Of a DNA stretch of 64,000 bases, positions 1-64,000 are shown piece after piece. This DNA is from Gottschalkia acidurici 9a. Lineage in GTDB: Bacteria; Bacillota; Clostridia; Tissierellales; Gottschalkiaceae. The stretch covers positions 2,650,380 through 2,714,379 of the forward strand of contig NC_018664.1 in the NCBI RefSeq assembly GCF_000299355.1, given 5' to 3'. Position numbers and translations under genes: made by a program. Every line of letters begins with the position of its first letter. Position 1 is the first letter of the stretch. The notes below the pieces were generated by a model. It ran no database searches. It saw only the letters and a list, made by a program, of their open reading frames with translations, and was not told where the DNA came from.

Positions 1-360
1 TACTGTGTATACGTCTACTTTTTTAAGTTCTTCCATAATTTTTATAGTATCTTCTAATTCTACTTTATGAAATTGTATGTCTTGTCTTGTTGTAAATCTA
101 ATTTGTCTTTTTGAATATTTATTAGCTATCTTACTTATGGCTTTAAGTTGCTTTAATGTGATTAATCCACCCGGACTTCTCGGTCTTACCATATAAGTAA
201 TACTACTTCTCTCCTGATAAACTCCTACAGTGGCCCCGAAACTTTTGAAATTAAGCTTCTCTTCACCTTTTTCACTATATTCTTTTATCTTTAGTCTAAA
301 ATTTTCTATATAATCATCCGCATAATCTGGTGGTACGAACACGACAATCAGCCCCTTCAT
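1..360 (-). CDS. Nitrite/sulfite reductase, N-terminal part (cut by window edge)
   Basis: Open reading frame running off the left edge, so only the first 120 codons are present. The stretch RFTTRQDIQFHKVE is typical of the ferredoxin-like half domain that starts nitrite and sulfite reductases, just before the siroheme/4Fe-4S domains. Those domains would lie outside the window, so the substrate cannot be told. An in-frame TGA lies two codons before the ATG at 360. A GTG a few codons in has a better ribosome site (AAGGGG) and may be the real start. Family known, exact enzyme inferred. Confidence 0.7.
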   Translation of the reverse strand, partial: MKGLIVVFVPPDYADDYIENFRLKIKEYSEKGEEKLNFKSFGATVGVYQERSSITYMVRPRSPGGLITLKQLKAISKIANKYSKRQIRFTTRQDIQFHKVELEDTIKIMEELKKVDVYTV

Positions 361-470
361 TCGTCAATCTTTTTAAATCGCATCAGAATACTGTGCTTTA
401 ATACTATAAACAGTATATACTACTATTGAAAATATTGCCACACCTTTTTTGAAATTATTTTATAAAAAAT

Positions 471-530
471 AAAAAACTCTTAACATTACAAAGCTTCTAT
501 CGTTGAAATTTTGTAAATCAAGAGTTTTTT
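471..530. terminator. Bidirectional hairpin terminator
   Basis: Outer arms AAAAAACTCTT (471-481) and AAGAGTTTTTT (520-530) pair, and an inner TTACAAA/TTTGTAA stem lies between them. U-rich tails appear in both directions. It can end the minus-strand gene that stops at 544. Confidence 0.75.
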
Positions 531-543
531 ATTTAATATTATA

Positions 544-873
544 TTATTTAGTAGCTTTTAATTTTCCTATATCCCCTAAGTTCATAGCCGTTATTTGTTG
601 AATATTACTTAAGTCATTTCTAAGCTCTTTAATTTCTTCTTCTATACGATCTATTTTATCTGTAGAGTTTGGTAGTATATCTGTTGTTCCTATATTTATG
701 AATATTGCTTCATCCATTCCCATCCTATCTTCTTCCATGCTCATAAATGGCAATTCTTCTCTTAATTCTATATTCTCTATTTTCATAGCAAGCAAGTCTA
801 TTTTTCCAGCGATAATCTCTACTTTGTTTGTAAGTTTTTCTAATATTTCTATTATTTTATCTTCTCTACTCAT
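544..873 (-). CDS. Small coiled-coil protein of unknown function
   Basis: A 109-residue protein that I do not recognise. It has no signal peptide or membrane segment. Residues 1-40 and 70-100 are rich in E, K, I and L in heptad-like spacing, suggesting two short coiled coils separated by a methionine-rich linker (around PFMSMEEDRMGMDEAIF). The start is supported by an AAGGGGTG ribosome site just before the ATG. It stands alone: the next minus gene ends beyond a hairpin terminator, and upstream is a 420-base gap. A scaffolding or adaptor role is possible but unsupported. Confidence 0.6.
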   Translation of the reverse strand: MSREDKIIEILEKLTNKVEIIAGKIDLLAMKIENIELREELPFMSMEEDRMGMDEAIFINIGTTDILPNSTDKIDRIEEEIKELRNDLSNIQQITAMNLGDIGKLKATK

Positions 874-1293
874 TATTACACCCCTTTTTCTTCTGTTCGT
901 TTTACTTCATGTTTTCATTATATATTATAAGTTTAATACTCTCAACATTATAAGCATATTATTTTAATTTCAATGAAAGCCAATGTTTCATTAATTTTTT
1001 AATTTAAAAACTATGTTTTAATTGAATATTAAAAATTTATTTTCTATCAAAAGCACACTACGATATGAGTCATATAGGCAGATTTAGTGGACAGTTGAAC
1101 TTAATGGTTTTACGCCTAAATATCTGTGTTATTTTTTATTGTCTCAAATGACTACAACTATTTGAAACGAATAAAGGAGTTGTTAAAGTTAAGAACTTTA
1201 TAGTCCTATACATTATATTAAGATTAATACTATAATTTAATATATGACTGTTATAAAATAAGGATTTATCTTAAGTGTTAGTGGAGGTACTGT
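874..1293. other. Intergenic region, no gene seen
   Basis: About 420 bases of AT-rich sequence between divergent genes. No ORF with a ribosome site and no recognisable RNA was found. It must contain the promoters of the minus gene at 873 and of the acetyltransferase at 1294. Several short A/T runs could be -10 elements, but no clear pair can be chosen. Confidence 0.4.
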
Positions 1294-1842
1294 ATGATTA
1301 TTGAGAATAAAAGAATAGACGGAAAAATTTTAACATGGATACTTCGTTGTCCATTAAAAGACGATGCGATTGAATTATCTAATTTAAGAATTAAGATTGA
1401 TGGGGAAACAGAAAATCTTGATAGAGAACCTGGTGAGGACTTATTAACAGCAGAAGATTTTGAAAAAATTATTTATGAAGACTCAATATCTCCCCAAAAT
1501 ATATTTTTAGTTGCAGAGATAGAAGGCAAAATAGTTGGGTTTACTCGTTGCCAAGGAAGTAAGTTAAGCAGATTTAAACATAAAGTGGAATTTGGGTTAT
1601 GTATATTGAAAGAATATTGGGGATATGGAATTGGTAAAGTAATGATAGAAAATATTTTGATGTGGGCAGATATTACGGGAATTAAGAAAATTTCATTAAC
1701 TGTAGTACAAACAAATACGAAAGCTATTCAATTATATAATAAATATGGATTTGTAGAAGAAGGATTATTAATAAATGACCGTGTTCATAAGGGTGGAAAC
1801 TATTATAACACTGTTATAATGGCAAAAATATTAGAGAATTAA
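1294..1842 (+). CDS. GNAT-family N-acetyltransferase
   Basis: A 182-residue acetyltransferase. The acetyl-CoA pyrophosphate loop is visible as EYWGYGIGKVMIEN (about 109-122), the counterpart of the Q/R-x-x-G-x-G/A motif. The late-family signature NTKAIQLYNKYGFVEEG follows at about 141-157. The family transfers acetyl groups from acetyl-CoA to amines of small molecules or protein N-termini. The RimI/RimL-like layout does not reveal the substrate, and resistance to a toxin or antibiotic is possible. It has a GGAGG ribosome site eight bases before the ATG and its own terminator, so it is monocistronic. Confidence 0.85.
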   Translation: MIIENKRIDGKILTWILRCPLKDDAIELSNLRIKIDGETENLDREPGEDLLTAEDFEKIIYEDSISPQNIFLVAEIEGKIVGFTRCQGSKLSRFKHKVEFGLCILKEYWGYGIGKVMIENILMWADITGIKKISLTVVQTNTKAIQLYNKYGFVEEGLLINDRVHKGGNYYNTVIMAKILEN

Positions 1843-1881
1843 TTTTTACAATTTAAATATAATACTCTTAAAAACAAATTT

Positions 1882-1909
1882 AAGGAAGTCAAAATGACTT
1901 CCTTTTTAA
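1882..1909 (+). terminator. Terminator of the acetyltransferase gene
   Basis: Stem AAGGAAGTC (1882-1890) pairs with GACTTCCTT (1896-1904) around a five-base loop and is followed by a T run. Confidence 0.85.
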
Positions 1910-1971
1910 TTTATATATTTTCAATGCCATATTAAAACATGGAAAACTTTAAAATATAATAATAGCTATTA

Positions 1972-2940
1972 TTACATTACTTTATTTTTATGGATTAAAT
2001 CTTTTACATCACTTAGATTCTCTTCTAATTTTTCATCTACTACAGCAGCACGCTCTACGTGACTTATTAGATTATCATTCATATTTATTAATATTTCATC
2101 AGATAATTCTGCCTGAGCCAAAATATCATTGATATAATTCTTCTGTCTATTAATAGCGTTTGTAACTTCTTCTACTTCTTTTTGTACAGATTCAAAATCT
2201 TGTACTATATCCTTTATTTTTTCTGTAACTACTCTACTCATAAGGATACCTTCTTCTATTGCTTTATTACTTTTATCATTATTACTAGATGCTATATCTA
2301 TTTCATTTTGAATATTAACTACTAGCTCTTGAATTGTAGTAGTACTTTGAGTAGTAATCTCTGCCAATTTTCTAACCTCATCTGCAACTATCGCAAATCC
2401 TCTACCATGTTCTCCTGCTCTAGCCGCTTCAATTGCAGCATTCAAAGCTAAGAGATTAGTTTGACTTGCAATGTCTGTTATAGTTTTTATAATATCTGTT
2501 ATTTCTTTAGATCTTTCTCCTAAACTGATCATAGTGTTAGATGAATCCTGAGATTGAGATTGTAGTGAAGACATAACCCCCATTAGATTATTAACAGCCT
2601 CTTCTCCGTCTATAGATTTACTAACTGAATTAGTAGAAATCATAGTTAGTTTTTCACTTCGTTCAGATAGATACTCTGATAAACTGCTTGTTTCATTTGA
2701 TATGCTTTTTACTTTTTCAATTGTATCCTTTATTTCACCGGCAAGGTTAGCCAGCTCCTGGTGTTGTTCATTAACTAAACTGTGATTATGTAAAATTTCT
2801 ATCAACTTATCATAAGTTTCTTTTATAGATGACTTTAAAAACTCATTCTCGCTTTTTAAATCATTATTGGATTTGTCTATTTCAGTCATTTGAGCTGAAG
2901 CTCCAATTTCTTCTTGCACTTTGTTTTTTCTAAAGAACAT
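1972..2940 (-). CDS. Soluble methyl-accepting chemotaxis protein (signalling domain only)
   Basis: A 322-residue cytoplasmic receptor-like protein without transmembrane segments. An N-terminal helical/coiled region (about 1-90) is followed by the classic MCP signalling helices. The conserved hairpin tip, including [20 protein letters not shown] near residue 160-180, binds CheA and CheW. No PAS, globin or other sensor domain is evident, so the input is unknown; it may join a membrane receptor array or sense the interior. A strong AGAGGGGG ribosome site precedes the ATG. It is transcribed alone, and the flavodiiron gene upstream ends in its own terminator. Confidence 0.88.
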
Positions 2941-2992
2941 ACTTTTCCCCCTCTTTTATAATGGCTATTATAGTTACTTTATTTATAACCAA

Positions 2993-3026
2993 AAATCTCC
3001 TCTGTCACTAATAACAGAAGAGATTT
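2993..3026 (-). terminator. Terminator of the flavodiiron gene
   Basis: Arms at 2993-3005 and 3014-3026 (minus strand AAATCTC-x-TCTGT with ACAGA-x-GAGATTT) pair around an 8-base loop just after the stop at 3033. A short T-rich tail follows. Confidence 0.75.
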
Positions 3027-3032
3027 ATTAGA

Positions 3033-4220
3033 TTATTTCCCTAACATTTTTTCTCCAAAACTTTTCCCAAACTCGAAGCACTGTTCAAGTTCTTCTTCAT
3101 TAGGCATATATTTAAATTTTATACTATCTTGAATTATTTCTACTTTAGCTCTCTCAAGGGCTTCTTGTAACTCTTTTGGTGACTCTCCACTCCAACCATA
3201 GCTACCAAAAGCAGCTCCTACTTTCCCTGTATATTTAAGTCCACGTATCTCTTCCAATACTGGATATAGAGAAACTAAAGATCCATTATTTATCGTAGAA
3301 GAACCACAAATTATACCCTTTGATTTAAATATTTGAGTCAGCAAATCATTTAAGTCTGTATTAGATGTTTTATATATTCTATGTTCCACTCCTGCCGCTT
3401 CTAAACCAAGTCCTATATATTCCGCCATTTTTTTAGTAGCCCCATACATAGAGTTGTATATTATCACTACACTATCTTCTGATTCTCCTTTTGCCCATTC
3501 ATAGTATTTTTCAACTATCTGCATAGGATTTTCTCTCCATATTATCCCATGGCTCGGTGCTATTATGTCTAAAGGTAGGTTTAGTGATTTTATCTCATCT
3601 ATTTTTTTAATTACAAATTTGCTGAAAGGTGTAAGTATATTTGCATAATATTTTAATGCTTCCTGATGAACTTCCGCTTTATCAACCTTATCATTAAATA
3701 GCTCCGAAGAAGCATAATGTTGACCAAATGCATCATTAGAAAAAAGTATGTTTGCTTCCGTTAAATAAGTAAACATAGTGTCCGGCCAGTGTAGCATAGT
3801 GGCCTCAATAAACATTAAATCTCTTTTCCCAATATTTATCTTATCACCAGTTTTAACAGTTTGGACATCCCAATTTTTATGGAAGTGTCTTTGTATACTT
3901 TCTTTCCCCTTAACGGAAGCAACAATTTTGGCATTAGGGCACAATTCCATTATAGTTGTTAATGCTCCTGAATGATCAGGTTCTGCATGATTAATTACTA
4001 CATAATCTATATCGCCTAAATCTATAACTTTCTTTATTCTTTCTAAAAATATTTCTGTAAGAGGTTCAGAAACAGTATCTATTAAAACATTTTTATCATC
4101 TTTTATTAAATATGCATTATAAGTAGTTCCTTTATGAGTTGATAATTCATCCCCATGAAATCCTCTTACTTCCCAATCATTAGTACCAACCCAATATACA
4201 TTATCTTTTAACTTTTTCAT
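3033..4220 (-). CDS. fprA: Flavodiiron protein (A-type flavoprotein, O2/NO reductase)
   Basis: A 395-residue flavodiiron protein. The metallo-beta-lactamase-like domain (about 1-250) carries the diiron ligands H78, E80, D82 and H83 in HAEPDHSG, plus later histidines (LHWPD, SHGI). The C-terminal flavodoxin domain starts near residue 254 (YNSMYGATKKMA, the FMN phosphate loop). The family reduces O2 to water or NO to N2O with electrons from rubredoxin or F420/NADH systems, protecting anaerobes. No rubredoxin domain is fused. The start at 4220 has GGAGGGAG immediately before it; an in-frame upstream start would add 17 unconserved residues with no ribosome site. Confidence 0.93.
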   Translation of the reverse strand: MKKLKDNVYWVGTNDWEVRGFHGDELSTHKGTTYNAYLIKDDKNVLIDTVSEPLTEIFLERIKKVIDLGDIDYVVINHAEPDHSGALTTIMELCPNAKIVASVKGKESIQRHFHKNWDVQTVKTGDKINIGKRDLMFIEATMLHWPDTMFTYLTEANILFSNDAFGQHYASSELFNDKVDKAEVHQEALKYYANILTPFSKFVIKKIDEIKSLNLPLDIIAPSHGIIWRENPMQIVEKYYEWAKGESEDSVVIIYNSMYGATKKMAEYIGLGLEAAGVEHRIYKTSNTDLNDLLTQIFKSKGIICGSSTINNGSLVSLYPVLEEIRGLKYTGKVGAAFGSYGWSGESPKELQEALERAKVEIIQDSIKFKYMPNEEELEQCFEFGKSFGEKMLGK

Positions 4221-4336
4221 ATATCTCCCTCCAAGCTTTACTTTCCCGTTAATGTTATTGTTCCCCTGCATTATAACATCATACCTAGTAAGTTAATATA
4301 TGTTTACCCCAATATACTAAGTTATAACTATTATTT

Positions 4337-6715
4337 TTACTCTTCTACTCCAAAAACTCTATTAGCTATTTTTACACTCTCTCTAGCATCTTTCGCGAAG
4401 AAGTCTGCACCTACCATATCTGTATATTCTTCGTTTAAAACTGCTCCTCCTACCATTACTTGACAGTCTAAGCCTTCTTGTCTTAACGCCTTAATAGTTT
4501 CTCCCATACTACTAACAGTAGTAGTCATAAGTGCACTTAATCCAACTAACTTTATATCTTCTTCTTTTACTACTCTAACTACTTCTTCTATAGGAACATC
4601 CTTTCCTAAGTCAAATACATCAAATCCATAGTTTTCAAGTAACATACTAACTATATTCTTACCTATATCATGAATATCTCCTAGAACAGTTGCCACAACT
4701 ATTTTACCTTTAGACTCTTTCTTTTCCTCACTTTTACTTAGTTGATCTTTTATAACTACAAAAGCACTTTTAACTGCTTCTGCTGACTGTATAAGCTGTG
4801 GTAAAAATATCTGACCTTTTTCAAACCTGTCTCCTACTATATCTAGAGCCGGTATAAAGTGATTATTCACCACATCTAAAGCAGCCATTCCTCCATCTAA
4901 CATCTCTCTTGTTTTAGGAGCAGACTCTTCCTTTCTACCTTCTATTATGATCGCTCTTAAGTCTCTTTCTCCGTTATTTGAGATTTCCTTAGCTTGGCTA
5001 GGTTCTACATTACTATAGTGTTCTATATAATATGCGGAGTCTTTATCCTGATTATTTATTACTCTAAATACATTTACGGTATCCATAATTGATTTTGACA
5101 TTGGATTTATAATAGGCGCATCTAGCCCTGCTCCAAATGCTGCCGCAAGAAAATTACTGTTTATTAGTTCTCTATTAGGTAGTCCAAACGATACGTTACT
5201 TACTCCTAAAACAGTTTTCACACCTAATTCTCTTTTAACCAATCTTATTGCTTTTAAGGTTTCTTTAACTTGTGACTGTTGAGCAGATGCAGTTAAAACT
5301 AGACAGTCTATAAGTACATCTTCTTTAGGTATTCCGTACTCAGCAGCTGTATTAACTATCTTTCTAGCTATTTCAAGTCTACCTTCTGCAGTCTCTGGTA
5401 TTCCACTCTCATCTAGTGCAAGTCCTAATATTAAAGCACCATATTTTTTTACTATAGGGAATATAGCTTCCATAGATTCTTTCTTACCATTTACTGAGTT
5501 TATCATCGGTTTTCCGTTATATATTCTAACTCCAGCTTCTATGGCGCCTACATCTGAGCTATCCACTTGTAATGGAAGATTCACTACACCTTGAACTTCT
5601 CTTATTACTTTTTTTATCATTTCTGCTTCATCTATCTCAGGAAGCCCCACATTTATATCTAGCATGTCAGCCCCTGAATTAGTCTGATCTATTGCTTCAC
5701 CTATAATGTAGTCGAGATTGTTAGTTCTCAATGCTTCTTTTAATTTCTTCTTACCAGTAGGATTTATTTTCTCCCCTATAACTGTAGTAACATCATCTAG
5801 TATTACAGTTTTAGATCCCGATGTAGCAGCTGTAACTACCTTAGGATTAGTTTTAACTGGTGTTAATTTATCCAGTTGACTTCTAACTTCTTTTATAAAG
5901 CTTGGATCCGTTCCGCAACATCCTCCAAGTACTAATGCACCGTTCTTCGCTATTTCTATTAAGTACTCTGAGAATTCTTGTGGAGTTACATCGTATATTG
6001 TCTCTCCATCTCTTATTTTAGGAAGTCCTGCATTTGGCTGTATCATAACAGGGGCTTTAGAATATTCCAACACTTTATCTACTATAGGCTTTAATTCTTT
6101 AGGTCCTAGCGAACAGTTTACTCCCATAGCATCTATCCCTAGTCCATCAAGAACTATAGTTCCTGTAACTGGATCAGTTCCTACAAATGTTCTCCCATCT
6201 TCTTGGTAGGTTAATGTACAAAATACTGGCAAGTCGCAGTTTTCTTTAGCTGCAAGTACTGCTGCTTTTGCTTCATATATATCTGATATAGTCTCTATAA
6301 GTATAATATCAGCTCCAGCTTTTGCTCCTACTACAATTTGTCTCTTAAATATTTCATAAGCTCTTTCAAATGATACTGTTCCCATAGGCTCCATAAGTTG
6401 TCCAAGTGGTCCAATATCTAAAGCTACATATTTTGCTCCTGAATCTTTTGCTATCTTCACACCTGCTTCTATTATTTCCTCTACACTATAAGGACATTCC
6501 TTTAGCTTGAGCTCATTTGCTTGAAAAGTATTCGTGGTAACTACATCACTACCTGCTTTTACATATTCTTCATGAATTCCTCTTATAATCTCAGGATTAG
6601 TTATATTATATGTCTCTGGTAATTCCCCTGTTTTAAGTCCTGCTTTTTGAAGCATTGTACCCATAGCTCCATCAAATAATAAAAATTTACCCTCACTTAA
6701 TTCTTTAATTGCCAC
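4337..6715 (-). CDS. metH: Cobalamin-dependent methionine synthase lacking the activation domain
   Basis: A 792-residue enzyme that methylates homocysteine with methyl-tetrahydrofolate via cobalamin. Domain order: homocysteine-binding barrel (about 1-285, zinc cysteines in GVNCSLGP and GGCCGTDP), pterin-binding barrel (about 310-565), cap helices, and a cobalamin Rossmann domain with the D-x-H-x-x-G motif at D680/H682. E. coli MetH has some 1,230 residues because it also carries a C-terminal AdoMet activation domain. That domain is absent here and is supplied by the overlapping upstream gene. Translation starts at GTG, after GGATGGTG, overlapping that gene by 11 bases, so coupling is likely. 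Confidence 0.95.
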   Translation of the reverse strand: MAIKELSEGKFLLFDGAMGTMLQKAGLKTGELPETYNITNPEIIRGIHEEYVKAGSDVVTTNTFQANELKLKECPYSVEEIIEAGVKIAKDSGAKYVALDIGPLGQLMEPMGTVSFERAYEIFKRQIVVGAKAGADIILIETISDIYEAKAAVLAAKENCDLPVFCTLTYQEDGRTFVGTDPVTGTIVLDGLGIDAMGVNCSLGPKELKPIVDKVLEYSKAPVMIQPNAGLPKIRDGETIYDVTPQEFSEYLIEIAKNGALVLGGCCGTDPSFIKEVRSQLDKLTPVKTNPKVVTAATSGSKTVILDDVTTVIGEKINPTGKKKLKEALRTNNLDYIIGEAIDQTNSGADMLDINVGLPEIDEAEMIKKVIREVQGVVNLPLQVDSSDVGAIEAGVRIYNGKPMINSVNGKKESMEAIFPIVKKYGALILGLALDESGIPETAEGRLEIARKIVNTAAEYGIPKEDVLIDCLVLTASAQQSQVKETLKAIRLVKRELGVKTVLGVSNVSFGLPNRELINSNFLAAAFGAGLDAPIINPMSKSIMDTVNVFRVINNQDKDSAYYIEHYSNVEPSQAKEISNNGERDLRAIIIEGRKEESAPKTREMLDGGMAALDVVNNHFIPALDIVGDRFEKGQIFLPQLIQSAEAVKSAFVVIKDQLSKSEEKKESKGKIVVATVLGDIHDIGKNIVSMLLENYGFDVFDLGKDVPIEEVVRVVKEEDIKLVGLSALMTTTVSSMGETIKALRQEGLDCQVMVGGAVLNEEYTDMVGADFFAKDARESVKIANRVFGVEE

Positions 6716-7379
6716 AACTTACACCATCCTTTCTAAAATTACAATTATGATAACTACTACAGTTCTCACAACCTCTTTTATTTACTATCTGAGTTCCTTT
6801 ATCTAGAAATCCGATTATAGCAGTAACAGATTTTCTTGGTAACAGTATGCAACTTTCTGTAGTTGTAAGTCCTATAGATTTATTAGCATTTAATATGTTT
6901 ATTATATCTGGCTGAATATCTATGGCTAGATCTCCATACCCTGGGCTATATCTAAAGTTAGTTATATATCCATCTTCTTTAGCTATAGCTTTTATTTCTT
7001 CCTCAGCTTTATCACATACTTTTTCGATTGCTTCTGTTGAGCATGAATCCAATATTAATGACTTTGTCATATCAGTTTTTCCTAATACCCTAATTGTATT
7101 ATCCATACTTACACCAAGTGTCGCTGCCATTATAGCGCATTTCTTAGCATCTTTAAGATGATTATATATATCCTTACCTTTTAGAACAAGGTTAGTACCT
7201 AATATTTTAATATTTTCATTAGCTGTTACTTCTACATCAAATATCCTATAAGTATAAAGTGGCTTTGATATTTTTTTAGCTTCCCCTATACAATTATCTA
7301 TAAGAGTATTTAGATCATCTTGTATCTCTTGATTTTTATATCCTAGATATCTTAATACTTCTTTTTTATTTATATTCAT
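6705..7379 (-). CDS. Methionine synthase reactivation protein (stand-alone activation domain)
   Basis: A 224-residue protein matching the AdoMet-binding activation domain of MetH, here a separate gene. The AdoMet-loop-like sequence RYSPGYGDL lies near residue 142, followed by the conserved TTTESCILLPRKSVTAIIG segment. It should bind AdoMet and remethylate oxidised cob(II)alamin on MetH with an outside electron donor. The C-terminus is cysteine-rich (RGCENCSSYHNC), unlike classic MetH, and may bind metal or contact the donor. It is the first gene of the two-gene operon with metH, with an AGGAGGT site before its ATG. Confidence 0.88.
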   Translation of the reverse strand: MNINKKEVLRYLGYKNQEIQDDLNTLIDNCIGEAKKISKPLYTYRIFDVEVTANENIKILGTNLVLKGKDIYNHLKDAKKCAIMAATLGVSMDNTIRVLGKTDMTKSLILDSCSTEAIEKVCDKAEEEIKAIAKEDGYITNFRYSPGYGDLAIDIQPDIINILNANKSIGLTTTESCILLPRKSVTAIIGFLDKGTQIVNKRGCENCSSYHNCNFRKDGVSCGN

Positions 7380-7667
7380 AGAAAAACCTCCTAGACAGGA
7401 AAACTTAACTCTCTAATATCAACATCATTGTCTATGCTATCATTATAATATATATAACTACATTAAACTAGACATATGGAATTAATTTATAATTGATTGA
7501 TTAATTATTTAATATTATAAAAAAAATGTATATAAATTAAGTTTCACTTTATATCAATTATAAGTTATAATTATAGTTTAATAAACTTTATTTTCTTTAT
7601 TTTAAAATATTGATTTTAATATTGTTTATATAAAAATTCTTCATAGAAAGGTTGGAGGTTTTTTATA

Positions 7668-8723
7668 ATGTCAATTATAAACGTTCTTGTAGTAGATGAT
7701 TCTGCTTTTATGAGACAAGTTCTTAGAAATATTATTAATAGCCAAGTTGATATGAAAGTAATTGGCATAGCACGAGATGGTATAGATGCAATAGAAAAAG
7801 CAAAAAGCTTAAAACCTGATGTCATTACATTAGATATTGAAATGCCAAGAATGAATGGTAGTGAAGCCTTAAAAGTTATAATGGAGGAAGCTCCAACTAA
7901 AGTTCTCATGGTTAGTTCTTTAACTTCAAGAAATGCTGAAATAACTATGAAGTGTCTTAGCTATGGTGCTTTCGATTTTATTGAGAAGCCGTCTGGGAAG
8001 CTGAATTCTTCTTTTGAAGCAGTTACAAAAGAATTCCTAGAAGCTATAAGAAATTCTGTAAATGTAGATATTAATTCTCTTATTCCTAAGAAAATCAAAT
8101 CTGATTCCTATACCGCAAATAATAAGGGTTTTCATCCAAAACCAAGCATAAGTTCTCCTAATAAAATATTACTTATAGCATCATCCACTGGAGGTCCAAG
8201 ATCACTTGAAAAGATTATACCACTACTACCTGCTGATATAGGTTGTCCCGGTATAGTTGTTCAACACATGCCTGCAGGATTTACAAAATCATTGGCTGAA
8301 AGGTTAAACAAAGTCTCAAATCTAACAGTCAAAGAAGCTGTGGATGGCGAACCTTTAAAAAATAATACGATTTATATAGCACCGGGTGATTATCATTTGG
8401 GATTACAAAAAGTTGGAACTCAAGTAAAGTTGTTTCTTGATAGTTCACAAAAGATAAATAATGTTAGACCTGCTGCTGACTTCACTTTTGAAATGGCCGC
8501 TGATATATATGGAAGAAATATAGTTTGTGCCGTTCTTACTGGAATGGGCAAGGATGGAGCTCAGGGTGCTCTTAAAATTAAAAATATGGGTGGTAAAGTC
8601 ATTGCTGAGTCAAAAAATACTTGTGTAGTTTATGGTATGCCAAAAGCGGTAGTTGATGATGGATCTGCTGATTTCATATTAGATAATACCGAAATAGCAG
8701 ATAAAATCATATCTCTTTTATAG
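7668..8723 (+). CDS. cheB: Chemotaxis protein-glutamate methylesterase CheB
   Basis: A 351-residue two-domain response regulator. The receiver domain (1-120) has the phospho-acceptor D56 in TLDIEMPRMNG. A linker leads to the methylesterase/deamidase domain (about 160-351) with catalytic triad S173 (SSTGG), H200 (QHMP) and D296 (GMGKDG). Phosphorylated CheB removes methyl groups from chemoreceptor glutamates to reset sensitivity. It stands apart from other che genes, monocistronic, between a GGAGG ribosome site and a long terminator. Likely substrates include the two receptors in this window, which is inference. Confidence 0.95.
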   Translation: MSIINVLVVDDSAFMRQVLRNIINSQVDMKVIGIARDGIDAIEKAKSLKPDVITLDIEMPRMNGSEALKVIMEEAPTKVLMVSSLTSRNAEITMKCLSYGAFDFIEKPSGKLNSSFEAVTKEFLEAIRNSVNVDINSLIPKKIKSDSYTANNKGFHPKPSISSPNKILLIASSTGGPRSLEKIIPLLPADIGCPGIVVQHMPAGFTKSLAERLNKVSNLTVKEAVDGEPLKNNTIYIAPGDYHLGLQKVGTQVKLFLDSSQKINNVRPAADFTFEMAADIYGRNIVCAVLTGMGKDGAQGALKIKNMGGKVIAESKNTCVVYGMPKAVVDDGSADFILDNTEIADKIISLL

Positions 8724-8742
8724 CATTTAGTGCAATTCATAA

Positions 8743-8795
8743 AATAATCCTATTAAAAGTAGCCCAAATGTTTACCTTTAATAGGATTATTTTTA
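8743..8795. terminator. Bidirectional terminator between cheB and azlD
   Basis: A perfect 15-bp stem pairs 8743-8757 with 8777-8791, with a T run after it on the plus strand and A/T-rich sequence on the other side. It serves both convergent genes. Confidence 0.85.
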
Positions 8796-8800
8796 GTTAA

Positions 8801-9103
8801 TTATATCAATAGTAAAACCATGAAAGTACCTACTATTCCGCATAGTATCGGTCCCATCATACCTCCCTTTCTCCAAGAGTAAATAACAGCGAAACACAGT
8901 CCAATCGATGATGCCAAGAGCGAATTAGTTGCTGTAAATACTCCCGGTATAGCAAGTGCAGCTATTGCAGTACATGGCACAAATGATAGAAATCTACTTA
9001 TCCATGGTGGTAAATCTTTGTTAGTCTTAAATACGAAAGGTATAAGTCTAGGTATACAGGTAACTATAGCCATTCCTATAATAACAATTTGTGTTTTACT
9101 CAT
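8801..9103 (-). CDS. azlD: AzlD branched-chain amino-acid exporter subunit
   Basis: A 100-residue protein with about three to four hydrophobic segments and the AzlD-type core IPRLIPFVF near the N-terminus and PCTAIAALAIP in the middle. With AzlC it forms an exporter of branched-chain amino acids and analogues such as 4-azaleucine. Its ATG overlaps the azlC stop codon by four bases (ATGA), so the two are translationally coupled. The ribosome site AAGGAG lies inside the end of azlC. Confidence 0.9.
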   Translation of the reverse strand: MSKTQIVIIGMAIVTCIPRLIPFVFKTNKDLPPWISRFLSFVPCTAIAALAIPGVFTATNSLLASSIGLCFAVIYSWRKGGMMGPILCGIVGTFMVLLLI

Positions 9104-9813
9104 TCTTTATTCTCCTTTTGTACTTCATCCTTAAATATAGTAGCACCTATGCTTGATGATATAAGGATAGCTAATATCATATTCCAACCTTGTGGTAACG
9201 ACTTTACGTTCATAAGTAATGTATTTATAAATGCAGATAAAAATATTAAAAATCCAATTCTTCTACTTCTTTTTATTTCAGGTATCAATATTGCTATAAA
9301 CATAGCATATAGTGCCATACCCATACTTTCTGTTAATATTTCTGGAAGTATACTTCCAGAGTAATAACCTAATATTGTACCTAATACCCACGATGAATAA
9401 GACAGCAAGTTTAATGTGATAATAAAGTTTTTAGTTACATCTTCTTTTCTAAAGGAAGCCACTGAAAATGTTTCATCTGTTAACGTTTGTCCAATAATTA
9501 TGTTCCACTTTCCTAAATCTTCCTTTAATCTATTTACAAATACCGTACTCATTAAGAAAAATCTAAAGTTTATTAAAAAAGTAGCGAAAATTATTTCAAT
9601 CATTCCAGTTCCCGCAGCCATCAAATTTAAAGCTAAAAACTGACTTGCACCTGCATATACAACCATTGATATAAGTATAGACTCTAAGAGACTTATATCT
9701 GCTCCTTTTGCCATGATTCCGAATGTGATTGCCACAGGAGTATATCCTAGTATTATTGGTATTGAACTTATTAGTCCAGCTTTTGTTTCTTTGTCTTTTA
9801 GATATCTTGTCAT
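9100..9813 (-). CDS. azlC: AzlC branched-chain amino-acid exporter subunit
   Basis: A 237-residue membrane protein with about six to seven hydrophobic segments. It has the AzlC-type start GYTPVAITFGIMA and the conserved YAGASQFLALNL segment near residue 55. It is the large subunit of the AzlCD exporter for branched-chain amino acids. The ATG at 9813 is chosen because GAGGTG lies six bases ahead; the GTG three codons earlier is part of that ribosome site. It leads the azlCD pair. No T-box or Lrp-like gene is visible next to it. Confidence 0.92.
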   Translation of the reverse strand: MTRYLKDKETKAGLISSIPIILGYTPVAITFGIMAKGADISLLESILISMVVYAGASQFLALNLMAAGTGMIEIIFATFLINFRFFLMSTVFVNRLKEDLGKWNIIIGQTLTDETFSVASFRKEDVTKNFIITLNLLSYSSWVLGTILGYYSGSILPEILTESMGMALYAMFIAILIPEIKRSRRIGFLIFLSAFINTLLMNVKSLPQGWNMILAILISSSIGATIFKDEVQKENKE

Positions 9814-9837
9814 GTATATCACCTCTTATTTTGTCCT

Positions 9838-9871
9838 CAAAAAAACCTGCCTCATTATTCTTGAGGCAGGT
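9838..9871 (-). terminator. Terminator overlapping the end of the P-II gene
   Basis: On the minus strand ACCTGCCTCA (9862-9871) pairs with TGAGGCAGGT (9845-9854) and is followed by seven T. The 5' arm encodes the last residues of the P-II-like protein. Confidence 0.88.
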
Positions 9872-10190
9872 CAAATTCTTCTCTATGGTGAAGTCCTATT
9901 AAGTCTATTATAGGAAGTGTAAATACTATTCCTGTTCCAGGCTCTTTAAGTCTACCTGCATCTACTATGGCGTTTAATATTGGTCTATAGTTGTCTCTTT
10001 CACAAAGAACAAGTATAATTTCCTTTGAAGATTCTATGTGTATATTTAGAAATTTCTTTATTTCACTTTCTCCTGTACCTCTGCCATAGAAAATTGTTGC
10101 TCCTTTAGCACCTGCGGCTTTGGCTTTATCTACTATTTTATCTGCCTTTCCTCTCTCTACCACAGCCACAACGCATACTATTTGTTCCAA
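9855..10190 (-). CDS. P-II-like signalling protein
   Basis: A 111-residue protein of the P-II/GlnB-like fold. The N-terminal strand EQIVCVVAVVERG, the later helix AKAAGAKGATIFYGRG and the glycine-containing end match P-II relatives that sit beside transporters. It is not canonical GlnB: the T-loop tyrosine uridylylation context is absent. Such proteins sense adenylate nucleotides or small ligands and gate a neighbouring membrane protein, here most likely the DUF1538 permease 20 bases upstream. Translation starts at TTG behind AAGGAGGA, with no in-frame ATG nearby. Transcription ends in a hairpin overlapping its last codons. Confidence 0.85.
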   Translation of the reverse strand: MEQIVCVVAVVERGKADKIVDKAKAAGAKGATIFYGRGTGESEIKKFLNIHIESSKEIILVLCERDNYRPILNAIVDAGRLKEPGTGIVFTLPIIDLIGLHHREEFDLPQE

Positions 10191-10210
10191 TTTTCAAATT
10201 CCTCCTTATA

Positions 10211-10912
10211 TTAAAACCTTGTCAGTATTCCTAAACTCAAAACTGAAATCATTGTACCTAGAGAAGTAAGCCCAACTATTCCAAATCCGTTTAAAAGTGG
10301 ATCTGCTCCTGCTATTGTAGCAGCTAATCCTAATGCTAATGTCATATTTAATGGTATGTTTACAGGTCCAGTTGTTGATGCTGCTGAATCCATTGCTACA
10401 GCTACAAATTCTTTTGGTGTAAAATAAATTAGTAATATTATAATACCTAGTAGTGGTATCATTATCTTACTATTAGGTATATTATTTAATATTTTTATTA
10501 TTCCTATAGACATACCTCCACCAAAGCCTAATGCAACGAATTGAATAAGCATATTACTTCTTATAACACCGGAAGATATTTCTTCTACTTCTAAAGCTAG
10601 TATCCTTAAAGCAGGCTCTGCTAAAGTTGCGAAGTATCCAAGCACAAACCCAAATAACACTATTATCCATTTATTATTCAGTGTTAGTAGGTTTCTACCT
10701 ACATCTTCTCCTAATGGTAATAAGCTTATTGATAAACCTTTTAAGAAAAAGTGGAGTCCAAGTATAGTCAATAGAAATCCTAATGCAAAGCTTTTTATAT
10801 TCTCCATAGGCTTTTTTAAAAATAAAACCTGAAATAATATTAAAAACACGGCTATAGGTAATATAGTCTTCGCTGTTCCCCACAAGGCACTTATCCATTC
10901 TATATTTTTCAT
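10211..10912 (-). CDS. DUF1538 membrane protein (UmpA/UmpB-like)
   Basis: A 233-residue protein with about seven hydrophobic segments, matching one DUF1538 unit (for example LLTILGLHFFLKGLSISLLP near the start and glycine-rich repeats such as GFGGGMSIGI). From memory, paired DUF1538 proteins (UmpA plus UmpB) act as a two-component Na+(K+,Li+)/H+ antiporter in Halomonas. Here only one unit is present, followed directly by the P-II-like gene. It may be a homodimer, or have its partner elsewhere. The ATG has AAGGGGG before it. Confidence 0.82.
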   Translation of the reverse strand: MKNIEWISALWGTAKTILPIAVFLILFQVLFLKKPMENIKSFALGFLLTILGLHFFLKGLSISLLPLGEDVGRNLLTLNNKWIIVLFGFVLGYFATLAEPALRILALEVEEISSGVIRSNMLIQFVALGFGGGMSIGIIKILNNIPNSKIMIPLLGIIILLIYFTPKEFVAVAMDSAASTTGPVNIPLNMTLALGLAATIAGADPLLNGFGIVGLTSLGTMISVLSLGILTRF

Positions 10913-11093
10913 ATATTGCCCCCTTTCCTGGCTATTAATTTTTTAAATACTCATTTTAATTTTAATATTTGTATGGGATTTGATTTTTCAGATGATTTTT
11001 AAGGCAGATATTTAGATTATACAATTCTAATTGTATCCTTTTTTATATTATTGTGTCAATAGACCTTATCAACTTTGATAATTAATTGATACA

Positions 11094-11975
11094 TTATTTT
11101 CTAGTTATATTTATAACTTCCTGCTCAGTTTTTCCATCATCTACATCACCAAACACTCTTAGCCTATATCCTAAGTCTATAATAAATTCATCTGTTTCTA
11201 TATATGAATGATGTGTATATTTTTTATCTAAAAACTCAACCTTACTCTTATATCCATTATAATTTGTAAACTTTTTTGTTATTTCTTCGTTTTTTCCATT
11301 ACCCGATATTACAAAAGTTATCATGCAACTCTCTTTATTTATATATCTTAATATATACTGATTTAAGTTTCTCTCATTTTCTTTCTGATTTATATATCTA
11401 TCCTTTATAATGACTCTAGTGGAATTCATTAAAAATTTTGATAAATAAGTTGCTAAAATATCTGATTCGCTGTCAAGAGGTACCTCTAACCTTGTTGGTG
11501 TCTCATATATATCAAAAATACTGTGTTGTTTTCTTCCTACTATAACTTTTCTGACTTCTCTCATAGTAACCGTTTGAGATTTTTCTTTCATGAATGTTCC
11601 TTCAGATACGAACTTTACTTTCTTATTTTTTCTTCTTGTATCTAACTCTACATTTCCCACTAGAATTTTATCGTCAGATGACATAGCTGTTCCTATCATT
11701 ACTTTCTCTTCATATGTTTTAGCATTTTTTATTTTACTAGAATGCTCCACAATAACTTTTTTAAATTTCTTTTTAGAATTTATTATTGAAAAATACCAGT
11801 TTTGAAATTGTGCATTATAATTATTATCTTTAGAGTCTTGTTCCCAAGTTTTGATTAGTTCATTACTTACTATTAATTTATGCTTGTTTAATCTCTCTCT
11901 ACACATATTGTACTTGTCGCTTATATCAAATTTTTTTCTGACGATTTCCTTAGATACTGTTAATTCTAATTTCAT
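11094..11975 (-). CDS. Partner of the AAA ATPase; PLD-like (MIT_C-type) C-terminal domain
   Basis: A 293-residue protein with no signal or membrane segment. The C-terminal part (about 180-290) resembles the phospholipase-D-like MIT_C domain: VIIKDRYINQKENERNLNQY, then hydrophobic strands, then HHSYIETDEFIIDLG and RLRVFGD. The N-terminal half (KLIVSNELIKTWEQD, then IGTAMSSDDKILVGN) looks loosely like a PIN-type nuclease fold; this is weak. It lies 28 bases after the ATPase gene, with GGGTGA before the ATG at 11975. Effector or target-recognition subunit of a conflict system is my inference. No classic HKD motif is visible. Confidence 0.6.
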   Translation of the reverse strand: MKLELTVSKEIVRKKFDISDKYNMCRERLNKHKLIVSNELIKTWEQDSKDNNYNAQFQNWYFSIINSKKKFKKVIVEHSSKIKNAKTYEEKVMIGTAMSSDDKILVGNVELDTRRKNKKVKFVSEGTFMKEKSQTVTMREVRKVIVGRKQHSIFDIYETPTRLEVPLDSESDILATYLSKFLMNSTRVIIKDRYINQKENERNLNQYILRYINKESCMITFVISGNGKNEEITKKFTNYNGYKSKVEFLDKKYTHHSYIETDEFIIDLGYRLRVFGDVDDGKTEQEVINITRK

Positions 11976-12003
11976 ATTTTCACCCATTTTTCTAGATTGA
12001 TTT

Positions 12004-13362
12004 CTACATAAACTCAAAGAGTTTTCTTCCTAATTCATAATGTACATCAAAGAATCCACTTGGCCAGTCTTCTTCGAATTGTCCGTTTTCTGCTATTTCC
12101 ATCTTCATTATTTTTGTTCCATCTTGATCCTGGGTAAAATAATATATTCCAATATCGTCTGGTGATATCTTTCCAGAGGCAACAAGTATTTGTAGTTGAG
12201 TTACTAAAAATATGCTATGTGTTTCTATTAAAAACTTCTTATTATCTTTCTTAGCACAATCTACAAACAGATCTGCTAATTTAGCTTGCGCATTTGGATG
12301 AATATGTGTTTCTGGTTCTTCTATTATAACTATACTTTCTTTTTGAGAGTTAACAGACTCTATTATAATAGGCAATAATTGAGCTGTACCTATGCCTACA
12401 TCTAATATATTATTATATATACCTAAGTGCTTATTTCTTATCATAATGGAATACTTATCTTCATCTACCTCTCTAGCTTCTATGTTGTCTCCTAATTCAA
12501 ATTCATCAAGCCAATAATTTATATTTTCCTTCTTTTCTTTAATTTCTATATCTACGTCACATTTTCTATCTATATCCAGTAGAGTTAATAGTGTATCTTG
12601 CCCTCTTGAACCAACTGTTCTTGTTTTTCTTTCATTAGATACGTATTCTATTCTATGAAAATCACTTCTTAGTGATTCCAAATATAAAAACTTTTCCCCA
12701 AGCCTATTAAGGTTTTGCTCTAACTTATCTAATATATAATAAACTAAAATAATATTTTCTAAAGAACTATTAGACAGTTCGTGTAATTTCTCTTTTTTTA
12801 TTTTAAAGTAAAATTTACAAGGATATATCGCTTCTATATTATCTATTATATTATCGTTTAGTTTTAAAGTATAATTTTCTTTATCTTTAGATACTTTTAC
12901 ATTAATATCATCCGTAGTATTAACTTCAAATGCATCTATACTTAAAGTGATGTCATCTACTATCTTTAATGTAAAAGACATATCCTTGATTTTTATTTCC
13001 CTGTATTTTTCAGCTATTTTTATTATATCACTCTCATCTATATTTTCTAAAAAGTCTTTCAATATGTTTACTTCTATAGACTCTGTTTTTTGCTCACTCT
13101 CATCAAAGCCTATTTTATACTGTATTTTATTATCTACATCATTGTCATATACTAAAGCTTTATATGTTATGCTTTCTCCATCTATACCTAGAGTTGGATC
13201 CTCCATTTTGCACTGTATAGCATTTTTTAATAATAGAAGTCCTTGTATAAAGCTAGATTTACCAGAACTATTTGGTCCTACTAATATATTTATTTTTTTT
13301 ATATCTATTTGTCCTGATTTCTTAAATGATTTGAAATTCTTCACCTTAATAGATTTAATCAT
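12004..13362 (-). CDS. AAA/ABC-type ATPase with DUF3696-like C-terminus
   Basis: A 452-residue OLD/RecF-like ATPase. Walker A is GPNSSGKSS (29-37). A Q-rich signature-like stretch DVGIGTAQLLPI precedes Walker B in IVIIEEPETHIHP, and ETHSIFLVTQLQ follows as the H-loop region. The ending (EEDWPSGFFDVHYELGRKL) matches the DUF3696 tail. There is no TOPRIM domain, unlike OLD or GajA nucleases. Such ATPases pair with an effector in anti-phage and plasmid-defence systems; here the partner is the PLD-like gene 28 bases downstream. AAGGAG precedes the ATG. Base use is not obviously different from its neighbours. Confidence 0.85.
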   Translation of the reverse strand: MIKSIKVKNFKSFKKSGQIDIKKINILVGPNSSGKSSFIQGLLLLKNAIQCKMEDPTLGIDGESITYKALVYDNDVDNKIQYKIGFDESEQKTESIEVNILKDFLENIDESDIIKIAEKYREIKIKDMSFTLKIVDDITLSIDAFEVNTTDDINVKVSKDKENYTLKLNDNIIDNIEAIYPCKFYFKIKKEKLHELSNSSLENIILVYYILDKLEQNLNRLGEKFLYLESLRSDFHRIEYVSNERKTRTVGSRGQDTLLTLLDIDRKCDVDIEIKEKKENINYWLDEFELGDNIEAREVDEDKYSIMIRNKHLGIYNNILDVGIGTAQLLPIIIESVNSQKESIVIIEEPETHIHPNAQAKLADLFVDCAKKDNKKFLIETHSIFLVTQLQILVASGKISPDDIGIYYFTQDQDGTKIMKMEIAENGQFEEDWPSGFFDVHYELGRKLFEFM

Positions 13363-13395
13363 GTAATTTCTCCTTATTCTTAATATTTTTATATA

Positions 13396-13434
13396 TTTAA
13401 ATAAGCTGTCTTATTGTAAGACAGCTTATTTAAA
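13396..13434 (-). terminator. Terminator of the NADH oxidase gene
   Basis: A perfect 18-bp inverted repeat (13396-13413 with 13417-13434) and a 3-base loop, starting three bases after the nox stop. It also separates nox from the ATPase pair, which therefore needs its own promoter between here and 13375. Confidence 0.85.
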
Positions 13435-13436
13435 TA

Positions 13437-14765
13437 TTATTCAGCGCTTAATCCAGCTACGTTTAAAAAGTTCCAAGGTTTATTAAAGTGGGGTTGGAAG
13501 AAGAAATCTATAGTCGCTAATTCGTCTATAGTTACCTCTTTCTGAATGCACACTGACATTGTGTTTATAGACTGTGTAAGGTCTGTCTTTGATACTATCT
13601 GAGCCCCTATTATCTTTCTAGTTTCTTTTTCATATACTACTTTAAGCTTCAAGTCATAATATTCTGGCATAAACACTGGTCTATTTGTGTCTTCTATAGT
13701 TACAGACTTAACATCCATCCCCTGTGCTTTAGCACTACTTTCCGTGATTCCCGTAGAAGATATACTGTAATCATATATTTTTATTCCTGACGTTCCTTGA
13801 GTACCTATATACTTCAAAGTTGGCTCTTTTAAATTTTTAGCAACTAAGTACCCCATACGTACTGCATTAGTAGCTAGTGGTATGTACTCAGACTTACCAG
13901 TAGGATTAAATATAATCGTTGCACTATCTCCGGCAGCAAATACATCTTCCTTACTTGTACGCATATACTCATCTACGATTATTGCACCGTTATTAAGCAT
14001 ATCTAATTTTCCCTTAAATAACTCTGTATTTGGTCTAAATCCTATAGACAGTATAACTAAGTCCGCCTCATATTCTCCCTTGTCTGTAATTACCTTTGAT
14101 ACTTTACCATCTTTTCCTTCAATTTTAGTAACTGTTTGATTCAAAGCTAATTTTATATTTTTTTCTTTAAGAGACTCTTCAGCAATATCTGTAAATTCCC
14201 TATCCAGATATCTTCCTAATATACGATCATTAGTATCTATAAGTGTTACATTTTTTCCTTTTAGTTGAAAAGCTTCTACCAACTCTACACCTATATATCC
14301 TGCTCCTACTACAACTACATTTTTGGACTCATCCATTTTAGATGTTATTTCTTTTGAGTGTTTATAGTTTTTACATAAAAGGACATTTTCTAAGTCTGCT
14401 CCTTCTATATTTGGAATTACAGGCCATGATCCTGTAGTTATTATTAGCTTATCGAAAGTATCTTCAATTTCCTCATTTGTTATTAGATTTTTCACTTTTA
14501 ACTTTTTATTTTCCATATCTACAGATAATACATCATGTTTCATTTTTGTATTTACATTTAACTTTGTTAGTTCTTCTGGTGAACAATAAAATAGTTTTTC
14601 AACGTCATCTATTACTCCCCCAACATAAAGAGCTATTCCACACGATAAAAAAGATATATTATCATTTCTCTCATAAACTGTAATCTCAGCTTCTGGATAT
14701 AATTTTTTAGAATTTAATATTGCTGATGTACCCGCATGTGTACATCCTATAACTGCTATTTTCAT
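13437..14765 (-). CDS. nox: NADH oxidase (FAD, water-forming type)
   Basis: A 442-residue flavin disulfide-reductase-fold enzyme. H10 (GCTHAGT) and the redox cysteine C42 (FLSCGIALYVGG) are the NADH oxidase active-site residues. NAD-binding VVVGAGYIGVEL lies near residue 153, the second FAD motif VFAAGDSA near 277, and the C-terminal dimerisation end PHFNKPWNFLNVAG is typical of Nox. It oxidises NADH while reducing O2, probably to water; CoA-disulfide reductase activity is a possible alternative. AAGGGGG precedes the ATG. A Fur-type promoter lies about 290 bases upstream, with a hairpin terminator in between. Confidence 0.9.
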   Translation of the reverse strand: MKIAVIGCTHAGTSAILNSKKLYPEAEITVYERNDNISFLSCGIALYVGGVIDDVEKLFYCSPEELTKLNVNTKMKHDVLSVDMENKKLKVKNLITNEEIEDTFDKLIITTGSWPVIPNIEGADLENVLLCKNYKHSKEITSKMDESKNVVVVGAGYIGVELVEAFQLKGKNVTLIDTNDRILGRYLDREFTDIAEESLKEKNIKLALNQTVTKIEGKDGKVSKVITDKGEYEADLVILSIGFRPNTELFKGKLDMLNNGAIIVDEYMRTSKEDVFAAGDSATIIFNPTGKSEYIPLATNAVRMGYLVAKNLKEPTLKYIGTQGTSGIKIYDYSISSTGITESSAKAQGMDVKSVTIEDTNRPVFMPEYYDLKLKVVYEKETRKIIGAQIVSKTDLTQSINTMSVCIQKEVTIDELATIDFFFQPHFNKPWNFLNVAGLSAE

Positions 14766-14842
14766 AATTAAATTTCCCCCTTTATTAAAATTCTTTCCAT
14801 ATATCTCTCTACCCGTAAAAATTATTATTAATCTTTTTATAT

Positions 14843-15057
14843 AAAAAAATTCCCCTATGACAAATATGTCTTAGGGGAAAAGTCGGGTTTGAGATTAACA
14901 AATGTTTAACTTTATAAAAAAATGAGAGATTTTAAACATATAATACATGCTTCTAGCATTCATTATAATTTTCAAAGAAGGATATTTTGAGTTAGTATAT
15001 CAGTCCTGTGGAGACTTTTAGACTATATCCTTCTTTTTGATAATTGTTCTCAATGTC
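14843..15057 (-). ncRNA. Fur-controlled non-coding RNA or attenuated leader upstream of nox (candidate)
   Basis: Predicted transcript of about 215 nt. It starts near 15057 from a strong promoter under Fur boxes and ends in a textbook terminator: a TTCCCCTA-containing stem at 14850-14879, then seven T on the minus strand. Near its 5' end an 11-bp stem (15025-15035 with 14975-14985, AAGAAGGATAT/ATATCCTTCTT) encloses a smaller AGTC/GACT hairpin with loop TCCACAG. No ORF with a ribosome site is inside. Either a free small RNA like other iron-sparing RNAs, or a leader whose terminator controls nox 80 bases further on. Family not recognised. Confidence 0.5.
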
Positions 15058-15093
15058 TAACTTAATGATAATCGTTTTCAAATGTTTTGTCAA
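15038..15093 (-). promoter_or_regulatory. Sigma-A promoter overlapped by two Fur-like boxes
   Basis: Minus strand TTGACA (15088-15093), 17-base spacer, TATCAT (15065-15070). A Fur 7-1-7-like site, TGATAATCGTTTTCA (15066-15080), covers the -10 and spacer. A second, TGATAATTGTTCTCA (15038-15052), covers the start region. Both have about two mismatches to the classic palindrome. Confidence 0.65.
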
Positions 15094-15334
15094 TACTTTT
15101 TTAAAATTTTTTATTTATTTTTAGTTACAATATATGTTATTAATTTCATTTATAAAATCTAGGATAATATTTTTATTTTATATTATATTAAATACTTTAA
15201 ATTGCTTGTCTTATCTACCTTTTAATCGTTAGGTGAACTTTTGAATAATTAAAATTTTGCTTTATATTAAGAATTTTAAAAAAGATAATATTTTTCTTAT
15301 ATTTAATATTTTTATCTCTGCTAAAATTTAATTA

Positions 15335-15350
15335 TTGATAATCATTTTCA
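15335..15350 (+). promoter_or_regulatory. Fur box upstream of flavodoxin
   Basis: TGATAATCATTTTCA at 15336-15350 differs by one base from the 7-1-7 Fur palindrome. It lies 34 bases before the flavodoxin start, so flavodoxin should be induced when iron is scarce. The stretch 15100-15335 is otherwise AT-rich with no gene seen. Confidence 0.7.
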
Positions 15351-15383
15351 CATATAACAATTCAATTTATGGAGGGATTTACT

Positions 15384-15809
15384 ATGAAAAAAGTTTCTAT
15401 AATTTATTTTAGTGGTACTGGTAATACAGAAGCAATGGCTAATGCTATATCTGAAGGAGTTAAAGAAGCTGGTGGAAGTCCAGAAATTATACCTGTTGAA
15501 TCTGCTAGTGCAGAGAACATTTCAGGTGCTGATGTAATAGCTTTAGGTTGTCCTTCTATGGGCGCTGAAGTATTAGATGATACTATGGATATGTTTGTAG
15601 ACAGTATTGAAGGCGAAGTATCTGGAAAACCAGTAGCTCTATTCGGTTCATACGACTGGGGTGATGGTGAGTGGATGAGAGATTGGTATGAAAGAATGAA
15701 TGGTTACGGAGCAAATATGATTCAAGATGAAGGACTAATCTGTCATCTAACACCAGAAGACGATGATATTGAAGTTTGTAAAGCTCTTGGTAAAAAATTA
15801 GCTAATTAA
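15384..15809 (+). CDS. Flavodoxin
   Basis: A 141-residue short-chain clostridial flavodoxin. The FMN phosphate loop SGTGNTEAMA sits at residues 10-19, the isoalloxazine-binding stretch GSYDWGDGEWMRDW near 91-104, and an acidic surface is present. It carries single electrons at low potential in place of ferredoxin. A near-perfect Fur box upstream fits replacement of iron-sulfur ferredoxin under iron limitation. The start at 15384 has GGAGGG nine bases ahead; an in-frame ATG at 15369 is part of that ribosome site. A terminator follows, so it is monocistronic. Confidence 0.95.
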   Translation: MKKVSIIYFSGTGNTEAMANAISEGVKEAGGSPEIIPVESASAENISGADVIALGCPSMGAEVLDDTMDMFVDSIEGEVSGKPVALFGSYDWGDGEWMRDWYERMNGYGANMIQDEGLICHLTPEDDDIEVCKALGKKLAN

Positions 15810-15848
15810 GCTAATTGATTGCTCAGTTTTTATCTCCCTTAAATCAAG

Positions 15849-15880
15849 GCTGGCCACTATAATTTGTAGGCCAGCTTTTT
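15849..15880 (+). terminator. Terminator of flavodoxin
   Basis: GCTGGCC (15849-15855) pairs with GGCCAGC (15869-15875), followed by TTTTT. Confidence 0.85.
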
Positions 15881-15881
15881 A

Positions 15882-16568
15882 TTAATTAACTATTATGGCT
15901 TCATATCCTTTAGACTTAAGTTCACTTATAAGTTTCTCTGCATTCTTTATATCACTAAATACTCCTACTTGTACTTTATATACTTTACCATCTAAATTTT
16001 CTTCAGGTTTGTCAAGCTTAACAAGTTCAGCTCTATACTTTATACCAAGATTATTTAATATACCTTTTGCTACTGCTAAAGCTAACTCCCGTTGTCTATT
16101 TTTTAGTATATAAGCATCTTGTGAATTACTGATAAACGCTAATTCTACTAAAGTTGCTGGCATATTAGTTAGTCTTAAAACTGCAAAATTTTCTGTTTTT
16201 GTTCCTCTATTAGCTGTATAGACTTTATCCTTAATTATACTATCATAAATATTCTTTGATAGTTTAGACCCTTGCAAACTATTAGGATAACTGTACGTTT
16301 CCATTCCCTTTGCTGATGAATATCTAAATGAATTACAGTGTATAGACACAAATATGTCAGCTTTTGAATTATTGGCCTTTTTAGCTATATCTGAAAGTTC
16401 TATGAATACATCATTAACTCTAGAATATACTACTTCTATTCCATGACTTTTTAATATTTCTCCTATTTTTAAAGTAACAGATAAATTTATATCCTTTTCT
16501 TTTAATCCATTTCCTACAGCCCCGGCATCTTTTCCCCCATGACCTGCGTCTAAAAACACCTTTGCCAT
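15882..16568 (-). CDS. N-acetylmuramoyl-L-alanine amidase with SPOR domain
   Basis: A 228-residue zinc amidase (Amidase_3 fold). Zinc-site motifs are visible: DAGHGGKD at the N-terminus, SIHCNSF near residue 75 and the catalytic LVELAFISN near 140. A short C-terminal SPOR-type domain (YKVQVGVFSDIKNAEKLI onward) binds denuded glycan. It cleaves the amide bond between MurNAc and L-Ala. There is no signal peptide, as in mother-cell lysis amidases of the CwlC type, so release of the spore is a plausible role. The ATG at 16568 follows GGGAGG; an in-frame TTG upstream lies inside that site. Confidence 0.9.
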   Translation of the reverse strand: MAKVFLDAGHGGKDAGAVGNGLKEKDINLSVTLKIGEILKSHGIEVVYSRVNDVFIELSDIAKKANNSKADIFVSIHCNSFRYSSAKGMETYSYPNSLQGSKLSKNIYDSIIKDKVYTANRGTKTENFAVLRLTNMPATLVELAFISNSQDAYILKNRQRELALAVAKGILNNLGIKYRAELVKLDKPEENLDGKVYKVQVGVFSDIKNAEKLISELKSKGYEAIIVN

Positions 16569-16691
16569 AATAAATCCTCCCAATTTATTTTACTATTTAC
16601 ATAGTATCAAGGTCTCTTTTTAATACGAAACCTGTATACTTATATAATATGTACAAGTTATAAATATTGTTACAAATAACTTCTTAATACA

Positions 16692-16733
16692 AAAAACACT
16701 ATCAATATTAATCTATAAATATCAATAGTGTTT
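16692..16733 (-). terminator. Terminator of the HMT-MTHFR gene
   Basis: AAACACTAT (16694-16702) pairs with ATAGTGTTT (16725-16733), with inner ATATT/AATAT pairing and a T-rich tail on the minus strand. Confidence 0.75.
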
Positions 16734-16760
16734 CTAATATATAAAATTAGTGTCTACTTA

Positions 16761-18494
16761 TTATCTAACTTTTTTAAGTATTTCCATCACCATTTCAATT
16801 CTATCAAATGGTGTAATAAAATAAAATCCATCTACATGATCCTTTAATTTATTAGCTATTTCTGTAGCTAACTCTATACCCACTTGTTCTGACTCTTCTT
16901 TAGTCATATCTTTATGGAATCTGTCTACATATTCTTTGGGTATATCTATTCCTGGAACCTCATTATTTAAGAACTGAGCATTTTTATAGGTAACTATAGG
17001 CATTATTCCACCCATTATCTTTATTCCGCTGTCTTTTTTAAGCTTAGATAGAAAATCTATTACTTCATCATGAAATATAGGCTGAGTGAAGAATATATTT
17101 GCTCCTTGCTCCACCTTTTTTAACATCCTATTTATTTCTAACTCTTTATTCTTAACATTTAAATTTAATGCTCCACTTATATTGATTTTATCTGTTTTAA
17201 AAGTTTCCTTGTTTAACTCAGATATAAGTTCCATTAATCTATATGAATTTAGATTAAATACACTTTTAGTAGATATTTTATCTATATCTAAAATAGGGTC
17301 TCCTGTAACTACCAGTATATTTCTTATATCTTCAATATGAGCCCCAAGAAGTCCTGACTTTAATGCATTTAAATTTTTATCTCTACAACAAAGATGAGGT
17401 ATTACATCTATCCCAATTTCTCGCTTAATCTTTGCTGCAATCATAATAGAGTCTACCCTAGCTATTCCCCTAGGAGAGTCTGCTATAGTTACTATATCCA
17501 CTCCATTTTCTTTGCATATCCTAGCATTATCCACCATTTTTTCTATAGAAGTATCATATGGTGGATCTAACTCTACTGATATTATAAACTTATTGTCTTC
17601 TACTTTATTTAAAAAATTATTTCTTTTTTTTTCAAATACTGCTTTATGCTTTTCTTTAACCTTTATATGTTCCACTTCTTTGAAGCCATTTGATTCTAGT
17701 TTTTCCACTATACTTTTTATATGAGCTGGTGTAGTACCACAGCATCCACCTATTATTTTAGCTCCTAACTTACTAATATCTACTACTATATTTGCAAAAT
17801 AATCTGGATTATTTACATACACCATTCTTTCATTTATAAGCTCTGGGTAACTCGCATTAGGTAATGCTGATATAGTGTCATCAAATATATCCATATCTTT
17901 TATTAGTTTGTATAAATGACTAGGTCCTGAACCACAATTGAATCCATAAGCATCTATAGTTTCTATCTTTTTCACTTCATCTAATATACCGTTTATACTT
18001 ATACCTTTTCTAGTAAATCCATCTAATGTAACTGCAAATTGAGTTAATATAAAAGCATTACTATTTTTTGATTTTATATATTCAGATATCTCTTTTAGAT
18101 AATCTATAGTTCCGAAGGTCTCAAATATAAAAATATCTTCTCCTAGATTCAAAAATGTATCTACTATAAATTTATATTCTTCTAAAATATCTATATCATC
18201 ATCTTTTTTAAATACAGATTCATGTATAGGACCAATACTAGCTCCTACAAACACTTTTCTTCCTTCTGTAGACTCTTTAGCTATATTATATCCACTCTCT
18301 ATTATTTCTTTTAATTTTTCCCTAGTAACTCCTAGTGTAATAGTATTAGCGGAAAAAGTATTAGTTCTAATTAGCTTAGCTCCTGAGTCTATATACTCTT
18401 TGTGAATATTTCTTATTGTTTCTGGATTATTAATATTTGCAAGTTCACAGAACGATACTCTTTCACCAGTAATTTCAGAGTAGTAAGTCCCCAT
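16761..18494 (-). CDS. Homocysteine S-methyltransferase / methylenetetrahydrofolate reductase fusion
   Basis: At least 577 residues. The N-terminal homocysteine methyltransferase barrel has zinc cysteines in FNCGSGP and GGCCGTTP. From about residue 300 a MTHFR domain reduces methylene-THF to methyl-THF, with the flavoenzyme motif VTGDP. The pair can remethylate homocysteine and feed MetH. Oddity: in the same frame the family start LREYLKKNILITDGA continues upstream to 18539, directly after a TAG. A GGGGAG site sits eight bases before that TAG. Deleting one base (18541) turns ATAG into ATG with perfect spacing. The only canonical start left, ATG 18494, drops the conserved DGAMG strand. Confidence 0.85.
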   Translation of the reverse strand: MGTYYSEITGERVSFCELANINNPETIRNIHKEYIDSGAKLIRTNTFSANTITLGVTREKLKEIIESGYNIAKESTEGRKVFVGASIGPIHESVFKKDDDIDILEEYKFIVDTFLNLGEDIFIFETFGTIDYLKEISEYIKSKNSNAFILTQFAVTLDGFTRKGISINGILDEVKKIETIDAYGFNCGSGPSHLYKLIKDMDIFDDTISALPNASYPELINERMVYVNNPDYFANIVVDISKLGAKIIGGCCGTTPAHIKSIVEKLESNGFKEVEHIKVKEKHKAVFEKKRNNFLNKVEDNKFIISVELDPPYDTSIEKMVDNARICKENGVDIVTIADSPRGIARVDSIMIAAKIKREIGIDVIPHLCCRDKNLNALKSGLLGAHIEDIRNILVVTGDPILDIDKISTKSVFNLNSYRLMELISELNKETFKTDKINISGALNLNVKNKELEINRMLKKVEQGANIFFTQPIFHDEVIDFLSKLKKDSGIKIMGGIMPIVTYKNAQFLNNEVPGIDIPKEYVDRFHKDMTKEESEQVGIELATEIANKLKDHVDGFYFITPFDRIEMVMEILKKVR

Positions 18495-18782
18495 AGCCCC
18501 GTCTGTGATTAGAATATTTTTCTTTAAGTACTCTCGAAGCTATTTTTTTCTCCCCTTTTTATTTATTTAAATACTGAATTTATTTTTATTCTCTTTATTG
18601 TATAAAAAACATTATATCACTTCCAGTGTACTATTGTTTGTAAAATAGTAAAGTTTATTTTAAAATTCATACTAAACATATTGTTATACCATTATTTTGA
18701 TTATTAAGTTCTTATCTTCTTTTATAATTCTTGTAACTATGTTACTATTTATTATAATATTGTTTATTAAGGAGAGCTTTCA

Positions 18783-19481
18783 TTGAATATAAATGTAATT
18801 TTTGAAGATAAAAATATAATTGTAGTTGAAAAGCCAACTAAGTTACCTTGCCAAAGTGATAAAACTAATGATGATAATTTATTAGATATATTAAGAGAAA
18901 AGATTAAAGTAGAGAATCCTAAACTTAAAAACGTATACCTTGAGCTTGTACATAGATTAGATAGACCTGTTGGCGGGGCTTTAGTTTTAGTTAAAACTAA
19001 AGAATCTAATTCTAATCTATCTAAACAGATTCAGAATAGACAACTCAAAAAGGAGTATTTAACTATTGTATGTGGAAGGTTTGAAGAAAACAAAGGGGAA
19101 CTTAAAGACTACTTAAAAAAGCTTTCTACTATCAACATGAGTAAGGTTGTAGATCCTAATACACATGGTGCTAAAGAAGCTATTCTAGCCTATCAGGTAT
19201 TAGAAACTATTGAGACTGAGGAATATGGAGTTTTAAGCCTAATAAAAGTTAACTTAAAAACTGGTCGCCATCATCAGATAAGAGTTCAACTTGCTAATGC
19301 TAATTGTCCTATATGGGGAGATAATAAATATAACAAATCTTTTGTTGGAAATAAAGGTTGGACTCAGATAGCCCTTTGGTCTTATAGTCTATCTTTTAGA
19401 CATCCTATAAAAAATAATTATCTAACATTTAACTCTACTCCAACTAAAGAGTATCCTTGGGATTTATTCGATTTAAGATAA
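18783..19481 (+). CDS. RluA-family RNA pseudouridine synthase
   Basis: A 232-residue pseudouridine synthase without an S4 domain. The catalytic aspartate is in VHRLDRPVGGALV (about residue 60), the RluA motif HRLD, and GRHHQIRVQLA is the conserved downstream motif. It converts uridine to pseudouridine in rRNA or tRNA; which RNA cannot be told. Translation starts at TTG behind AAGGAG, and no ATG is available nearby. It is monocistronic, divergent from the HMT-MTHFR gene and convergent with the iron-transport operon. Confidence 0.88.
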   Translation: MNINVIFEDKNIIVVEKPTKLPCQSDKTNDDNLLDILREKIKVENPKLKNVYLELVHRLDRPVGGALVLVKTKESNSNLSKQIQNRQLKKEYLTIVCGRFEENKGELKDYLKKLSTINMSKVVDPNTHGAKEAILAYQVLETIETEEYGVLSLIKVNLKTGRHHQIRVQLANANCPIWGDNKYNKSFVGNKGWTQIALWSYSLSFRHPIKNNYLTFNSTPTKEYPWDLFDLR

Positions 19482-19497
19482 TATAATTGATATAAAA

Positions 19498-19530
19498 AGA
19501 ACTCAGAAATTTAATAAACTTCTGAGTTCT
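19498..19530 (-). terminator. Terminator of the iron-chelate ABC operon
   Basis: AGAACTCAGAA (19498-19508) pairs with TTCTGAGTTCT (19520-19530). The T run follows only on the minus strand, so it mainly serves the minus operon, though it may also slow rluA transcription. Confidence 0.75.
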
Positions 19531-19571
19531 GTGCAATAATACTTAATTTTTATAAGAGCTTTTTCTACTTA

Positions 19572-20360
19572 TTAGTGCCTTTTGTTTAATGTAAATGAAG
19601 GAACTATAATTTTTTCGCTGTTAACTCCTCTAATCGTTGTAAATTCTACATCATAAAGTTTAGATAAATGTTCCTCAGTAAAAATATCATCTATTTGTCC
19701 TGATATCATAAGTTCTCCATCTTTAATCATAACCCCTTCATCACAATATTTATAGCATAGAAGTGGGTCATGAATAGATAGTATTATTCCCTTATTGTAT
19801 TTTCTTGAAATATCCCATATTAAGTTCATAACCTCATTCTGATTTTTTATATCTAAATTAGAAGTAGGCTCATCCATGACTATAAATTCTGTATCTTGAG
19901 CTATAGCTCTAGCTATCATTACTAACTGCTTCTCTCCTCCACTTAATTTTGAAAAATCCTTTTCTATTAATTTATCTATACCAACAATCCTTATAGCCTC
20001 ATATGATAGTTCATAGTCTTCTTTCGTTGGCTTTGTGAGAGCATTTAAATATGGATTCCTTCCCATTAAAACCATAGTTAATACATCAAAGGTTAAGTTT
20101 GAATTTATGGTTTGAGGTACATAAGATATTATCTTTGATAAATCCTTTTCTTTTATATCAGAAACTACCCTATTTCCAATACTAATTTTTCCACTCGATG
20201 GTTTAAGTATTCCAAGTAAATTTTTTAGGAGAGTTGTTTTGCCAGTTCCATTCTTACCCAACAGGCTATATACTTTACTTTTTTCAAATTCTATATTTAT
20301 GTTCTTTAAAATATGGTTCTCGTTAAATGCGAAGTAGAGATTTTCTATTTTTATTTTCAT
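19572..20360 (-). CDS. Iron-chelate/cobalamin-type ABC transporter ATP-binding protein
   Basis: A 262-residue FecE/FhuC-like ATPase. Walker A is GKNGTGKTT (35-43), the signature motif SGGEKQ, Walker B FIVMDEPTSNLD and the H-loop ISIHD are all visible. It drives import of a chelated metal (siderophore, heme or corrinoid) through the FecCD permease encoded just upstream, 11 bases away. Last gene of the four-gene operon NTPase - binding protein - permease - ATPase, which ends in a terminator at 19498-19530. Ligand is unknown; iron is likely given the Fur-regulated genes nearby, but no Fur box is seen here. Confidence 0.9.
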   Translation of the reverse strand: MKIKIENLYFAFNENHILKNINIEFEKSKVYSLLGKNGTGKTTLLKNLLGILKPSSGKISIGNRVVSDIKEKDLSKIISYVPQTINSNLTFDVLTMVLMGRNPYLNALTKPTKEDYELSYEAIRIVGIDKLIEKDFSKLSGGEKQLVMIARAIAQDTEFIVMDEPTSNLDIKNQNEVMNLIWDISRKYNKGIILSIHDPLLCYKYCDEGVMIKDGELMISGQIDDIFTEEHLSKLYDVEFTTIRGVNSEKIIVPSFTLNKRH

Positions 20361-20371
20361 AATTACACCTA

Positions 20372-21205
20372 CTAAACTGTCCTTTTAACAATAATTAAAT
20401 ATCCTAGTATAGGAGCTCCTATTATAGCTGTAAGTATTCCTATTGGTATTTCAGAAGTAGTTAAAGTTCTAGCTATATCATCTAATATTAATAAAAATGC
20501 TCCTCCAAGTATTGCAGTAAAAAAGTATATATATTTATTATTGTTTCCTATTAAGATTCTAGACAAATGTGGAACTATCAAAGCTATCCATCCAATAGTT
20601 CCTGATATTGAAACACAAAATGAAATTACAAATGAAACCAATAGTAGTATTATATTTCTAATTTTTGATACGTTCATTCCTAAAGATCTTGCCTCTACAT
20701 CTTCTAAAGATAATATTTTTATTTTAAAATTCAGCTTATTTATTAAGATTATGCTTGGTATTATTATATAAATACAATATCTGACTAATTCCCAATTAGC
20801 ATTATGTAATCCACCCATAGTCCAAAAGACTATGGACGGAAGCTGTTGATAAGGATCTGCAATATACTTCATGATTGAAAGAAGGGAAGTAAAAAATGCA
20901 GATGTTATTATTCCTGATAGTACTAGATACAAAATACTTTCATCTCTAGACGTTTTTTTTATTCCATATGTTATGAATATTGCTAGTATACCAAATACAA
21001 AAGCTAGTATTTGTACATCTCCTCTAAAGTTTATAGGCAAAGTAATAGCAAGTGATGCCCCAAAACTAGCTCCAGATGTTACTCCTAATATATCTGGAGA
21101 AGCTATTGGGTTTTTAAATACATTTTGAAATACTAGCCCTGAAACAGATAGTCCAGCTCCAATTAAAGCCGCCATTAAAATTCTAGGTAATCTAACTTTA
21201 AACAA
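20372..21205 (-). CDS. FecCD-type ABC permease (5' part shifted out of frame)
   Basis: The in-frame part has 277 residues with about eight hydrophobic segments and the FecCD hallmarks RLPRILMAALIGAGLSVSG and NPIASPDILGV. It homodimerises in iron-chelate or B12-type importers. Family members have about 330 residues. The missing N-terminus is encoded upstream: the same frame continues to 21342, and beyond a run of seven A (21335-21341, plus strand) the sequence goes on in another frame (start TTG 21366, LDYLLKVIVF). One extra base in the run would give 331 residues. The only in-frame canonical start is TTG 21205, without a ribosome site. Confidence 0.82.
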   Translation of the reverse strand: MFKVRLPRILMAALIGAGLSVSGLVFQNVFKNPIASPDILGVTSGASFGASLAITLPINFRGDVQILAFVFGILAIFITYGIKKTSRDESILYLVLSGIITSAFFTSLLSIMKYIADPYQQLPSIVFWTMGGLHNANWELVRYCIYIIIPSIILINKLNFKIKILSLEDVEARSLGMNVSKIRNIILLLVSFVISFCVSISGTIGWIALIVPHLSRILIGNNNKYIYFFTAILGGAFLLILDDIARTLTTSEIPIGILTAIIGAPILGYLIIVKRTV

Positions 21206-21366
21206 TATTGAAGAGACAGATTCTAACTCTAAATTATTAAAGATATAGTCTTTAATATTTACTACACTATTGATATATTGATGACTTGTTATTGAGTATC
21301 TTCCTATAAATATCGATATAATAAAAACTATTATAAAAAAACAATTACCTTTAAAAGATAATCCAA
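21206..21366 (-). other. Out-of-frame 5' segment of the FecCD permease gene
   Basis: Encodes the expected first transmembrane helix (FIIVFIISIFIG) and following loop in frame with the permease. A TTG start and an AAGGA ribosome site are separated from them by the A7 run at 21335-21341. A one-base deletion, real or from assembly, or programmed slippage would explain it. Confidence 0.65.
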
Positions 21367-21391
21367 TTTATGATTATCCTTTTTCCTCACT

Positions 21392-22429
21392 TTATAATTT
21401 TCCTCCTAAATCTTCAAATGATTTTCCATAAAACTTACTATAAAATTCATTTGCTTCTGTTTCTATATTTAAATCCTTAAATTCTTTAGGATATAATGTT
21501 TTGCCTAACCAAAGTATACTTAATATACTAGATGGTTGTGGCATATCCCATGCTGATATATTAGATGGTATTTGATAAATTTGTTCATTTTTTATAGCAT
21601 TTAAAGAAACAATTTGTTCATTTGCTTTTATTTCCTCAGGAGTGCCACCCTCAGAATACATTACAGATGCTATTACATCTGGATTCCAATTTAATAGCTG
21701 TTCTACTGTAACGTCATTTGAACCACCTTTAAGGTGGGATGCAACGTTTATTCCACCCGCTGCTTCAATAATTTCATGTTGATACATATCTGAAGACACT
21801 GTTGATAAAATACCTCTAGAACTAGCCATATAAACCTTTTTCTTTTCTACCGAACTTACTTTTTCTTCAACAAATTTTATTTTATCTTCATAGTATTTTA
21901 TTAGTTCTTCAGCCCTATCATTCACACCTAGAGCTTTTCCCACAGTTAATATATCATTTTTTAAAAGCTCTATACTTTCAGGATTTATACTTATCACTTT
22001 AATGTTTTGATCCTTTAGCTTTTTTACGGTTTCATCATCATCTTTAGTAGGATACATTATTACTAAATCAGGATCTAAAGATAATACTGCCTCTATATTT
22101 ACTCCATTTTTTTTACTACCAACTTCAACTATTTCAGCTGCAGAATCACCTACTAATTTTTTCATAATCTCATCGCTTGAAGCCTTATCTTGTGCTCCTA
22201 CAAGTTTATCTACTGCACCTAATGCTAACACTAAATCTGTCGCTGGTTTATAGGTAGTTACTACTTTATTAATCGAGCTATCTACATTAGTACTAGTTTC
22301 GGTATCTTTAGTTTCCATATCACCTTCATTTATATCTTTCTTACATCCTGTAAATATTAATGGAATGATTAACATTAACATTATTATTAACTTATATATT
22401 CCACTACTTCTTAGTCTATTATTTCTCAT
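21392..22429 (-). CDS. Iron-chelate-type ABC substrate-binding lipoprotein
   Basis: A 345-residue periplasmic-binding-like (FepB/BtuF fold) lipoprotein. The signal peptide has a hydrophobic core (LIIMLMLIIPLIF) and a lipobox-like FTGC, making C29 the lipidated residue. The two lobes carry the class III features TTYKPATDLVLALGAVDKLV near residue 70 and DPDLVIMYPTKDD near 135. It delivers the ligand to the FecCD permease encoded next. The start lies two bases after the NTPase stop, with GGAGGT inside the end of that gene, so translation is coupled. Ligand unknown. Confidence 0.9.
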   Translation of the reverse strand: MRNNRLRSSGIYKLIIMLMLIIPLIFTGCKKDINEGDMETKDTETSTNVDSSINKVVTTYKPATDLVLALGAVDKLVGAQDKASSDEIMKKLVGDSAAEIVEVGSKKNGVNIEAVLSLDPDLVIMYPTKDDDETVKKLKDQNIKVISINPESIELLKNDILTVGKALGVNDRAEELIKYYEDKIKFVEEKVSSVEKKKVYMASSRGILSTVSSDMYQHEIIEAAGGINVASHLKGGSNDVTVEQLLNWNPDVIASVMYSEGGTPEEIKANEQIVSLNAIKNEQIYQIPSNISAWDMPQPSSILSILWLGKTLYPKEFKDLNIETEANEFYSKFYGKSFEDLGGKL

Positions 22430-22431
22430 TT

Positions 22432-22965
22432 TTATAACCTCCAGTATTCAACTATTTTATCAACCATGGTATTTCTATTTCTCTCTGTTACTTCAATAAT
22501 AAATACATCTTCTCTATCTCTTATAGATTGTATAAATTCTGTATTTCTTTTCTTTAGAACTCCGAGAACTTTATTATTACTATCTAAAATCTTATGTATA
22601 CTTTTCTTAAACTTACCTGCTTTACTTTCAAAAAATCCTATTTCATCTAGTAAAACTAAATCAGATTCTGAATCAATTGACTTTGATAGTATGTCCACTC
22701 CTTTTTTTTCAAAAACCTCAGTTATACCAAAACATCTCTCACAGTCTGTGGATTTTACTCCTACTATATTTTCTATATTTGGTATAACACCTTTTTCTAA
22801 CTGATCTTCCATGTAATATCCTTTCACCTTCTCATCCTCATAAAATGGAAGTGTTTTAAATCCTGATATATAATTACGTTCAAAATACTTATTTATAACT
22901 TTATTTATTATTGTAGATTTTCCCACTTTAATATCACCAGTTAGAAGTATATTATTACAATTCAA
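22432..22965 (-). CDS. THEP1-type nucleoside-triphosphatase
   Basis: A 177-residue P-loop NTPase of the THEP1/NTPase_1 family. Walker A is GDIKVGKST (10-18), Walker B LVLLDEIGFFE near residue 108, and a conserved cysteine pair lies in STDCERCFG. Relatives hydrolyse nucleoside triphosphates, with role in vivo unclear. Position as first gene of an iron-chelate transporter operon is unusual and suggests a link to cofactor handling. The TTG start follows AAAGGAGGT. The promoter is well placed upstream (23009-23036). Confidence 0.82.
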   Translation of the reverse strand: MNCNNILLTGDIKVGKSTIINKVINKYFERNYISGFKTLPFYEDEKVKGYYMEDQLEKGVIPNIENIVGVKSTDCERCFGITEVFEKKGVDILSKSIDSESDLVLLDEIGFFESKAGKFKKSIHKILDSNNKVLGVLKKRNTEFIQSIRDREDVFIIEVTERNRNTMVDKIVEYWRL

Positions 22966-23008
22966 TTCTTTACCTCCTTTACTTGTATTTATATATAACC
23001 TTAATATA

Positions 23009-23036
23009 AGTATACATCTCTTTTAGTTTTTATCAA
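23009..23036 (-). promoter_or_regulatory. Promoter of the NTPase-ABC operon
   Basis: Minus strand TTGATA (23031-23036), 16-base spacer, TATACT (23009-23014). No clear Fur box overlaps it. Confidence 0.5.
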
Positions 23037-23097
23037 TACTTTAACTTTTTCACTTTATATACAAATATATGTTTTTAATTTTCAGATTCTCATTATA

Positions 23098-23139
23098 AAA
23101 AAATAGACTATAAGGTTATGATTTTAACCTTATAGTCTA
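23098..23139 (-). terminator. Terminator of the TtcA-like gene
   Basis: A perfect 14-bp stem (23104-23117 with 23126-23139), followed on the minus strand by a run of seven T. Confidence 0.88.
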
Positions 23140-23162
23140 CTTCAAGCATCAATCTTTTCAAT

Positions 23163-24056
23163 TTAATCTTCTTCATCATAGATATCTAAAAACGAATACT
23201 TCTCTCCGTCTTTTTCCCATCCTAATATAGAATTCATATTTACATTTTCGGCTGCCTTAAATATAGATATATCCACGTTATTAAAGTTCTCTTTCAAGTT
23301 TTCTATTAATGCCTTTATCTCGTGACGTTTTCCACCTATCTTTTTAGCTGCTACCATACAAGCACAGTTAAGTGGCCATATACCACTAGTTTGTGTAAAT
23401 CTGATTATATCTTTTTCATGTATATAATACATAGGTCTTATAAGTTCCATATTTTCAAAGTTATCAGCTTTTAATTTTGGAAGCATAGTTTTAAAGTTTC
23501 CTGAATATAATACATTCAACATAGTAGTTTCTATAACATCATTAAAGTGATGTCCTAGAGCTAGCTTATTGCACCCTAGTTCACTAGCTTTAGCATAAAG
23601 TGAACCCCTACGCATTCTTGCACACATATAACATGGATAATCTTTAGCTATTCTATCTACTACCTCAAATATGCCTGATTCAAATGTATGGATTGGTATA
23701 TTCAAATGTTCGCAGTTATCTATCAATAGTTTCTTGATATCTTCATGGTATCCAGGATCCATAGCTAAAAATTCTAGTTCAAATTTTATTACACCCTGAC
23801 GTTTTAATTCTTGAAACAACTTTGCCATGAGTAAACTATCTTTACCGCCAGAAATTCCAACAGCTACTTTGTCCCCATCTTCTACTAGTTTATAGTTATT
23901 TATAGCCTTTACAAACTTTGACCATAATGGTTTTCTGTAAGTTTTTATTATTCTACGTTCTATCTGTTCTAATTGCATTCTTTCATTAAGTGGAATTAGT
24001 ATTTCACAACCACTACCTGCTATACTATTTTCTTCATTTTTATTTTCTTCAGTCAT
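23163..24056 (-). CDS. ttcA: TtcA-family tRNA 2-thiolation protein
   Basis: A 297-residue PP-loop ATPase. The ATP pyrophosphatase motif SGGKDSLL lies near residue 68, a CxxC pair in CYMCARMRRG near 150, and further cysteines in LNCACM near 250. TtcA enzymes bind a 4Fe-4S cluster through such cysteines and thiolate cytidine-32 of tRNA. In clostridia the family is broader, so another thiolation target is possible. The ATG at 24056 has GAGGGTGA ahead of it; an upstream TTG would only add residues encoded by that site. It stands alone between two terminators. Confidence 0.82.
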   Translation of the reverse strand: MTEENKNEENSIAGSGCEILIPLNERMQLEQIERRIIKTYRKPLWSKFVKAINNYKLVEDGDKVAVGISGGKDSLLMAKLFQELKRQGVIKFELEFLAMDPGYHEDIKKLLIDNCEHLNIPIHTFESGIFEVVDRIAKDYPCYMCARMRRGSLYAKASELGCNKLALGHHFNDVIETTMLNVLYSGNFKTMLPKLKADNFENMELIRPMYYIHEKDIIRFTQTSGIWPLNCACMVAAKKIGGKRHEIKALIENLKENFNNVDISIFKAAENVNMNSILGWEKDGEKYSFLDIYDEED

Positions 24057-24161
24057 TTTATCACCCTCTTTTTCCAAAATAATTATAACAGTTTTATGAT
24101 TTTTTGTCTTTGATTTAGTTTATTTTATGTTTAGTATTTTGATTTTACACTTTTAATGGAT

Positions 24162-24195
24162 AAAAAAATGACTGACAAGATTTAACTTGCCAGCC
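24162..24195 (-). terminator. Terminator of the biotin operon
   Basis: CTGACAAG (24172-24179) pairs with CTTGCCAG (24186-24193). Seven T follow on the minus strand. It lies about 70 bases after the bioA stop. Confidence 0.75.
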
Positions 24196-24262
24196 AAAAC
24201 GATGATAAGAAAAAAGTTATAATGTCATACTCTTATCTTATTAAAATTTTATATTTATTTTG

Positions 24263-25639
24263 TTATGACTTGGTTGTATTTTTGTTAATATTAAAGTATT
24301 CTTCTATAGAGTCTATAGCAACTTTAATCATCATGTCTATTTCATCTTCGTTTATTATATATGGTGGCATAAAGTATATAACATTTCCTAATGGCCTTAT
24401 TATTACACCTTTTCTTAAAGCTATTTTATATATCTCATATCCTGCTCTCTTTTTTAAATCAAGTGAAGACTTTGTTTTTTTATCTTCTACAAGTTCTATA
24501 GCACCTACCATACCTAACTGTCTATATTCTCCAATGTACGGTATATCTTTTATTATTTCTTTTACTTTCTTATTTATTAGTTGCGACTTTTCTTTATTTT
24601 TTTCTAATATGTTTTCTTCTTCAAATATATTTAGTGTTTCTAAAGCTACTGAACATCCTAGTGGGTTTCCCGTGTAACTATGACTATGTAAAAATGCTTT
24701 AAAGGTATTATAGTCATCATAAAATGCATTGTATATTTTGTCATTGGTAATAGTTAGTGCCATTGGCATATATCCTGCAGTTAGTCCCTTCGATAAACAC
24801 ATTATATCTGGCGTTATATTCGCATGTTCACAAGCAAACATTTTTCCAGTCCTTCCAAAGCCTACTGCTATCTCATCTGCTATTAAGTTTATATCATATT
24901 TATCACATATTAATCTTAACTTTTTCAAATATTCTTTAGAGTATATCTTCATTCCTGCAGCGCACTGTATCATTGGTTCTATTATAATACCTGTTATATC
25001 CTCATGATTTTCTAATATAGCCTCTTCCATATATTTAAAGCATTCTGCATTACAGGTTTCTCTTTTCTTCTCAAATTCACATATATAACAATCTGGCCCT
25101 TTTACTCTTATAGTGTCTAGTAGTAAAGGCTTGTATATTTTATTATAGAGATCTACTCCTCCAACTGATAATGCCCCTAATGTTTCCCCATGATAAGCAT
25201 CTGTAAGTGCTACAAACTTCGTTTTTTTATTTTTACCTATTTGCTGATGATACTGAAAGCTTATCTTTAAAGCAATTTCTACTGCTGATGATCCATTATC
25301 ACTAAAAAATACTTTCGATAATCCGCTTGGAACTAGCTTTATTATTCTCTCAGATAGTTCTATTGCTGGTTCGTGTGAAAAATTAGCAAATATAACGTGT
25401 TCAAGTTTCTTAACTTGATTATATAGAGCTTCATTTATTCTTTGATTAGAATGTCCAAATAGATTAACCCACCATGATGAAACTGCATCTAAATATTTAT
25501 TCCCTTCTAAATCTTCTAAAAAAACACCTTGTCCACTTTTTATAATTATTGGTGGAAATGTTTCATAATCTTTCATTTGTGAACATGGGTGCCATATATG
25601 ATTTAAATCTTTTTGTTGAAGTGATTGAGTATAATCCAT
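24263..25639 (-). CDS. bioA: Adenosylmethionine-8-amino-7-oxononanoate aminotransferase BioA
   Basis: A 458-residue class III PLP aminotransferase. It converts 8-amino-7-oxononanoate to 7,8-diaminopelargonate, normally with AdoMet as amino donor. The BioA signatures [11 protein letters not shown] near the N-terminus and [12 protein letters not shown] near residue 50 are present, with the PLP lysine in [12 protein letters not shown]. Last gene of the biotin operon, 35 bases after bioD. AAGGAATG precedes the ATG. Together with BioF and BioD it makes dethiobiotin; no bioB is seen in the window, so the last step must be encoded elsewhere. Confidence 0.95.
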
Positions 25640-25674
25640 ATAATCATTCCTTTTTAATTAACTGTTTATAAATA

Positions 25675-26391
25675 TTAAAATATACTTAAAACTTTATCTA
25701 TACTTAAACTTTTCTCATAAATTTCTCTTATTTTAACCTTAAGATTTTCATCATTAAACTTCATATTCTTTTTATCTAATTTATTTATAACTCCTTTTAC
25801 TTCTACCCTTGAAATATCTTCTATAGTTTTAATATTATCATCTTCATAAAATTGTCCAGTATATTTATTTATAATTATTCCATTAACTATTATCCCTTGT
25901 CTTTTTAAAAAATCTATAGTTAAACAAGTATGATTTATAGTTCCCACTCCTGCATTAGCCACAACCATAACACTAGTATTCATATCTTTTATTAAATCAT
26001 ATATGTAGTAGCTTGGTGTAAGTGGAACTATAGTTCCTCCTGCACCTTCTATAACTATATAATCATATTGATTTTCAAGTTTTTTATACTGTTTTATTAT
26101 TCTACTTTTATCTACTAAAACGTTCTCCATTTTAGCCGCCAAGTGTGGTGATAGAGGTTTTTTAAACGAATAAGCATTCATATCTTTTTTATCTTGTTTT
26201 ATAGTTGAAATTTCTTTTATAAAATCTACATCGGATATGCTGCTATCTTCACCATTATATACTCCACTTTGGACTGGTTTTAAATACCCCACATTTATGC
26301 CGTGCTTATTCAATATATGCATTATTCCGCCTGATACAAATGTTTTTCCTATATTTGTGCCAGTTCCTACTATAAATATACTCTTAGCCAA
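25675..26391 (-). CDS. bioD: Dethiobiotin synthetase BioD
   Basis: A 238-residue P-loop carboxylase. The start FIVGTGTNIGKTFVSGG holds the BioD phosphate loop (8-17), YLKPVQSG the diaminopelargonate-contacting segment near residue 37, and VIEGAGGTIVPL the conserved strand-loop near 115. It forms the ureido ring from 7,8-diaminopelargonate, CO2 and ATP. The TTG start lies four bases after the bioF stop, with GAGGGGTGA spanning that stop, so it is translationally coupled to bioF. Confidence 0.93.
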   Translation of the reverse strand: MAKSIFIVGTGTNIGKTFVSGGIMHILNKHGINVGYLKPVQSGVYNGEDSSISDVDFIKEISTIKQDKKDMNAYSFKKPLSPHLAAKMENVLVDKSRIIKQYKKLENQYDYIVIEGAGGTIVPLTPSYYIYDLIKDMNTSVMVVANAGVGTINHTCLTIDFLKRQGIIVNGIIINKYTGQFYEDDNIKTIEDISRVEVKGVINKLDKKNMKFNDENLKVKIREIYEKSLSIDKVLSIF

Positions 26392-26395
26392 ACTT

Positions 26396-27580
26396 TCACC
26401 CCTCTAAAACTCCTATTTCTTTAGCTATTTTATATAGTTTATCAATAGCAAATTCTAAGTCTTTCATAGTATGTGTTGACATAATAGTAATTCTTAATCT
26501 GCTTGTTCCTTCTTTAACTGTAGGCGGCCTTATGGCTTGTACATATAATCCTTCCTCAAACAATCTTTGACTGAACTCTAATGTCTTATGGCTATTCCCT
26601 ACTATTATCGGTATTATAGGAGTTTTTGAGTCTAGTACATCGAATCCGAGTTCTTGTAGTCTGTCTTTAAACCATCTTGATTTTTCTAGAAGCTCTTTTC
26701 TCATATTTCTTTGTTTCGATATTATCTCTATTGATTTAATTGATGACGCTATACTAGCTGGTGAAAGTGCCGTAGTATATATAAAACTTCTAGACTTATT
26801 TTTCAGATAGTTTATTAACCTTCTACTTCCAACTACAAATCCACCCTCACTTCCTAATGCTTTGCTTAAAGTGCCAATCTGAATATCTACTTCGTCTTTA
26901 ATATCAAAGTATTCAACTAAACCTGTCCCTCTTTCACCTAGCACTCCTGTTCCATGAGCATCATCAACAATAGTCATTATGTTTTTATATTTTTTTGCTA
27001 TATTCACTATTTCTCTAAGTGGAGCTATATCTCCATCCATACTAAAAACTCCATCAGTTACTATTATGTTTTTTCCTTTACTATATAATCTTACTTTTTC
27101 ATCTAGATCAACCATGTCACAATGCTTATATATTATTATCTTAGCTTTACTTAACCTACATCCATCTATAATACTTGCATGATTAAGTTCATCACTAAAT
27201 ATAACCCAGTCCCTATCAGCTATAGCAGTTAATACACCTATGTTTGCCATATATCCTGTATTAAAGACTATTGCACTTTCTTTGCCTTTGAATCTAGCTA
27301 GGGATTCTTCTAGCTCGTTGTATAAACTATGACTTCCCGTAGTAAGCCTTGATCCCCCAGAGCCACATCCAAATTTCTCAATTGCTAAAATAGCTGCTTT
27401 TTTTACCCTCTTATCATTACAAAGTCCTAAATAGTTATTAGACGATAAGAGCAGCAGCTTCTTCCCACTTATATATACATATCTATCCTGTGAGCTATCT
27501 ATATAGTTTATTTGTCTATATAAATTTTTGTCTTTTAATTTTTTTATAGAGTTATCTATATAGCTTTCAAAGTACCTCAT
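26396..27580 (-). CDS. bioF: 8-amino-7-oxononanoate synthase BioF
   Basis: A 394-residue alpha-oxoamine synthase. It condenses pimeloyl-CoA with L-alanine using PLP. Family motifs include SSNNYLGLCNDKRV near residue 45, the cofactor-stacking region GYMANIGVL, DDAHGTGVLG near 207 and the PLP lysine in GTLSKALGSEGGF near 238. It lies 25 bases after the end of bioW, with GGAGGT before the ATG. The presence of bioW upstream fits pimeloyl-CoA rather than a pimeloyl-ACP supply. Confidence 0.95.
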   Translation of the reverse strand: MRYFESYIDNSIKKLKDKNLYRQINYIDSSQDRYVYISGKKLLLLSSNNYLGLCNDKRVKKAAILAIEKFGCGSGGSRLTTGSHSLYNELEESLARFKGKESAIVFNTGYMANIGVLTAIADRDWVIFSDELNHASIIDGCRLSKAKIIIYKHCDMVDLDEKVRLYSKGKNIIVTDGVFSMDGDIAPLREIVNIAKKYKNIMTIVDDAHGTGVLGERGTGLVEYFDIKDEVDIQIGTLSKALGSEGGFVVGSRRLINYLKNKSRSFIYTTALSPASIASSIKSIEIISKQRNMRKELLEKSRWFKDRLQELGFDVLDSKTPIIPIIVGNSHKTLEFSQRLFEEGLYVQAIRPPTVKEGTSRLRITIMSTHTMKDLEFAIDKLYKIAKEIGVLEG

Positions 27581-27605
27581 TTCTACCTCCGTAATTAAGC
27601 CAGCT

Positions 27606-28387
27606 TTATTTGATATTTGGGATTGTATTTACTATAGCTATAGATTTCTCAAAAAAGTTTATACACTCATTTATATCTCCATTACTTGAATCAAATAAGA
27701 ATATTCTTCCACCCTTTTTACATCCTAGCTGCTTTAAATTAGTTATTCTGAAATATCCTTTATCTTTTATAGTTACATAGCCAGTAGTGTAATTAGGATC
27801 ATCTGAAATGCATATTTCTCCTAATATTGCTTTTGGATATATTACTTTACTTGCTAGCGCTAAAGCCTCTTTTACATGATTATTGTTTAATTCATACTCA
27901 TTTAACTTTTGTTCGAGATTCTTCTTTAGACTATAGTGCCAGTCTATTCCAGTTACTCTAATTCCTCTTTTTTATCTTTCTCAAGCCTTTTCATAGTCAA
28001 CAAATCTAATATTATAGCACCTCTCATATTGTCTGCGCTCTCTAGTATAGATAGTATAAACTTTCCTTTCTTAGTATCTATATTTATTTGTTTTAAAAGC
28101 TCCAATATATGCTGTCTTCCATCATATGGAGTATTAGAATAAATAGTTGAAATGTCTAAACAGGGTATATAAGTTATTTTTTCAGTATCTACCTTATTTA
28201 TTGAAATATTTATAAAGTCAGATTGTCCTTTAGAATGTCCGAGTGCCCTATTAATAAGATTATGAACAGTTGTATCTATACACTCTTCGCTTATAATTTT
28301 TTCTGCTCCTGATATGTGTTCATTTTCTCCCTTAATACTATCCCATTTAGAAGCTCTCATTTTTATACTAAAAAGTTTTTTCACCAT
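27606..28387 (-). pseudogene. bioW: 6-carboxyhexanoate-CoA ligase BioW, broken by one frameshift
   Basis: BioW activates pimelate to pimeloyl-CoA. The first frame (28387 down to 27953) encodes FSIKMRASKWD, EHISGAEKII and NMRGAIILDLLTMKRLEKDK. After a run of six T on the plus strand (27968-27973) the frame ends too early. The next frame carries on exactly with family sequence: RGIRVTGIDWH, KEALALASKV, DDPNYTTGYV. One extra base in the run would give 260 residues, the length of Bacillus BioW (259). Assembly error or true inactivation cannot be told. Overlaps the S-component gene by 20 bases. Confidence 0.85.
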
Positions 28388-28865
28388 TTTCTATATTCCT
28401 CCATGATGTTAATGCCTTTACTTTAAGTATGAGTTTACTGACTGGCCATGAAAATACAGATGTATATAACATACCTGGCATTGCTGCTATAATTAGTGGC
28501 ACTACTCCCTTACCAATTAATATACCTAATACTATTCTTGCTATAATAGTTCCTATTGGCCCTGCCAAAATCACTACTATTGCACTAGTCCCCAATATAT
28601 GTATAAGTCCACCTGCTACTACTCTAAATATTATAGATATAGCTACGTTTATAACTGTATGAGTTCCAAGTAGTAAACTTATAAGGCTAGAAACTAATCC
28701 TGCAAGGAAGTATCTTTTAAATCCAAAACATACTGATATTCCTATTGCTATAGGTGCTGATAATTGAAACTCTGTTCCTGGTATTATGCCTGGCAATTTA
28801 AATGCACCTGATATTGATAAAACTATAGATAATAGACCTATCATCGAAAGCTCTCTTGTTTTCAT
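28368..28865 (-). CDS. ECF transporter S component of the biotin operon (not BioY)
   Basis: A 165-residue membrane protein with about five to six hydrophobic segments and the S-component look (FKLPGIIPGTEFQLSAPIAI near residue 25, MPGMLYTSVFSWPVSKL at the end). It would capture a small vitamin or precursor for the shared ECF energising module encoded elsewhere. It does not show BioY features. First in an operon with bioW and directly behind two BirA operators, it is a candidate importer of a biotin precursor such as pimelate; that is inference. The start has AAAGGAG before its ATG. Confidence 0.78.
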   Translation of the reverse strand: MKTRELSMIGLLSIVLSISGAFKLPGIIPGTEFQLSAPIAIGISVCFGFKRYFLAGLVSSLISLLLGTHTVINVAISIIFRVVAGGLIHILGTSAIVVILAGPIGTIIARIVLGILIGKGVVPLIIAAMPGMLYTSVFSWPVSKLILKVKALTSWRNIENGEKTF

Positions 28866-28882
28866 TATTTTCTCCTTTCATA

Positions 28883-28914
28883 TTGTTATCCATTTATGAT
28901 AATTAGGTTAACAA
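28883..28914 (-). promoter_or_regulatory. BirA operator 1
   Basis: TTGTTATCC - 14 bases - GGTTAACAA, close to the Gram-positive BirA palindrome and 18 bases upstream of the S-component start. It should repress the biotin operon when biotin is plentiful. Confidence 0.75.
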
Positions 28915-28937
28915 TATTATATTTTCATCTTTCTACA

Positions 28938-28969
28938 TTGTCAACCTATTTTATTTTTATTGCTAACAA
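28938..28969 (-). promoter_or_regulatory. BirA operator 2
   Basis: TTGTCAACC - 14 bases - TGCTAACAA. Same 9-14-9 geometry as operator 1, exactly 55 bases apart, with one or two more mismatches. Confidence 0.6.
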
Positions 28970-28981
28970 TATGGAAGTAAT

Positions 28982-29030
28982 AAAAGCATGACTAATTACT
29001 GTTTTCATAATTAATCATGCTTTTATTATT
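28982..29030. terminator. Terminator after the Lon-like protease gene
   Basis: Stem of 28982-28998 with 29008-29024 (AAAAGCATGA.../...TCATGCTTTT) just past the stop at 29034, T-rich on both sides. Confidence 0.8.
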
Positions 29031-29033
29031 TTA

Positions 29034-31391
29034 TTACTTTTTATATTCTAGGTTTGCTAACTCTTCAAGTTTTTCATTAACTAAGTGATGAACTTTTTCT
29101 GGAGACATTCCTGTTAATACTTCGATTCCTTCATCTATAGTTCTTACTGAATATATACTAAATTGACCTTCATTTACTGCCTCTATGACCTCATCATTTA
29201 GCATTAAATTTTTTACATTTTGATGAGGTATCATTACACCTTGCTTTCCTGTAAGTCCTTTTAACTTACATACTTTAAAGAATCCCTCTATTTTTTCATT
29301 TACTCCACCTATAGGTTGTATTTCTCCTCTTTGATTTACTGAACCAGTTACAGCTATACATTGCCTTATAGGTATTTCTGAAATACTAGATAGTATTGCG
29401 TAAAGTTCTGTACTTGAAGCACTATCTCCATCTACACCTGAGTATAGCTGTTCAAATACTACACTGGCATTAAGTGATAGAGGCTTATCCTTAGCATATT
29501 TTTCTCCTAAGTATCCACTTATTATCATAACACCTTTATCGTGAATTTTCCCACTTGTCTTTACTTCTCTTTCTATATTTATTATTCCCGATTTTCCGAT
29601 GTAAGTAGATACTGTTATCTTGCTTGGCTTACCAAATGCATACTCCCCTGTACCCACTACTGCTAGTCCATTTATTTCTCCTACTTTTTCTCCGTCGACA
29701 TCTAGCAAGTAGTCTTCTTCTGCAAACATTTCAAGTGTCTTAACTTCATATTTATTATTTCTATATGTCTTTTTATCTAATGCAGTTCTTACGTGTTCAC
29801 TACTTACTATTTCACTACCTTCTTTTGTAGCCCAATAATCTGCTTCATATATTATCTCAACTATTTGATTAAACTTAGAACTAAGTTTGTTCTTGTTCTC
29901 TGCAAGTCTTGAACTATATTCTAATACTTTGCAAACAGCTTCCCTATTAAAGTGCTTTAGTCCTTCTTTTTGACAGTTTGTGGCTATGAACCTTGCCATT
30001 TTAATTAAATTCTCAGGCTCTTTATTCATTTCAATATCAAAGTCTGACATTACTTTGAATAGTTTTCTAAAGTCTTCATCATTATTGTATAGAAGATCGT
30101 AAGTATAGTAATCTCCTATTAATATTACCTTTAAGTCTAGTGGAATTGGCTGAGGCTTTAATGTTGAAGTAACCACATAGCCTAATTGTCCTTCCAGCGA
30201 CTCTATATTTATTTCATCTGTTATAAGCGATCTTTTTAATGCTTGCCATGCGAATGAATTTAAGAGTAAATCTTTTGCCTGAAGTATCAGATATCCTCCA
30301 TTTGCCATATGTAATGCTCCGGGTTTTATATGTGTAAAGTCCGTTTTCATTACACCCATTTCATTAGTATACTCTATACTTCCTACTAGATTATAGTAAG
30401 TTGGATTAGTTTCAAATATCACTGGTGCGCCTTGTATTTCACTATTATCCATAAATAAGTTAACTTCATATCTATCAAGTGTATTTTCTTGTGAACCAAT
30501 GTCAAGAATTCCTAATATATCATCTTTCTTTTCTTCATTACTATTTTTAAAGCTATCTATATTTGCTACAATATCTTCTTGTAACGCTATTAAATATTTC
30601 CGAATACTTTCTTCCTTATACTTTGCTTTTAACTTACTTATATGCATTTCTGTTAGTTTATTTCCAGTCTCTTTATCTAACTTTTTAAAATCCTCTTCAA
30701 GTACTTCTCCTAATATTCTTAGCTTATTAAAAAGTTCTATAGTATCTATACTTAAATTTTTACTTTTATTTTTAAATTCCTCTAACTCGCTTTGACTTAA
30801 ATTATCCATCTCAGATTCTGTTAAAGCTTTTCCATCTTTAATTGGAACGCTAATAACTGTATTATCTTCTAATCTGTCAAATCTAAATCCATGTTCTTCT
30901 GCTTTTTTATCTATTTCATTCATGATAATTTCATACTCATTATCATATTTATTTACTATTTGATTTCTCAGATTCTCATAGTCTTTACTTGAAAAAGTAT
31001 TTTTTATTTCTTTCATCAAAGTGCTTACTACACTCTCTATATCTTTTACAAATTCTTTTCCTAGACCCTTTTTTAAACTTAACGCTATAGGCTTATGAGG
31101 AGTTTTAAAGTTATATACGTAAATCCAGTCACTTGGAGTGTCTTTATGTTTAGCCATTTCATTAGTTATAAAGCTTGCATAGCTACTTCTTCCAGTACCA
31201 CTCTCTCCTGCGACAAATATATTGTATCCTTTTTTATTAACCTTAAGTCCAAAATCTAGTGCTTCCAATGCTCTATCCTGCCCTATTATTTCATTTAAGA
31301 TATCTAGTTCTTTAGTAGTTTCAAAGTTGAAGCAATCTGTTTCACATTTGTGTTCTAATTCTTTTGCTGAAATCTTGTACTTATCTAACAA
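29034..31391 (-). CDS. Lon-like ATP-dependent protease (AAA_32/LonC type)
   Basis: A 785-residue protease of the Lon-related putative ATP-dependent group. The AAA part has the P-loop GESGTGRSS near residue 60, with the arginine typical of this subgroup, and a long helical insertion (about 90-290). The C-terminal protease domain carries the catalytic serine in GVDGDSASST and lysine in GGVNEKIEG. Substrates are unknown; Lon enzymes degrade misfolded and regulatory proteins. Starts at TTG behind AAGGGAGTG. Last gene of an operon with the PilZ gene (32 bases upstream) and a 100-residue protein. Confidence 0.92.
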   Translation of the reverse strand: MLDKYKISAKELEHKCETDCFNFETTKELDILNEIIGQDRALEALDFGLKVNKKGYNIFVAGESGTGRSSYASFITNEMAKHKDTPSDWIYVYNFKTPHKPIALSLKKGLGKEFVKDIESVVSTLMKEIKNTFSSKDYENLRNQIVNKYDNEYEIIMNEIDKKAEEHGFRFDRLEDNTVISVPIKDGKALTESEMDNLSQSELEEFKNKSKNLSIDTIELFNKLRILGEVLEEDFKKLDKETGNKLTEMHISKLKAKYKEESIRKYLIALQEDIVANIDSFKNSNEEKKDDILGILDIGSQENTLDRYEVNLFMDNSEIQGAPVIFETNPTYYNLVGSIEYTNEMGVMKTDFTHIKPGALHMANGGYLILQAKDLLLNSFAWQALKRSLITDEINIESLEGQLGYVVTSTLKPQPIPLDLKVILIGDYYTYDLLYNNDEDFRKLFKVMSDFDIEMNKEPENLIKMARFIATNCQKEGLKHFNREAVCKVLEYSSRLAENKNKLSSKFNQIVEIIYEADYWATKEGSEIVSSEHVRTALDKKTYRNNKYEVKTLEMFAEEDYLLDVDGEKVGEINGLAVVGTGEYAFGKPSKITVSTYIGKSGIINIEREVKTSGKIHDKGVMIISGYLGEKYAKDKPLSLNASVVFEQLYSGVDGDSASSTELYAILSSISEIPIRQCIAVTGSVNQRGEIQPIGGVNEKIEGFFKVCKLKGLTGKQGVMIPHQNVKNLMLNDEVIEAVNEGQFSIYSVRTIDEGIEVLTGMSPEKVHHLVNEKLEELANLEYKK

Positions 31392-31423
31392 TATATTTTC
31401 ACTCCCTTGTTTAAAACTTAAGT

Positions 31424-32068
31424 CTAAATAATATCTATATTTAACTTTTCTCTTTGAACTTTAAATATGTATCTTATTACTTTTTCTCTAATTGACTCAC
31501 GTATGTCTACAAACTTAGTTCCGTACTTATAATTTCCGACACTTTCTTGTTTTACTACACTCAGTATTTTCCCCTTTAATACCATTTCTTCATCATCCAT
31601 ATCTATTCTCATCTCTACAACATCATTCTCTTCGAATTTCTCTGTTGATGAAAATTGAATTCCTCCACCACTTAAATCTATAGTTAAACACTTTGCATAT
31701 TCCATCTCTTCATTTTCATCATTTTTTCTTACTAAGACATCCTTCATTATTTTAAGTCTAAAATGATCTCTTCTTTCAAACTTTGCTACTTTACTTGTAG
31801 CTTTTAACTCTGTATAATGTAAAAGCTTATCTACTATAGTCCCTCCAACTTCCGCATCTAATTTATATACACCTAGATCGCTAAATACCATAAGGCCTAT
31901 GTTTGTTCCTTCATGTAATCTTATTAGGGTACTTTTATACATTGGAGTTAAAATCTTTATCTTATCCCCTTCTACATTTTCTATTTGACTTATATAATCA
32001 TTTTCATCACTTTTTACTTTTTTATTTATAATGACCTTACTGCCTATTTTTAAAATGCTAGTATCCAT
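31424..32068 (-). CDS. PilZ-domain cyclic-di-GMP receptor (YcgR-like)
   Basis: A 214-residue two-domain protein. The N-terminal part (about 1-95) matches the YcgR/PilZN barrel. The PilZ domain starts with the RxxxR motif ERRDHFRL near residue 99 and has DLSGGGIQF near 130, the (D/N)xSxxG motif. These bind cyclic-di-GMP. YcgR-like proteins act as a flagellar brake, slowing or biasing the motor at high cyclic-di-GMP. The HD-GYP enzyme that can degrade the messenger is divergent, about 530 bases away. AGGGGGAT precedes the ATG. Confidence 0.9.
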   Translation of the reverse strand: MDTSILKIGSKVIINKKVKSDENDYISQIENVEGDKIKILTPMYKSTLIRLHEGTNIGLMVFSDLGVYKLDAEVGGTIVDKLLHYTELKATSKVAKFERRDHFRLKIMKDVLVRKNDENEEMEYAKCLTIDLSGGGIQFSSTEKFEENDVVEMRIDMDDEEMVLKGKILSVVKQESVGNYKYGTKFVDIRESIREKVIRYIFKVQREKLNIDII

Positions 32069-32103
32069 TTATATCCCCCTTTTGACAATATAAAGGACTA
32101 TTT

Positions 32104-32406
32104 TTAAATAGCCCCATCAATCATTCTAAATACTATTTCTAAAGCTTCTCTATCACTTCCTACCATCATAAATATAGCCATCCAAGTTTCGTAAAATCCG
32201 TTCATTATTCTTCTTTCAAAGATACTTAACTCTCCCTTATCTAAGGCTTTATTTATAATTTTATCAATATCTCTAGCATTTACTTCAACTTTACTTCTAG
32301 CAATTTTATTAAATTCTTCTTTAAATATAGGAAGGTTTTTCTTTATAAGTTCTATATTTAGTTTCATCTCTTTAGGAGTTACCGTATTTTCATTCTCATT
32401 TTGCAT
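32104..32406 (-). CDS. Conserved-looking small protein of unknown function
   Basis: A 100-residue helical protein that I do not recognise. No signal peptide or membrane helix, though the end (WMAIFMMVGSDREALEIVFRMI) is amphipathic and methionine-rich. First gene of the operon with the PilZ receptor (35 bases) and the Lon-like protease, which hints at a regulatory role in motility or surface behaviour. Start supported by AAAGGATGG upstream of the ATG. Confidence 0.65.
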   Translation of the reverse strand: MQNENENTVTPKEMKLNIELIKKNLPIFKEEFNKIARSKVEVNARDIDKIINKALDKGELSIFERRIMNGFYETWMAIFMMVGSDREALEIVFRMIDGAI

Positions 32407-32529
32407 ATGATTCCATCCTTTCCTGAGTTATTATATTAAGTATACTATAAACAAATGGGCATAAACAACTCATAAATTTAACCCTTATATTTAAGTAATA
32501 TAGTGCTCTAGTTTTATCCACACCCGTTA

Positions 32530-32558
32530 TTTACTAGTAATATATGTTCTGCTATAAT
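32530..32558 (+). promoter_or_regulatory. Promoter of the HD-GYP gene
   Basis: TTTACT (32530-32535), 17-base spacer and TGCTATAAT, an extended -10 (TATAAT 32553-32558), 45 bases before the start codon. Confidence 0.6.
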
Positions 32559-32602
32559 ATTAATGCTAAGTTATTATTATTCAAACTAGGAGGTGATTAT
32601 TT

Positions 32603-33685
32603 ATGAGATTAGTGCCATTGAATGCAATAAAGGAAGGTTCATATTTAGGCAAAACTTTATATGATGGAGATGGTAGAGTTCTTCTAAGACAAGGTGTTGA
32701 ACTTAATCATGACTTAATAGCTGGAATAAGAGATAATGGTATTTATACTTTATATATAAATGATGAATATAGTCAAAATGAAATAGACGATATTATAAAG
32801 CCAGAGTTAAGAGTCAAAGCAGTCTCTACCATAAAAAGAGCATTTGAGACAATCTCAAAATTGGACAAGTGTGGTAATATTAAAAAAAATAACATAAGAG
32901 ATGATAGTATATCCTCTATTAAAGAGGTATCTGAATGCATTATTGAGGAGCTTTCTACAAACAATAACTTACTTATTAACTTAGTAGATATAAAAAGCAT
33001 GGATTCCTATACATATCAACACAGTGTAAACGTAGCTTTGTTATCTTTAGTATTAGGAATTGAGCTTGGATTAAATAGAGTAGAGTTAGGCAACCTTTGC
33101 TTAGGTGCTTTACTTCATGATATAGGAAAAGTTTTTATACATAAAGATCTACTAGGAAAAGATAAATTAACTGATAGTGAATTGGAGGAATATAGAAGTC
33201 ATACTAGCTTGGGCTTTAATTACCTTAAGGAAAATCCAGATATAAATCCTACTGCAAGAATAATAGCACTTCAGCACCATGCTAGAGTAGATAGCACTGG
33301 ATTTCCTAGCCAAATAGATGCTAATACCTTAACTAAACTTTCAAAAATAGTATCTATAGCAGATACTTATGACTCTCTAACATCTGATAGACCTGGACAT
33401 AAGGCGTTACCTCCAAATGAAGTCATAGAGTACATAATGGGCGCCGCTGGCAGACACTTCGATTTTGATATGGTTCAAGTGTTTTGCAGAAATATAATCC
33501 CATTTCCAGAGGGAACCTTGGTAAAATTAAGTAATGATGAGACTGCCATTGTAGATGATATGAATATAAATTATCCATTAAGACCAAAGGTTAAGATTTT
33601 AAGACAAACTCCTACCACTGTTAAAATGGAACCTATTGACCTAATGGAACATAGTAATCTAACAATAAAGGGCATAGCATATTAA
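32603..33685 (+). CDS. HD-GYP cyclic-di-GMP phosphodiesterase
   Basis: A 360-residue protein. An N-terminal region (about 1-100) precedes the HD-GYP domain. The metal-binding H172-D173 lie in HDIGKVFI, and the GYP loop is H225-H226-A-R-V-D-S-T-G233-F234-P235, so GFP instead of GYP. The family hydrolyses cyclic-di-GMP to GMP or pGpG. It is probably a soluble enzyme and lacks an obvious receiver domain. The ribosome site AGGAGGTG and an extended -10 promoter lie upstream. A long imperfect hairpin follows. The phenylalanine may be tolerated or reduce activity; unknown. Confidence 0.9.
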   Translation: MRLVPLNAIKEGSYLGKTLYDGDGRVLLRQGVELNHDLIAGIRDNGIYTLYINDEYSQNEIDDIIKPELRVKAVSTIKRAFETISKLDKCGNIKKNNIRDDSISSIKEVSECIIEELSTNNNLLINLVDIKSMDSYTYQHSVNVALLSLVLGIELGLNRVELGNLCLGALLHDIGKVFIHKDLLGKDKLTDSELEEYRSHTSLGFNYLKENPDINPTARIIALQHHARVDSTGFPSQIDANTLTKLSKIVSIADTYDSLTSDRPGHKALPPNEVIEYIMGAAGRHFDFDMVQVFCRNIIPFPEGTLVKLSNDETAIVDDMNINYPLRPKVKILRQTPTTVKMEPIDLMEHSNLTIKGIAY

Positions 33686-33706
33686 AAAATATTTTGCTTT
33701 ATAGTA

Positions 33707-33759
33707 CAACTCACAATTTAATACTCCTAGTTATATAACATGAGTATTAAATTGAGTTG
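33707..33759. terminator. Long hairpin between HD-GYP and ComFB genes
   Basis: Arms 33707-33726 and 33742-33759 pair (CAACTC..AATTTAATACTC with GAGTATTAAATTGAGTTG, two bases bulged). It lacks a good T run, so it is only a possible terminator for the convergent genes. Confidence 0.45.
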
Positions 33760-33790
33760 CTCTTAGATATTTAAATATAATAACTTACTA

Positions 33791-34054
33791 TTAATCATGT
33801 CTAGGACTTTTTGATACTGTATCTATAGCTTTGACTAATTCCATAACTATATCTGTTTTAAACTGTGCCTCTAAACTGTTTAGCTTTGAATATACATCTC
33901 CTCTTTCTGTGACAAAGTATAACGGTCTTAATTGATTTAAGCACTTAGCTTTTATGTCCATAATACATTTTTCACATTTACATATGTCTTTGTACTTCTC
34001 TAATACTCTAGGTAATGTGTTATCTACGAAATCTTCCATATAGTTTTTAAGCAT
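33791..34054 (-). CDS. ComFB-like protein
   Basis: An 87-residue protein with the ComFB pattern: an N-terminal YMEDFVDNTLPRVL helix, the cysteine cluster CKCEKCIMDIKAKCLNQLRP, a VTERGDVYSKL turn and a conserved end SPRHD. ComFB was named from the Bacillus competence operon. Recent work, from memory, describes ComFB proteins as cyclic dinucleotide receptors, which fits the PilZ and HD-GYP genes nearby. The ATG at 34054 follows GAGGAG by seven bases; an upstream ATG at 34081 has no ribosome site. Confidence 0.85.
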   Translation of the reverse strand: MLKNYMEDFVDNTLPRVLEKYKDICKCEKCIMDIKAKCLNQLRPLYFVTERGDVYSKLNSLEAQFKTDIVMELVKAIDTVSKSPRHD

Positions 34055-34133
34055 TTTCTTTCTCCTCTTCCTATTATTCATTATGAAATAAGCTTTATTA
34101 TGTATGTACTGTATATATTATTAATTATATCTA

Positions 34134-34177
34134 TAAAAAACCTTCTTTCAAACTTATTTTAAAGTTTTAAAGAAGGT
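34134..34177 (-). terminator. Terminator of the sulfur/selenium operon
   Basis: ACCTTCTTT (34140-34148) pairs with AAAGAAGGT (34169-34177), with six T following on the minus strand, just after the DUF3343 stop. Confidence 0.85.
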
Positions 34178-34183
34178 CTTAGT

Positions 34184-34453
34184 TTATTTATTAAATATCT
34201 TGAATATAGATTTTTTATCTTTTTCTCTCTCTAATTCATATATTTTAGAAGCTTCAATATGATTTTCTCTACATATCTTTTCTACATCACTTTTAAGTTT
34301 ACAAGGAATCTCAGAAGATAGTCCACAGCTTGAACTCAACTCTCTAGGGGTAGATATTAGTTTTATATCTATATTGCGCTTTTTCATTTCTTTCTCAAAT
34401 ATAAAAGCATGACTAGTTATCTCAAAAGTCACTACACAATAGTACTTGTTCAT
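34184..34453 (-). CDS. DUF3343 protein (putative sulfur/selenium carrier)
   Basis: An 89-residue protein of the DUF3343 family, seen here as YYCVVTFEITSHAF at the start and STPRELSSSCGLSSEIP in the middle with a single conserved cysteine. Relatives occur beside TusA-like and YedE proteins and are thought to bind or pass sulfur or selenium. It is the last gene of the cluster, eight bases after the TusA-like gene. Function is an inference from neighbours. Confidence 0.85.
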   Translation of the reverse strand: MNKYYCVVTFEITSHAFIFEKEMKKRNIDIKLISTPRELSSSCGLSSEIPCKLKSDVEKICRENHIEASKIYELEREKDKKSIFKIFNK

Positions 34454-34461
34454 ATTCTTTC

Positions 34462-34674
34462 CTACCTTTTGACAGTAAGTATATAGTCTTCTCCATTTTC
34501 TTTGGTATCCATATTATATCCTTCTTTTTTTACATATCTCTCTATGTTATCTACTGCAGTTCTAGAGTCTACCATTATGTTTAGTTCTTCTTTGCTATTA
34601 GATTCTAATGCATTTTTAGTCATCATAACAGGTTCTGGACAAGATCTTCCTCTTGCATCTACTGTAACAGCCAT
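34462..34674 (-). CDS. TusA/SirA-like sulfurtransferase (YedF type)
   Basis: A 70-residue protein with the TusA hallmark CPEP in RGRSCPEPVMMTKNAL (residues 12-15). The cysteine carries persulfide, or perhaps selenium, between proteins. It begins directly at the stop of yedE, with GGAGG inside the end of that gene, so the two are coupled. The usual context of YedE and YedF together is sulfur or selenium metabolism. Confidence 0.9.
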   Translation of the reverse strand: MAVTVDARGRSCPEPVMMTKNALESNSKEELNIMVDSRTAVDNIERYVKKEGYNMDTKENGEDYILTVKR

Positions 34675-35769
34675 TTATATGTTTCCTCCTTTTTGCAACT
34701 TATTTTTTCTTTCTTTTTGGGCGCCTTTTACTATTGAAAAAGCTATAATAACAACGGTAATTAGTCCAACTATAACAGCTATTTTTCCATTAGCAGGAAC
34801 TCCCTTTGGACTAGCGGCTATGCCGAAGTTATGAGCAAGTGCAGCTCCTACTATAAGTCCTAGAACTGTTATAGCGGCATCAGTATCTCCTTCTCCAGCC
34901 AATATAGTTTGTCTCAAAGGACATCCTCCTAGTAAAACTGAACATATTCCTGCTAAAGTCATGCCTAGGAAATTCCATACAGCTTCAGTGTGAGCTATTG
35001 GTTGTTCTAAAAAACCAATTTTAAAAGTTTGAGGATTTAAAACTAAATTTCCTATGAGCCCAAATAAAAATATACCTATTAATCCCCATAAAAAATAAAA
35101 ATCTTTTATAAGTATCGCATCTCTTATTCCTCCAGCTGTACATAGTCTAGTTCTTTGTAGTACTACTCCTATTAATAGACCAGCGATTAAAGATAATACT
35201 ATAGGTGCTCTCATTGACCCTGGTCCTTCAGTACTAAAGAATATGAATGCAGGTGCTAATACTAGGAATATTAAAAGTATAATTGAAAATAAAGGCATTA
35301 CATATCCTGAAATTCTAGGTTGTCCTACACTTTTGCCTAGAGAGAAACCTTTTTTTATAAACTGAGCTCCAATAAATATCCCCGCAGAGTATCCTATTAT
35401 TCCTATTAATGCATTTAAATCTCCATTAGCTAATCTCAATATAGCTCTTAGTGGGCATCCTAAAAATACTAGTGCTCCAAACATCAATAATATTGCTAAA
35501 AAGAAACGTATTATTGGACTTGAACCACCTCTTGCTCTGAACTCTCTTTTGGAACTTGATATTAAAAATGCTCCCATTATAATTCCTATTATTTCTGGTC
35601 TTATATATTGTACTATCTCTGCTCTATGAAATCCTAATCCACCTGCTATATCCCTGTAAAAACATGCTATACAAACTCCCATGTTTACAGGATTACCAAA
35701 CTTGACTAATATACTAGCTAATATTCCAATTACTCCTCCTGCTACTATAACTTTAGTCTTACTATTCAT
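34675..35769 (-). CDS. yedE: YedE/YeeE-family sulfur or selenium transporter
   Basis: A 364-residue membrane protein of about ten helices in two homologous halves. Each half has the conserved motif with a cysteine: FLGCPLRAILRLANGDLNAL (about residue 102) and LGGCPLRQTILAGEGDTDA (about 286). Further cysteines lie in GVCIACFYRD and RTRLCTAGGIRD. Related YeeE carries thiosulfate through cysteine relays; this subgroup is annotated as a putative selenium transporter. Its TusA-like partner follows immediately. The ATG is preceded by AAAGGAG at somewhat long spacing. Confidence 0.9.
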   Translation of the reverse strand: MNSKTKVIVAGGVIGILASILVKFGNPVNMGVCIACFYRDIAGGLGFHRAEIVQYIRPEIIGIIMGAFLISSSKREFRARGGSSPIIRFFLAILLMFGALVFLGCPLRAILRLANGDLNALIGIIGYSAGIFIGAQFIKKGFSLGKSVGQPRISGYVMPLFSIILLIFLVLAPAFIFFSTEGPGSMRAPIVLSLIAGLLIGVVLQRTRLCTAGGIRDAILIKDFYFLWGLIGIFLFGLIGNLVLNPQTFKIGFLEQPIAHTEAVWNFLGMTLAGICSVLLGGCPLRQTILAGEGDTDAAITVLGLIVGAALAHNFGIAASPKGVPANGKIAVIVGLITVVIIAFSIVKGAQKERKNKLQKGGNI

Positions 35770-35834
35770 CTTAAGTATTTACTCCTTTCTTAAAGAATAT
35801 TTTATATAATTTTTGTGTCCATAAAAATATATAT

Positions 35835-36986
35835 CTAAATCATTTCTATAAAAGCACTTAATCTTGTATTTATCTGACCCGTGTCAGATTTAGAATAGTC
35901 AGTTTCTATACATATATAAGGCTTATTTTTTTCTTTTGTAACAAATCTTTTAACGTTATAAGACTCAACATTAAATGTATGACAGGCTTGAAGTATTACT
36001 TCTATAACTCCGTCTATTTTATATTCATCTATCATTTCATCTAGTGCTTCAAACCTTGATGGATTAGGTGTCATAACTGAACATCCTATATTCATATATT
36101 TTCTAGCTAATGCATCTATAGGATCTATATTTTCATCTACAAGATCTTTCTTTTCTTTAGGTCCTCCACAATTTTCAAATGCAACTATATCTGCTCCTAA
36201 TTCCTCTATTCTTTTTATAACCTTCTCTCTAACTCCACCAGTAGGACAACCAGTTATAAGTATTCTTGGTCTATTTGTTTTCTTTCCTTTTAGCTCTTTT
36301 TCATATATCTCTTTTAACTCTTTAGTTTTTTCAACTATTTTATTATATTGAGTTTCTCTACTAAATTGAAAACCTAGAGAGTCCATTAGAGTATTAGTTC
36401 CATATCCTGATAATGGTGATGGATCTAGCTTACCAAGTTCAAAAAACTCTAATATTGCCTTTCTCTCTTTATTTCTTTCTACTATAGATTGTCTAAGCTT
36501 TTCATCTGTTATTTCTACGTCAAATTTTTCTTCAAGCACCCTCTTTAGCTCTAGCATTTCTTCACGCCAATAGTTAAATGCATGTTCTTTATTTTGACCT
36601 TGTGGAAGATGCATTACATGTGTATGCTTTATATCATTTAGCAGTTCATACATTTTCTTTTTACCATCACATGTGGTTTCTCCTACTATCAAGTCTGAGA
36701 AATAAAAAAACGGACAAGAATCTGTTACTGCATATCCATAGCTTGACTTTATTAATGGACATAGGTTTCTAGGTAAATGAGTCTCTGCATCTTGTATAGG
36801 CTCTTCATCCATCCCACAAAGACCTACTGGTATGGCACCAGCTGCATATATAAGCTCTGTTGGTGTATATGTGCAAAATGCTCCTACTACTTTTTCTCCT
36901 TTTTCTTTTAATTCTTTTATTTTAATAAATGCCTCTCGCCTTGCCTCTGAGAATTCCTCGAAGTTTTTTGGTAAATCACTCATCAT
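35835..36986 (-). CDS. Double-cubane-cluster reductase (HgdB/YjiM-like)
   Basis: A 383-residue protein related to the D subunit of 2-hydroxyacyl-CoA dehydratases. Cysteines expected to hold the double-cubane [8Fe-9S] cluster are seen in AFCTYTP, RNLCPLIKS, TDSCPFFY, GETTCDGKKK, ITGCPTGG and ILQACHTF. Stand-alone relatives (double-cubane-cluster proteins, E. coli YjiM) reduce small molecules when an ATP-dependent activator drives electrons in. No activator gene is next door, so it must be encoded elsewhere. Two adjacent ATGs can start it, with GGGAGG ahead. Confidence 0.88.
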   Translation of the reverse strand: MMSDLPKNFEEFSEARREAFIKIKELKEKGEKVVGAFCTYTPTELIYAAGAIPVGLCGMDEEPIQDAETHLPRNLCPLIKSSYGYAVTDSCPFFYFSDLIVGETTCDGKKKMYELLNDIKHTHVMHLPQGQNKEHAFNYWREEMLELKRVLEEKFDVEITDEKLRQSIVERNKERKAILEFFELGKLDPSPLSGYGTNTLMDSLGFQFSRETQYNKIVEKTKELKEIYEKELKGKKTNRPRILITGCPTGGVREKVIKRIEELGADIVAFENCGGPKEKKDLVDENIDPIDALARKYMNIGCSVMTPNPSRFEALDEMIDEYKIDGVIEVILQACHTFNVESYNVKRFVTKEKNKPYICIETDYSKSDTGQINTRLSAFIEMI

Positions 36987-37049
36987 TTAAAACCTCCCTC
37001 ATATTTTCAGCTATAGTTTGTCCTATTTTTATTCTTCATGCCTAATCTA

Positions 37050-37682
37050 TTACAATAACTTATTATAGTAACTATTTGATGTATAAATTGCTGCCGCTGG
37101 ATTATGACCTGTTACCCTGTCTTTAGTTATCAGTGTAGTTGTAATTCCTGTTGCGTACTTATAGAATAAGCTGTCATGACCTACACATAATCCTACAACT
37201 ACATTTAAGTCTGTTTCATTTTTATTTAATATCTTTGCCTGCATAATTGGATTACATATATGCTCTGCTTTTTTTCTAATGTATTCTGAGTCAATTCCAA
37301 TTTTAGTTTTATCTATAGCACCAACCTTGCAACCTACACCATAAACTTCAAAACCATTTTTCTTTAGTATTCTTGCAAATATCCTACTTTCATTGATTAG
37401 TCCTACACAAGTTGCAATACCTATTTTTTTTGCATTAATTTGTCTTGCAAATTCCATTATTTCCTCTACTCTTGTGTATCTACCATAAAATGCACCTTCA
37501 ATCTTAGCAGAGACTATAGCTATTTTATGAGTTTCTTCATCATTAGAGTATAGGTCTATTACTTCTTCTAGTTCCTCTTGATTCAGATTTGTTGTCAAGC
37601 AAAACTCTGGATACTCCTCGTCAATCTTGTTACAGCTTACTAATCCACAATCTGTACATGTTTTAGGTGTTTTTAAAGACAT
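37050..37682 (-). CDS. DUF1847 metal-binding protein
   Basis: A 210-residue protein of the DUF1847 family. An N-terminal cysteine cluster (CTDCGLVSC) suggests a bound metal or iron-sulfur cluster, and further cysteines occur in ATCVGLI, GVGCKVG, HICNP and GLCVGHD. The core looks like an alternating alpha/beta fold. Its job is unknown; it lies between an amino-acid-type ABC importer and the double-cubane reductase, so a redox or sulfur-handling role is likely. AGGAAGTG precedes the ATG. Confidence 0.82.
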   Translation of the reverse strand: MSLKTPKTCTDCGLVSCNKIDEEYPEFCLTTNLNQEELEEVIDLYSNDEETHKIAIVSAKIEGAFYGRYTRVEEIMEFARQINAKKIGIATCVGLINESRIFARILKKNGFEVYGVGCKVGAIDKTKIGIDSEYIRKKAEHICNPIMQAKILNKNETDLNVVVGLCVGHDSLFYKYATGITTTLITKDRVTGHNPAAAIYTSNSYYNKLL

Positions 37683-37730
37683 ATTTTCACTTCCTTTAAT
37701 TCTATATTTATAGTGAGTTATAGCTAATTT

Positions 37731-38483
37731 TTAGTTACTATGTGAATTTTCACTTATCACTTTACTCAAAAACTGCATAGTTCTAGGATTCTTAGGATAA
37801 TTAAATATTTCTTCTGGAGTACCTTGCTCTACAATTCTTCCGTCATCCATAAATATAACTTTATCTGCGACATTCTTAGCAAAGTTCATCTCGTGAGTTA
37901 CTATTATCATTGTTATATCCTTTTGTGCTAGCTTTTTAATAACATCTAATACCTCTCCTACAAGTTCAGGATCTAATGCTGATGTTGGTTCGTCAAATAG
38001 CATAACATCTGGTTCTACTGCCATAGCCCTGCCTATACCTACCCTTTGCTGTTGTCCTCCTGAAAGTTTAGAAGGATAAATATCTGCTTTATCTTCTAAT
38101 CCAACGGTCTTTAAAATATCCATAGCTTTTTCTATAGCAGATTTTTTATTAATTTTCTTCACAATCAACAAGTGCTCTAGTATATTTTCTAAAGCAGTTT
38201 TATTTTTAAAGAGATTGTATGTTTGAAATACCATAGAAGTTTTTCCTCTTATTTCATACATCTCCTTTTTAGTTATCTTTTCAACTTCTACTTCTATATC
38301 TTTGATTCTTATTTTTCCACTATCAGGTATCTCTAAAAAGTTAATGCATCTTAATAGTGTAGACTTTCCAGTTCCAGATGGACCGATAATTGCAACAACT
38401 TCACCCTTTTTCACTTCTAAATTTACATCTTTTAAGACCTTTGAATCTTTAAAGCTTTTATTTAAACAATTAATTTCTATCAT
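37731..38483 (-). CDS. Polar amino-acid ABC transporter ATP-binding protein
   Basis: A 250-residue GlnQ/TcyC-like ATPase. Walker A is GPSGTGKST (33-41), followed by the signature [14 protein letters not shown], Walker [15 protein letters not shown] and the H-loop VTHEM. It energises the permease encoded 87 bases upstream. Family members import glutamine, arginine or cystine. The sulfur-related genes downstream make cystine or a related sulfur compound attractive, which is inference. Confidence 0.93.
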
Positions 38484-38570
38484 GTTTATACACCTTCTGT
38501 TTAAAAAATATATTCGAATATACTATTATTCACTGTTTACAATCTTATAATTTCTAGGGTGTTTTGGTAG

Positions 38571-39236
38571 CTATCTTTCCTTGTCTAATTTTAATTCCAA
38601 TTTTCTTTGAAAATAACCAAGTACACTAGTTAAAACCCAATATATTAAGATAATATTTACATAAGCTTCTAAATACTTGAAGCTGGATGTAGCCTCTAGC
38701 TGAGCTGATGCTGTAATTTCGGTTACACCTATTGTAAATGCAATAGATGAATCTTTTATCAGATTTATAAATGTATTTGATAACGCCGGTATTGCTATTT
38801 TGAAAGCTTGAGGAAATACTATTCTCGTCATAGCTTGTACGTAGTTCATGCCAATTGATAAGCTAGCCTCCATCTGTCCTTTATCTACAGATGAGATACT
38901 TCCTCTTAAAACTTCAGCCATATAAGCTGCTGAATTCATCCCCATTATGATTAATGCTGCATTAAATGGCTGTAATTTTGTCACTGCTGGTATAACTTGT
39001 GCAAGTCCAAAATATAATAAAAATAATTGTGCAATAAGAGGTGTTCCTCTAAAGAAAGAAATATATATTTTAAAAAACTTTCTTAAAAAAGGGACTCTTG
39101 CATCTATAATAAGAGTAATGATTATAGCACTAACTAGTCCTATAGTCATTGCTGATACTGATAAAGCTAAAGTCACTTTAACGTACTTCATCATGATGAA
39201 TATTAATTTAAAGGCAAACTCAAAGTCAAATTTCAT
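38571..39236 (-). CDS. Polar amino-acid ABC transporter permease
   Basis: A 221-residue His/Glu/Gln/Arg-type permease with about five transmembrane helices. The hydrophilic loop FFRGTPLIAQLFLLYFGLAQ (about residue 58) and the EAA loop EASLSIGMNYVQAMTRIVFP (about 142) are typical of the family. It probably forms a homodimer, because only one permease gene is present. Twenty bases separate it from the binding-protein gene, so they share a transcript. Confidence 0.93.
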   Translation of the reverse strand: MKFDFEFAFKLIFIMMKYVKVTLALSVSAMTIGLVSAIIITLIIDARVPFLRKFFKIYISFFRGTPLIAQLFLLYFGLAQVIPAVTKLQPFNAALIIMGMNSAAYMAEVLRGSISSVDKGQMEASLSIGMNYVQAMTRIVFPQAFKIAIPALSNTFINLIKDSSIAFTIGVTEITASAQLEATSSFKYLEAYVNIILIYWVLTSVLGYFQRKLELKLDKER

Positions 39237-39256
39237 TATAAAAGCCCACCATCATA

Positions 39257-40117
39257 TTAGTTAATAGGTTTAGTAGTAGTATCTATACTAAACCACTTTT
39301 CTGAAAGTTTCTTAAGAGTACCATCTTCATGCATTTCTTTTATAGTTTTGCTTATTTCCTCCTGAAGCTTTTTACTATCATCATTCTTTAGAAAAGGATA
39401 AGCATTTATTTCATAAAACGGTTTTATCCCCATCATCTTTAAATTTAAATTACCTTCTTCTATAGTAGATAGTGTTTTTATTTCTCCTTGCCAACTTGCG
39501 TCTAATCTTCCAAGAGCTACTTCAGATTCAATTGGAACTCCATCATAAGTTTTTATGTTAAGATTTAATTTTTCTTTTTCATTTATATCTCTAATAGTTT
39601 TTTCCCCATTTCCACCTAACCAACAACCCACTGTTTTTCCTTTCAAATCTTCTATTGTTTTTAATGAGCTGTCTTTTTTAACTGCGAAATCATAATAGCT
39701 ATATGCATATGGTTCAGAAAAATAATATTTTTCTAATCTGTCATCTGTTATTGACATTTGGTGTGCTATGGTAGTTATTTGACCTGCATCTAGCATTCCT
39801 ACTAAACCGCTAAATTTTGATATCTGAAATCCTATTGAATAGTCATTTCTAGTAGCAATCTCATTCCATATATCTATTTCAAATCCATGTAATTCATTGT
39901 CTTTTTGGAATGCCCATGGATAATACGATGCTGACGTCCCTACTATTATGTTTTTCTTTAAATCAGATTTATTAGCCTCATCATTTTTATTATTATCTGT
40001 TTTCTCTATATTTTTGCTAGATTGTTCTACTTTATTATCAGATTGGCAAGCTAATAATAGAGTAGAGATAATTAAAGTTAAAGCTATAAGTAAAATACCT
40101 CTTTTATTTAGTTTCAT
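39257..40117 (-). CDS. Amino-acid-type ABC substrate-binding lipoprotein
   Basis: A 286-residue SBP_bac_3 lipoprotein. The signal peptide ends in the lipobox LLLAC (C24), followed by an acidic-lysine linker and the ligand-binding start VGTSASYYPWAF. Later motifs such as DELHG-like DNELHGFEIDIWNEIA and GKTVGCWLGGNGE fit cystine- or polar amino-acid-binding proteins. First gene of the presumed nine-gene operon. It sits behind a leader of about 270 bases. Confidence 0.92.
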   Translation of the reverse strand: MKLNKRGILLIALTLIISTLLLACQSDNKVEQSSKNIEKTDNNKNDEANKSDLKKNIIVGTSASYYPWAFQKDNELHGFEIDIWNEIATRNDYSIGFQISKFSGLVGMLDAGQITTIAHQMSITDDRLEKYYFSEPYAYSYYDFAVKKDSSLKTIEDLKGKTVGCWLGGNGEKTIRDINEKEKLNLNIKTYDGVPIESEVALGRLDASWQGEIKTLSTIEEGNLNLKMMGIKPFYEINAYPFLKNDDSKKLQEEISKTIKEMHEDGTLKKLSEKWFSIDTTTKPIN

Positions 40118-40571
40118 TTCATAATCCTCCTTTTATTTTTATAACCCTTCAATTCTTTTTATTTTTTATATTATAAGTTGATAAACATCACTCAATCTCC
40201 TTTCGGGTAAAACTTGTCCTTTCTCAAGAATAGTTATAATAATCCAATATATTATCATTAAAGATAGCTATACCTTAAAACATTTAATTTTTTAAAGTTC
40301 TAGTTTGCATGCACCACTTTTTATTACAAATTCTAATGATGAACCTTTAACTATATATCCGTTATATCAGCTATAGAGTATCAACTTTTATCGATATTTG
40401 TCAAATTAATAAATTCTATACATTTTAACCATGTTATAGATATTATAAATTCTAATTATGTATATTTTCCAGTTAACTTTATATACTTGATTATCTAAAA
40501 TTCAACTTTATTCAGTAATCATGGTATAATTATATTCGTTACATATTACAATTAATTTTTGGAGGTAGATT
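40118..40571. promoter_or_regulatory. Intergenic region: long leader of the ABC operon and divergent promoter
   Basis: On the minus strand TTGACA and GATACT (16-base spacing, about 40380-40410) would start a leader of some 270 nt before the binding-protein gene. It can fold: an ATAGCT/AGCTAT pairing at the base and an ACTTTAAAA/TTTTAAGGT hairpin inside. A tiny ORF (MFINL) with its own AAGGAG site lies near the end. No known riboswitch was recognised. On the plus strand TGGTATAAT (40522-40530) is an extended -10 for the next gene. Confidence 0.4.
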
Positions 40572-41165
40572 ATGAAAGTTTTTATACTCGGAAATGAATT
40601 TGATGTATATCCTAGCCAAGATATACTAGTAGAGTTGGAAGGTATAGTAAGAGACTGCACTATTGGAACAAATTATAGTTTTAGTCATATGGTAATTGAT
40701 GGACATGATGTGTATGACCATAGAGCTCATATAATGGATAATATGTCTGACATAAAACAAATAGAAATAGTTGTTGAAACTGAAAAAGGTTTAATTAAGA
40801 GTACCTTATTCTCTGTTAAAGGTGATATTGATAATATTATCAGTATGTCAAAACAACTTTCAGAAGATTTTTCTAAAAATACAGATAGAAATGCATTTAT
40901 GGACATGATTCCTTTGTTCGGGAATATTAATTTAGTATTTACAGCATTTAATAATATAGAGACTGATGAAAACTTAAATGATAAAATTTCTAATTATGAA
41001 GCTTGGAATGAGTATGCAAAAGAAGTATATAGCTTAAGTGAAACTATAAAGTCGCTTCAAGGTGTAATGGCTGAAAATGATGTTTTAGCTATATCAAAAT
41101 CTTTAGTTTCTGATCTTATACCTGTACTTGAAAACATGAACGAGAAAATTTCAAACTTACTATAA
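40572..41165 (+). CDS. Protein of unknown function
   Basis: A 197-residue soluble protein that I do not recognise. The first half is mixed beta/alpha (MKVFILGNEFDVYPS and DIKQIEIVVETEKGLI), the second half is helical with heptad-like spacing (VYSLSETIKSLQG, VLENMNEKISNLL). No signal peptide or cysteine cluster. Start supported by GGAGG and an extended -10 promoter, and the gene is monocistronic. A regulatory or flagellar/chemotaxis adaptor role is possible, but nothing in the sequence shows it. Confidence 0.65.
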   Translation: MKVFILGNEFDVYPSQDILVELEGIVRDCTIGTNYSFSHMVIDGHDVYDHRAHIMDNMSDIKQIEIVVETEKGLIKSTLFSVKGDIDNIISMSKQLSEDFSKNTDRNAFMDMIPLFGNINLVFTAFNNIETDENLNDKISNYEAWNEYAKEVYSLSETIKSLQGVMAENDVLAISKSLVSDLIPVLENMNEKISNLL

Positions 41166-41186
41166 ATCCATAAGTTGAATAGCATA

Positions 41187-41230
41187 AATGGCAAAGAATA
41201 ACCTAAAAGCTTAGTTACTCTTTGCCATTT
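41187..41230. terminator. Hairpin between convergent genes
   Basis: 17-base arms 41187-41203 and 41214-41230 pair (AAATGGCAAAGAATAAC with GTTACTCTTTGCCATTT, one mismatch). Only a short T-rich tail follows on each side. Confidence 0.6.
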
Positions 41231-41242
41231 ATATCTTATATA

Positions 41243-41536
41243 TTATTCTTTCTTTTCAGCTTCCTTATCTTTATCATCATCTTCTACTTTCTCTGAATCT
41301 ACGTCTTCAGACTCTGAGCTATTCTCTACATCTGTGCTAGTTTCTTCTTGCTTTGTTTCCTCTTTAGAATCATCTGACTTTTCTGTATCATCAGTTCCTG
41401 TTTCTTCAGTCTCTGTCTCTTGACTTTCCACTTGAGGACTTGCACTCTCATCACTTTCCTTACTACATCCGTATAGTCCAACAGATGCAAATAGAGTACT
41501 CGCTAATATAAGAGACATTACTTTCTTTTTGTTCAA
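41243..41536 (-). CDS. Small acidic lipoprotein
   Basis: A 97-residue lipoprotein. The signal peptide (KKKVMSLILASTLFASVGLYGC) ends in a lipobox-like LYGC, so the cysteine at about residue 24 would be lipidated. The rest is an unstructured tail rich in E, D, S, T and K (TEETGTDDTEKSDD), with no fold evident. It probably sits on the outer face of the membrane as a spacer or ion-binding tail. The start is a TTG behind AAGGAG; an in-frame GTG upstream lies in the ribosome site. Function unknown. Confidence 0.65.
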   Translation of the reverse strand: MNKKKVMSLILASTLFASVGLYGCSKESDESASPQVESQETETEETGTDDTEKSDDSKEETKQEETSTDVENSSESEDVDSEKVEDDDKDKEAEKKE

Positions 41537-41726
41537 CAAAACCACTCCTTCAAATTGTTAAATTTATTAATGATATTACTATATATATCTTAGTGCGTGA
41601 TTAAATATTCCTTACTTTTTCATAAATCTTTAACATCTTAATTCTTTAATAAAACTTTGGGTAATTATTTAATATATTCTTCATATAATGAAATAGGATT
41701 TGATTTAATTTATATAACAGACTATT

Positions 41727-41761
41727 TTTTCTTATATAAATTAGTAATTTATATAAGAAAA
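41727..41761. repeat. Perfect 16-bp inverted repeat in the L,D-transpeptidase leader
   Basis: TTTTCTTATATAAATT (41727-41742) and its exact complement (41746-41761) flank a 3-base spacer, 11 bases before the GGAGG of the following gene. It could be an RNA hairpin or a protein operator. Confidence 0.6.
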
Positions 41762-41787
41762 GATATAAATTAAGGAGGAAGATTTTT

Positions 41788-43176
41788 ATGAATAACTTAA
41801 AAAAGAGAATATCAGTAACATTAGCGACTTGTTTAGCATTTTTAATATTTAACGATTCTAAACTATACGCTTCTGAAGAAAGTAGTAATAGTGGACATGT
41901 TTCCGTTGATCAACAGGTTCCCGCAGGTGAATTGCCATTAGATACTCTAAAAGCTTCAAATGAAGAAGTAGAGCCACAAGAAAATTTTGTACAACCATTG
42001 AAACCTAATGAATTTAATGTTAATTTTATAGAAAATGGGTTTTATTTTAATATAGCAGAAAAGAAAGTTACTGTTTATGACAGTAGTACTACAGTTTCTG
42101 CTGAAAGTGAAGGAACTGTTAGTAAATATTACTTCTATGAAAAGTTTATATTATTAGGAGATAAAGTCAGCTTATCAACTCATCAATATAATCTACTTGT
42201 AAATAATATTGAAAGTGAATATGCAAAAAAGCTATCATATGTAGAGCCCAACAATACACTAAACGACAATGAATTTAACGTTAATTTTGTAGAAAATGGA
42301 TTTAACTTTGATGTGAATGGAAAGAGAGTTAATGTAGTTTACGGCAATAATATTGTTTCTATTAACAGTGATAATAAAACTATTGACTATTATTTTTCTG
42401 AAAAGTTTATGTTAGAAGGAAATAAAGTTACTTTGTCTAATTATCAATATAATTTACTTGTAAATAATATTGAAAGCAGTCATGCTAGAAGAATAAGAAT
42501 TGGAACTGCTATCGGAAGACCAGAGACCAAAAATTATACTACAATATACTCTGATACAAACTTAACTCAACGCTTAACTACTGTAAATAAAGGGAATTCA
42601 ATTAGAATTATAAATTCTGTTTTAGATGGAAAATTTAAAGTTTTAACTCCTGATGGAAGAGAAGGATTTGCAGATACTAGGGCAATTCGTATATTAGGAG
42701 ATAATATACCTCCAAATATCTCTCAATTTGACCTTACTACTGATTATATAGTAACAATATCACAAGATAATCAAAACTTAAAAGTATATTTAAAAAATGC
42801 AGATGGTACTTATGGCTTAATCAAACATTCTAAAGCATCAACTGGATTAGTAAATACGCCTACACCAAATGGTATATTTACTATTAAACAATATAGAGCT
42901 CCTTGGTTTTATGCAAATAGTAGTAGAACATCTGGTGCAAAGCATTTTGTACAATTTAGAGGTGATCATCTTATTCATAGCATAGTTTTTAATTCTCCGA
43001 ATTCAATTAATCAAGCTTCAATAACTCAACTTGGAAGTAAAGCTTCTGCTGGCTGTGTAAGAATTCCTTTGAACGATGCTAAATGGTTCTATGACTATGT
43101 TTCTGGAGGTTCACTATTAATAATTGATAATGGTGAAATTGATTTAAGTAAGATTCGTGCTAATAAAAACTTATAA
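41788..43176 (+). CDS. Exported L,D-transpeptidase with two N-terminal repeats
   Basis: A 462-residue secreted cell-wall enzyme. A signal peptide (1-29) is followed by two copies of an unnamed 75-residue unit (about 75-150 and 162-237, sharing EFNVNF-x-ENGF and QYNLLVNNIES), an SH3-like segment (about 250-305) and a YkuD domain (about 315-455). The catalytic cysteine is C423 in SAGCVRI, with a histidine in LIHSIV. It makes 3-3 cross-links in peptidoglycan or attaches proteins, and resists most beta-lactams. A shorter paralog with one repeat is at 55481-56542. AAGGAGG precedes the ATG, and a terminator follows. Confidence 0.9.
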   Translation: MNNLKKRISVTLATCLAFLIFNDSKLYASEESSNSGHVSVDQQVPAGELPLDTLKASNEEVEPQENFVQPLKPNEFNVNFIENGFYFNIAEKKVTVYDSSTTVSAESEGTVSKYYFYEKFILLGDKVSLSTHQYNLLVNNIESEYAKKLSYVEPNNTLNDNEFNVNFVENGFNFDVNGKRVNVVYGNNIVSINSDNKTIDYYFSEKFMLEGNKVTLSNYQYNLLVNNIESSHARRIRIGTAIGRPETKNYTTIYSDTNLTQRLTTVNKGNSIRIINSVLDGKFKVLTPDGREGFADTRAIRILGDNIPPNISQFDLTTDYIVTISQDNQNLKVYLKNADGTYGLIKHSKASTGLVNTPTPNGIFTIKQYRAPWFYANSSRTSGAKHFVQFRGDHLIHSIVFNSPNSINQASITQLGSKASAGCVRIPLNDAKWFYDYVSGGSLLIIDNGEIDLSKIRANKNL

Positions 43177-43193
43177 AATGATATAAAAAGTAA

Positions 43194-43250
43194 AACTCTA
43201 TTCTATTTTAATTTCTTTCATAATTCCAATAGAATAGAGTTCTTATTTTT
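43194..43250. terminator. Terminator after the L,D-transpeptidase gene
   Basis: AACTCTATTCTATT (43194-43207) pairs with AATAGAATAGAGTT (43228-43241), followed by CTTATTTTT. It also serves the convergent cheX gene. Confidence 0.82.
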
Positions 43251-43266
43251 GTAAGGCAAGTTATTA

Positions 43267-43725
43267 TCACTCTGCTAAGAATATATTTACATCAAATTCA
43301 CCAATAGATGTCTTTAGGGGTATTAGTATAGCTTTATTGTCAGACATAGATATTGACTTATATTCACCTAGAATTATTTGAGGTGGTGTAATATCGCAAG
43401 TGCAGCTATAACTGTTTAGGTCTATTAGCGCATTTCCACCAACGATATTTACTACTTCACCTATGGCTGAAGACACAAATTTGTCTATCTCATCCATATC
43501 CATTCCTGACATTATCTTAACCATTTCTAGAGTCATATCTTTAGTAAAGCTAAAAAAAACTGTACCTTTTAAATCCCCTGTAACACCTAGCATAACATTT
43601 GCATCTTTACCACTTATCATTTCATCTGCAACTTGTAATTCTCCTCTTTCTACATCTAAATCAAGCATTAGTTTAAATATATCTTGGATAGCCTTGTAAA
43701 AGGAGTTTATGTACTCTACTTTCAT
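43267..43725 (-). CDS. cheX: CheX-type CheY-P phosphatase
   Basis: A 152-residue CheC/CheX/FliY-family protein. A single phosphatase motif E-x-x-N is seen in SAIGEVVNIVGGNA (about residue 88-101), which is the CheX pattern. CheX dephosphorylates CheY-P and so shortens the tumble signal. Its ATG overlaps the stop of the bacteriohemerythrin gene by four bases, with GGAGGGG ahead, so the two are coupled. This suggests oxygen- or redox-linked control of motility; the link is inference. Confidence 0.88.
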   Translation of the reverse strand: MKVEYINSFYKAIQDIFKLMLDLDVERGELQVADEMISGKDANVMLGVTGDLKGTVFFSFTKDMTLEMVKIMSGMDMDEIDKFVSSAIGEVVNIVGGNALIDLNSYSCTCDITPPQIILGEYKSISMSDNKAILIPLKTSIGEFDVNIFLAE

Positions 43726-44141
43726 TGTACTTCCCCTCCTTTACTTTTTACGTATTCTCCTATTTTCTGATCCATTCTTCCTACATGCATAATCAACCAT
43801 GTCATAAGCTTTGCACTAAGTTCTTGTATTTTTTCTTGTGTAAACCCTCCTTGTTCCAGAAGTTTAACATAATCATTAATGCCTTGCTTAAATTCAGCAT
43901 GAATCTTTTTATGATTCTCAATATCTGGATATCCAATTTCCTCTTGATAAGCTTCCTCATCATTAAAATGATATACAACATAGTCTTGTAAAAACTCCAT
44001 GGTCTCTTTAACTCTATCTAGCTTATCATCCCAGTTATCCTCATTTTGAACAATTTGAATAAAAGTTGATAGGCGATTAAACAATTCTTTGTGCTGCTCA
44101 TCAATTAAATCTACACCCACTCTGTATTTATCTTTCCACAT
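43722..44141 (-). CDS. Bacteriohemerythrin
   Basis: A 139-residue hemerythrin. Diiron ligand motifs are visible in order: DEQHKELF, HFNDEEAY, HKKIHAEF and MHVGRMDQKI. The family binds O2 reversibly and can store it, deliver it or signal its presence. The start at 44141 (MWKDKYRVGV) is the family start. An upstream ATG would add 13 unconserved residues and has no ribosome site. Coupled to cheX downstream. It fits the other oxygen-defence genes in the window. Confidence 0.92.
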   Translation of the reverse strand: MWKDKYRVGVDLIDEQHKELFNRLSTFIQIVQNEDNWDDKLDRVKETMEFLQDYVVYHFNDEEAYQEEIGYPDIENHKKIHAEFKQGINDYVKLLEQGGFTQEKIQELSAKLMTWLIMHVGRMDQKIGEYVKSKGGEVQ

Positions 44142-44456
44142 AATTTTTATACCTACTTTCTCTATTGATAATTTCTTCATATTAATCTATTGATACCCAG
44201 GTTTATAGATTTAAATAGAATATTCTTTATTTATTAATAAAGGTAATTTAATATTAATAATTAACTTTTGTATGTAATGAAATGTAATAAAAACGACACC
44301 GTTTTTTGTAAAATTTGTCACTTACTCATAAATTATTTATGCTATAATTACTTTGAATAATATATGGTGAGTATGAGATAGTTAACTAATATACCACTAT
44401 ATGAGATCAGACAATATTTAATTCATTATAAAATTTAATACATAAGGATGGTTGAA

Positions 44457-45140
44457 ATGAAAAATAGAATATTAAAGAAAAGTTTTAGTTTAGCAATCGC
44501 AAGTATAATCTCTATTTCATCTGGAGGGTTAGCATATGCCTCTAATAATATTAATCTCAATTTTAATGGTCAAGGATATGTGCCTCCGTCAAATACTAAA
44601 GTTGAAGATGGTCATATAATGATTCCACTTAAATGGATAGCTGAACAACTAGGGGCTAAAGTATCTTGGGATAATGAAAATAAAACTGTTGATATTAAAG
44701 TTCCAGAAAGCCGTATATTACAATCTCAAATAAATAGTTTTATGTATGGACTTGAACCAAGAACACCTAAAGAAGCAGTTGATACTTGGCTTAAAGGAGT
44801 AAAAAGTCGTAGTGGATCAATTCAATATGCTATGCTTTCGACTAACTTACAAGAGAAAACATATGATAAGTTTAATGAAGGATATTGGAATACAGGAGGA
44901 TCAAGTCCATGGATTGATGATATTGTATTCCTAAAAGAAGAAAATATAAATGATGCGAAAGTTGAATACACAATAGAATATAATTTAAAATCTTCAGCTG
45001 GAATTGAAGGTAAGGGTGAAAAAGTTATCACAATTGAGAAAAATCCTGAAGAATATAGTTCTAACTGGTATATAACTGAAATTAAGTCTAAGGAAAATAA
45101 CTGTGAGATGTATACTCCTGCAGAAACTATAATTAAATAG
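44457..45140 (+). CDS. Exported protein with copper-amine-oxidase-type N-terminal domain
   Basis: A 227-residue secreted protein. A signal peptide (1-29, KSFSLAIASIISISSGGLAYA) leads to a stalk-like Cu_amine_oxidN1 domain: IMIPLKWIAEQLGAKVSWDNENKTVDI, about residue 52-78. That domain is a common wall or surface module and does not mean amine oxidase activity. The C-terminal half (about 95-227) is unrecognised and looks like an NTF2-like or small beta domain. The ATG at 44457 is chosen with AAGGA eight bases ahead. Confidence 0.82.
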   Translation: MKNRILKKSFSLAIASIISISSGGLAYASNNINLNFNGQGYVPPSNTKVEDGHIMIPLKWIAEQLGAKVSWDNENKTVDIKVPESRILQSQINSFMYGLEPRTPKEAVDTWLKGVKSRSGSIQYAMLSTNLQEKTYDKFNEGYWNTGGSSPWIDDIVFLKEENINDAKVEYTIEYNLKSSAGIEGKGEKVITIEKNPEEYSSNWYITEIKSKENNCEMYTPAETIIK

Positions 45141-45169
45141 CATTTTTTAAGATATCTTTATATTTTAAT

Positions 45170-45235
45170 AATGGTGTTGCTACATACAATGGAACTCAAA
45201 TTAATATATTGTATGTAGTAACACCATTTCTTATA
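45170..45235 (+). terminator. Terminator of the stalk-domain protein gene
   Basis: A 21-base perfect stem (45170-45190 with 45208-45228), followed by TTCTTAT. Confidence 0.75.
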
Positions 45236-45354
45236 TAAGTTAATATTTAAATACTTATTAAACTTCTTTAACATAAATTAACTCATAGATATATATTTCT
45301 AAAAACTATATCTATAAAATACATTTTTATATACTTAATAAGTATCTTATATAA

Positions 45355-46191
45355 TTACTTGTCCAATAATTCTTTAAGTTTCTTATGTGAAGGTACATTT
45401 ATTCTTTTTAAATGATAAAGTTCATCAGTTATATCGGCATATTTACTCTTCGTAGTTAAAGTAACTTTAAAGTTCATATCTTTTAATACTTCCTCATTCG
45501 TATCATTATATTTACCATATGGATATGCAAAAACATATGAATCACAACCTATGTTTTCTTTTATGGCTTTTACAATGTTTTCTGTATCTTTAGAAAATCT
45601 ATCATGATGTTGTTCTTTAGTTTCACCAGACTTTGGTAATGCACCTTCCCCGTGATCACTACTTTCCTTATAATAATGAAGGTTATAAGTATGTGGCTGT
45701 ATTTCTACCAATCCACTTTCATACATCTCCTTTCCCTCTCCCCAAGAAAAGTAAGAGTATCTCGGATCATTATTGTAGTTAGCTATACCTAGTCTTGATC
45801 CAACTACAAATATAGTTGCCTTCATGTTCTTTTCTTTAAGTATCGGATAAGCATATTTATAATTGTTATAATATCCATCATCGAATGTTATAATTATGGG
45901 TCTATCTGGAAGTTTTCTTCTACCCTCTTTATAATCTATTAATTCTTTAAAAGATATACTTGTATAGCCATTTTCTTTTATATAGTCCATATCTTCTTTA
46001 AATCTTTTGTCTGTTATTGTTATTAGATTGTTTTTACTTTCGTCATTTACAACATGATGATACATTAATATGGGTATAATCGCTCTACTTGTGCTACTTA
46101 CCTTATAACTTTCCGTAAACATGTTTTTTCCATATATGAATAGTACAATGCATACTATTATACCCATACTATATATTAAGTTCTTTTTCAC
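45355..46191 (-). CDS. Membrane-anchored polysaccharide deacetylase
   Basis: A 278-residue NodB-fold deacetylase with an uncleaved N-terminal anchor (3-19). Motif 1 is TFDDGYYNN (about residue 103), motif 2 HTYNLH (about 163) and motif 3 AYPYGKYN (about 226). It removes acetyl groups from surface polysaccharide or peptidoglycan GlcNAc, which blocks lysozyme. The GTG start overlaps the acyltransferase gene by 23 bases, with AGAGGATGAG ahead. PdaV, the SigV-regulated lysozyme-resistance deacetylase of C. difficile, is a reasonable analogue, but orthology is not shown. Confidence 0.88.
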   Translation of the reverse strand: MKKNLIYSMGIIVCIVLFIYGKNMFTESYKVSSTSRAIIPILMYHHVVNDESKNNLITITDKRFKEDMDYIKENGYTSISFKELIDYKEGRRKLPDRPIIITFDDGYYNNYKYAYPILKEKNMKATIFVVGSRLGIANYNNDPRYSYFSWGEGKEMYESGLVEIQPHTYNLHYYKESSDHGEGALPKSGETKEQHHDRFSKDTENIVKAIKENIGCDSYVFAYPYGKYNDTNEEVLKDMNFKVTLTTKSKYADITDELYHLKRINVPSHKKLKELLDK

Positions 46192-47017
46192 TTTGCTTTC
46201 TCATCCTCTCATTTACTAAAGCATTTAATTGGCTCATCAGAATCCTACCCATATTTACCAATAAGATACTTACAACTAAAGTTAGAATAAACACTATTCC
46301 CAATGATTCAGTTCCTATTATCGATTTTAGGAAATATATAACAAAAAGATGTACTAAATAAACCCCAAAGCTTCTTTGCCCTATATAAGACAATCTATTT
46401 TTATCTTTTACTTTATTTTTATAAAAATATGATATGATTAAAGACGTAATTCCTATAGCAAGAGGAAATAAGCTAGATTTATTATACATATATCCTACTG
46501 TATCTGTTATAAAAGGAATTAGTAACCCTACTAATGTAACTACTGCGGATACAATTATAGATCTAGTAGGATTTTCTCTCATGTAGTTAAATATACTTTT
46601 TCTTTCATTTACTAACATTCCTAATGCGACAAATCCCCAATACTTTCCTGGATTGAGTCCACTGTAGAACACTAGTTTTATCCCGTACGATTTCTGTATC
46701 TCATAAGCTAAACATATAATAAAGTTACTTATCATCATAAACCATATAAAATTTACCCTTAAACTTTCTTTAAGCTTATATAATAATGGGATAAACGTTG
46801 CAAAAATCATATAATGAATTACAAAATATAGATGCACAGCAGTTTCCCCTAAAAGAACATCTGTTAATGTAAATTCTTTCTCTCTAACTTTTAAAAAATA
46901 TAAACCATACATAGTAGAGAACATTACAAAAGGTAAATATACTTTAGTTATCTTGTTTACAAAATTTGATACCCACGGTTTCTGAGCAGTCCTCTCCATA
47001 TAATATCCTTGAATCAT
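46169..47017 (-). CDS. Acyltransferase 3 family membrane protein (5' part shifted out of frame)
   Basis: The in-frame part has 282 residues with about eight hydrophobic segments (YLPFVMFSTMYGLYF, GWFVAL-like GFVALGMLVNE, FGVYLVHLFVIYFLK). The family transfers acyl groups to sugars across the membrane, as OatA does on peptidoglycan. The usual first helix is missing but is encoded directly upstream in the same frame (GIAIVTVILVHVF), up to a run of eight T (47149-47156, plus strand). Removing one base joins it to an ATG at 47168 and gives 332 residues, the family length. Overlaps the deacetylase gene. Confidence 0.85.
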   Translation of the reverse strand: MIQGYYMERTAQKPWVSNFVNKITKVYLPFVMFSTMYGLYFLKVREKEFTLTDVLLGETAVHLYFVIHYMIFATFIPLLYKLKESLRVNFIWFMMISNFIICLAYEIQKSYGIKLVFYSGLNPGKYWGFVALGMLVNERKSIFNYMRENPTRSIIVSAVVTLVGLLIPFITDTVGYMYNKSSLFPLAIGITSLIISYFYKNKVKDKNRLSYIGQRSFGVYLVHLFVIYFLKSIIGTESLGIVFILTLVVSILLVNMGRILMSQLNALVNERMRKQSEKELNI

Positions 47018-47168
47018 AAAAAAGCATGGAACTGCCCATCTACTTATTTCTCCTATTAAAATATCAATTTTTCCTTTTCCCCTGAAAACATGTACTAAAA
47101 TAACTGTGACTATAGCTATACCTTTTAGTATATCTACTATCTCATTTCTTTTTTTTCCTATATGTCAT
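47018..47168 (-). other. 5' segment of the acyltransferase gene interrupted by a homopolymer
   Basis: Encodes NEIVDILKGIAIVTVILVHV, the standard acyltransferase 3 start with its active-site-type histidine, in frame with the rest. The likely start MTYRKK (47168) is in a different frame because the A run on the coding strand has eight rather than seven bases. Confidence 0.65.
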
Positions 47169-47255
47169 ACCCCCATAAATAAAATAATTATTTTAGATAC
47201 AAGTTAATATTACCATATTATCATTTTTTTATCATTAAATAGTTATTTTCACTTT

Positions 47256-47945
47256 TTAATTACTAACACACTTTTCAGTCCAAATATAGCCCATACCTCT
47301 AACAGTCTTTATATATTCAGGTTTTGAAGGATCATCCTCTATTTTTTCTCTTAACCTTCTTATATTTACTGCAACAGTATTTTGATCTATAAACTTTCCA
47401 TCTATATCCCATAGTTCTGTTAATAATTGTTCTTTAGTTATTATTTGTTGATTGTTAAGTAGTAGATATCTTATGAGTTTTAATTCAGTTCTACTTAATA
47501 ATATATCTTCCCCATTTTTGGTTAACTTCATATCTTGAGGATAAAAAGATATGTCATCAGAAGTTACTTTTCTATTCTGTTTTACTGTATTTCTTCTTAA
47601 TCTTGCATTTATCTTAGATATTAAAACCATAAGACTAAATGGCTTAGTTATATAATCATCTCCACCTATATCAAGTCCTGCCACTATATCTATTTCTTCA
47701 TCACAAGCAGTTAAAAATATAATTATTACTTCGCTAGTTTTTCTTATTTCTCTACAAAGATCAAGACCATTTCCATCTGGAAGTCCTACGTCTAGTATTA
47801 TTAAATCTATATCTTGACTATAAAATATTTCTTTTGCTTCTTTTATATTTTCAGCTCTAAAAACTCTAAAATTTTCTCTTTCTAACTTAAAGCTAATTCC
47901 TCGATTTAAAGATTTATCATCTTCTACTAATAAAATAGTTTCCAT
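47256..47945 (-). CDS. OmpR-family response regulator
   Basis: A 229-residue two-domain regulator. The receiver domain has acidic pair E8-D9-D10 and phospho-acceptor D52 in LIILDVGLPDG, with K in YITKPFS. The winged-helix domain ends with the recognition segment NTVAVNIRRLREKIEDD and the wing TVRGMGYIW. It probably works with the kinase at 54229-55278 and regulates the ABC genes between them. Both promoters share one operator. GAGGTGG precedes the ATG. It has its own promoter, 160 bases upstream. Confidence 0.92.
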   Translation of the reverse strand: METILLVEDDKSLNRGISFKLERENFRVFRAENIKEAKEIFYSQDIDLIILDVGLPDGNGLDLCREIRKTSEVIIIFLTACDEEIDIVAGLDIGGDDYITKPFSLMVLISKINARLRRNTVKQNRKVTSDDISFYPQDMKLTKNGEDILLSRTELKLIRYLLLNNQQIITKEQLLTELWDIDGKFIDQNTVAVNIRRLREKIEDDPSKPEYIKTVRGMGYIWTEKCVSN

Positions 47946-48100
47946 ATATCCACCTCTTAAATATTAAAATACTTGATAGATACATTATAGCAAATTTTGG
48001 GGAACTTAAATATCACATAAAAGGAAACCACTATGAGCAGCTTCCTTTTAACTTAATCTTCTTTCTATTTAAATAAATTATTTTAATTAATTGTTAAGCC

Positions 48101-48161
48101 TATATAATACTAACACATATACCTTACAATCATCTTAAATAATCCTTACACTTTTGTAAGG
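48101..48161 (-). promoter_or_regulatory. Promoter and operator of the response-regulator gene
   Basis: On the minus strand the palindrome CTTACA-AAAG-TGTAAG (48145-48160) is followed 22 bases later by another TGTAAG (48123-48128). That half-site contains the -35 TTGTAA (48124-48129). A 17-base spacer leads to TATATA (48101-48106). The arrangement is the same as at 54084-54143. Confidence 0.7.
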
Positions 48162-48175
48162 CAGATATTTTTATA

Positions 48176-50785
48176 CTATTCCACAATTCTTATAGCTTCC
48201 GTAATCTCTATCTTATTAACTTGTCTCATAGGTTTTATAGTTGCAATATATCCTATAAGTAAATTCACTAATATAACTATTAAATAAGGTTTTGGATCTA
48301 TAAAAAATTCCCCTAAAGTTAGCCAATCTTTATAATAAGCATAGTATATGTACACTCCAAACTGTATGATGATTGAAAGTGTACAAGAAAATATTGCAGA
48401 AATACCTCCATAGGTTACTCCTTCAAACCTTATCATTCTTCTAAATTGATTATTTGTAAGACCTATTGCTTTCATAATACCATGCTCCCTAATTCTAGAT
48501 ACTAGATTATAGTTAATATTGTTAAATATGCTTAGTCCACTTATTATTATTAAAACTATAATAGTAGAGTTTTTCAAAATATTATACTGTACTTCTGCTT
48601 TCTTAGCTTCTTCTCCTAAACCTGTATAATCAGACATCCAAGTATCATAAAAAAGTTCCGACATATCTTGAATCTTTTTATTTAAATATTCATAATTGGC
48701 ATCATCTTCTATGTCTATACTTACTACTCTATATCTATCTATACCTGAAAATGTTTTAAACATATCTTCTGATATTATTATAGTTGGACTACCACTTAAA
48801 TGACTATGTTCCAAATCTTTATAACTTATGTTATCACTGCTAATTATTCCTGCTATCTCAAACTCTTTATCTGTATAATATTGTTTATATTTCTCATATT
48901 GACCTGCCATTGCCCAATTATCTAAAGATTTTTCATATCCACCTTTAGGAATGCTTATTTTAATTTTATCTCCTAGTTTCAAATTAAATACATCACCTAA
49001 CTCTTCTCTAGTATAATTCCCATTTTCATCTATATAAGCTCTTGGCATAACTAAAATGGCTAAAGGCTCTTTTTTCATATTATTTATATTTAAATTTCCC
49101 TTTAACCGTTTTTTTAAATCTTCAAGATCACTATCTGATAATCCTAATACATTATTATTGATTATTATCTCATCTTCACTATCTCCTTTGAATATATACC
49201 TATACTCAATATCAGTTAAGTTTCTCGCTCTATGGTCTAAGTGCTCTATATAATTTAGTCCATATGGATTGTTTACATAATCTTTATTAATTTTAAATTT
49301 AGAGTACAGCACTTGCTTAGCATATACTTGCTTTACTCCCTCTAGCTTTTTTAGCTCTTCTATCTGATCTTTGCTATAACCATTTTTAATAGGTACACTT
49401 GGATTTAAGTGTAGTATGAAGTCATATGACATAGACTTGTCCATAGTCTTTCTATAATTAAAGTCTCTGGTCCATAATTCATATTCGAATGATTGGTATG
49501 TGAATAACACACATCCTATCGACATTGCTGATATAGTTAATATAAATGACTTTTTATTTCTCATTATATTCTTATATGATATTTTTTTAGGTATTCCTAA
49601 TACCTTTTCTATGAATCCCTCTTTATGTTTAACTTTTAATTTATTATCTTGTGTAGATTTCGTTATAGCTTCTACAGGTGATACTCTAAGTGCTAATAGT
49701 GTACCCCTGATTCCAGCTACAGATATAGCTATAAATGAAGTTATACTCGATAATCCAATAGAAAAAGTAGATATTACGATAATATTTAGATTTGTGTTTC
49801 CCTCTGTAAATAATTGTGTTGTACTTCCTTTAAATAAGTTTACCGAGATAAAACTTAGTATGACCCCTATAGTTATTCCTATAGTATATATAATCAATAT
49901 TTCTATAAGCATAATATATATAATATCTTTAGACGTTGATCCTATAGCCCTCATTACTCCATATTCTTGAATCCTTTTCAATACAGAAATACTATACAGA
50001 CTATATATGACCATACCTCCTGTAACCATAAGGATTAAAGAAGTTTTAACCAAGTCCCAATCTATAGAATATAGCTGACCTATAGAGTCTAGTAACATTG
50101 TATTTAACTTCATATCTTTTTTATCTTTTATTCCAATCTCTTTAGCTAATTTGTTTATCTCATCTCTTATATTTAAATCTTCTTCAAACTCCACGAATGA
50201 GTATATATAATTTTTATTGGGCAAATTTTCTTCTATAAATGCTACATATCCTTCAAGCTCCTTTCCGGCTTTTGATTTCTCCCTATCTTCTACTATTCCT
50301 ACCAGTCTATATTCTTCTTCTCTATCTTTAATCGAAATTTTTATCACTTGTCCTAATTTTTCAGGAAGTTTTAGTCTTTTTAATACCCACTTCTCTAATG
50401 CTATTTCATTGACTCCTATAGGATACTTTCCATCTAATAACTCAGTATTATCCATATATAACATACTTTCATCTGATGAAAGTAAATTTATAGAGATTCT
50501 ATTTTGAAATATTCCTTCATTATAGTAACTACTATTTCCTACAGTCTTTACATTCTTATTATCGTTTATCTTTTTTACTTGTTCTAAATTGAGATTATTA
50601 TACCTAACATGCTGTACACCTATAGTTTTCTTAAAGTATTCAGCATTTGACTTTCTCGCACTTTCCGATAGTGACCCAACTGTCACTATCAGAAAACTAC
50701 TTAAAGCTATTGCTAATATCATTGCTATTGATCTTTTCTTATAGCTAGTTATATATCTTAAAGCTAATTTTATATATACACTCAA
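48176..50785 (-). CDS. FtsX-family ABC transporter permease (869 residues)
   Basis: A large MacB/FtsX-type permease. An N-terminal helix (LALRYITSYKKRSIAMILA) precedes an extracellular domain (about 45-245), a block of three helices (about 250-360), a second extracellular domain (about 435-740) and three C-terminal helices, ending in EITEAIRIVE. It works with the ATPase at 53375 and the second permease. Such systems export or sense antimicrobial peptides or lipids. Start TTG 50785 follows AAGGGTG; the GTG three codons upstream is inside that site. Confidence 0.88.
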   Translation of the reverse strand: MSVYIKLALRYITSYKKRSIAMILAIALSSFLIVTVGSLSESARKSNAEYFKKTIGVQHVRYNNLNLEQVKKINDNKNVKTVGNSSYYNEGIFQNRISINLLSSDESMLYMDNTELLDGKYPIGVNEIALEKWVLKRLKLPEKLGQVIKISIKDREEEYRLVGIVEDREKSKAGKELEGYVAFIEENLPNKNYIYSFVEFEEDLNIRDEINKLAKEIGIKDKKDMKLNTMLLDSIGQLYSIDWDLVKTSLILMVTGGMVIYSLYSISVLKRIQEYGVMRAIGSTSKDIIYIMLIEILIIYTIGITIGVILSFISVNLFKGSTTQLFTEGNTNLNIIVISTFSIGLSSITSFIAISVAGIRGTLLALRVSPVEAITKSTQDNKLKVKHKEGFIEKVLGIPKKISYKNIMRNKKSFILTISAMSIGCVLFTYQSFEYELWTRDFNYRKTMDKSMSYDFILHLNPSVPIKNGYSKDQIEELKKLEGVKQVYAKQVLYSKFKINKDYVNNPYGLNYIEHLDHRARNLTDIEYRYIFKGDSEDEIIINNNVLGLSDSDLEDLKKRLKGNLNINNMKKEPLAILVMPRAYIDENGNYTREELGDVFNLKLGDKIKISIPKGGYEKSLDNWAMAGQYEKYKQYYTDKEFEIAGIISSDNISYKDLEHSHLSGSPTIIISEDMFKTFSGIDRYRVVSIDIEDDANYEYLNKKIQDMSELFYDTWMSDYTGLGEEAKKAEVQYNILKNSTIIVLIIISGLSIFNNINYNLVSRIREHGIMKAIGLTNNQFRRMIRFEGVTYGGISAIFSCTLSIIIQFGVYIYYAYYKDWLTLGEFFIDPKPYLIVILVNLLIGYIATIKPMRQVNKIEITEAIRIVE

Positions 50786-50810
50786 AGCTCTCACCCTTAC
50801 TGATTTATTT

Positions 50811-53372
50811 TTACTTTATAGTTTTGAGTCCTTCAACTATGCTTAATTTATCAATCTCTTTTCTAAATAAGTAAGCAACAGCTATACATACTAACATTGT
50901 AACCGTAGTAAATTGCATTATTTCTATTATAGGTATGTTGAATTTAACTGAATTACTTATATTAAATGCTTCCTTAAGCTGATTATTAACAAAAGACGCA
51001 AATCCATAATATTCATACGTTCCTATTGTTGCAGCAACTATACTACTTAGTAATCCGTATATAATAGTTTCTTTTAAGATCATATTCTTTAGTTGCTTAC
51101 TAGTCATTCCTATAGCCTTAAGCACTGAAAATTCATTTATACGTATTAATAGGCTCGTTTTCATTGTTCCATATATATTTATTACTGCTATAGAAAGAAT
51201 TAGTGAAATTATTATCAGGTATTCTCGTTTTCTTTGCATTGGACTTTCTAAGTCAAGTTTTTTCTCCTCTTTTAAATTATATATCTCTACAAATGACTTA
51301 TCTTTAAACATCTCTTTTATTTCACTATACACCTTACTATCTTTCTCTTCATCTGTTTCTAGAAAAACTTCATTATATGTATTTTTATTTGACATATCAA
51401 TTATATACTTATCTGGAATTATAATTTCAGGACAATATCCAAATGTACTATCTCCTTCATAAATCCACCCCTCTTTTAGGAAAGCTCCAACTCTAACTTT
51501 TTGATCCTTATAAGAAATCTTATCTTCCTTAAATTCTGGAATTTTTATAGTTAATATATCTCCTATTTTTAAATTTTTTATAATCTTAGGATCTTTACGA
51601 TTTCTGTTGTAATAATAGTTACATACTATAGCACTAGGATATTTTTCTGTCTGGTTTTCTATTATTTCACCCTCTTCTATATACTTTTCTAACTTACTTA
51701 AAGACTCACTATTATATCCACTTATGCGCATGTCGCTTTCTATAGTACCAGTACTTTCAATATCTATCTTAGATCCAATATACTCCTCATCCAGTTCATT
51801 AGCTTCTGTCTTTAAAAATCCATACAAGTTAATTTTTGTTTTTATATTTGTTACTCCATCTATTTTTGATATTTCCTGTATATCTTTATCTGTATATCCT
51901 ACAAAGTTAATATCTGAGCTAATATCACTATATAGTTTTATGGAGCTACCTTGCATCTTTAGATATGTTGGAGCTGATCCCATATACTCTTCATTATTAT
52001 AAACTGACATATGCTGTATAAATAAAGTACCACCCATACTTATTGCTATAATAGATATTAGTGATCTAAATTTATTTCTACCAATATTGCTATATGCCAT
52101 TTCTCCAGTTACACCAAATAGTTTCTTTGTTATCTTATGAATTAATCTTCTCTTTCCAAATATGCTTGTCTTGTCTGTCTTTTTAAACGCTTCCATCGGT
52201 GATATTCTGCCTGATATCCATATTGGAATTATAGTTGATAATAATACCGATACTGTTCCAACTGTTATAGCTATAATTATACTTTTCATACTTATATAAA
52301 TGTCTTTGTTCGATACATTTATATCTATGTCTATTACATTACTACCAAATACCTTTATTCCAAAATATGAATATACTAGTCCAAATATTAATCCCAGTAG
52401 TGTTCCTATAAATAATATAAATATACTTTGAGTTCCTATTATAAGTCTTATCTTTTTCTTTGAAACCCCTACTGCTCTGAGAAGCCCTATTTGTCTTATC
52501 ATATCCATTAGTGACATATTGAACATATTGTAAATTAATATCATAGATGTAGCTACAACATATATCTGAACTCTATAGTCTCCAGATGATAATATATATT
52601 CATTTTTGGCCATAACTAGTAGTTCATTCTCCCTAATACTGTCTTTATCAGTATCATATTTTTCAGCTAAGTCTCTTAATTTTTTTCTAATACCACTAGT
52701 GCTACTCTTCGACTTGAATTTAACTATACTCTCATAGGTTATAAGGTTTTCAGGAAGTACATGGTTCTCTCCTTCTTTAAAAAATGTAAATGCTCTAAAC
52801 TGATACCAGTCATTTTTATAGTGATAATCTGATTTATCAGTTATACCTACAAGTTTAAAATCTCTTGTTTCTATAAATATTTGATTTACACCAAATTCAT
52901 CTTCATATTCTTTTTTTACTTTAAACTTAATAGTCTGATTTAGTTCTTCATTTATATTCATATGTTTTAAAGCTTGAGATTCTAATACTATTTCACTATC
53001 TTTACTTGGCAGTCTTCCTTTTTTAATACTGTAGTCTAGCATTTCCAGATAATTTTTATCAGATGAATTTAGTTTTATTATAGTTCCATTATCAGATATT
53101 ATTTCTCCTAGGACTGCAACTCCTCCTGACCTTTTTACATCTTTATCGCTTTTTATCTTCTCTAATTCATCTTTATTCAAATTGTTATAAATCCCATCAT
53201 AGCTCCCGTACATTTGGTATATTATATCTAGTTGCTTTTTATTGTGACTTTCATTTATTACATCATATCCAAACACCAACATGACTGCTAAGCAGACTCC
53301 AAGTATCATAGAAAATGTCCTTGCTTTTTGTTTCTTTAAATATGCAAAAGCCAGCTTTATATATATTTTCAT
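50811..53372 (-). CDS. FtsX-family ABC transporter permease (853 residues)
   Basis: Paralogous partner of the downstream permease with the same layout: an N-terminal helix, an extracellular domain, a three-helix block near residues 265-390 (with RQIGLLRAVGVSKKKIRLII), a second extracellular domain and C-terminal helices (FSVLKAIGMTSKQLKNMILK). The two probably form a heterodimer. It starts two bases after the ATPase stop, with GAGGAGTGAG ahead, so coupling is likely. The substrate is unknown; peptide antibiotics or lantibiotics are the usual ones. Confidence 0.9.
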   Translation of the reverse strand: MKIYIKLAFAYLKKQKARTFSMILGVCLAVMLVFGYDVINESHNKKQLDIIYQMYGSYDGIYNNLNKDELEKIKSDKDVKRSGGVAVLGEIISDNGTIIKLNSSDKNYLEMLDYSIKKGRLPSKDSEIVLESQALKHMNINEELNQTIKFKVKKEYEDEFGVNQIFIETRDFKLVGITDKSDYHYKNDWYQFRAFTFFKEGENHVLPENLITYESIVKFKSKSSTSGIRKKLRDLAEKYDTDKDSIRENELLVMAKNEYILSSGDYRVQIYVVATSMILIYNMFNMSLMDMIRQIGLLRAVGVSKKKIRLIIGTQSIFILFIGTLLGLIFGLVYSYFGIKVFGSNVIDIDINVSNKDIYISMKSIIIAITVGTVSVLLSTIIPIWISGRISPMEAFKKTDKTSIFGKRRLIHKITKKLFGVTGEMAYSNIGRNKFRSLISIIAISMGGTLFIQHMSVYNNEEYMGSAPTYLKMQGSSIKLYSDISSDINFVGYTDKDIQEISKIDGVTNIKTKINLYGFLKTEANELDEEYIGSKIDIESTGTIESDMRISGYNSESLSKLEKYIEEGEIIENQTEKYPSAIVCNYYYNRNRKDPKIIKNLKIGDILTIKIPEFKEDKISYKDQKVRVGAFLKEGWIYEGDSTFGYCPEIIIPDKYIIDMSNKNTYNEVFLETDEEKDSKVYSEIKEMFKDKSFVEIYNLKEEKKLDLESPMQRKREYLIIISLILSIAVINIYGTMKTSLLIRINEFSVLKAIGMTSKQLKNMILKETIIYGLLSSIVAATIGTYEYYGFASFVNNQLKEAFNISNSVKFNIPIIEIMQFTTVTMLVCIAVAYLFRKEIDKLSIVEGLKTIK

Positions 53373-53374
53373 AT

Positions 53375-54049
53375 TTACTCACTCCTCGTAATTATAGCTC
53401 CATCCTCTATCCTTACTATTCTATCTGCCATCTGAGCTAATTTTTCGTCATGAGTTATTATTACTAAGGTTTGATGATACTTTTTTACTGAATGTTTTAA
53501 AAGATTTAATACTTCTAAACTAGTTTTAGAGTCTAGGTTTCCTGTTGGCTCATCTGCTAGTATTATAGCTGGTCTGGTTGCCAATGCTCTTGCTATGGCT
53601 ACTCTTTGTTGCTGTCCTCCTGATAATTGATTTGGGAAATAATCTTTTTTATCGTATATATTCAACGTTTCCATTAGTTCTTTTATAAACTGCTTGTCTA
53701 TATCTTTATTATCCAATTCTATTGGTAAAGTTATATTTTCCCATACGCTTAATACGGGAATTAAATTATAACTTTGAAATACAAACCCTACTTTTCTTCT
53801 TCTAAATATAGATAAATTTTCATCATTCATTGAGTATATGTCTCTTTCATCTATAAATACTTTTCCTTCTGTGGGTCTGTCCAATCCACCCATTAAATGT
53901 AATAGTGTAGTTTTGCCTGATCCTGATGTTCCTACTATAGCTACGAACTCTCCTTCTTCCACACTTAAATTAGCATTGTCTATTGCTTTTAATACATTGT
54001 CCCCATTTTTATAATGTTTGCTTAATGACTTAGTCTCTAATATTTTCAA
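53375..54049 (-). CDS. ABC transporter ATP-binding protein (LolD/MacB type)
   Basis: A 224-residue ATPase. Walker A is GTSGSGKTT (39-47), followed by the signature [15 protein letters not shown], Walker B IILADEPTGNLD and the H-loop ITHDE. It drives the two FtsX-type permeases, so it probably works as a mechanotransmission motor rather than a classical importer. First gene of the three-gene transporter operon. It begins with TTG behind GAGGAGG. The response-regulator-type operator sits in its promoter. Confidence 0.93.
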   Translation of the reverse strand: MKILETKSLSKHYKNGDNVLKAIDNANLSVEEGEFVAIVGTSGSGKTTLLHLMGGLDRPTEGKVFIDERDIYSMNDENLSIFRRRKVGFVFQSYNLIPVLSVWENITLPIELDNKDIDKQFIKELMETLNIYDKKDYFPNQLSGGQQQRVAIARALATRPAIILADEPTGNLDSKTSLEVLNLLKHSVKKYHQTLVIITHDEKLAQMADRIVRIEDGAIITRSE

Positions 54050-54083
54050 TTTGTCTTGCCTCCTCTTAACAGCTCAGTTGTAT

Positions 54084-54143
54084 ATTATAAATGATACATG
54101 CTTTAGCTTACAAAATGCTTTAATATGTCTTACAGTTTTGTAA
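54084..54143 (-). promoter_or_regulatory. Promoter and operator of the ABC transporter operon
   Basis: Minus strand: the palindrome TTACA-AAAC-TGTAA (54130-54143) and a second TGTAAG 22 bases on (54107-54112). The second half-site includes the -35 TTGTAA (54108-54113). After an 18-base spacer comes TATAAT (54084-54089). The twin of the site before the response-regulator gene. Confidence 0.72.
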
Positions 54144-54159
54144 TATAGTATGTTAAAAA

Positions 54160-54223
54160 TAAAATTAAAAGCTCATCTTCAGTAAGATTTTAAAATCAAT
54201 ATCTAAACTGAACTATGAGCTTT
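54160..54223 (-). terminator. Terminator of the histidine-kinase gene
   Basis: AAAGCTCATcTTCAG (54168-54182) pairs with CTGAAcTATGAGCTTT (54208-54223); T-rich on the minus strand. It separates the kinase from the ABC operon. Confidence 0.75.
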
Positions 54224-54228
54224 AAATT

Positions 54229-55278
54229 CTATATAGTCATTAATATTGTAAATTTAGAACCTTTACCTTCGTACGATGAAACGATTATACTTCCTCCTTG
54301 TTCTTCTAATATCTTTCTTGTTAAGTATAGTCCTATTCCTGAACCTTCAGATTCCCTTACTACCTTTGATTCACCTCTATAAAATCTGTTGAATATTTTT
54401 CCTATTTCACTATCTGGTATGCCTATACCCTCATCCTTTATATCTATCTTTATATAAGTTTCTAACTTCTCAACACTTATCTCAACTTGTCCACCTTTAT
54501 CAGTGTATTTTATAGCATTTTCTAGAACATTTATTATTGCTTCTTTAGTCCATTTTACATCATGATTAATCTCTATATCTGCTTTTATATCTAGGTTTAT
54601 ATCTATTTCCTTTTCTAGCACTTTAAGATATACTCCATTAATTGACTCTACCAATGTCTGCTCTATACTGCATTTTTCTTTTTTCAATTTAATCATACCA
54701 ACTTCTAGTCTTGACATTTTTATAAGTGAATTTACTAACCATTCAAGTTTATTCACATCCTCTTTTATTTTTTCTAGAAACTCATGTTTTTCCTCTTCAT
54801 TTACGTTCTCCTCTAGTAAGATAGTATTAAACAACTTTATAGATGCTACTGGTGTTTTTACCTGATGAGATATATCCGTTACTAAACTTTTTATATTCTC
54901 TTTCTCATTCTTTAGAGTCCTTAGACTGATATTAAGTCTTCTTGTCATTTGTGAAAACTGACTACCCAGCCTTGATAGTATTCCTTCCTCCTCAAATTCT
55001 GAATGATTCGATATTTCCCCATCCATTATGTGATCTATTAATAGTGAAAACTTTTCTAATTTTTTTATAAAACTTTTTATTATTGATATAAATAAAATTA
55101 TATTTATAATAGTCATTACTACAAATGTAAAGATTACTGAAAATATGGTTTCATTACTTATATAACCCATGTTTATTGTAGAAAATATGATTAATACAGA
55201 TATGGTAGATAGTATTACTGAGCTTACAAATAATCTTATGAATAATTGCTTTACTAGTGGATCTTTCCTTAAAATCAT
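54229..55278 (-). CDS. Sensor histidine kinase, intramembrane-sensing type
   Basis: A 349-residue kinase. Two transmembrane helices near the N-terminus are joined by only about seven outside residues (MGYISNE), so signals probably come from a membrane partner such as the neighbouring ABC transporter. A HAMP-like linker follows. The phospho-acceptor histidine is in DISHQVKTPVAS (about residue 142). ATP-binding boxes are ENAIKYT, DEGIGIP and GSGIGLYL. The ATG at 55278 follows GAGGTG by nine bases. The cognate regulator is probably the gene at 47256, seven kilobases away. Confidence 0.9.
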   Translation of the reverse strand: MILRKDPLVKQLFIRLFVSSVILSTISVLIIFSTINMGYISNETIFSVIFTFVVMTIINIILFISIIKSFIKKLEKFSLLIDHIMDGEISNHSEFEEEGILSRLGSQFSQMTRRLNISLRTLKNEKENIKSLVTDISHQVKTPVASIKLFNTILLEENVNEEEKHEFLEKIKEDVNKLEWLVNSLIKMSRLEVGMIKLKKEKCSIEQTLVESINGVYLKVLEKEIDINLDIKADIEINHDVKWTKEAIINVLENAIKYTDKGGQVEISVEKLETYIKIDIKDEGIGIPDSEIGKIFNRFYRGESKVVRESEGSGIGLYLTRKILEEQGGSIIVSSYEGKGSKFTILMTI

Positions 55279-55480
55279 ACACCTATACACCTCTTCACAC
55301 TAAAATACATACTAATTTATAATTTAGCTTAATACTACCAAAAATACATATTTTATTCTAGTGTTTACCTCTATTAATCAATTAATTGATATTTCTTTAT
55401 TTCAATAATTTTGATATAATTAAGTTCATGGTATTACTTTGATCGTACTTTTAGAATCAGCTTTAGGAAGGAGTTTTTAT

Positions 55481-56542
55481 ATGAATATTTTAAAAGCAAG
55501 ATCAACGGTAGCATTCGTAGGACTTCTAGCTTTTTTAGCTACTGGTAGCTCTTCTCTATATGCTCTAAAAGAGCATGTCAATGATGGACAAGCTTCAAGC
55601 ATAAAGTTATCAAAATCTTCATCATATTCCAGTCTAGGTGGATTTAAAGTTCATTCTATGAAAAATGGTTTTTACTTTGATATAGGAAAAAAAAGAGTTA
55701 ATGTATCTAATAAAAGTAATTCAGTATTCATAAGAGAAGGCGTTGATATTAAAGAGTATTATTTTTCAGAAAAGTTTATGTTGTCAGATAATAGAGTAAT
55801 TTTATCTAAGTCCCAATATAACTTACTTTTAAATAATATTGAGAACAGCTATGCTAGAAAAGTAAGGCTTGGAGAAGCTATAGACAGAGTAATGTATAAT
55901 GACTATGTTACTATATATTCTGATGAAGACTTAACCAAACCTTTAGATAATGTGGATGTAGGCGATGATATTAGAGTTATAAATACTGTTTTAGATGGTA
56001 AGTTTAAAGTTTTAACCCCAGATGGAGAAGAAGGTTTTATTGATACTAGATTCGTTCGTATTCTAGATGAAAGTTTACCTCCTCATGTAGATAATATTGA
56101 CATTAATTCTGACTATATAATTACAGTTTCTCAAGATAGTCAAAATATGAAAGTATATCTTAAAGATAAAAATAATAAGTACAAGCTATTAAAACAATCT
56201 GATATATCTACTGGGCTTGAAAATGAACATACACCAAATGGTATTTTTACAATAAAACAAAATAGAGGACCTTGGTTTTTCTCAGAGAGATATAAGTCAG
56301 GTGCAAAATACTTTGTAGAATTTAGGGGTAACTATTTGTTCCATAGTCTACCTTATACTGATGAAAAAACAATTGATCAATTGGAGTCTGATAAAATTGG
56401 AAGTAAGTCATCTACTGGATGTATAAGACTACCTATAAATTTTGCTAAATGGGTCTATGAAAATATTCCCGCTGATACATTAGTTATAATTGATAATGTT
56501 GATATTGATTTAGACGATATAGCCAATAATAAAAATATATAA
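55481..56542 (+). CDS. Exported L,D-transpeptidase with one N-terminal repeat
   Basis: A 353-residue paralog of the enzyme at 41788. A signal peptide (about 1-28) precedes one copy of the 75-residue unit (about 50-130; FKVHSMKNGFYFDI, QYNLLLNNIENSYARK), an SH3-like segment (about 140-200) and the YkuD domain with catalytic C314 in STGCIRL and a histidine in LFHSLP. It forms peptidoglycan 3-3 links or related bonds. The ATG at 55481 has AAGGAG ahead; an in-frame TTG 42 bases earlier has no ribosome site. Its neighbours are the envelope-stress genes. Confidence 0.9.
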   Translation: MNILKARSTVAFVGLLAFLATGSSSLYALKEHVNDGQASSIKLSKSSSYSSLGGFKVHSMKNGFYFDIGKKRVNVSNKSNSVFIREGVDIKEYYFSEKFMLSDNRVILSKSQYNLLLNNIENSYARKVRLGEAIDRVMYNDYVTIYSDEDLTKPLDNVDVGDDIRVINTVLDGKFKVLTPDGEEGFIDTRFVRILDESLPPHVDNIDINSDYIITVSQDSQNMKVYLKDKNNKYKLLKQSDISTGLENEHTPNGIFTIKQNRGPWFFSERYKSGAKYFVEFRGNYLFHSLPYTDEKTIDQLESDKIGSKSSTGCIRLPINFAKWVYENIPADTLVIIDNVDIDLDDIANNKNI

Positions 56543-56551
56543 ATATTTAGA

Positions 56552-56598
56552 GCCATGTAAGTTAGATTTGTATCTATCTAACTTCATGGCCTTTTATT
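56552..56598 (+). terminator. Terminator of the second L,D-transpeptidase gene
   Basis: GCCATGtAAGTTAGA (56552-56566) pairs with TCTAACTTcATGGC (56577-56590), followed by CTTTTATTT. Confidence 0.8.
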
Positions 56599-57503
56599 TA
56601 TTTAATATACTCATTACTTACCAATATGTCAGATATTATCTTAGTAGGTATAACAAACTCTTGAGTTCCCATATAACCTGGTGCAACATCATATTTATCA
56701 AATGAAATTACTAATTTACTGTCTGAATTTATATAGAAATTTTGATCTTTTTTTATCTTCTCAAAGGCTTCTGCAAGAACTTCTTCTTTGTCATTCTCCG
56801 TATGAATCCAATAAGTTTTACTCTCATCTTTTTTCATTTCTTCTTTCATCTGACTAATAATATTTTCACTTATTATATTTATATATCTTTCATCTTTAAA
56901 CAAGCTTGGTAATGTGATTAATAATTGTTTCTTTTTATCTATAGTATCGTATTTTATTGTTGTTGAAGAAGAGCCTACAGTATTTACCTCATAACGACCT
57001 ATAGAGAGTATTTTATCAGTATCCGTCTTTACCTCGTATCCACTATCGACACCCAAATGACCTCCACCATTTTTCTTTAGTTCTTCCATATCAGACATGA
57101 AAGTATCATATAGTTTTTTATTTTCTTCTAAATATTTTTTATTTAAACTATTTTCTAATTGTTTATTTTCTAGTCCTTCTATCTTAGGAACTTTAATATT
57201 TGCATTAAATTTTTCCTCGTCTACCTTGTACTCTTTAAAAGTTAATACTTTTACAACACCACTTATAACTGGAACTCTAGATAAACTTTGTGCAAGTGAT
57301 GGGCTAACATTGACCCCTATAGTTAGTATCGTAACACCTGCTGCAATAGATGATATTGCTCTAATTTGATTTTTAAATCTATTCTTTCTACTTATATTTT
57401 TTCTGCTTTCTTCTACAGATTTTCTGACTAAGTCATCTAATTCTTCAGGAATTGGAGTATTGTTATATTGTCTTTTTAAATCATCTAATCTATTGTCCTT
57501 CAT
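56598..57503 (-). CDS. rsiV: RsiV-like anti-sigma factor / lysozyme receptor
   Basis: A 301-residue membrane protein. A cytoplasmic part (about 1-50) binds the sigma factor. A single transmembrane helix follows (SSIAAGVTILTIGVNV) and then an extracellular part with the DUF3298-type end (VISFDKYDVAPGYMGTQEFVIP). In Bacillus and C. difficile RsiV binds lysozyme and is cleaved to release SigV. The ATG at 57503 follows GGAGG; the upstream ATG lies in that site. It overlaps sigV by 14 bases. Lysozyme binding is known for the family, inferred here. Confidence 0.85.
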   Translation of the reverse strand: MKDNRLDDLKRQYNNTPIPEELDDLVRKSVEESRKNISRKNRFKNQIRAISSIAAGVTILTIGVNVSPSLAQSLSRVPVISGVVKVLTFKEYKVDEEKFNANIKVPKIEGLENKQLENSLNKKYLEENKKLYDTFMSDMEELKKNGGGHLGVDSGYEVKTDTDKILSIGRYEVNTVGSSSTTIKYDTIDKKKQLLITLPSLFKDERYINIISENIISQMKEEMKKDESKTYWIHTENDKEEVLAEAFEKIKKDQNFYINSDSKLVISFDKYDVAPGYMGTQEFVIPTKIISDILVSNEYIK

Positions 57504-58029
57504 ATTTAACTTCCTCCCCATTTTTTATATCCATTTTTATTCTTAATTTCTTCAGTCCTTGATATAAACGAGTCTTCACAGTATTTATATTTAAATTTAA
57601 AATTTCAGCAACTTCCTCTATCTTACAATCTTCAAAATATCTTAATACTATTATGCTTTTATAATTATCCGGCAATTGATCTAATTCTTTTCTTAAATCA
57701 ATATCTTCATAAGAGTCTAAGGATCCAGAATCATATCTACATAAGACATCCTCTTCAACTGCAACTACTTTTTTTCTCTTTCGTAATAAATCTAGTGAAG
57801 TATTCACTATAATTCTATAAAACCAGGTCTTTATATAACTAGCATCTTTTAAGGAATCTATAGATGAGAAAGCCTTATATATAGATTCTTGTACTATATC
57901 CAGTGCATCGTCAGAATTTCTCACATAACTATAAGCTAGTCTATAATGATTATCTTTAAATTTAATTACATAGTCCGTTATCTCTTCTTCTAAATTTTTT
58001 TCCTCATTAAAATAAAATGCTCCTTTCAC
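57490..58029 (-). CDS. sigV: SigV-like ECF sigma factor
   Basis: A 179-residue extracytoplasmic-function sigma factor. Region 2 (NHYRLAYSYVRNSDDALDIVQE) and region 4 (LDQLPDNYKSIIVLRYFEDC, LNINTVKTRLYQGLKKL) are clear. The GTG start lacks a good ribosome site. Alternatively an ATG a few codons in, behind AAAGGAG, would join the frame if one A were added to the A7 run (57995-58001). It is autoregulated if the ECF-type promoter at 58066-58094 is real. The SigV/RsiV pair answers lysozyme and other envelope damage. Confidence 0.87.
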   Translation of the reverse strand: MKGAFYFNEEKNLEEEITDYVIKFKDNHYRLAYSYVRNSDDALDIVQESIYKAFSSIDSLKDASYIKTWFYRIIVNTSLDLLRKRKKVVAVEEDVLCRYDSGSLDSYEDIDLRKELDQLPDNYKSIIVLRYFEDCKIEEVAEILNLNINTVKTRLYQGLKKLRIKMDIKNGEEVKYEGQ

Positions 58030-58065
58030 TTTTAAATATATAGCCCTTCATCTCTTTATAATATA

Positions 58066-58094
58066 TAGACGATTAAGTACGATAAAAAGTTTTA
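58066..58094 (-). promoter_or_regulatory. Putative ECF promoter of sigV
   Basis: Minus strand TAAAAC (58089-58094), 17-base spacer, CGTCTA (58066-58071). This resembles the (G/T)GAAAC ... CGTC pattern of SigV-type promoters and suggests autoregulation. Confidence 0.5.
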
Positions 58095-58130
58095 AATTTT
58101 ATATATTTTCATTTCTATAATATTTTTTAA

Positions 58131-58170
58131 TACAAAAAACTGATGATACTTTGTATTTATCATCAGTTTT
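58131..58170 (-). terminator. Terminator of the pantothenate operon
   Basis: AAAACTGATGATA (58136-58148) pairs with TATCATCAGTTTT (58158-58170), with a T run on the minus strand after panD. Confidence 0.82.
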
Positions 58171-58215
58171 AAAGTGTTCTCAATATAAGATTAAGTTCTT
58201 CTATAAAACAGTATA

Positions 58216-58599
58216 CTATAATATTTCACCGTGTTTCTCTTCAGATATTTCCTCTATTACTTTATTATTCTCATCTAAAATCAATATTTTAGGTTTCAAT
58301 TCTCTAGCTTCTTTTTCATCTACAAAACAATATGCCATTATTATAACTATATCTCCAGGCTGTACTAATCTTGCTGCTGCACCATTTAAGCATATAACTC
58401 CACTGTCTGTCTCACCTTCTATGACATAAGTTTCAAGCCTTGAGCCATTGTTATTATTTACAATTTGTACCCTTTCACCCGGTAGTATTCCTGATTTTTG
58501 TAAAAGTGTTTTATCTATAGTTATACTTCCCACATAATTAAGATTTGCTTCTGTTACTGTAGCTCTGTGTATTTTAGATTTTAACATATTTAAAAGCAT
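58216..58599 (-). CDS. panD: Aspartate 1-decarboxylase PanD
   Basis: A 127-residue pyruvoyl enzyme. It makes beta-alanine from aspartate. The self-cleavage site G24-S25 is visible in NYVGSITID, in the right register when the ATG at 58599 is used, which supports that start. The conserved [12 protein letters not shown] and [13 protein letters not shown] segments are present. Last gene of panBCD, four bases after panC, with GGAGGTG ahead. Confidence 0.95.
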
Positions 58600-58602
58600 A
58601 CT

Positions 58603-59454
58603 CTACACCTCCAAATATATATTATCTATAAGTCTAGTTTTTCCAAATCTAACTGCCAATGCGATTAGTGCTTTTTCTTCTATATTATCTATACTTTCTA
58701 ATGTTTTCGGATGTACTATCTCAACATAATCAATATCTGCTAAGTTCTTAGTTTTTATTTTTGATATTATAAAACCTTTTAGATTTTTGGAATTTCTTTC
58801 TCCACTTAAAAATAGCTCTTTTGCTTTAAATAGTGACTTTGAAAGTATTAATGCCTGATCTCTTTCTTCTTCACTCAAATATACGTTTCTAGAGCTCAAT
58901 GCTAACCCATCATTTTCTCTTATTAATTCACAAGGAATTATATTTACATCAAAGTCTAGATCTCTAACTATCTTCTCTATTACGGCTACTTGCTGTGCAT
59001 CTTTTTGACCAAAGTATGCATTTGTAGGTTTAACTATATTTAATAGCTTTGCTACTACAGTAGTTACTCCTCTAAAATGTGTTGATCTAGATGCACCGCA
59101 TAGTTTTTTAGTTATTTCTCCTTCTACAATTACATACGTTGAGTTACCGTCTCTATACATTTCCTCAACTTCTGGATTAAACACTATATCTGCTCCTGAA
59201 TCTATAGCTAACTTATAATCAGTTTCTATATCTCTAGGATAATTATCTAAGTCTTCATTTGCTCCAAATTGAGTCGGATTTACAAATACACTTACGACTA
59301 CTAAGTCATTTTCTTTTTTTGCTCTTTTTATAAGAGACAAATGTCCTTCATGTAGATAACCCATTGTTGGAACAAAACCTATATTTATAGTTTTTCCATT
59401 TGATTTGTTTTTTATTTCACTTCTTAAATTATCTATTGTTTTTATTAAACTCAA
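58603..59454 (-). CDS. panC: Pantothenate synthetase PanC
   Basis: A 283-residue ATP-dependent ligase that joins pantoate and beta-alanine. The HIGH-like motif is in VPTMGYLHEGHLSLI (about 30-44), and SVFVNPTQFG, NAYFGQKDAQQ and LALSSRN with KMSKS-like GLALSSRNVYL are present. The TTG start at 59454 has GAGGTG six bases ahead; the GTG three codons earlier lies in that site. 24 bases after panB. Confidence 0.93.
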   Translation of the reverse strand: MSLIKTIDNLRSEIKNKSNGKTINIGFVPTMGYLHEGHLSLIKRAKKENDLVVVSVFVNPTQFGANEDLDNYPRDIETDYKLAIDSGADIVFNPEVEEMYRDGNSTYVIVEGEITKKLCGASRSTHFRGVTTVVAKLLNIVKPTNAYFGQKDAQQVAVIEKIVRDLDFDVNIIPCELIRENDGLALSSRNVYLSEEERDQALILSKSLFKAKELFLSGERNSKNLKGFIISKIKTKNLADIDYVEIVHPKTLESIDNIEEKALIALAVRFGKTRLIDNIYLEV

Positions 59455-59478
59455 ACTCTTCACCTCTTTCTAAGCTTT

Positions 59479-60312
59479 TTAATAAAGCTTTTCTAATACA
59501 TCATCATCTATATTAAAAGTATGTTCTTTACCTGGAAATTCTATTTCTTTAACTTCTCTGATATATTGTTTAACTCCGTTTTCAATCTCATCTTTTAAAT
59601 TAGCATATGTCTTTACGAACTTAGGAACAAAGTCATCATACATTCCTAACATATCATTGATTACTAATACTTGACCATCACAGCTATTCCCAGCACCAAT
59701 TCCAATAGTAGGTATTGTTAGCTTTTCAGTTATAATTTTAGCTAGTTTTTCTGGGATACCTTCAAGAACTATTCCGAATACTCCTGCTTTCTCAAGCTCT
59801 AGCGCATCTTTTATTATACTTTTAGCTCTTTCTTCATCCTTACCTTGTACTTTAAATCCTCCGAACATATTTACAGATTGTGGTGTTAGTCCAATATGTC
59901 CAAGTACTGGTATCTTAGCATTAATAATCGCTTTTATTTTATCTATGACTTCTATCCCACCTTCTAGTTTTACTGCATGAGCCTTTCCTTCTTGTATTAA
60001 TCTACCGGCATTTCTAACTGACTCTTCTACGCTTATATGATAAGATAGGAACGGCATATCAGCTACTACAAATGTTCTATTTACTCCCCTTGAGACAGCT
60101 TTAGCATGATGAATCATATCATCTAATGTAACTTCTAGTGTATTTTCGTACCCTAAAACTACCATACCCAAAGAGTCTCCTACAAGGATGCAGTCTATTC
60201 CAGCATCATCTATTAGCCTTGCCATTTGATAGTCATATGCTGTAAGGACTGTTATCTTTTCATTATTCCTCTTACTTTCCAAAAATGAATTTACGGTAAA
60301 CTTTTCTTTCAA
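59479..60312 (-). CDS. panB: 3-methyl-2-oxobutanoate hydroxymethyltransferase PanB
   Basis: A 277-residue barrel enzyme. It adds a hydroxymethyl group from methylene-THF to 2-oxoisovalerate, making ketopantoate. Signatures include [47 protein letters not shown] and [17 protein letters not shown]. First gene of panBCD. It begins with TTG behind GAGGTG. A hairpin terminator ends 54 bases upstream, so expression is probably controlled in the leader. Confidence 0.94.
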
Positions 60313-60365
60313 TTTTAATCACCTCTTTTATATTCTTAGCCTTTAGAGTGGATATAAAGAGATTT

Positions 60366-60460
60366 AAAAAATCCTTTTTTATACAATATAAAAAAGGATA
60401 TGAAAAACAACTCTTATATCACTGTCTCTGTCCTTCAAGGCTCAAAGCAGATAATAACAG
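60366..60460 (-). promoter_or_regulatory. Structured leader with terminator ahead of panB
   Basis: On the minus strand a nested stem-loop (60460-60422: CTGT/ACAG, TCTG/CAGA, CCTT/AAGG) is followed by a 13-bp terminator hairpin (60371-60383 with 60387-60399) and a T run. It lies just upstream of panB. The place matches the pan RNA motif, known in Firmicutes before pan genes; identity is inferred, not shown. Confidence 0.5.
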
Positions 60461-60522
60461 TTAATTATTTGTTTTTATTTTTGACAAAAGTTTTGTGTAT
60501 AATTCCTTAGGATATTATCACC

Positions 60523-60710
60523 TGAAACTCCCACAGCTAAAGCAATGGGGTTCTATCCTACCCAAGTTTCTTTTACACTCTCAGTATCTAAATTAGATAT
60601 TTACAACATGTGAAAACTAGCTTGTATCAGATAGACTTTCACTAACTAAGCATATTCTAATGAATTACTTTAACGTTAGCATTACGCCCGCTTAAAGACG
60701 TTTGTTCATT
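60523..60710 (-). ncRNA. Candidate omega-RNA of the TnpB element
   Basis: The stretch between the tnpB stop and the element's right end. Its 3' end carries the terminal hairpin AACCCCATTGC ... GCTGTGGG-like stem (about 60531-60550), then TTTCA. In IS605-type elements this region is transcribed as the guide RNA, and the first bases outside the element (from 60522 leftward, GGTGATAATATCC) would be the guide. Prediction from family layout. Confidence 0.5.
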
Positions 60711-62174
60711 TTATAAACCCATACTACTTATTGATTTATTTTCACTATTTTTAATTCTTTCGATTTCTTTATCATGTAGTTTTCTAAAATTTTCAAATCT
60801 TCTAAAGCACAAATCTCTATCTATTTCTTTTAAATCGTCTTTAACATTCATAATCAAAAATGCACTATACATATCTCTTTGTATTTTATAACTGCTAAAA
60901 TCATTCCATCTTTCACTCAATGTTTTTTTAGTGTATTTATCTTCTATATGACTATATTGCGATGCTCTAACCTTATAAGTATTTACTACTATCAATACTT
61001 CATTGTTCCATTTTAATTTATTATCTAATATAGTTAACAACATTGCTGGTGCTTTATTTGCCAAACTCTTGCCAAATCTTTTCTTTTTATTAACTCTACC
61101 AGTTTTCTCATTAACAGTAGTTTCTTTTGCCCTAGCCTGAAGTCCTTTAAATTTCATAGTTTCAACTTTAATTTTACTTCCAAGTCCTACTATATAATTT
61201 GCTAATTTTTCATGTGATTTCTTCCTAATATCAGCTTGTTTCCTTTGTATTTCTCTTAATTCATTTTGTGTTTTGACATATCTATTAGATTTAATCCATT
61301 TATCTCTATTGCCACGATTTATAGTACCATTGTCATTATATTTATCAGGATTATTAGCACGTCTTTGTCTGTCTAACTTTCTTTGAAGTATTCTCTTTTC
61401 TTTTTCTATATTATTAATTTCCGGTGCTAATTCTAGCAATTTAACATCATATTTACTAGCTATAGCTATTGTTTGAGTTCCTATATCTATTCCCACATCT
61501 CCCGTTTCTATGCTATCATTAGCTTGGCTACTATCTTTATTTACCTTAATAGGTGGAACTCCATCTATAATTAATTGAAGATAGAATTTGTATTTACCAC
61601 GAATGAATTTTCTAACAACTCTACAATATTTAACTTTATTCTGTAGTGCCATTTGTGCATATTCATCATTCTTTTTTATAATAACTGGTATAGATAGTTT
61701 ATTCCATTCTAATTTATTATCTACAAATCTAATCCCTGTCTTATTGCTCTTTCCTTCTACACTATTCATTTCATCATATCTTTTAAAGTAAACTCTATTT
61801 GCTTTATGAAACATTAATTCTTCAAAAGCACTAAAACATCTAGTAGCTATCTTTTGAGCTGTGAAACTGTCTATATTTTTCTTAAACTTATGTTGCATTG
61901 GCTTAATAAAATCGTGAAGTGAATATTCTGTCAAGCCATATTTTTTATTCAGTTCTGAGAATCTTTTGTTTCTATCTTTACCTTTATTCATCCTTACTAC
62001 CTTTATATATTCCTTACTCTGCTTCATATATTTATATCTTTTAAATAATTCGCCTAAACAGCTATTATACATTTGTCTTGATATTTCTAATCGCTTATTT
62101 AATATATCTTCTTGAAATTTTTCAGTTTTTAACTTCAATGTTAATATAAAATTTGATTTTGTATCACTTGACAC
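60711..62174 (-). CDS. tnpB: TnpB-like RNA-guided nuclease, no zinc-finger cysteines
   Basis: A 487-residue TnpB-type protein. RuvC residues are visible: D in VGIDIGTQTIAIA, E in KVETMKFKGLQ and D in QRDMYSAFLIMNV. The usual four-cysteine zinc finger between the second and third motifs is replaced by YKVRASQYSHIEDKYTKKTL, without cysteines. It should be guided by the RNA at its 3' end and helps keep the element. GTG start at 62174 follows GGAGGTG; the ATG five codons earlier lies in that site. Confidence 0.85.
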   Translation of the reverse strand: MSSDTKSNFILTLKLKTEKFQEDILNKRLEISRQMYNSCLGELFKRYKYMKQSKEYIKVVRMNKGKDRNKRFSELNKKYGLTEYSLHDFIKPMQHKFKKNIDSFTAQKIATRCFSAFEELMFHKANRVYFKRYDEMNSVEGKSNKTGIRFVDNKLEWNKLSIPVIIKKNDEYAQMALQNKVKYCRVVRKFIRGKYKFYLQLIIDGVPPIKVNKDSSQANDSIETGDVGIDIGTQTIAIASKYDVKLLELAPEINNIEKEKRILQRKLDRQRRANNPDKYNDNGTINRGNRDKWIKSNRYVKTQNELREIQRKQADIRKKSHEKLANYIVGLGSKIKVETMKFKGLQARAKETTVNEKTGRVNKKKRFGKSLANKAPAMLLTILDNKLKWNNEVLIVVNTYKVRASQYSHIEDKYTKKTLSERWNDFSSYKIQRDMYSAFLIMNVKDDLKEIDRDLCFRRFENFRKLHDKEIERIKNSENKSISSMGL

Positions 62175-62190
62175 AACACTCACCTCCATT

Positions 62191-62589
62191 CTAATATCTT
62201 GTTTTTTGTTCTTCTACATACTTCTTAATAGTTTCACTTGATACGTTTCCAGCAGTTGATACAAAATAACTTCTAGTCCATAGGCTAGGCATTTTACTTA
62301 ATTCTACAAATTCTTCTCTAATGAGTTTACTACTCACTCCTTTTATCTTTTGCATTATGTCAGCTGGACTTAATGATGGTAGACAATTTAAAAACATATG
62401 CGTATGATCTCTATCACATTCTATTGCTATAATTTCTACTTCTAATTTATCGCATATGTCTTTAACTATTTCTTTAAATCTAATTTCTACATTTTGTATA
62501 TCGAATATCTTCCTTCTATATCTAGGACAGAATACAAAATGATAATTAATTAATGATACTGTTGTTTGATTCCTTCTATAATTTTTCAT
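62191..62589 (-). CDS. tnpA: IS200-like transposase TnpA (Y1 HUH)
   Basis: A 132-residue single-strand transposase. The HUH motif is H62-T-H64 in DRDHTHMFL, and the catalytic tyrosine is Y124 in TIKKYVEEQ. The start of the family, NYRRNQTTVSLINYHFVFCP, places the ATG at 62589. A longer frame up to 62637 is possible but its extra residues are not family-like. It cuts and rejoins one DNA strand at the element ends. It looks intact. Confidence 0.92.
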   Translation of the reverse strand: MKNYRRNQTTVSLINYHFVFCPRYRRKIFDIQNVEIRFKEIVKDICDKLEVEIIAIECDRDHTHMFLNCLPSLSPADIMQKIKGVSSKLIREEFVELSKMPSLWTRSYFVSTAGNVSSETIKKYVEEQKTRY

Positions 62590-62686
62590 AACATAACTAT
62601 ATATTAATGTGTGTATGTAGTCAACAGCTGTATACACGCATTTTTAATTATTATGTATTTTGAAAGATTAAAAGAAGGCTATCAAT

Positions 62687-62706
62687 CCCACTCCTGAAGG
62701 AGTGGG
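62687..62706. repeat. Left-end hairpin of the IS element
   Basis: A 20-base palindrome CCCACTCC-TGAA-GGAGTGGG, the imperfect-hairpin recognition site type used by TnpA. Confidence 0.75.
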
Positions 62707-62776
62707 CTTTCCGCCAAGGTTTGTAATCATTTTATCATTTTTCATTCTAATTTAAAAGAACAAAGATTTATACAAA

Positions 62777-62810
62777 ACTACAGACCTGTAAAATTTTACA
62801 GGTCTGTAGT
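62777..62810 (-). terminator. Terminator overlapping the end of the receptor gene
   Basis: A 34-base perfect palindrome, two 17-base arms meeting at 62793/62794. Its first arm encodes the last residues and stop of the receptor. TTTTG follows on the minus strand. Confidence 0.8.
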
Positions 62811-64000
62811 TCTAAACTTATCTATATCTTCCCTTAAGTTTTCAGACATATTGTTCAAATCATTTGACATGTTTGTTAAGCCATATATTATCTTATTTTG
62901 CTCTTCTACTGTGGCTGCTACTTCCTCGGTTGAAGCAGACAGTTCTTGTGATATATTAGTTATAGCTTCTACTTGTTCTAGTAGCTTCTCTTTTTTATCC
63001 ATTGAACTATTTATTTCTTCATAAACACTACTTATTAATGGTGCTATTTTATTTATTTCTATAAGTATCTCTTTAAATGATGATATCGAATCCTCTATAC
63101 TAGTTACTTGGCTTTTAAGTTTTGAAGTTGTTATGTTTGTAGTATTAGATACGCCACTAAATTCTTTTGTCATATTAGTTGTTATATCTATTATCTCTTT
63201 AGATGAATCAAGTGAGCCTTGCGCTAAATTCCTTATTTCATCAGCCACAACAGCAAATCCTTTACCATGTTCTCCGGCACGAGCAGCTTCTATAGAAGCA
63301 TTTAAAGCTAACAGATTTGTTTGATTTGCTATATTCTCTATAGTATCTGTAACGAAATTTATATCTTTCATATTTTCATTAAATAGGTTTATTTTTTCCG
63401 TTACGTCATTAAACGATTTTTCTATATCTTCAACTGATGCTAATAACTCTTTAAGATTCTTTTCACTCACATCTGCTGATGTTCTTACCCCTTCATTACT
63501 CTTAGATATGTCTTCAAATCTAATTCCTATTTCATCTAAATTCTTAGATAAATTTTCAGCTAAAGAAAGTATTTCTGTTAACTGATGTGCTTGTTCTCCA
63601 GCTCCATGTGCAATCTCTCCTACTACACTTTCTATGTTGTCACTAGAGCTACTTAATTCATTTGAAGAGTCTGATAATTCTTCTGAAGATCTATTTAAGT
63701 TTATTAAAGTATCTTTAATTTTTCCTATTACCTTATCTGTATCGTCTGTCATATTATTAAAGACATCACTTACATATCCTATCTCATCTTTTCTATCATA
63801 TGTACTTCTGACTGTTAAATCTCCATTTGATATGCTTTCCATACAATTAATTATACCTTCAAGAGGTAGTATCTTTCTTCCTATAACATAAATTAAAAAT
63901 ATACTAACTATTCCGCTGAAAACTATAGCTAGAGTTACTATTAGTTTCAAGAGGTTTTTTGCACCAATATAAAAGTCTTCTTCATAACATCCAACATTTA
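62796..64000 (-). CDS. Membrane methyl-accepting chemotaxis protein, C-terminal part (cut by window edge)
   Basis: The reading frame is open to the right edge, so the sensor domain lies outside. Seen are a transmembrane helix ([20 protein letters not shown]), a HAMP domain (about the next 55 residues, with [17 protein letters not shown]) and the signalling helices with the tip [20 protein letters not shown]. It binds CheA/CheW and is methylated for adaptation; CheB in this window could demethylate it. Ends in a terminator that overlaps its last codons. The ligand is unknown. Confidence 0.9.

Follow-up and report, generated by a model that had tools for sequence, protein, structure and literature searches.

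The window – the whole stretch of DNA analysed, 64,000 nt (64 kb) of the Gottschalkia acidurici 9a genome – contains a 618-bp gap (14766-15383) that separates nox, on the minus strand, from a flavodoxin gene transcribed divergently on the plus strand. G. acidurici is an anaerobe that ferments uric acid. The genes and predicted features in and around the gap, by window coordinates, are as follows:

12004..13362, minus strand: AAA ATPase gene (PF13175, DUF3696)
13437..14765, minus strand: nox, encoding a flavoprotein of the NADH oxidase / CoA-disulfide reductase family (Pfam Pyr_redox_2)
14836..14863, minus strand: candidate separate promoter of nox, TTGTCA-16-TATAAA, within the terminator; weak (10/12)
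14843..15058, minus strand: inferred small RNA of ~216 nt (its start deduced from the position of the -10; the U run is taken as its 3' end)
14850..14879, minus strand: intrinsic terminator hairpin, -17.4 kcal/mol
14939..14967, minus strand: second hairpin of the minimum free energy (MFE) structure
14974..15036, minus strand: first hairpin of the MFE structure, with an outer helix of 11 bp
15038..15052: predicted Fur box 2, just inside the inferred transcript; 2 mismatches to TGATAATNATTATCA
15065..15093, minus strand: sigma-70-type promoter of the RNA, TTGACA-17-TATCAT, with 11 of 12 consensus bases
15066..15080: predicted Fur box 1, overlapping the -10 of the RNA promoter; 2 mismatches to TGATAATNATTATCA
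15336..15350: predicted Fur box of the divergent flavodoxin; 1 mismatch to TGATAATNATTATCA
15384..15809, plus strand: flavodoxin gene (TIGR01753, above cut-off)

Profile searches with the nox product gave a single hit exceeding its cut-off, NF007123 (CoA-disulfide reductase); the best E-value belongs to NOXase_Strep, yet falls under that profile's cut-off. The fldX flavodoxin of C. difficile is strongly up on iron depletion (according to passages of PMC10913485), which fits the presence of a flavodoxin at the G. acidurici locus.

The original prediction described a near-ideal minus-strand promoter covered by two Fur-like boxes, and a near-perfect Fur box ahead of the divergent flavodoxin. The promoter and the flavodoxin box are as described; of the two boxes at the promoter both are present, but only box 1 lies on it, over the -10, box 2 being placed just downstream of the inferred start. 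A promoter score of at least 11/12 is in itself not rare (13 matches in 64 kb, counting both strands and spacers of 15-19). With TGATAATNATTATCA as the Fur-box consensus for scoring, the gap holds three matches with at most two mismatches, against a mean of 0.04 in shuffled sequence, and none of 1000 shuffles contained three or more: the clustering of the three boxes is not due to chance. Single boxes of such quality are common in the A/T-rich G. acidurici genome; the whole window holds fewer matches at up to three mismatches than expected (18 vs 24), and in the genome the count at up to two mismatches is 105 per strand, lower than the 180 of the reversed control. Matches with no more than one mismatch number 20 in the genome, 13 of which fall within 375-448 kb, in or around iron-transport genes. 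Because the best matches concentrate at iron-transport genes, the motif is consistent with a real Fur motif in this organism. Genes for Fur-family proteins are present in each of four family genomes (at least one match per genome, two in G. acidurici).

The region holding these 13 of the 20 best matches (G000:C2:370000-449999, loci L139-L142, outside the window) carries FeoB-like and FecCD transport genes and is, judged by its genes, an iron-uptake island. Within it, at L140:2886-8912, two proteins resembling nitrogenase component 1 are encoded in one gene run together with a NifH-like protein and an iron-transport permease of the FecCD type. Fur boxes matching with 0 and 1 mismatch lie immediately upstream of the run, which possibly specifies a Fur-controlled nitrogenase-like complex linked to iron uptake.

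Downstream of the promoter some 215 nt had been claimed to lack an ORF and to contain an 11-bp stem-loop and a strong terminator, a description that holds. Inside 14843-15057 the minus strand has no ORF that reaches 40 aa. The RNA as a whole folds with an MFE of -52 kcal/mol (z -5.0, an energy reached by none of 200 shuffles) and retains a z of -3.3 (1 of 300 shuffles as low) when the terminator is removed. The outer helix of the first hairpin pairs 15026-15036 with 14974-14984, and its loop region contains GUCUCCAC and AACUCAAA; the terminator hairpin, which a simple terminator scan did not pick up, is followed by a run of seven U (14843-14849). At this locus, then, a predicted Fur box overlaps the promoter of an RNA that has no convincing ORF. 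The Rfam library gave no match to the RNA region at gathering score. There was a sub-threshold likeness to NsiR1 (RF02399; 22.9 bits, E 0.046, gathering score 39), a cyanobacterial nitrogen-stress RNA; this identity was rejected as a chance match of hairpin and U run, the similarity being terminator-like only. The sole Rfam match in the window is a pan motif RNA (RF01749) at 60418-60521, with 57.3 bits.

Comparisons within the family covered four Gottschalkiaceae genomes: G. acidurici 9a itself (G000) and three others (G001, G002 and G003). In all four a Fur-type promoter leads into an ORF-less RNA with its own terminator, giving six RNAs in total, three of them in G003, which supports the proposal of a Fur-controlled small RNA. 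DNA similarity to the RNA, searched over the four genomes, recovered only the G000 locus itself; the counterparts came to light only via the promoter. With a 301-base region as query, a similarity search gave matches in 9 of 60 genomes (E up to 0.001, own genome included); the eight outside G. acidurici were rejected as short, mostly A/T-rich pieces.

The closest counterpart is in G002. The extended pattern TTGACN8TGAAAAYGATTATCATT, searched in 249 genomes of the order, occurs without mismatch in G000 and G002 alone, once each. The G002 promoter lies beside that genome's flavodoxin, with 33 of 40 bases identical to G000, and in both genomes the flavodoxin is on the far side and transcribed away from the RNA. 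From the perfect promoter match (2 of 249 genomes), the 33 of 40 bases and the diverging flavodoxin we infer that the two loci are orthologous. The G002 promoter leads into 481 nt in which no convincing ORF is present, and a terminator and an AAA ATPase gene come next; nox stands farther along, apart from the RNA, and lacks a Fur box (up to two mismatches) ahead of it. G001 has a promoter with one mismatch, an RNA of 214 nt and then an ATPase gene. In both G001 and G002 the gene directly after the RNA is a relative of the AAA ATPase at 12004..13362, recognized by eye from similar sequence. The three G003 copies each have promoter and terminator. Copies a and b (220 and 201 nt) stand in tandem, recalling the tandem copies PrrF1 and PrrF2; their Fur boxes are weak (3 mismatches), a terminates ahead of b, and b is followed by a phosphoribosyltransferase gene. 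Copy c (293 nt) lies ~4.4 kb away and precedes an ABC transporter gene (recognized by eye). The genes next in line are therefore nox, an AAA ATPase (twice), a phosphoribosyltransferase and an ABC transporter, while copy a leads into copy b; wherever a copy stands singly, the gene after it has the same direction as the RNA. Fold z-scores are unremarkable in G003b (-0.55) and G003c (-1.22).

Two further observations concern these loci. In G. acidurici the AAA ATPase forms a pair (11094-13362) with a 307-aa protein without Pfam match; there is weak similarity to defence ATPases, and the pair is kept in G001 and G002, where it adjoins the RNA. The third G003 RNA (L174:8916-9208) has an additional G/C-rich segment, AACCGTGAGACGGCGGGGATTGC, inserted after the first CCUC box and before the second.

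The bodies of four of the RNAs – G001 and G003a, b and c – are alike in all six pairs (shuffles reaching the observed likeness: at most 4/300 or 1/500). They share the order AACCTCAA - GCCTC/ACCTC - CCTCAA, and G001, G003b and G003c have ATCCCCTA ahead of the terminator. CCTC occurs five times in G001 (reached by 0 of 2000 dinucleotide shuffles), four times in G003a (0), three times in G003b (14) and four times in G003c (3): it is significantly enriched in these four of the six family RNAs, and not in G000 or G002. In the structural ensemble the CCUC sites are predominantly unpaired (mean unpaired probability 0.51-0.97). The helix around the CCUC loops reads UUUCUGUC/GGCAGAAA in G001 and G003c and UUUCUAC/GUAGAAA in G003b, a G-C to A-U change noted by eye. 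In a MAFFT alignment the CCUC blocks fell out of register. The G002 RNA has two CCTC (361 of 2000 shuffles) and one ATCCCC, and bears a weak likeness to G001 (8/300 local, 1/300 global) and G003c (21/500). The G000 body shows no likeness beyond shuffles to G001, G003b, G003a or G002 (211, 290, 198 and 177 of 300) or to G003c (33/500). It contains no CCTC, but has five pyrimidine motifs (CTC after C or T, or CCCC), a number reached by 25 of 2000 shuffles. Its apparent membership, assigned by promoter and position, is the weakest link in the family.

At the places examined beyond the family the design was not recovered. The promoter pattern with up to three mismatches occurs in 69 of the 249 genomes of the order, at 84 places, 50 of which were examined (27 of 30 loci, 20 others and three more in G003); among these the 43 places outside the family nowhere showed the whole design. 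At one, L217, an ORF of 60 aa is absent and a hairpin resembling a terminator lies 78 nt downstream; another, L154, has neither ORF nor terminator; the remainder lead to ORFs, several of them feoA/feoB-like genes by eye. A Fur-like promoter in G027 (L155:1588 onwards) precedes a frame that contains TGA in phase, within VG(TGA)GGP, and by eye suggests a selenoprotein of the HesB-like type. The pattern ATTATCATTN{10,40}RCCTCAA matched 90 of 391 genomes of the class. Among 40 places checked one had TTGAC and a 2-mismatch box, and was rejected because it lies inside a coding frame (nusA-like by eye). The pattern AACCTCAATTN{32,60}RCCTC matched 45 of 249 genomes; among 31 matches, located in 30 loci, a Fur-like promoter was present solely at the three from the family, the pattern having been derived from those same three RNAs. 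Upstream of nox relatives, 4 of 80 loci have a Fur box (up to two mismatches) within 600 bases, in a scan that placed the gene start at 3001, wrongly for about ten shorter loci.

We consider it fairly probable that the minus strand of 14843-15058 encodes a free, Fur-repressed, trans-acting small RNA, probably iron-sparing through pairing near ribosome-binding sites. Under ample iron, Fur-Fe2+ bound to box 1, over the -10, and to box 2, at the start, would block transcription. When iron is scarce the promoter would fire, RNA polymerase would halt at the terminator, and the RNA would build up along with the divergent flavodoxin. It would most likely act in trans, its unpaired pyrimidine-rich stretches (CCUC/CCUCAA in the relatives; UCUC, CUCC and CCCG in G. 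acidurici) pairing with purine-rich ribosome-binding sites, and the outcome would be less translation of dispensable iron enzymes. To the pairing step by itself we would give slightly less than an even chance.

Several systems of comparable design are known. IsrR of Staphylococcus is described, in passages of PMC9410917, as a 174-nt RNA with a sigma-A-type promoter, two Fur boxes, its own terminator and unpaired C-rich regions; it is listed there as conserved among staphylococci, without being orthologous to other iron-sparing sRNAs. The G. acidurici RNA resembles it in inferred size, promoter type, two predicted Fur boxes, own terminator and predicted free-standing organization, but has no C run longer than three outside the terminator. 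FsrA of Bacillus subtilis is likewise Fur-repressed with C-rich regions (passages of PMC8216469 and PMC9410917) and acts with the chaperones FbpA/B/C (PMC9410917, same passages); the predicted Fur repression is shared here, C-rich boxes are enriched in four of the six family RNAs, and it is by analogy with FsrA that an iron-sparing role is suggested. The unpaired CCUC of four of the six family RNAs is similar to the C-rich seeds of FsrA and IsrR, whereas G000 and G002 lack the enrichment. RyhB and PrrF of proteobacteria are named in the same passages of PMC9410917. They share Fur repression, predicted for the RNA described here, but are Hfq-dependent and of other sequence, and no homology to them was found; homology to IsrR and FsrA was sought with the Rfam library as sole test, without a match at gathering score. 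Searches of full-text, open-licence papers returned no Fur-repressed iron-rationing RNA in clostridia and no paper combining Gottschalkia with small RNA. In three C. difficile papers, the terms Fur box, iron and C-rich do not occur in PMC10267692, nor Fur and iron in PMC3649979, nor sRNA in PMC6311696, where 'small RNA' appears once, in a reference. A trans-acting iron-sparing RNA is favored because Fur boxes, short length, terminator and, in four of the six RNAs, unpaired C-rich boxes are as in IsrR and FsrA.

Target prediction, proposed along with the original claim, took the form of three screens (patterns before ATG and a duplex ranking of 122 genes), and these gave no signal and no target. 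Before ATG, TTGAGGTT is rarer than its reversed control in the four genomes (10, 7, 19 and 6 vs 37, 22, 34 and 14), and TGTGGAG is equal to its control (49 vs 47); in the ranking, which ignores accessibility, nox came 46th and the flavodoxin 61st. This outcome would suit a free Fur-repressed RNA that acts otherwise than by pairing to ribosome-binding sites, for example as an RNA sponge or protein binder, and the repeated unpaired CCUC boxes of the relatives would accommodate several partners. Fur-controlled RNAs with unpaired C-rich motifs, however, have the anatomy of the mRNA-pairing FsrA and IsrR (as far as passages of PMC9410917 and PMC8216469 describe them), and we regard a sponge or protein binder as unlikely.

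The original prediction had offered a second function, that of a leader controlling NADH oxidase by termination: Fur would regulate transcription, and regulated read-through of the terminator would supply nox. In G. acidurici the arrangement allows it, in that nox is on the same strand and starts 77 nt past the terminator, and a stricter promoter scan found no site between the two; the co-directional gene after every single copy points the same way. A 5' leader would, however, be expected to keep its downstream gene, and no conserved one was found across the four family genomes, nox of G002 being elsewhere and devoid of a Fur box. Copy a of G003 stops before the next copy. A simple minimum-energy test predicted no competing antiterminator in any of the six RNAs: upstream pairing of the terminator 5' arm gains 0 to -3.8 kcal/mol, against terminator hairpins of -12.2 to -20.9 kcal/mol. 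The candidate promoter inside the terminator could also serve nox separately, although sites of its 10/12 type are frequent (1.26 per kb and strand in the window); each of four scanned gaps between terminator and next gene has a promoter-like site of 9-10/12, again a common grade. Changing next genes, tandem copies and the lack of a predicted antiterminator speak against a nox leader, for which we see little chance, and the third G003 copy strengthens the reading as free RNA. At the sequence level, terminator, tandem copies and differing next genes indicate that the predicted product ends at a terminator of its own and is a free RNA rather than a leader, and its counterparts in relatives suggest a regulator in its own right and not a switch of the neighboring enzyme.

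It is rather improbable that the G. acidurici locus is a decayed remnant, with a promoter that survives by chance or serves as a Fur sink and an RNA that no longer functions: the body is not recognizably like those of the relatives and contains no CCUC, but the promoter is the best conserved, the terminator strong and the fold z-score low. That the RNA is a short mRNA encoding a small protein, or has a dual function, is very improbable, for the mini-ORFs of 14-22 codons in the G. acidurici RNA and the 50-codon frame in the G002 RNA region are set against Shine-Dalgarno matches of at most 4/6 bases in G. acidurici and throughout the five RNAs considered (all but G003c), whose listed peptides show no resemblance by eye.

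The free, trans-acting RNA thus remains our preferred reading. Fur-repressed iron-rationing RNAs occur in several distant groups without common sequence (PMC9410917, passages cited above), and the RNAs described here would form a new family of this already known functional kind. More tentatively, and possible rather than likely, the Gottschalkiaceae may possess an iron-sparing riboregulator of independent origin, in which Fur promoter and position have been kept and the RNA body rewritten. If true, arrays of CCUC (up to five boxes, in up to three copies) would typify one genus, a 481-nt RNA a second, and a CCUC-less RNA of 216 nt G. acidurici: conserved control would outlast conserved sequence. 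Such a family, in strict anaerobes reliant on iron-sulfur enzymes, would add another independent origin, and comparing the four genomes would provide a test of whether promoter and regulon persist while the RNA changes.
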